A model generated the notes under the pieces. It saw nothing but the letters and a program-made list of their open reading frames with translations, was not told the origin of the DNA and searched no databases. Shown in pieces: positions 1-14,589 of a DNA stretch of 14,589 bases. The stretch is from Chloromonas sp. AAM2. Its lineage: Eukaryota > Chlorophyta > Chlorophyceae > Chlamydomonadales > Chlamydomonadaceae. Each line of letters opens with the position of its first letter. The first letter of the stretch is position 1. A program made the position numbers and the translations under genes. Location: contig QAXH01006247.1 in the NCBI GenBank assembly GCA_004335635.1, positions 7,874 through 22,462 of the forward strand, read 5' to 3'.

Positions 1-138
1 AGCTCCATGCCAGCTGTTTCATCCTTTATCCTCATATCACATTCCAAAGTCATAAGCTCCATGCCAGCTGTTTCATCCTTTATCCTCGTATCACATTCCA
101 AAGTCAGAAGCTCCATGCCAGCTGTTACATCCTTTATT
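1..138. repeat. 54-bp minisatellite, at least 2.6 copies
   Basis: The unit starting AGCTCCATGCCAGCTG begins at 1, 55 and 109, exactly 54 bp apart. The first two copies differ at only two or three positions; the third diverges after about 30 bases. The array is cut by the left window edge, so its true length is unknown. It lies in the hydrolase intron that precedes the exon at 245. Because 54 is a multiple of three, an 18-residue peptide repeat appears in one frame, but nothing supports its translation. Positions 139-244 hold the rest of that intron, ending in the acceptor TTGCAG. Confidence 0.95.
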
Positions 139-244
139 GTCCATGCAGCATGTCCCCATTTCGTGGTCACAGTAAACTTTTTGAGCAGTTTCAACTTTTG
201 AAATCGGTTCCATGTTGTGTTCATGTCGGTTTCCGTCATTGCAG

Positions 245-3200
245 GGTAACAGCGACTGTGTAAGTCGTGACAAGGAGGGCGTGGCGGTGGCCGGCACCCT
301 GGACTTGCACGCCGAGGACCTGGGCGACCTCATAGCCAACATACAGCCCCCACCCGTAGTCGTGGGGCACTCGTTCGGGGGACTCATACTGCAGAAGTGA
401 GAGAGACGGCCCTCAGTCGCATGGCCTTGCCATCAGCACGTTATTACAGTCTTATCTTCTATGAGTTGGCCTGATTACATATCATAACTGGGACAAAACT
501 CACATAGGGGGAGGGATTCCAGCCCGTCCAACCTAGATGTGAAGGGGATTATGACACACCAGGATAGTAATGGTGGTGGCCAACCCGTCGAGGTGATGTC
601 CTGACCGCATACCTCGTTAGACCCAAGAAGGGGCCTGAAAACATGCATATGGTTCAATGTTCATCGTCTTTCAAATGCCTTGTCTCATATCAAACGTTTC
701 GTCACAGATCCTTTCATGGCCCAGTCACTGTCGACACTCGCATGGCCCAGTGTGGTGTGACAGGCTGTCACATCCAGTTTCAGATTGCCATCCGCTGCGT
801 CAAGTCATCCCTGTAACGGCTCTCCGGATACAAACAAATGTACATGCAAATGCACAGGTACGTTCAGCGCATGGCCTCCCAGCCGAGCGGTCCGGGTCTG
901 CCTCCTGTGGCCGGCACTGCCTTCCTGGCCTGTGTGCCCCCCTCGGGCAACCAGAGCATGGTCAAGCGGTTTCTCAGGAGGGACCTCCTGCTCTCACTCA
1001 AAGTCACGTGGTGAGTGAAACGTTCCGCATCGGTTGCAAGCTGCATTCCTGCATGTCAGGTGTCACGATGCGTGTGTATGTGTGTGCGTGTTTCGGTTTC
1101 GATCAGGGCGCGTTTCCACGCTATAGGATGGAGCAAGCACAACGCGAACAAACCGGAGGCTGCATGGCGTTTTTCCGCTCAGCGTTTCCCACCTGACAGC
1201 CAGGCCATGCTTGTGATCATAGACGTTTCTGTGACGTGGTTCTGTCCGTTTCCAGGGGTTTCGTTGCCAAGTCGTTCACAAAGAGCTTGGACTCGTGCCG
1301 GGAGCTGTTCTTTTCCAAGGACCTCCCGCAGGCAGACCTAGTCAGGTACGTTCTGTATGTGGCCAGCAAACACAGCCAGTGAAGGGCAAGTGAAGGGCAC
1401 AGCCAGTGTAGGGCAAGCTAGGGCATGTGCCATGATGGTTGCTAGAGATCTCAGGTAGAATCCGCTGGCAGACCCAATCACCTCCGCCCTTTTTGTGCAG
1501 TGTGCTTCCAGTGCGTTGACCAGTTGTTGGCAACATGTAAATGGACGCCAAGAACCATCAATACATACAGCCAGCTTGCTGGCTTCCGAACCCTTTGCAG
1601 TGAGGCCCGGCTGGTTGTAGGAAGCGGAGGCTGCCCGCACACGGATGAACGTACACATGCGCATACACATGCACGTGTACGTGACTTCCGGAAAGCAGGA
1701 CAGAAATCAAAATTACAAGTGTCCTGCTGCGACAGAAATGCTGAAAGATGCGCCAGAAATGCAAAGAGTAAACATACCCCATCCCATGTCCTTTGGTGGT
1801 CCGAAAGGGCTCAGGCGCAAGCAAGAGGACTTTCAAAGTGTTTATCCCGTTCCCTGTTTTGAGGCAGCTTGACTTTACAGTGATTTGACGGTGAAGCTCC
1901 TGACTTCCATACCTGCGCTTGTGTGAAGGTGCGGTCAGTCACTTTTCACTGCGCAGTACCAAGTCCTGGCGTGCCCTGACCTGCTCATTTCAGCACAAAA
2001 CTTGTTCAAGTTGACTTTATAGTTGTTGACAAGGGTGCAGTGGTGACCAGTAGGTTACCGGCAGATTCCCTTCGCCCTTGCCCCCGCTGAGCAGTCCTTG
2101 CCGGACTGAAGGCCATGTAAACAACAACCACAACAACAACAACACTTCTGCCCACACGCACAGGTACCAGGCGCAGCTGGCTGCCTGCAGCCCCGTGCGC
2201 CTCATAGACCTGGATGACGTCAACAGACAAGTAAGCACCGAACACTCACAGGCTCAGGCAGAGGATCAGCAAGCCTGGTAGGAGAGAACAAACGGATGGG
2301 GAAGATTGGATGGGCAAAGGATTACAAGTCCACTAGAAAGTTTATGGCTGACGAACCTTGCAGCAGCTGCTGTCTCATTGGGATGCACGGCACAACAAGC
2401 CTAGTAGGAGCCCAAATCATAAGCCAGCACGCCAAATTACCGTATTGATCAGCGGAATTCGGAACCAGCTTCTAAAACATTTCGGACTTTCACCACAAAA
2501 TTTCGCCCAGAACAATCTGGAGTTCGTAAAGCCGAAAATCTCAAAGGTGGCAAAAACCAGGAGCAAATCAGCACGCTAGTCGAGGAATGAATGCCAGCCC
2601 CTGCAGGAGGTGGGTGTGCCGGGTGGTGGATACACACAGCAGCAAATAGGAGGAAACAAGCGGCTGAAGAAGTATGGTTTGGTAGGGCATGCTCCTGAGG
2701 GAATATCAGTGATTGCGTGGGTTGACACGAGTTGGTGTGGTAACTTAATGTAACTGGGATTGTGACTTCCTTTTATAATTCATGTGTTGGCATGCCCTGA
2801 AATGTGCATGCTGTGTGCGCCCTACACAGGTGCCCTTGCCGGCCCCACCGCCCCACGCACCGCCTGCCTTCGTGCTTGGGGGGGAGGACGACATGGTGCG
2901 TGCCTTGTCGTTTGAACAGCTTGCGACAGTCCTTGCTTTGTTCCATTCCTACTGTTTTATGACCTCTTTGACTGGCTCTGTGTCCGTGACACGTCCCTTA
3001 TGCGCATTGTAATGTTATTGATCACTATGCTCTGATGATGCTCTGATCATGATTGATCCACCAACAACAACAACACCAACAAATGTATGGGCAGATTTCT
3101 ACTTCCACCAGAGATCCAGTTTACCATGTTCCAACTTCCACGAAATGCAACGCAACAACTAGTCAGACCTGGCCATTTGATTTTCGAATCAATGAACCAA

Positions 3201-4137
3201 ACCTCAGTGTGCAGTTCATTGATATACTTCACTCACTGCATTCGCGTATGTTTGAATTTGTTTCTCACAGCCTATACGCACCGTTTGCATGGTGCTTGGT
3301 TGATTGCTTGTCACATTGTGTCACTGCTCTGTTTTTCTTTTTTTCCCCTCTGATGCTTCTTGCATGAGCAGCTTCTTGCGCTGAGATTGCCGGTCAAGTG
3401 CACCCAAGCAGCCCGTGTAGCAGCCCTTTAGCAGCCCGTCTAGCAGCCCTTTAGCAGCCCAGTGCAGACGTGCACGAGTGCTTTCACTCTCAACCGTGTG
3501 TGCACTGTCAACCAACCCTGCAAGTGCAGCACCACCCATGTGCCTCACGTACATTATGTATGCAGCACCTCACATGTGCAACCATGCATGTCTTCATCAT
3601 GTTCTTGGTTGGGGTATACCCGCCGTTCAGCCCTAGCATGCATAGTGCGTGTGTTCTGCATTGCCTACTCAGCATGTGGCTGAGCCTTGTGCTTATCGAC
3701 TGGCAGGCAGCTTATGTTGATCTTTCTCACGTCTCCTAATCAAGGGTCATCTACATCTGCACCCCTGAGCCGCCCATGTGCCTCACGTGTTTGCACACAG
3801 GTGGTTGATGTAGAGGCAATTCAGGAGTTGGCGGCCACATACAAGGTCGAGCCTATCATCCTGCCCCGCATGGCACACGACTGCATGCTGGTGAGTCAGG
3901 GACTTGAAACTCACATGAACATGGCTGACCAGAGCCACAACCTGCATGACTGGATAGGTTGGTGCAGGTGATTGAATGGTTTGGGCATAGGCTGCACGAC
4001 TGAATTGGCCGCACACGAAGTGCCAGCCTCTGTGTGTGTAGGACTTGCAGAACTCAATGGGCTCACAGGGCATATGGATCAATGCTCGTGTGCAGCGGAG
4101 GCGAGCATCTCCCCGGCAACAGCGCAGTATTTAGTTG

Positions 4138-4184
<47 letters not shown>

Positions 4185-4406
4185 ACACACAGCCGTATCA
4201 TATTGAACACACGCACCCATATCATATTGAACACACACAGCCGTATCATATTGAACACACACATCCCAGTGTCAGCGGTGACCCACGGCATCGAGGAACG
4301 GTCACATGCACATGCACATGCATTCGGTGCTGCTTGTATTCCCATGCAGGACACACGCTGGCCAGAGGTGGCGTCACGCCTCGAGGACTGGCTGTCCAAG
4401 CTGTAA
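245..4406 (+). CDS. Alpha/beta-hydrolase fold protein, C-terminal seven exons (5' end outside window)
   Basis: Exons read as 245-396, 858-1010, 1256-1345, 2164-2230, 2830-2895, 3801-3890 and 4350-4406 (stop TAA). All junctions are GT-AG and the phases agree, giving 224 codons. Seen in order: GNSD, the end of an oxyanion-side RGxGxSD-like motif; VVVGHSFGG, the nucleophile elbow with the catalytic Ser; a cap region containing FLACVPPSGN and ELFFSKDLP; FVLGGEDDM, with the acidic residue of the triad; PRMAHDCML, with the catalytic His; and a C-terminal helix ending DWLSKL. The complete triad implies an active serine hydrolase, but the substrate cannot be told. The arrangement resembles plant alpha/beta-hydrolase superfamily proteins of unknown substrate. 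The start codon and any targeting peptide are left of the window. The gene converges on the reductoisomerase gene. The only nearby TGTAA overlaps its own stop codon, so its poly(A) site is unclear. Confidence 0.92.
1371..1425. repeat. Imperfect 27-bp tandem duplication (CACAGCCAGTG...AGGGCAAG)
   Basis: CACAGCCAGTG followed by AGGGCAAG occurs at 1371 and again at 1398, with an internal AAGGGCAAGTGAAGGGCA echo. It lies near the donor end of the 818-bp intron 1346-2163 of the hydrolase gene. The rest of that intron shows no coding signal; the flanking exons join directly in phase. Confidence 0.7.
2119..2145. repeat. CAA/AAC trinucleotide microsatellite
   Basis: An interrupted run of AAC triplets lies just upstream of the acceptor at 2163 in a hydrolase intron. 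A similar CAA tract occurs at 3058-3082 in another intron of the same gene. Confidence 0.85.
3058..3082. repeat. CAA trinucleotide microsatellite
   Basis: An interrupted CAA/CCA tract inside the 905-bp hydrolase intron 2896-3800. I see no coding potential in this intron; the flanking exons join directly as GGEDDM-VVDVEA. Confidence 0.85.
3407..3462. repeat. 23-bp tandem repeat built on AGCAGCCC, about 2.4 copies
   Basis: AGCAGCCCGTGTAGCAGCCC plus TTT begins at 3407 and repeats at 3430 with one change; a partial copy starts at 3453. Each unit itself holds two AGCAGCCC half-units. It is intronic in the hydrolase gene. Confidence 0.9.
4139..4191. repeat. CA dinucleotide microsatellite, about 26 units with one interruption
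   Basis: A nearly pure (AC)n run with a single T at 4180, in the last hydrolase intron (3891-4349). Confidence 0.97.
4193..4264. repeat. 24-bp minisatellite, three copies
   Basis: ATCATATTGAACACAC starts at 4197, 4221 and 4245. The array directly abuts the CA microsatellite and carries CA tails inside its units, so it probably grew from that tract. It lies in the same last hydrolase intron. Confidence 0.93.
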
Positions 4407-4423
4407 CGGACGCCAGGCTGAGC

Positions 4424-4657
4424 AAAAGGCAATCTTGCTGGTTGCTGTCAGCCTGACTAGGTGATCAGGGATAGGATACCGCTTGGCGTGTCAACCTGGC
4501 TGTGGCTGTATCATCTGTCCCCTCTTGCAATCTCTGTACATGCTGGCGCTTCAAGCTCCTAGATCGTCTAGGAAAAGGCAGTCATGTTGATCGCTGTTAG
4601 ACTTTAGGATCGGTGGTTAGGGAAAAGATATCTTGTGGCTTGTCAAACTTCTGTGAT
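4424..4657. repeat. Decayed direct duplication, period about 149 bp
   Basis: The stretch starting AAAAGGCAATCTTGCTGGTT at 4424 is echoed by the one starting AAAAGGCAGTCATGTTGATC at 4573. Both continue through a variant of GCTGTCAGCCTGACTAGG and a variant of GTGTCAACCTGGCTGTG. Similarity is moderate by eye. It begins 18 bases after the hydrolase stop codon, so it is probably 3' UTR or downstream DNA. The following 4658-4810 shows nothing I can name. Confidence 0.6.
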
Positions 4658-4810
4658 TACCATCCCACACTGCTCTCATTCCAGTGAAAGGTCTTTTAGC
4701 TGGCTCTTCTTGAGTACTTCTGCTGGCCAGCGTCCGCCTAGGGTACACCTAGAGCGGATTGGTTTATGGTAAGGAGGCATTTCAGTAACACCCCACATGA
4801 ACCCGCCTAT

Positions 4811-4830
4811 TTGTCCCAGAACTGGCAAAC
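4811..4830 (-). repeat. Solitary copy of the GTTTGCCAGTTCTGGGACAA terminal motif
   Basis: The exact reverse complement of the 20-base motif, followed by a T-rich run as in the right terminus at 5168-5187. With the copy at 4912-4931 it forms a 20-bp perfect inverted repeat around an 81-bp spacer. It may be the remnant end of another element. Confidence 0.9.
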
Positions 4831-4903
4831 TTCTTTTTTCGAGTGTCGGTGAGTTAAGCTGGGCTAGAGCGGACCCTAAACTCAAAAACTAACGGATGAC
4901 CTC

Positions 4904-5198
4904 AAAAAAATGTTTGCCAGTTCTGGGACAATTCCTGTGTGAGTCATTAGTGGCGATACGCATTGTGTGTTATCATGACTCATTATGATGCGTATGTGTG
5001 CGGTAGTCCCTGGACTCGTTTGTTTGACATGAGAATTGTGGACCAGTTTTCAAGTGTCACCAAACCGTCTACCACTCCAACCAGGGCACCTCATCTCAGT
5101 CTCACATGACACGAAATCAACCCCACATGTGCACATCTCCACCACGTCACTGTCTATCTCACAGGAATTGTCCCAGAACTGGCAAACTTCTTTTTTTT
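4904..5198. mobile_element. MITE-like element with inverted GTTTGCCAGTTCTGGGACAA termini
   Basis: The left terminus (4912-4931) is preceded by a run of seven A and continues ATTCCTGTGTGAG. The right terminus (5168-5187, inverted) is preceded by CTCACAGGAAT and followed by a run of T. The terminal inverted repeat is about 30 bp, outward poly(A)/poly(T) included. The ~290-bp body has no ORF that could be a transposase. No clear target-site duplication is visible. Class is inference: a non-autonomous foldback or MITE. The remaining intergenic stretch 5199-5622 is probably the reductoisomerase 3' UTR and flank. Confidence 0.65.
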
Positions 5199-5489
5199 TT
5201 GCTTGTTTTGCTCCCTGACTTATCTCTCCTGGCTAGGCCCCCTTGCCCAGGGACGTCCAGAAGCATGCCAGAAAAGACAGGATGTGTTTCGCCGCCTTTT
5301 CAAGTACCATCTGTGTATCTGTGGCACTTGCACTGTTGGTGTAGTCCAAGACGAAACAGCCAAGTGACAAACCACGCTTGTATATTTCCCACCTTGTGAT
5401 TTGAAGGGGCATGTGCAGCACTCCGCCAACCATAATTGTCAAGAACGTGCTGCTGAGGACAGCGGCCATCACCGTGTATCAGGAATCAA

Positions 5490-5494
5490 TTACA
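5490..5494 (-). promoter_or_regulatory. Candidate TGTAA poly(A) signal of the reductoisomerase gene
   Basis: TTACA on the plus strand is TGTAA on the gene strand, 129 nt beyond the stop codon. TGTAA is the usual green-algal polyadenylation signal. The motif is short and can occur by chance; its position is what supports it. Confidence 0.45.
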
Positions 5495-5622
5495 CAAAAC
5501 TCTCTACCAAAAGGTTTGGCGAATGTATCTCGAGGCATTGCGGCACGCCAAGTCAGTGGGATCCTTATTACGAGCACAGCATGTAAGTCTGGAGTTGGTC
5601 GATGATGAACAGGTCGGATGGC

Positions 5623-10119
<4,497 letters not shown>

Positions 10120-10337
10120 TTTAGAGCCGTGGATGGACAACCAGCAAGGGAGTCTATCAGCGCAAAAGGGCAGGACACAGCGAGTTGCTGGGCACACGAT
10201 TGGATCCATACGCACGTGAAGCACATGCCATCTGCAAAAAGTGATCTGCCTGTTGAACGGGCTACAGCCAGCTTGGCTCCTGACATGGATTATGCAAATC
10301 ATCAGGCGTTCCTGAACTGCACACATCAGCAGTAGCC
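10120..10337. promoter_or_regulatory. Divergent promoter region between the reductoisomerase and F-box/glycosylase genes
   Basis: Only 218 bp separate the two start codons, so both 5' UTRs and core promoters must lie here unless they overlap coding DNA. For the minus-strand gene, ATTGG at 10199-10203 reads CCAAT about 80 bp upstream of its ATG. The octamer-like ATGCAAAT at 10292-10299 lies about 40 bp upstream of the plus-strand ATG. No clear TATA box is seen on either strand. The functional assignments are inference. Confidence 0.55.
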
Positions 10338-13300
10338 ATGCTGACAGAGTTGCCAGAAGCTTGCCATGCAGCTATCCTGCAGCATCTGCCTGCGAAAGAT
10401 TTGCTTCACTTGGGACAGACTTGCAAGGGTGGGTGCAGAGGCGCCATGTTTGGCCAGCAGACCGCCTGATCCAACGGACGTACCCAATGAAATGTACATC
10501 AACTAGACACCTTGCCGCTCAACCTGCAGCGCTGCGCAAGCTGGCGCATGCTCCCGTGCTATGGCACGACATTGCTGTCCAGAAGTTGGGCCACCATGTC
10601 CCCATGACAGTCAGGGATGGCAATTGGAAGACTTGGTGCTGCCATCGCATGAACTTCAAAGATATCCGGTGCGCCAAAAAATCAAGTTTGCCAGTTCCGG
10701 GACAGTTCTTACTGGAACCAGTGTGTACGTGCCTGTTGTAGTGGCAGAGTGTGATTGTCAGTTGTCAACCATTTTGTAACAATGCCTGAGTCTGGTTGGA
10801 ACTAGTGATATTTATAACCGCCGTCTTCTGAGTTCTAACCTCAACTTTTTCACCCTCAGTTCGTTGTATGGTCCACCCCAACTGTTGACCCCAAACCCTC
10901 TACGTACAGTGTCAAAGCTTAGGCTTCCAAGCACCTGCGCACCCTTGCAGAATACTCACAAAGACGCATTCCCGGCTCAATATTAATGCATGTTGGTGGC
11001 AATGGACCTGTCAGCAGTTTCACCTTGGCATAGTCAAGCAGACACATCATCGCACACCGCATTTGATTGTAATATAGTCCGGGGAATTGCGATGCCAGCA
11101 ATTCGACTGCCAAACTATAGCTTACAGCAACCCACCGCAGTACCATCCTCAACAGCACAGTTCATGCAAGCATGCTTCCCAAGCAAGTCACGGCTTCTAA
11201 CGGCAGGCCTTGATCAGTCGCCAATGAAAGGCCTTACAACGCAAAGATTGGCTGGGGACTGGTTGGGATAGATTTGATTGCATTGATTTATGATTGTTTT
11301 CGTTCTGATTCAGCTACGCGGTCCATTCTTGCACATTATATTCAGTTGGAAGCATGAACACGCAGGCTCCTGATGTCAGCAACTCGCACTGTCTCACACA
11401 CACCATGTTCATGCATGCATGCCGATGCATGCATGTTCATGCAGGCGCTCCCCGTACCGCCTGGTGCAGGAGTCATACCCGGACCCCTGGCAGCACATGA
11501 CTGCATGCGTCCTGTGCAGGTGATGAGAAGATTCCAACACAAACAATCACTTAGTACGAATAGTCTAGACGGCGGCTGCAGCAACCAAGGCCAACCTGCT
11601 ACTATTCAAGGGCGAATGCTGTGAACAATTTAGTAACCCATGATGACAGTAAGCATGTGTTGTCCTGCATGCGTGCCATCCGTGACTGGCCGAGAGATGG
11701 CCAGCCCCTTCGCTGTGGCTTGCATGATTTGGATAGCTTGAAGGTTGCGGCCCGTGGCTGGCCCTGAGCTAAAACTGGCCACAGCTACGATTGCTGCCTT
11801 AACAAATAACTACCATGACCGTAAACTTGTGTCCATTTGTCTCTCGTAGATTTCTTGCCTTTCCCAAACGATGAGAAGAAAGACAGTGCAGAGATGAAAA
11901 CGCCATATTGCTCTGGTTGCAGTTCTGGGGCCACCATGTCTGGCATACAGTGACAAAAAGGGAAAATCAGATTGAATTCATTCCATCATGCGCTGCAGCC
12001 GCACCAGTGGCTCTGAGGCCATCCGTTCCGTCATCAGTCAGTTCTTTGGCAAATTACCCACACCATCCCATGTCCTGGACGCCGCTGATGGGGCTCCCTT
12101 TGACTTCCTCTACCCCCTGGGTCTGCAGCCACAGCGGTGCGTCTCAGTAACCTGATCAATGTTTAGCTGCAATCTTAAGCTTGATGCAACCAGATGTACA
12201 TGATTCAACATAAGGCTTGTTCCCCTGTGCCTGGACTGAGTAGCACAGACTTGAGTTTCGTGCATTTTCCTTGCTGTATCCAGGTATACCGCATGTCACA
12301 CATGCCACACAAGTCTGGTTTCTTGTCTTGGTCAGGGGTGCCCGTCCCGTGTCTTGTAGCGGTGTTACTGATGTAGAGGGATGTAAGAGTTCTCTCACGC
12401 CTGTGCTTGACTGGGCCGTGTCTGTGTGCAGTTCCCGGGCAGTGCAGGCCATTGCTGAGGGGTTCCTGGGCACGGACTGGGCCTGTCCGTCCGAGTTCCA
12501 TGGGTGTGGCAAGTTCGTGGCCGACAGCTGGCGCATCTTCTGCAGGGGAGACCTCACAGGTACGTCTCTCCCAGGTCAGACGTGTGTGCGGCTGATGCTG
12601 CATAACATCATCAAATAATGCCGGCGCTCGGACTCTTGTTTACATCCATGCAAGGGTGGCAAGGCGCTCGCAAATTGTGGACCGATGGTTCAGATGTTGG
12701 GGCAGCAGCATGCAGTACGACTAAAAATGTCAGATCCTTTCTACCAGTCGCCAAGTCAGGCACAGTCAGGGCAGCTTTATGGGGCCTGGTTCAAGGTGTT
12801 CTGCATGTTGGTTGATGATACATACAATTGCTTGATTTGATTGTTTTGCCTGCAGGCAAGGGTGTAGAAGATTTAAGTCTGAAGAGCTATGTATATTGGG
12901 CGGCCAAAACCGTGTCGGATGCCATGCCAGCCGATACAGCTACACCACCTACCACCAGGCAACGCAACAGGTCTACTTCAAAGCAGCCACCGGCCAGTGT
13001 TCGCCAGCCCAACAACAAACCATTCAGACGCATGACCAGATCTTCAAACGAGTCTCTGAAATCTGTGGCAAGCATGGGCTCCAGACGTGTAACCAGATCT
13101 TTGGAAAAGCGGCTGCAGACAGCGGCAAGTGTGAAGGGGCAGTCAAGGGCCAGCAACAGCCGAAGTCGCCAGTCTGGGGTTGCTGGTGAGCAGATGAAGG
13201 GCCAGCAGCCGCCTATGGGAAGCAAGCAGCAGCGGAATACAAAGGCAAGCAAGGAGTGGAAGGGCAGCCATGCAAAGGCGGCAACCAGCAACAACAAGCC

Positions 13301-13463
13301 ACAGGCAACACGCAGACAGCAGCAGCTGGCCCAGCCACAGACCATCAAGGGGCAGGTAGGCACCAGCAAGGGCCAAAAGCGAGGCCTATCACAACTAACA
13401 GCGGCCTCGGCCTCAAACAAGCGTGCACGTATGATGGACTCAGGCAAGCTTGCGCGTGAGTGA
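10338..13463 (+). CDS. F-box / MBD4-like HhH-GPD DNA glycosylase fusion with basic C-terminal tail
   Basis: Best model: exons 10338-10428, 10530-10668, 11445-11519, 11999-12136, 12432-12559 and 12856-13463; all GT-AG, phases agree, 392 aa. Residues 3-42 form an F-box (LPEACHAAILQHLPAKDLL, then APVLW), which in other proteins binds Skp1 in SCF ubiquitin ligases. Residues 79-206 match the MBD4 glycosylase domain: SPYRLVQE, DPW, SRTSG, YPLGL, the helix-hairpin-helix FHGCGKF (170-176), DSWRIFC and VEDLSLKSY. E195-D196 aligns with the Glu-Asp holding the catalytic Asp of human MBD4 (D560), which removes T or U mispaired with G. Residues 208-392 are Lys/Arg/Gln/Ser-rich, contain a 19-residue duplication and end with an NLS-like NKRARM. 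No methyl-CpG-binding domain is seen. The first ATG after an in-frame stop (10281) is at 10338. Alternative: two genes, an F-box ORF 10338-10741 and a glycosylase starting at ATG 11419 or 11425. The glycosylase call is firm, the fusion is inference. Confidence 0.75.
10686..10705 (+). repeat. Solitary copy of the GTTTGCCAGTTCTGGGACAA motif in a glycosylase-gene intron
   Basis: It differs from the consensus by two bases (CCGGGACAG) and is preceded by an A run. It lies 17 bp inside the donor of the intron 10669-11444. No paired terminus is found nearby, so this is a relic end. Of the rest of this 776-bp intron, 10990-11271 holds an unassigned open frame with no known domain. Confidence 0.85.
11404..11442. 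repeat. Near-palindromic ATGC-rich tract before the first glycosylase exon
   Basis: CATGTTCATGCATGC is followed by an almost mirrored copy with CCG at the centre, and it runs into the acceptor GCAG|GCG at 11444. Two ATG codons in the glycosylase frame fall inside it (11419 and 11425). Confidence 0.8.
13026..13139 (+). repeat. 57-bp in-frame duplication in the basic tail
   Basis: AGACGCATGACCAGATCTTC at 13026 is repeated as AGACGTGTAACCAGATCTTT at 13083. Each copy encodes a 19-residue unit of the pattern R-(M/V)-T-R-S-x(6)-(K/Q)-(S/T)-(V/A)-A-S. The divergence shows it is an old duplication. Confidence 0.8.
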
Positions 13464-13530
13464 GTGAGTGAGTCAGTGAGTGAGTGAGCGAGCGAGTGGG
13501 CGTGTGAGTGAGTGAGTGAGTGAGTGGGCG
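13455..13530. repeat. GAGT/GTGA tetranucleotide microsatellite overlapping the stop codon
   Basis: Two GAGT blocks are separated by GCGAGCGAGTGGGCGT. The last coding bases of the glycosylase gene, GCG CGT GAG TGA, are the first units of the array, so the stop codon is part of the repeat. Confidence 0.95.
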
Positions 13531-13619
13531 TCTCAACAAATTGAACAGAAGGCGACCCAAGGTCCATGTACAACATCATCATCATCATCGCGTGTGACAT
13601 GACTCTGGCATATGCCTTG

Positions 13620-13881
13620 CAAAAAAATGTTTGCCAGTTTTGGGACAATTTTCTGTGTGACGCCCAGTTCTCTTAGGTGTGTTTTGAAGTGGGAAACTGA
13701 GAGGGTGTGTACGGTTCTCACTTGGCTTTTGACATTGTGCGATACTCCTTTGTGTATGTGAGATACTCCTTCAAGGACAAAAGACAAACGATAAACGTAC
13801 ACGCCCTCTCACTTCTCCAATTCAAAACACACACAGTGGAACTGGGTGTCACACAGGAAAAGCCCCAGAACTGGCAAACAT
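13620..13881. mobile_element. Long-TIR foldback / MITE element downstream of the glycosylase stop
   Basis: The left arm from GTTTGCCAGTTTTGGGACAA (13629) and the right arm ending CCCCAGAACTGGCAAAC (13863-13879) are reverse complements with mismatches. Complementarity continues inward for roughly 85 bp per arm: CTGTGTGAC, CCCAGTTC, GTGTTTTGAA, GAGAGGG and GTGTACG all have partners. The centre carries two direct GATACTCCTT copies. There is no transposase ORF. The terminal orientation is the same as in the element at 4904-5198, so they belong to one family, with different internal sequence. Confidence 0.75.
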
Positions 13882-13971
13882 AGGCAGTCCCTGGCTCCAT
13901 AGCGCTGGGGAAGCAGGCAGCTCAGACGGCGACTGGGCCTGGCAGCATTACAGCCCAGCCCTTGGCAGCCC

Positions 13972-13976
13972 TGTAA
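13972..13976 (+). promoter_or_regulatory. Candidate TGTAA poly(A) signal of the F-box/glycosylase gene
   Basis: This is the first TGTAA I find downstream of the stop at 13463, about 510 nt away. If used, the GAGT microsatellite and the whole foldback element at 13620-13881 would lie inside the 3' UTR. Without transcript data this is a weak call. Confidence 0.35.
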
Positions 13977-14110
13977 AGGCCTTGTGCAGCTGGTGGTGTA
14001 CGAACGTGCACAAATGAAAGCCGGCGTCCAAAAGTGGACTTGTCACCAGCAGTAGTCGCAGGCCCTGCTCTGTGGTGCAGGACTACCTCAGTATGTTTCC
14101 TGTATTATAT

Positions 14111-14165
14111 ATGTTGACAGTCAGTTATATGATGTTGACAGTCAGTTATGTTATGTCGACAGTCG
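14111..14165. repeat. 21-bp tandem repeat ATGTTGACAGTCAGTTAT, about 2.6 copies
   Basis: ATGTTGACAGTCAG begins at 14111 and 14132, and a changed copy ATGTCGACAGTC at 14153, each 21 bp apart. It is intergenic. The neighbouring 13882-14110 has a candidate TGTAA but no gene I can support. Confidence 0.9.
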
Positions 14166-14245
14166 GAGGCAACCCTGGGCTTCCTAACACGGTTTGCCAA
14201 TCGCCATTGCGTGTATGAGGCCACGCAGTTGCCGTCAAGGGCAGG

Positions 14246-14292
14246 ATTGAGCAGTCCATACTAGTCCATATTGAGCAGTCCATACTAGTCCA
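14246..14292. repeat. 24-bp perfect direct duplication
   Basis: ATTGAGCAGTCCATACTAGT plus CCA occurs at 14246 and again at 14270 with no mismatch, indicating a recent slippage or duplication event in noncoding DNA. Confidence 0.93.
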
Positions 14293-14462
14293 CAAGGTGT
14301 TGAATATATTCCTGGCTGCAAGATGCCTATCGGCTGGTGGTCTTTGGACAGTGGTGCATGTACGATTGCGGTTCTTTACAGCGAGGTAATGATGTATTGA
14401 GGCAAGGGCTAGTGTGCCTTCAGACTCCGTGCAATCGGTCTGTTGCCTGCAATGAGAGCAAG

Positions 14463-14589
14463 GCCAGTTCTGGGACAATCCCTGGGAATATCACCAGGAA
14501 CCAGTGTTGGTGCTGGGCCCCCCAGGGAGCAAGGCTGAGGGTCCTTCGGGCACGAAGGGGCTTCGGCCTTGCGCTTTGGGGGAATTTGG
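14463..14589. repeat. Motif copy followed by a GC-rich hairpin segment, cut by the window edge
   Basis: GCCAGTTCTGGGACAA (14463-14478) is the same terminal motif. CCTGG...CCAGG inverted repeats follow. Then 14529-14572 forms an imperfect hairpin with outer stem GCAAGGC/GCCTTGC and a perfect inner stem CCTTCG/CGAAGG around GGCA. GGAACCAGTGT also occurs after the solitary copy at 10686. This looks like the left end of a larger repeat continuing past the window. Confidence 0.6.

Follow-up and report, generated by a model that had tools for sequence, protein, structure and literature searches.

An F-box, the docking piece of the protein-tagging (ubiquitin) machinery, and an MBD4-type DNA glycosylase appear to be joined in one protein of Chloromonas sp. 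AAM2, and this fusion looks real and old, because other algae have it as well. Taking the parts together, we consider it rather probable that a single gene encodes this F-box/MBD4-type glycosylase and that its product acts as a lesion-reading receptor of an SCF ligase, through a putative docking on Skp1-Cul1. The gene is located in what we call the window, that is the whole stretch of 14,589 nucleotides which was analysed (C2022:7874-22462, its right edge being the contig end), and it was studied together with the genome it comes from (74.4 Mb in 2324 contigs).

Six exons on the + strand, between positions 10338 and 13463, give a single frame of 392 residues. An earlier note on this DNA had pointed to agreement of phase between the donor at 10668 and the acceptor at 11445 and to an unbroken frame, and the joined exons indeed translate with one stop only, the terminal one. 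Codon 77 is composed of positions 10667, 10668 and 11445, and thus takes two bases (CG) from exon 2 and one (G) from exon 3. The five introns are all of the GT..AG type and all five acceptors end with TGCAG. The gene and its surroundings are as follows.

6156-10119, - strand: ketol-acid reductoisomerase gene, upstream of the fusion gene and head to head with it
10338..10428, + strand: exon 1, start codon and the first part of the F-box
10530..10668, + strand: exon 2, the remaining F-box and the segment behind it, through codon 77
10669..11444, + strand: intron 2, 776 bases, separating the F-box exons from the glycosylase exons; the disputed junction
10676..10759, + strand: repeat piece in intron 2, resembling 7 other places in the genome
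11445..11519, + strand: exon 3, opening part of the MBD4-type glycosylase domain
11999..12136, + strand: exon 4, glycosylase domain
12000-12002, + strand: codon 103 in exon 4, position of human Arg468
12123-12125, + strand: codon 144 in exon 4, position of human Leu508
12432..12559, + strand: exon 5, glycosylase domain including the hairpin GCGKF
12514-12516, + strand: codon 176 in exon 5, Phe, which is Tyr540 in human MBD4
12856..13463, + strand: exon 6, last part of the glycosylase domain and, behind it, a basic tail that carries two RRxTRS motifs
12870-12872, + strand: codon 196 in exon 6, catalytic Asp, position of human Asp560
13461-13463, + strand: stop codon of the fusion gene

According to this model, residues 1-76 form an F-box unit, residues 77-205 a glycosylase domain predicted to act on T or U opposite G, and all that follows a basic tail. 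It had been proposed that the F-box is created by joining 10428 to 10530, and this is borne out by a Pfam scan of the joined protein, in which both F-box families score above their cut-offs: F-box-like PF12937 (E 7.9e-10, 38.8 bits against a cut-off of 24.3, residues 3-46) and F-box PF00646 (E 4.3e-7, 30 bits against a cut-off of 20.5). The same scan returned these two families only, with neither a methyl-CpG-binding domain nor any helicase family. In a profile search of the genome, the F-box of the fusion gene is absent from the 11 F-box rows found; an intron splits the F-box there. With a domain above the curated cut-off, the predicted product may be classed with the F-box proteins.

The proposal that the four later exons encode an MBD4-type glycosylase also held. 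The segment 78-212 finds 15 distinct solved sequences at E<=0.001, every one of them named MBD4, with a best E value of 2.2e-19. Pfam HhH-GPD gave no match on the joined Chloromonas protein at E<=1, and the HhH-GPD profile search of the genome matched two other loci and not that of the fusion; the same family is matched at E<=0.01 by 16 of the 19 long relatives in the green set. Three residues of human MBD4, Arg468, Leu508 (the wedge) and Asp560 (catalytic), are named in a passage of PMC5406665. In a solved MBD4 chain, the Arg of RTSG, the second Leu of PLGL and the Asp of PED are spaced 40 and 52 residues apart, just like Arg468, Leu508 and Asp560, and on this equal spacing we take R103, L144 and D196 of the Chloromonas protein for the equivalents of these three residues. 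Among the 19 green rows, the Arg468 and Leu508 columns hold R and L in all cases, and the Asp560 column holds D in 17, the exceptions being P0021 (a gap) and P0094 (Asn), the latter having also a disturbed hairpin. Similarly, the 44 other, non-green rows keep R in 44, L in 43 and D in 41 cases. The Tyr540 column, placed by the same residue count, is occupied by Phe in 19/19 green and 41/44 other rows. The homology of the domain and the kept catalytic and wedge residues place the predicted protein in the MBD4 glycosylase family. Four short unnamed metagenome proteins, P0027-P0030, keep Tyr at the 540 position; they have 138-146 residues, extend barely beyond the MBD4-like catalytic domain, and fall outside the family in the tree described below.

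The earlier note knew of no such fusion in the MBD4 family, and this picture of a singular protein did not stand, since the same architecture recurs across algae. A description of an F-box/MBD4 fusion was not found in the open-access literature, as searched in one library and partly by best matches only. The first search for relatives gave 15 proteins. Named sources include Monoraphidium minutum, Coccomyxa elongata, Coccomyxa sp. Obi, Myrmecia bisecta, Nannochloris, Micractinium and Parachlorella, as well as Scenedesmus PABB004 (where the depositors' name is Mbd4) and Scenedesmus NREL 46B-D3. One relative is recorded under an animal, the acoel worm Convolutriloba macropyga, and this record probably comes from an algal symbiont. 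P0094 carries the code Chlat1, which we take to be the streptophyte alga Chlorokybus. A further search, seeded with three divergent members, gave 84 proteins from among the 8000 candidates with most common words, which alone were scored, including ones from Ectocarpus, Scytosiphon, Skeletonema, Mediolabrus and the ochrophyte Chrysoparadoxa. Viral relatives were also looked for, and 21 pattern matches in viral contigs included none that encodes a relative.

Pfam scans of 40 chosen relatives revealed an F-box family at E<=0.001 in 16 of them (6/10, 1/10, 1/10 and 8/10 in four sets). An F-box-like match at E<=0.01 is present in 15 of the 19 long green-algal members, two of these having transcript-assembly names; P0002 and P0004 bear names of this form. 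The match covers just the latter half of the F-box in P0003 (E 0.062) and just the first half in P0006 (E 0.085), while Pfam recognised no F-box at E<=1 in P0005, in P0010 or in P0014, which is from Tribonema. The pairing of PF00646 with PF00730 in one algal protein, which had been put forward as a check, is found in P0004, passing the Pfam cut-offs for F-box and HhH-GPD; a second two-domain protein, P0046, passes those for F-box-like, F-box and HhH-GPD.

A tree of 91 catalytic domains over 149 columns, built with land-plant and animal MBD4 left out and with a bootstrap that had not settled, separates 84 family rows from seven other rows (98/95). Within the family there are a green group of 36 rows including the Chloromonas protein (98/99), a diatom-type group of 29 (99/90), a brown/xanthophyte group of 10 (96/92) and a further group of 6 (97/91), with three rows unplaced; for unnamed rows, the group names are borrowed from named neighbours. 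The green alignment used all 19 long rows of 35 green ones, P0005, P0021 and P0093 having disturbed or short N-termini, and the non-green one used 44 of 47 long other rows, leaving out P0073 and P0097 (partial) and P0100 (which looks green). For the green profile, 15 of the 19 rows were combined with the Chloromonas protein, P0005, P0021, P0093 and P0094 being omitted. When N-terminal profiles were compared with eight unrelated F-boxes from the Chloromonas genome itself, the probability was 97.3% for the green group (16 rows), 91.3% for the diatom-type (23 rows), 96.9% for the further group (5 rows) and 3.8% for the brown-type (6 rows), the best column shuffle giving 1.2%. Brown-type and green N-termini compared with each other gave 58.7% (best shuffle 16.2%), and 14 of the 44 non-green rows have an F-box-like match at E<=1. 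The profile and Pfam results together indicate a clear F-box in the green algae and one that is divergent yet recognisable in the diatom-type members; for brown algae we make no such call. In the 16 green rows, mean pairwise identity is 0.35 in the F-box, 0.39 in the segment behind it, 0.54 in the glycosylase and 0.17 in the tail.

The tails are basic (Lys plus Arg 28%), and an RRxTRS-like motif occurs in 33 of 75 of them, against a shuffle mean of 4.3 and a maximum of 11 in 300 rounds, a comparison which ignores kinship among tails. The Chloromonas tail has two RRxTRS copies in an otherwise diverged region. As a guess, it might be a site for a basophilic kinase or an arginine motif that binds chromatin.

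As the F-box exons and the glycosylase exons are separated by intron 2, it was plausible to ask whether they belong to one gene at all. The sequence does offer material for two neighbours, a short F-box gene that stops around 10741 and a separate MBD4-like gene that begins around 11419, which match in phase by accident: read-through of exon 2 gives a frame of 101 residues with the F-box alone, in-frame ATGs are present at 11419 and 11425, TGTAA occurs at 10775 and 11068, and a repeat piece lies directly behind the exon 2 donor. However, the number of TGTAA sites in intron 2 is near expectation (two sites vs 0.76 expected, P 0.17), and the relatives carry both parts in single proteins, two of which have transcript-assembly names. 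The claim that F-box and glycosylase reside in one protein is supported by this layout, recurring in several green-algal genomes and in entries named as transcript assemblies. The residues at the junction agree as well. The stretch MNFKDIR/RSPYRLVQE aligns gaplessly with MNMRTIRRSPLDLGQE and MSLKSIRRSPLSLLQE of the relatives, and among 78 GT/AG pairs tried in the junction region, 10 keep the frame open but only 10668/11445 yields MNFKDIR/RSPYRLVQE, so that this join is more than a chance match of phase. In P0012, P0018, P0034, P0100, P0103, P0104 and P0105, frames that apparently read out of an intron continue into the glycosylase, and the place of residue 77 is taken by Arg or Ser in them; as Arg/Ser fits a codon begun by the AG of the intron, the intron site appears, judging from the proteins, to be common to them and the Chloromonas gene. 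In P0100 only 27 residues lie between the F-box part and the glycosylase part, and 27 codons offer little room to finish one gene and hold a promoter for another. On these comparative grounds (relatives with both parts, the match at the junction, the gap in P0100) the reading as two adjacent genes was set aside; comparison with the relatives makes it unlikely, and the version with an accidental phase match seems to us extremely so. That both parts belong to one protein is, by the same comparison, well supported. Still, the ATGs at 11419/11425 and the TGTAA sites of intron 2 leave room for short alternative products. It might then be that alternative transcription or splicing yields the fused protein along with a short glycosylase devoid of the F-box, which would make the F-box an optional regulatory part. 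The internal in-frame ATGs would suit such a scheme, and so would the pair P0004 and P0018, whose names assign them to one transcript library and which have the same glycosylase and different upstream parts, without F-box in P0018; yet P0018 departs from P0004 also downstream of the part they have in common, as would be expected from unspliced RNA or genomic carry-over, and we regard this scheme as very unlikely.

A repeat whose terminus is TTTGCCAGTTCTGGGACAATT was found in both orientations, at 6 sites in all (4809-5186, 10687-10707, 13630-13878); it resembles the ends of a small inverted-repeat element, and one of its pieces is the one in intron 2. Upstream, the ketol-acid reductoisomerase gene is identified by KARI_N (E 1.5e-13) and KARI_C (E 5.8e-5, below cut-off); its putative first Met near 10119 would leave about 220 bases to the fusion gene.

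In the search of its own genome, the fusion gene is single copy. A second, unfused MBD4 was considered and rejected: six of eight rows are exons of the fusion gene and the other two have E values of 0.037 and 0.99. The Skp1 profile matched two neighbouring pieces on contig C938, and cullin pieces were found on C502, C574 and C1741. Between C574 and C1741 the cullin rows agree fully, down to their scores, which reflects either a duplicated stretch or an uncollapsed haplotype. The assembly contains 27 DNA_methylase rows, and thus many pieces of cytosine methyltransferases (26 rows on separate contigs, except for a pair on C1785), and cytosine methylation is therefore plausible. Neither a UDG-superfamily profile nor the codon pattern for GQDPYH found a match in the assembly, where introns or missing contigs could hide such a gene; an UNG-type enzyme may thus be missing from the genome.

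To our knowledge, none of the characterised plant and animal MBD4s has an F-box. Metazoan MBD4 and plant MBD4L share with the algal fusion a homologous catalytic domain and the residues Arg468, Leu508 and Asp560, but the fusion differs from them in its N-terminal F-box unit and in Phe for Tyr540. The Chloromonas protein lacks the N-terminal methyl-CpG-binding domain of metazoan MBD4, and plant homologues are likewise described without one in a section of PMC6728418. According to an excerpt of PMC4964934, human MBD4 interacts physically with UHRF1 (a ubiquitin ligase) and USP7 (a deubiquitinase); unlike in the alga, these partners are separate proteins, and no F-box is known there. The solved F-boxes which best match the N-terminus of P0046 are those of FBXO31 (E 6.7e-5) and SKP2 (E 0.0014), which have different receptor domains behind the F-box. 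The fold of TDG differs from the MBD4 type. TDG is likewise a T:G glycosylase controlled by a cullin ligase, being a CRL4-Cdt2 substrate according to a passage of PMC8871960, but there the ligase acts in trans via another receptor. In Fbh1, an F-box DNA helicase, an F-box and a DNA-repair enzyme are likewise found in a single protein, and SCF-Fbh1 ubiquitylates Rad51, as stated in part of PMC4148199. Its enzyme is, however, a helicase and not a base-excision glycosylase, so that the plan alone is alike, and the UvrD-type helicase domain of the Fbh1 family has no counterpart in the Pfam scan of the Chloromonas protein. A portion of PMC12898128 deals with a fungal Ataxin-2 chimera, there without F-box.

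As to function, the domain content suggests that the protein is likely an SCF-docked U/T:G glycosylase, with its own or a partner's turnover coupled to lesion binding. The F-box would dock on Skp1-Cul1, and the glycosylase domain would bind the mismatch and then the abasic product, thereby positioning the ligase. Should docking occur, the outcome that we favour, at somewhat less than an even chance, is that the enzyme itself becomes ubiquitylated in a lesion-coupled manner, leaves the abasic site and is turned over. Next, at a clearly lower chance, the ligase would ubiquitylate a partner at the lesion, from chromatin or from repair. A little lower still we rate a non-degradative role of Skp1, in stability or in targeting to the nucleus, of the kind reported for the F-box of fission yeast Fbh1. 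On one hand, it may be assumed that the fusion is real and that its F-box is a Skp1-bound structural or targeting module only, giving no ubiquitin ligase output. The F-box of fission yeast Fbh1 is required for nuclear localisation and foci (stated in a portion of PMC2294136), and the F-box is weaker in diatom-type and brown-type members. On the other hand, it is clear in the green set, cullins are present in the genome, and reconstituted SCF-Fbh1 shows ligase activity on Rad51 (a passage of PMC4148199); we thus find a purely structural role improbable, and prefer to see the protein as a receptor of the ligase. A bolder idea, which we hold as doubtful, is that of an ancient algal lesion-addressed ubiquitin ligase, in which the SCF receptor would recognise the G:T/G:U mismatch itself, base excision and the ubiquitylation of chromatin or repair proteins at that site would be one event, and the whole would be older than the split of green algae and ochrophytes or passed between them.

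Fusions of an F-box with a DNA-repair enzyme are rare, Fbh1 being the one for which we found documentation, and the fusion described here may tie DNA repair to protein turnover. If the glycosylase truly has its own SCF docking site, its clearance from a toxic abasic product, or the marking of chromatin where 5-methylcytosine deaminates, would become testable in culturable algae. Should the genome indeed have no UNG-type enzyme, the excision of uracil could depend to a large part on the fusion, as a main uracil glycosylase. The history of MBD4 would also gain a branch, in which an F-box stands in place of the methyl-CpG reader of animal MBD4.
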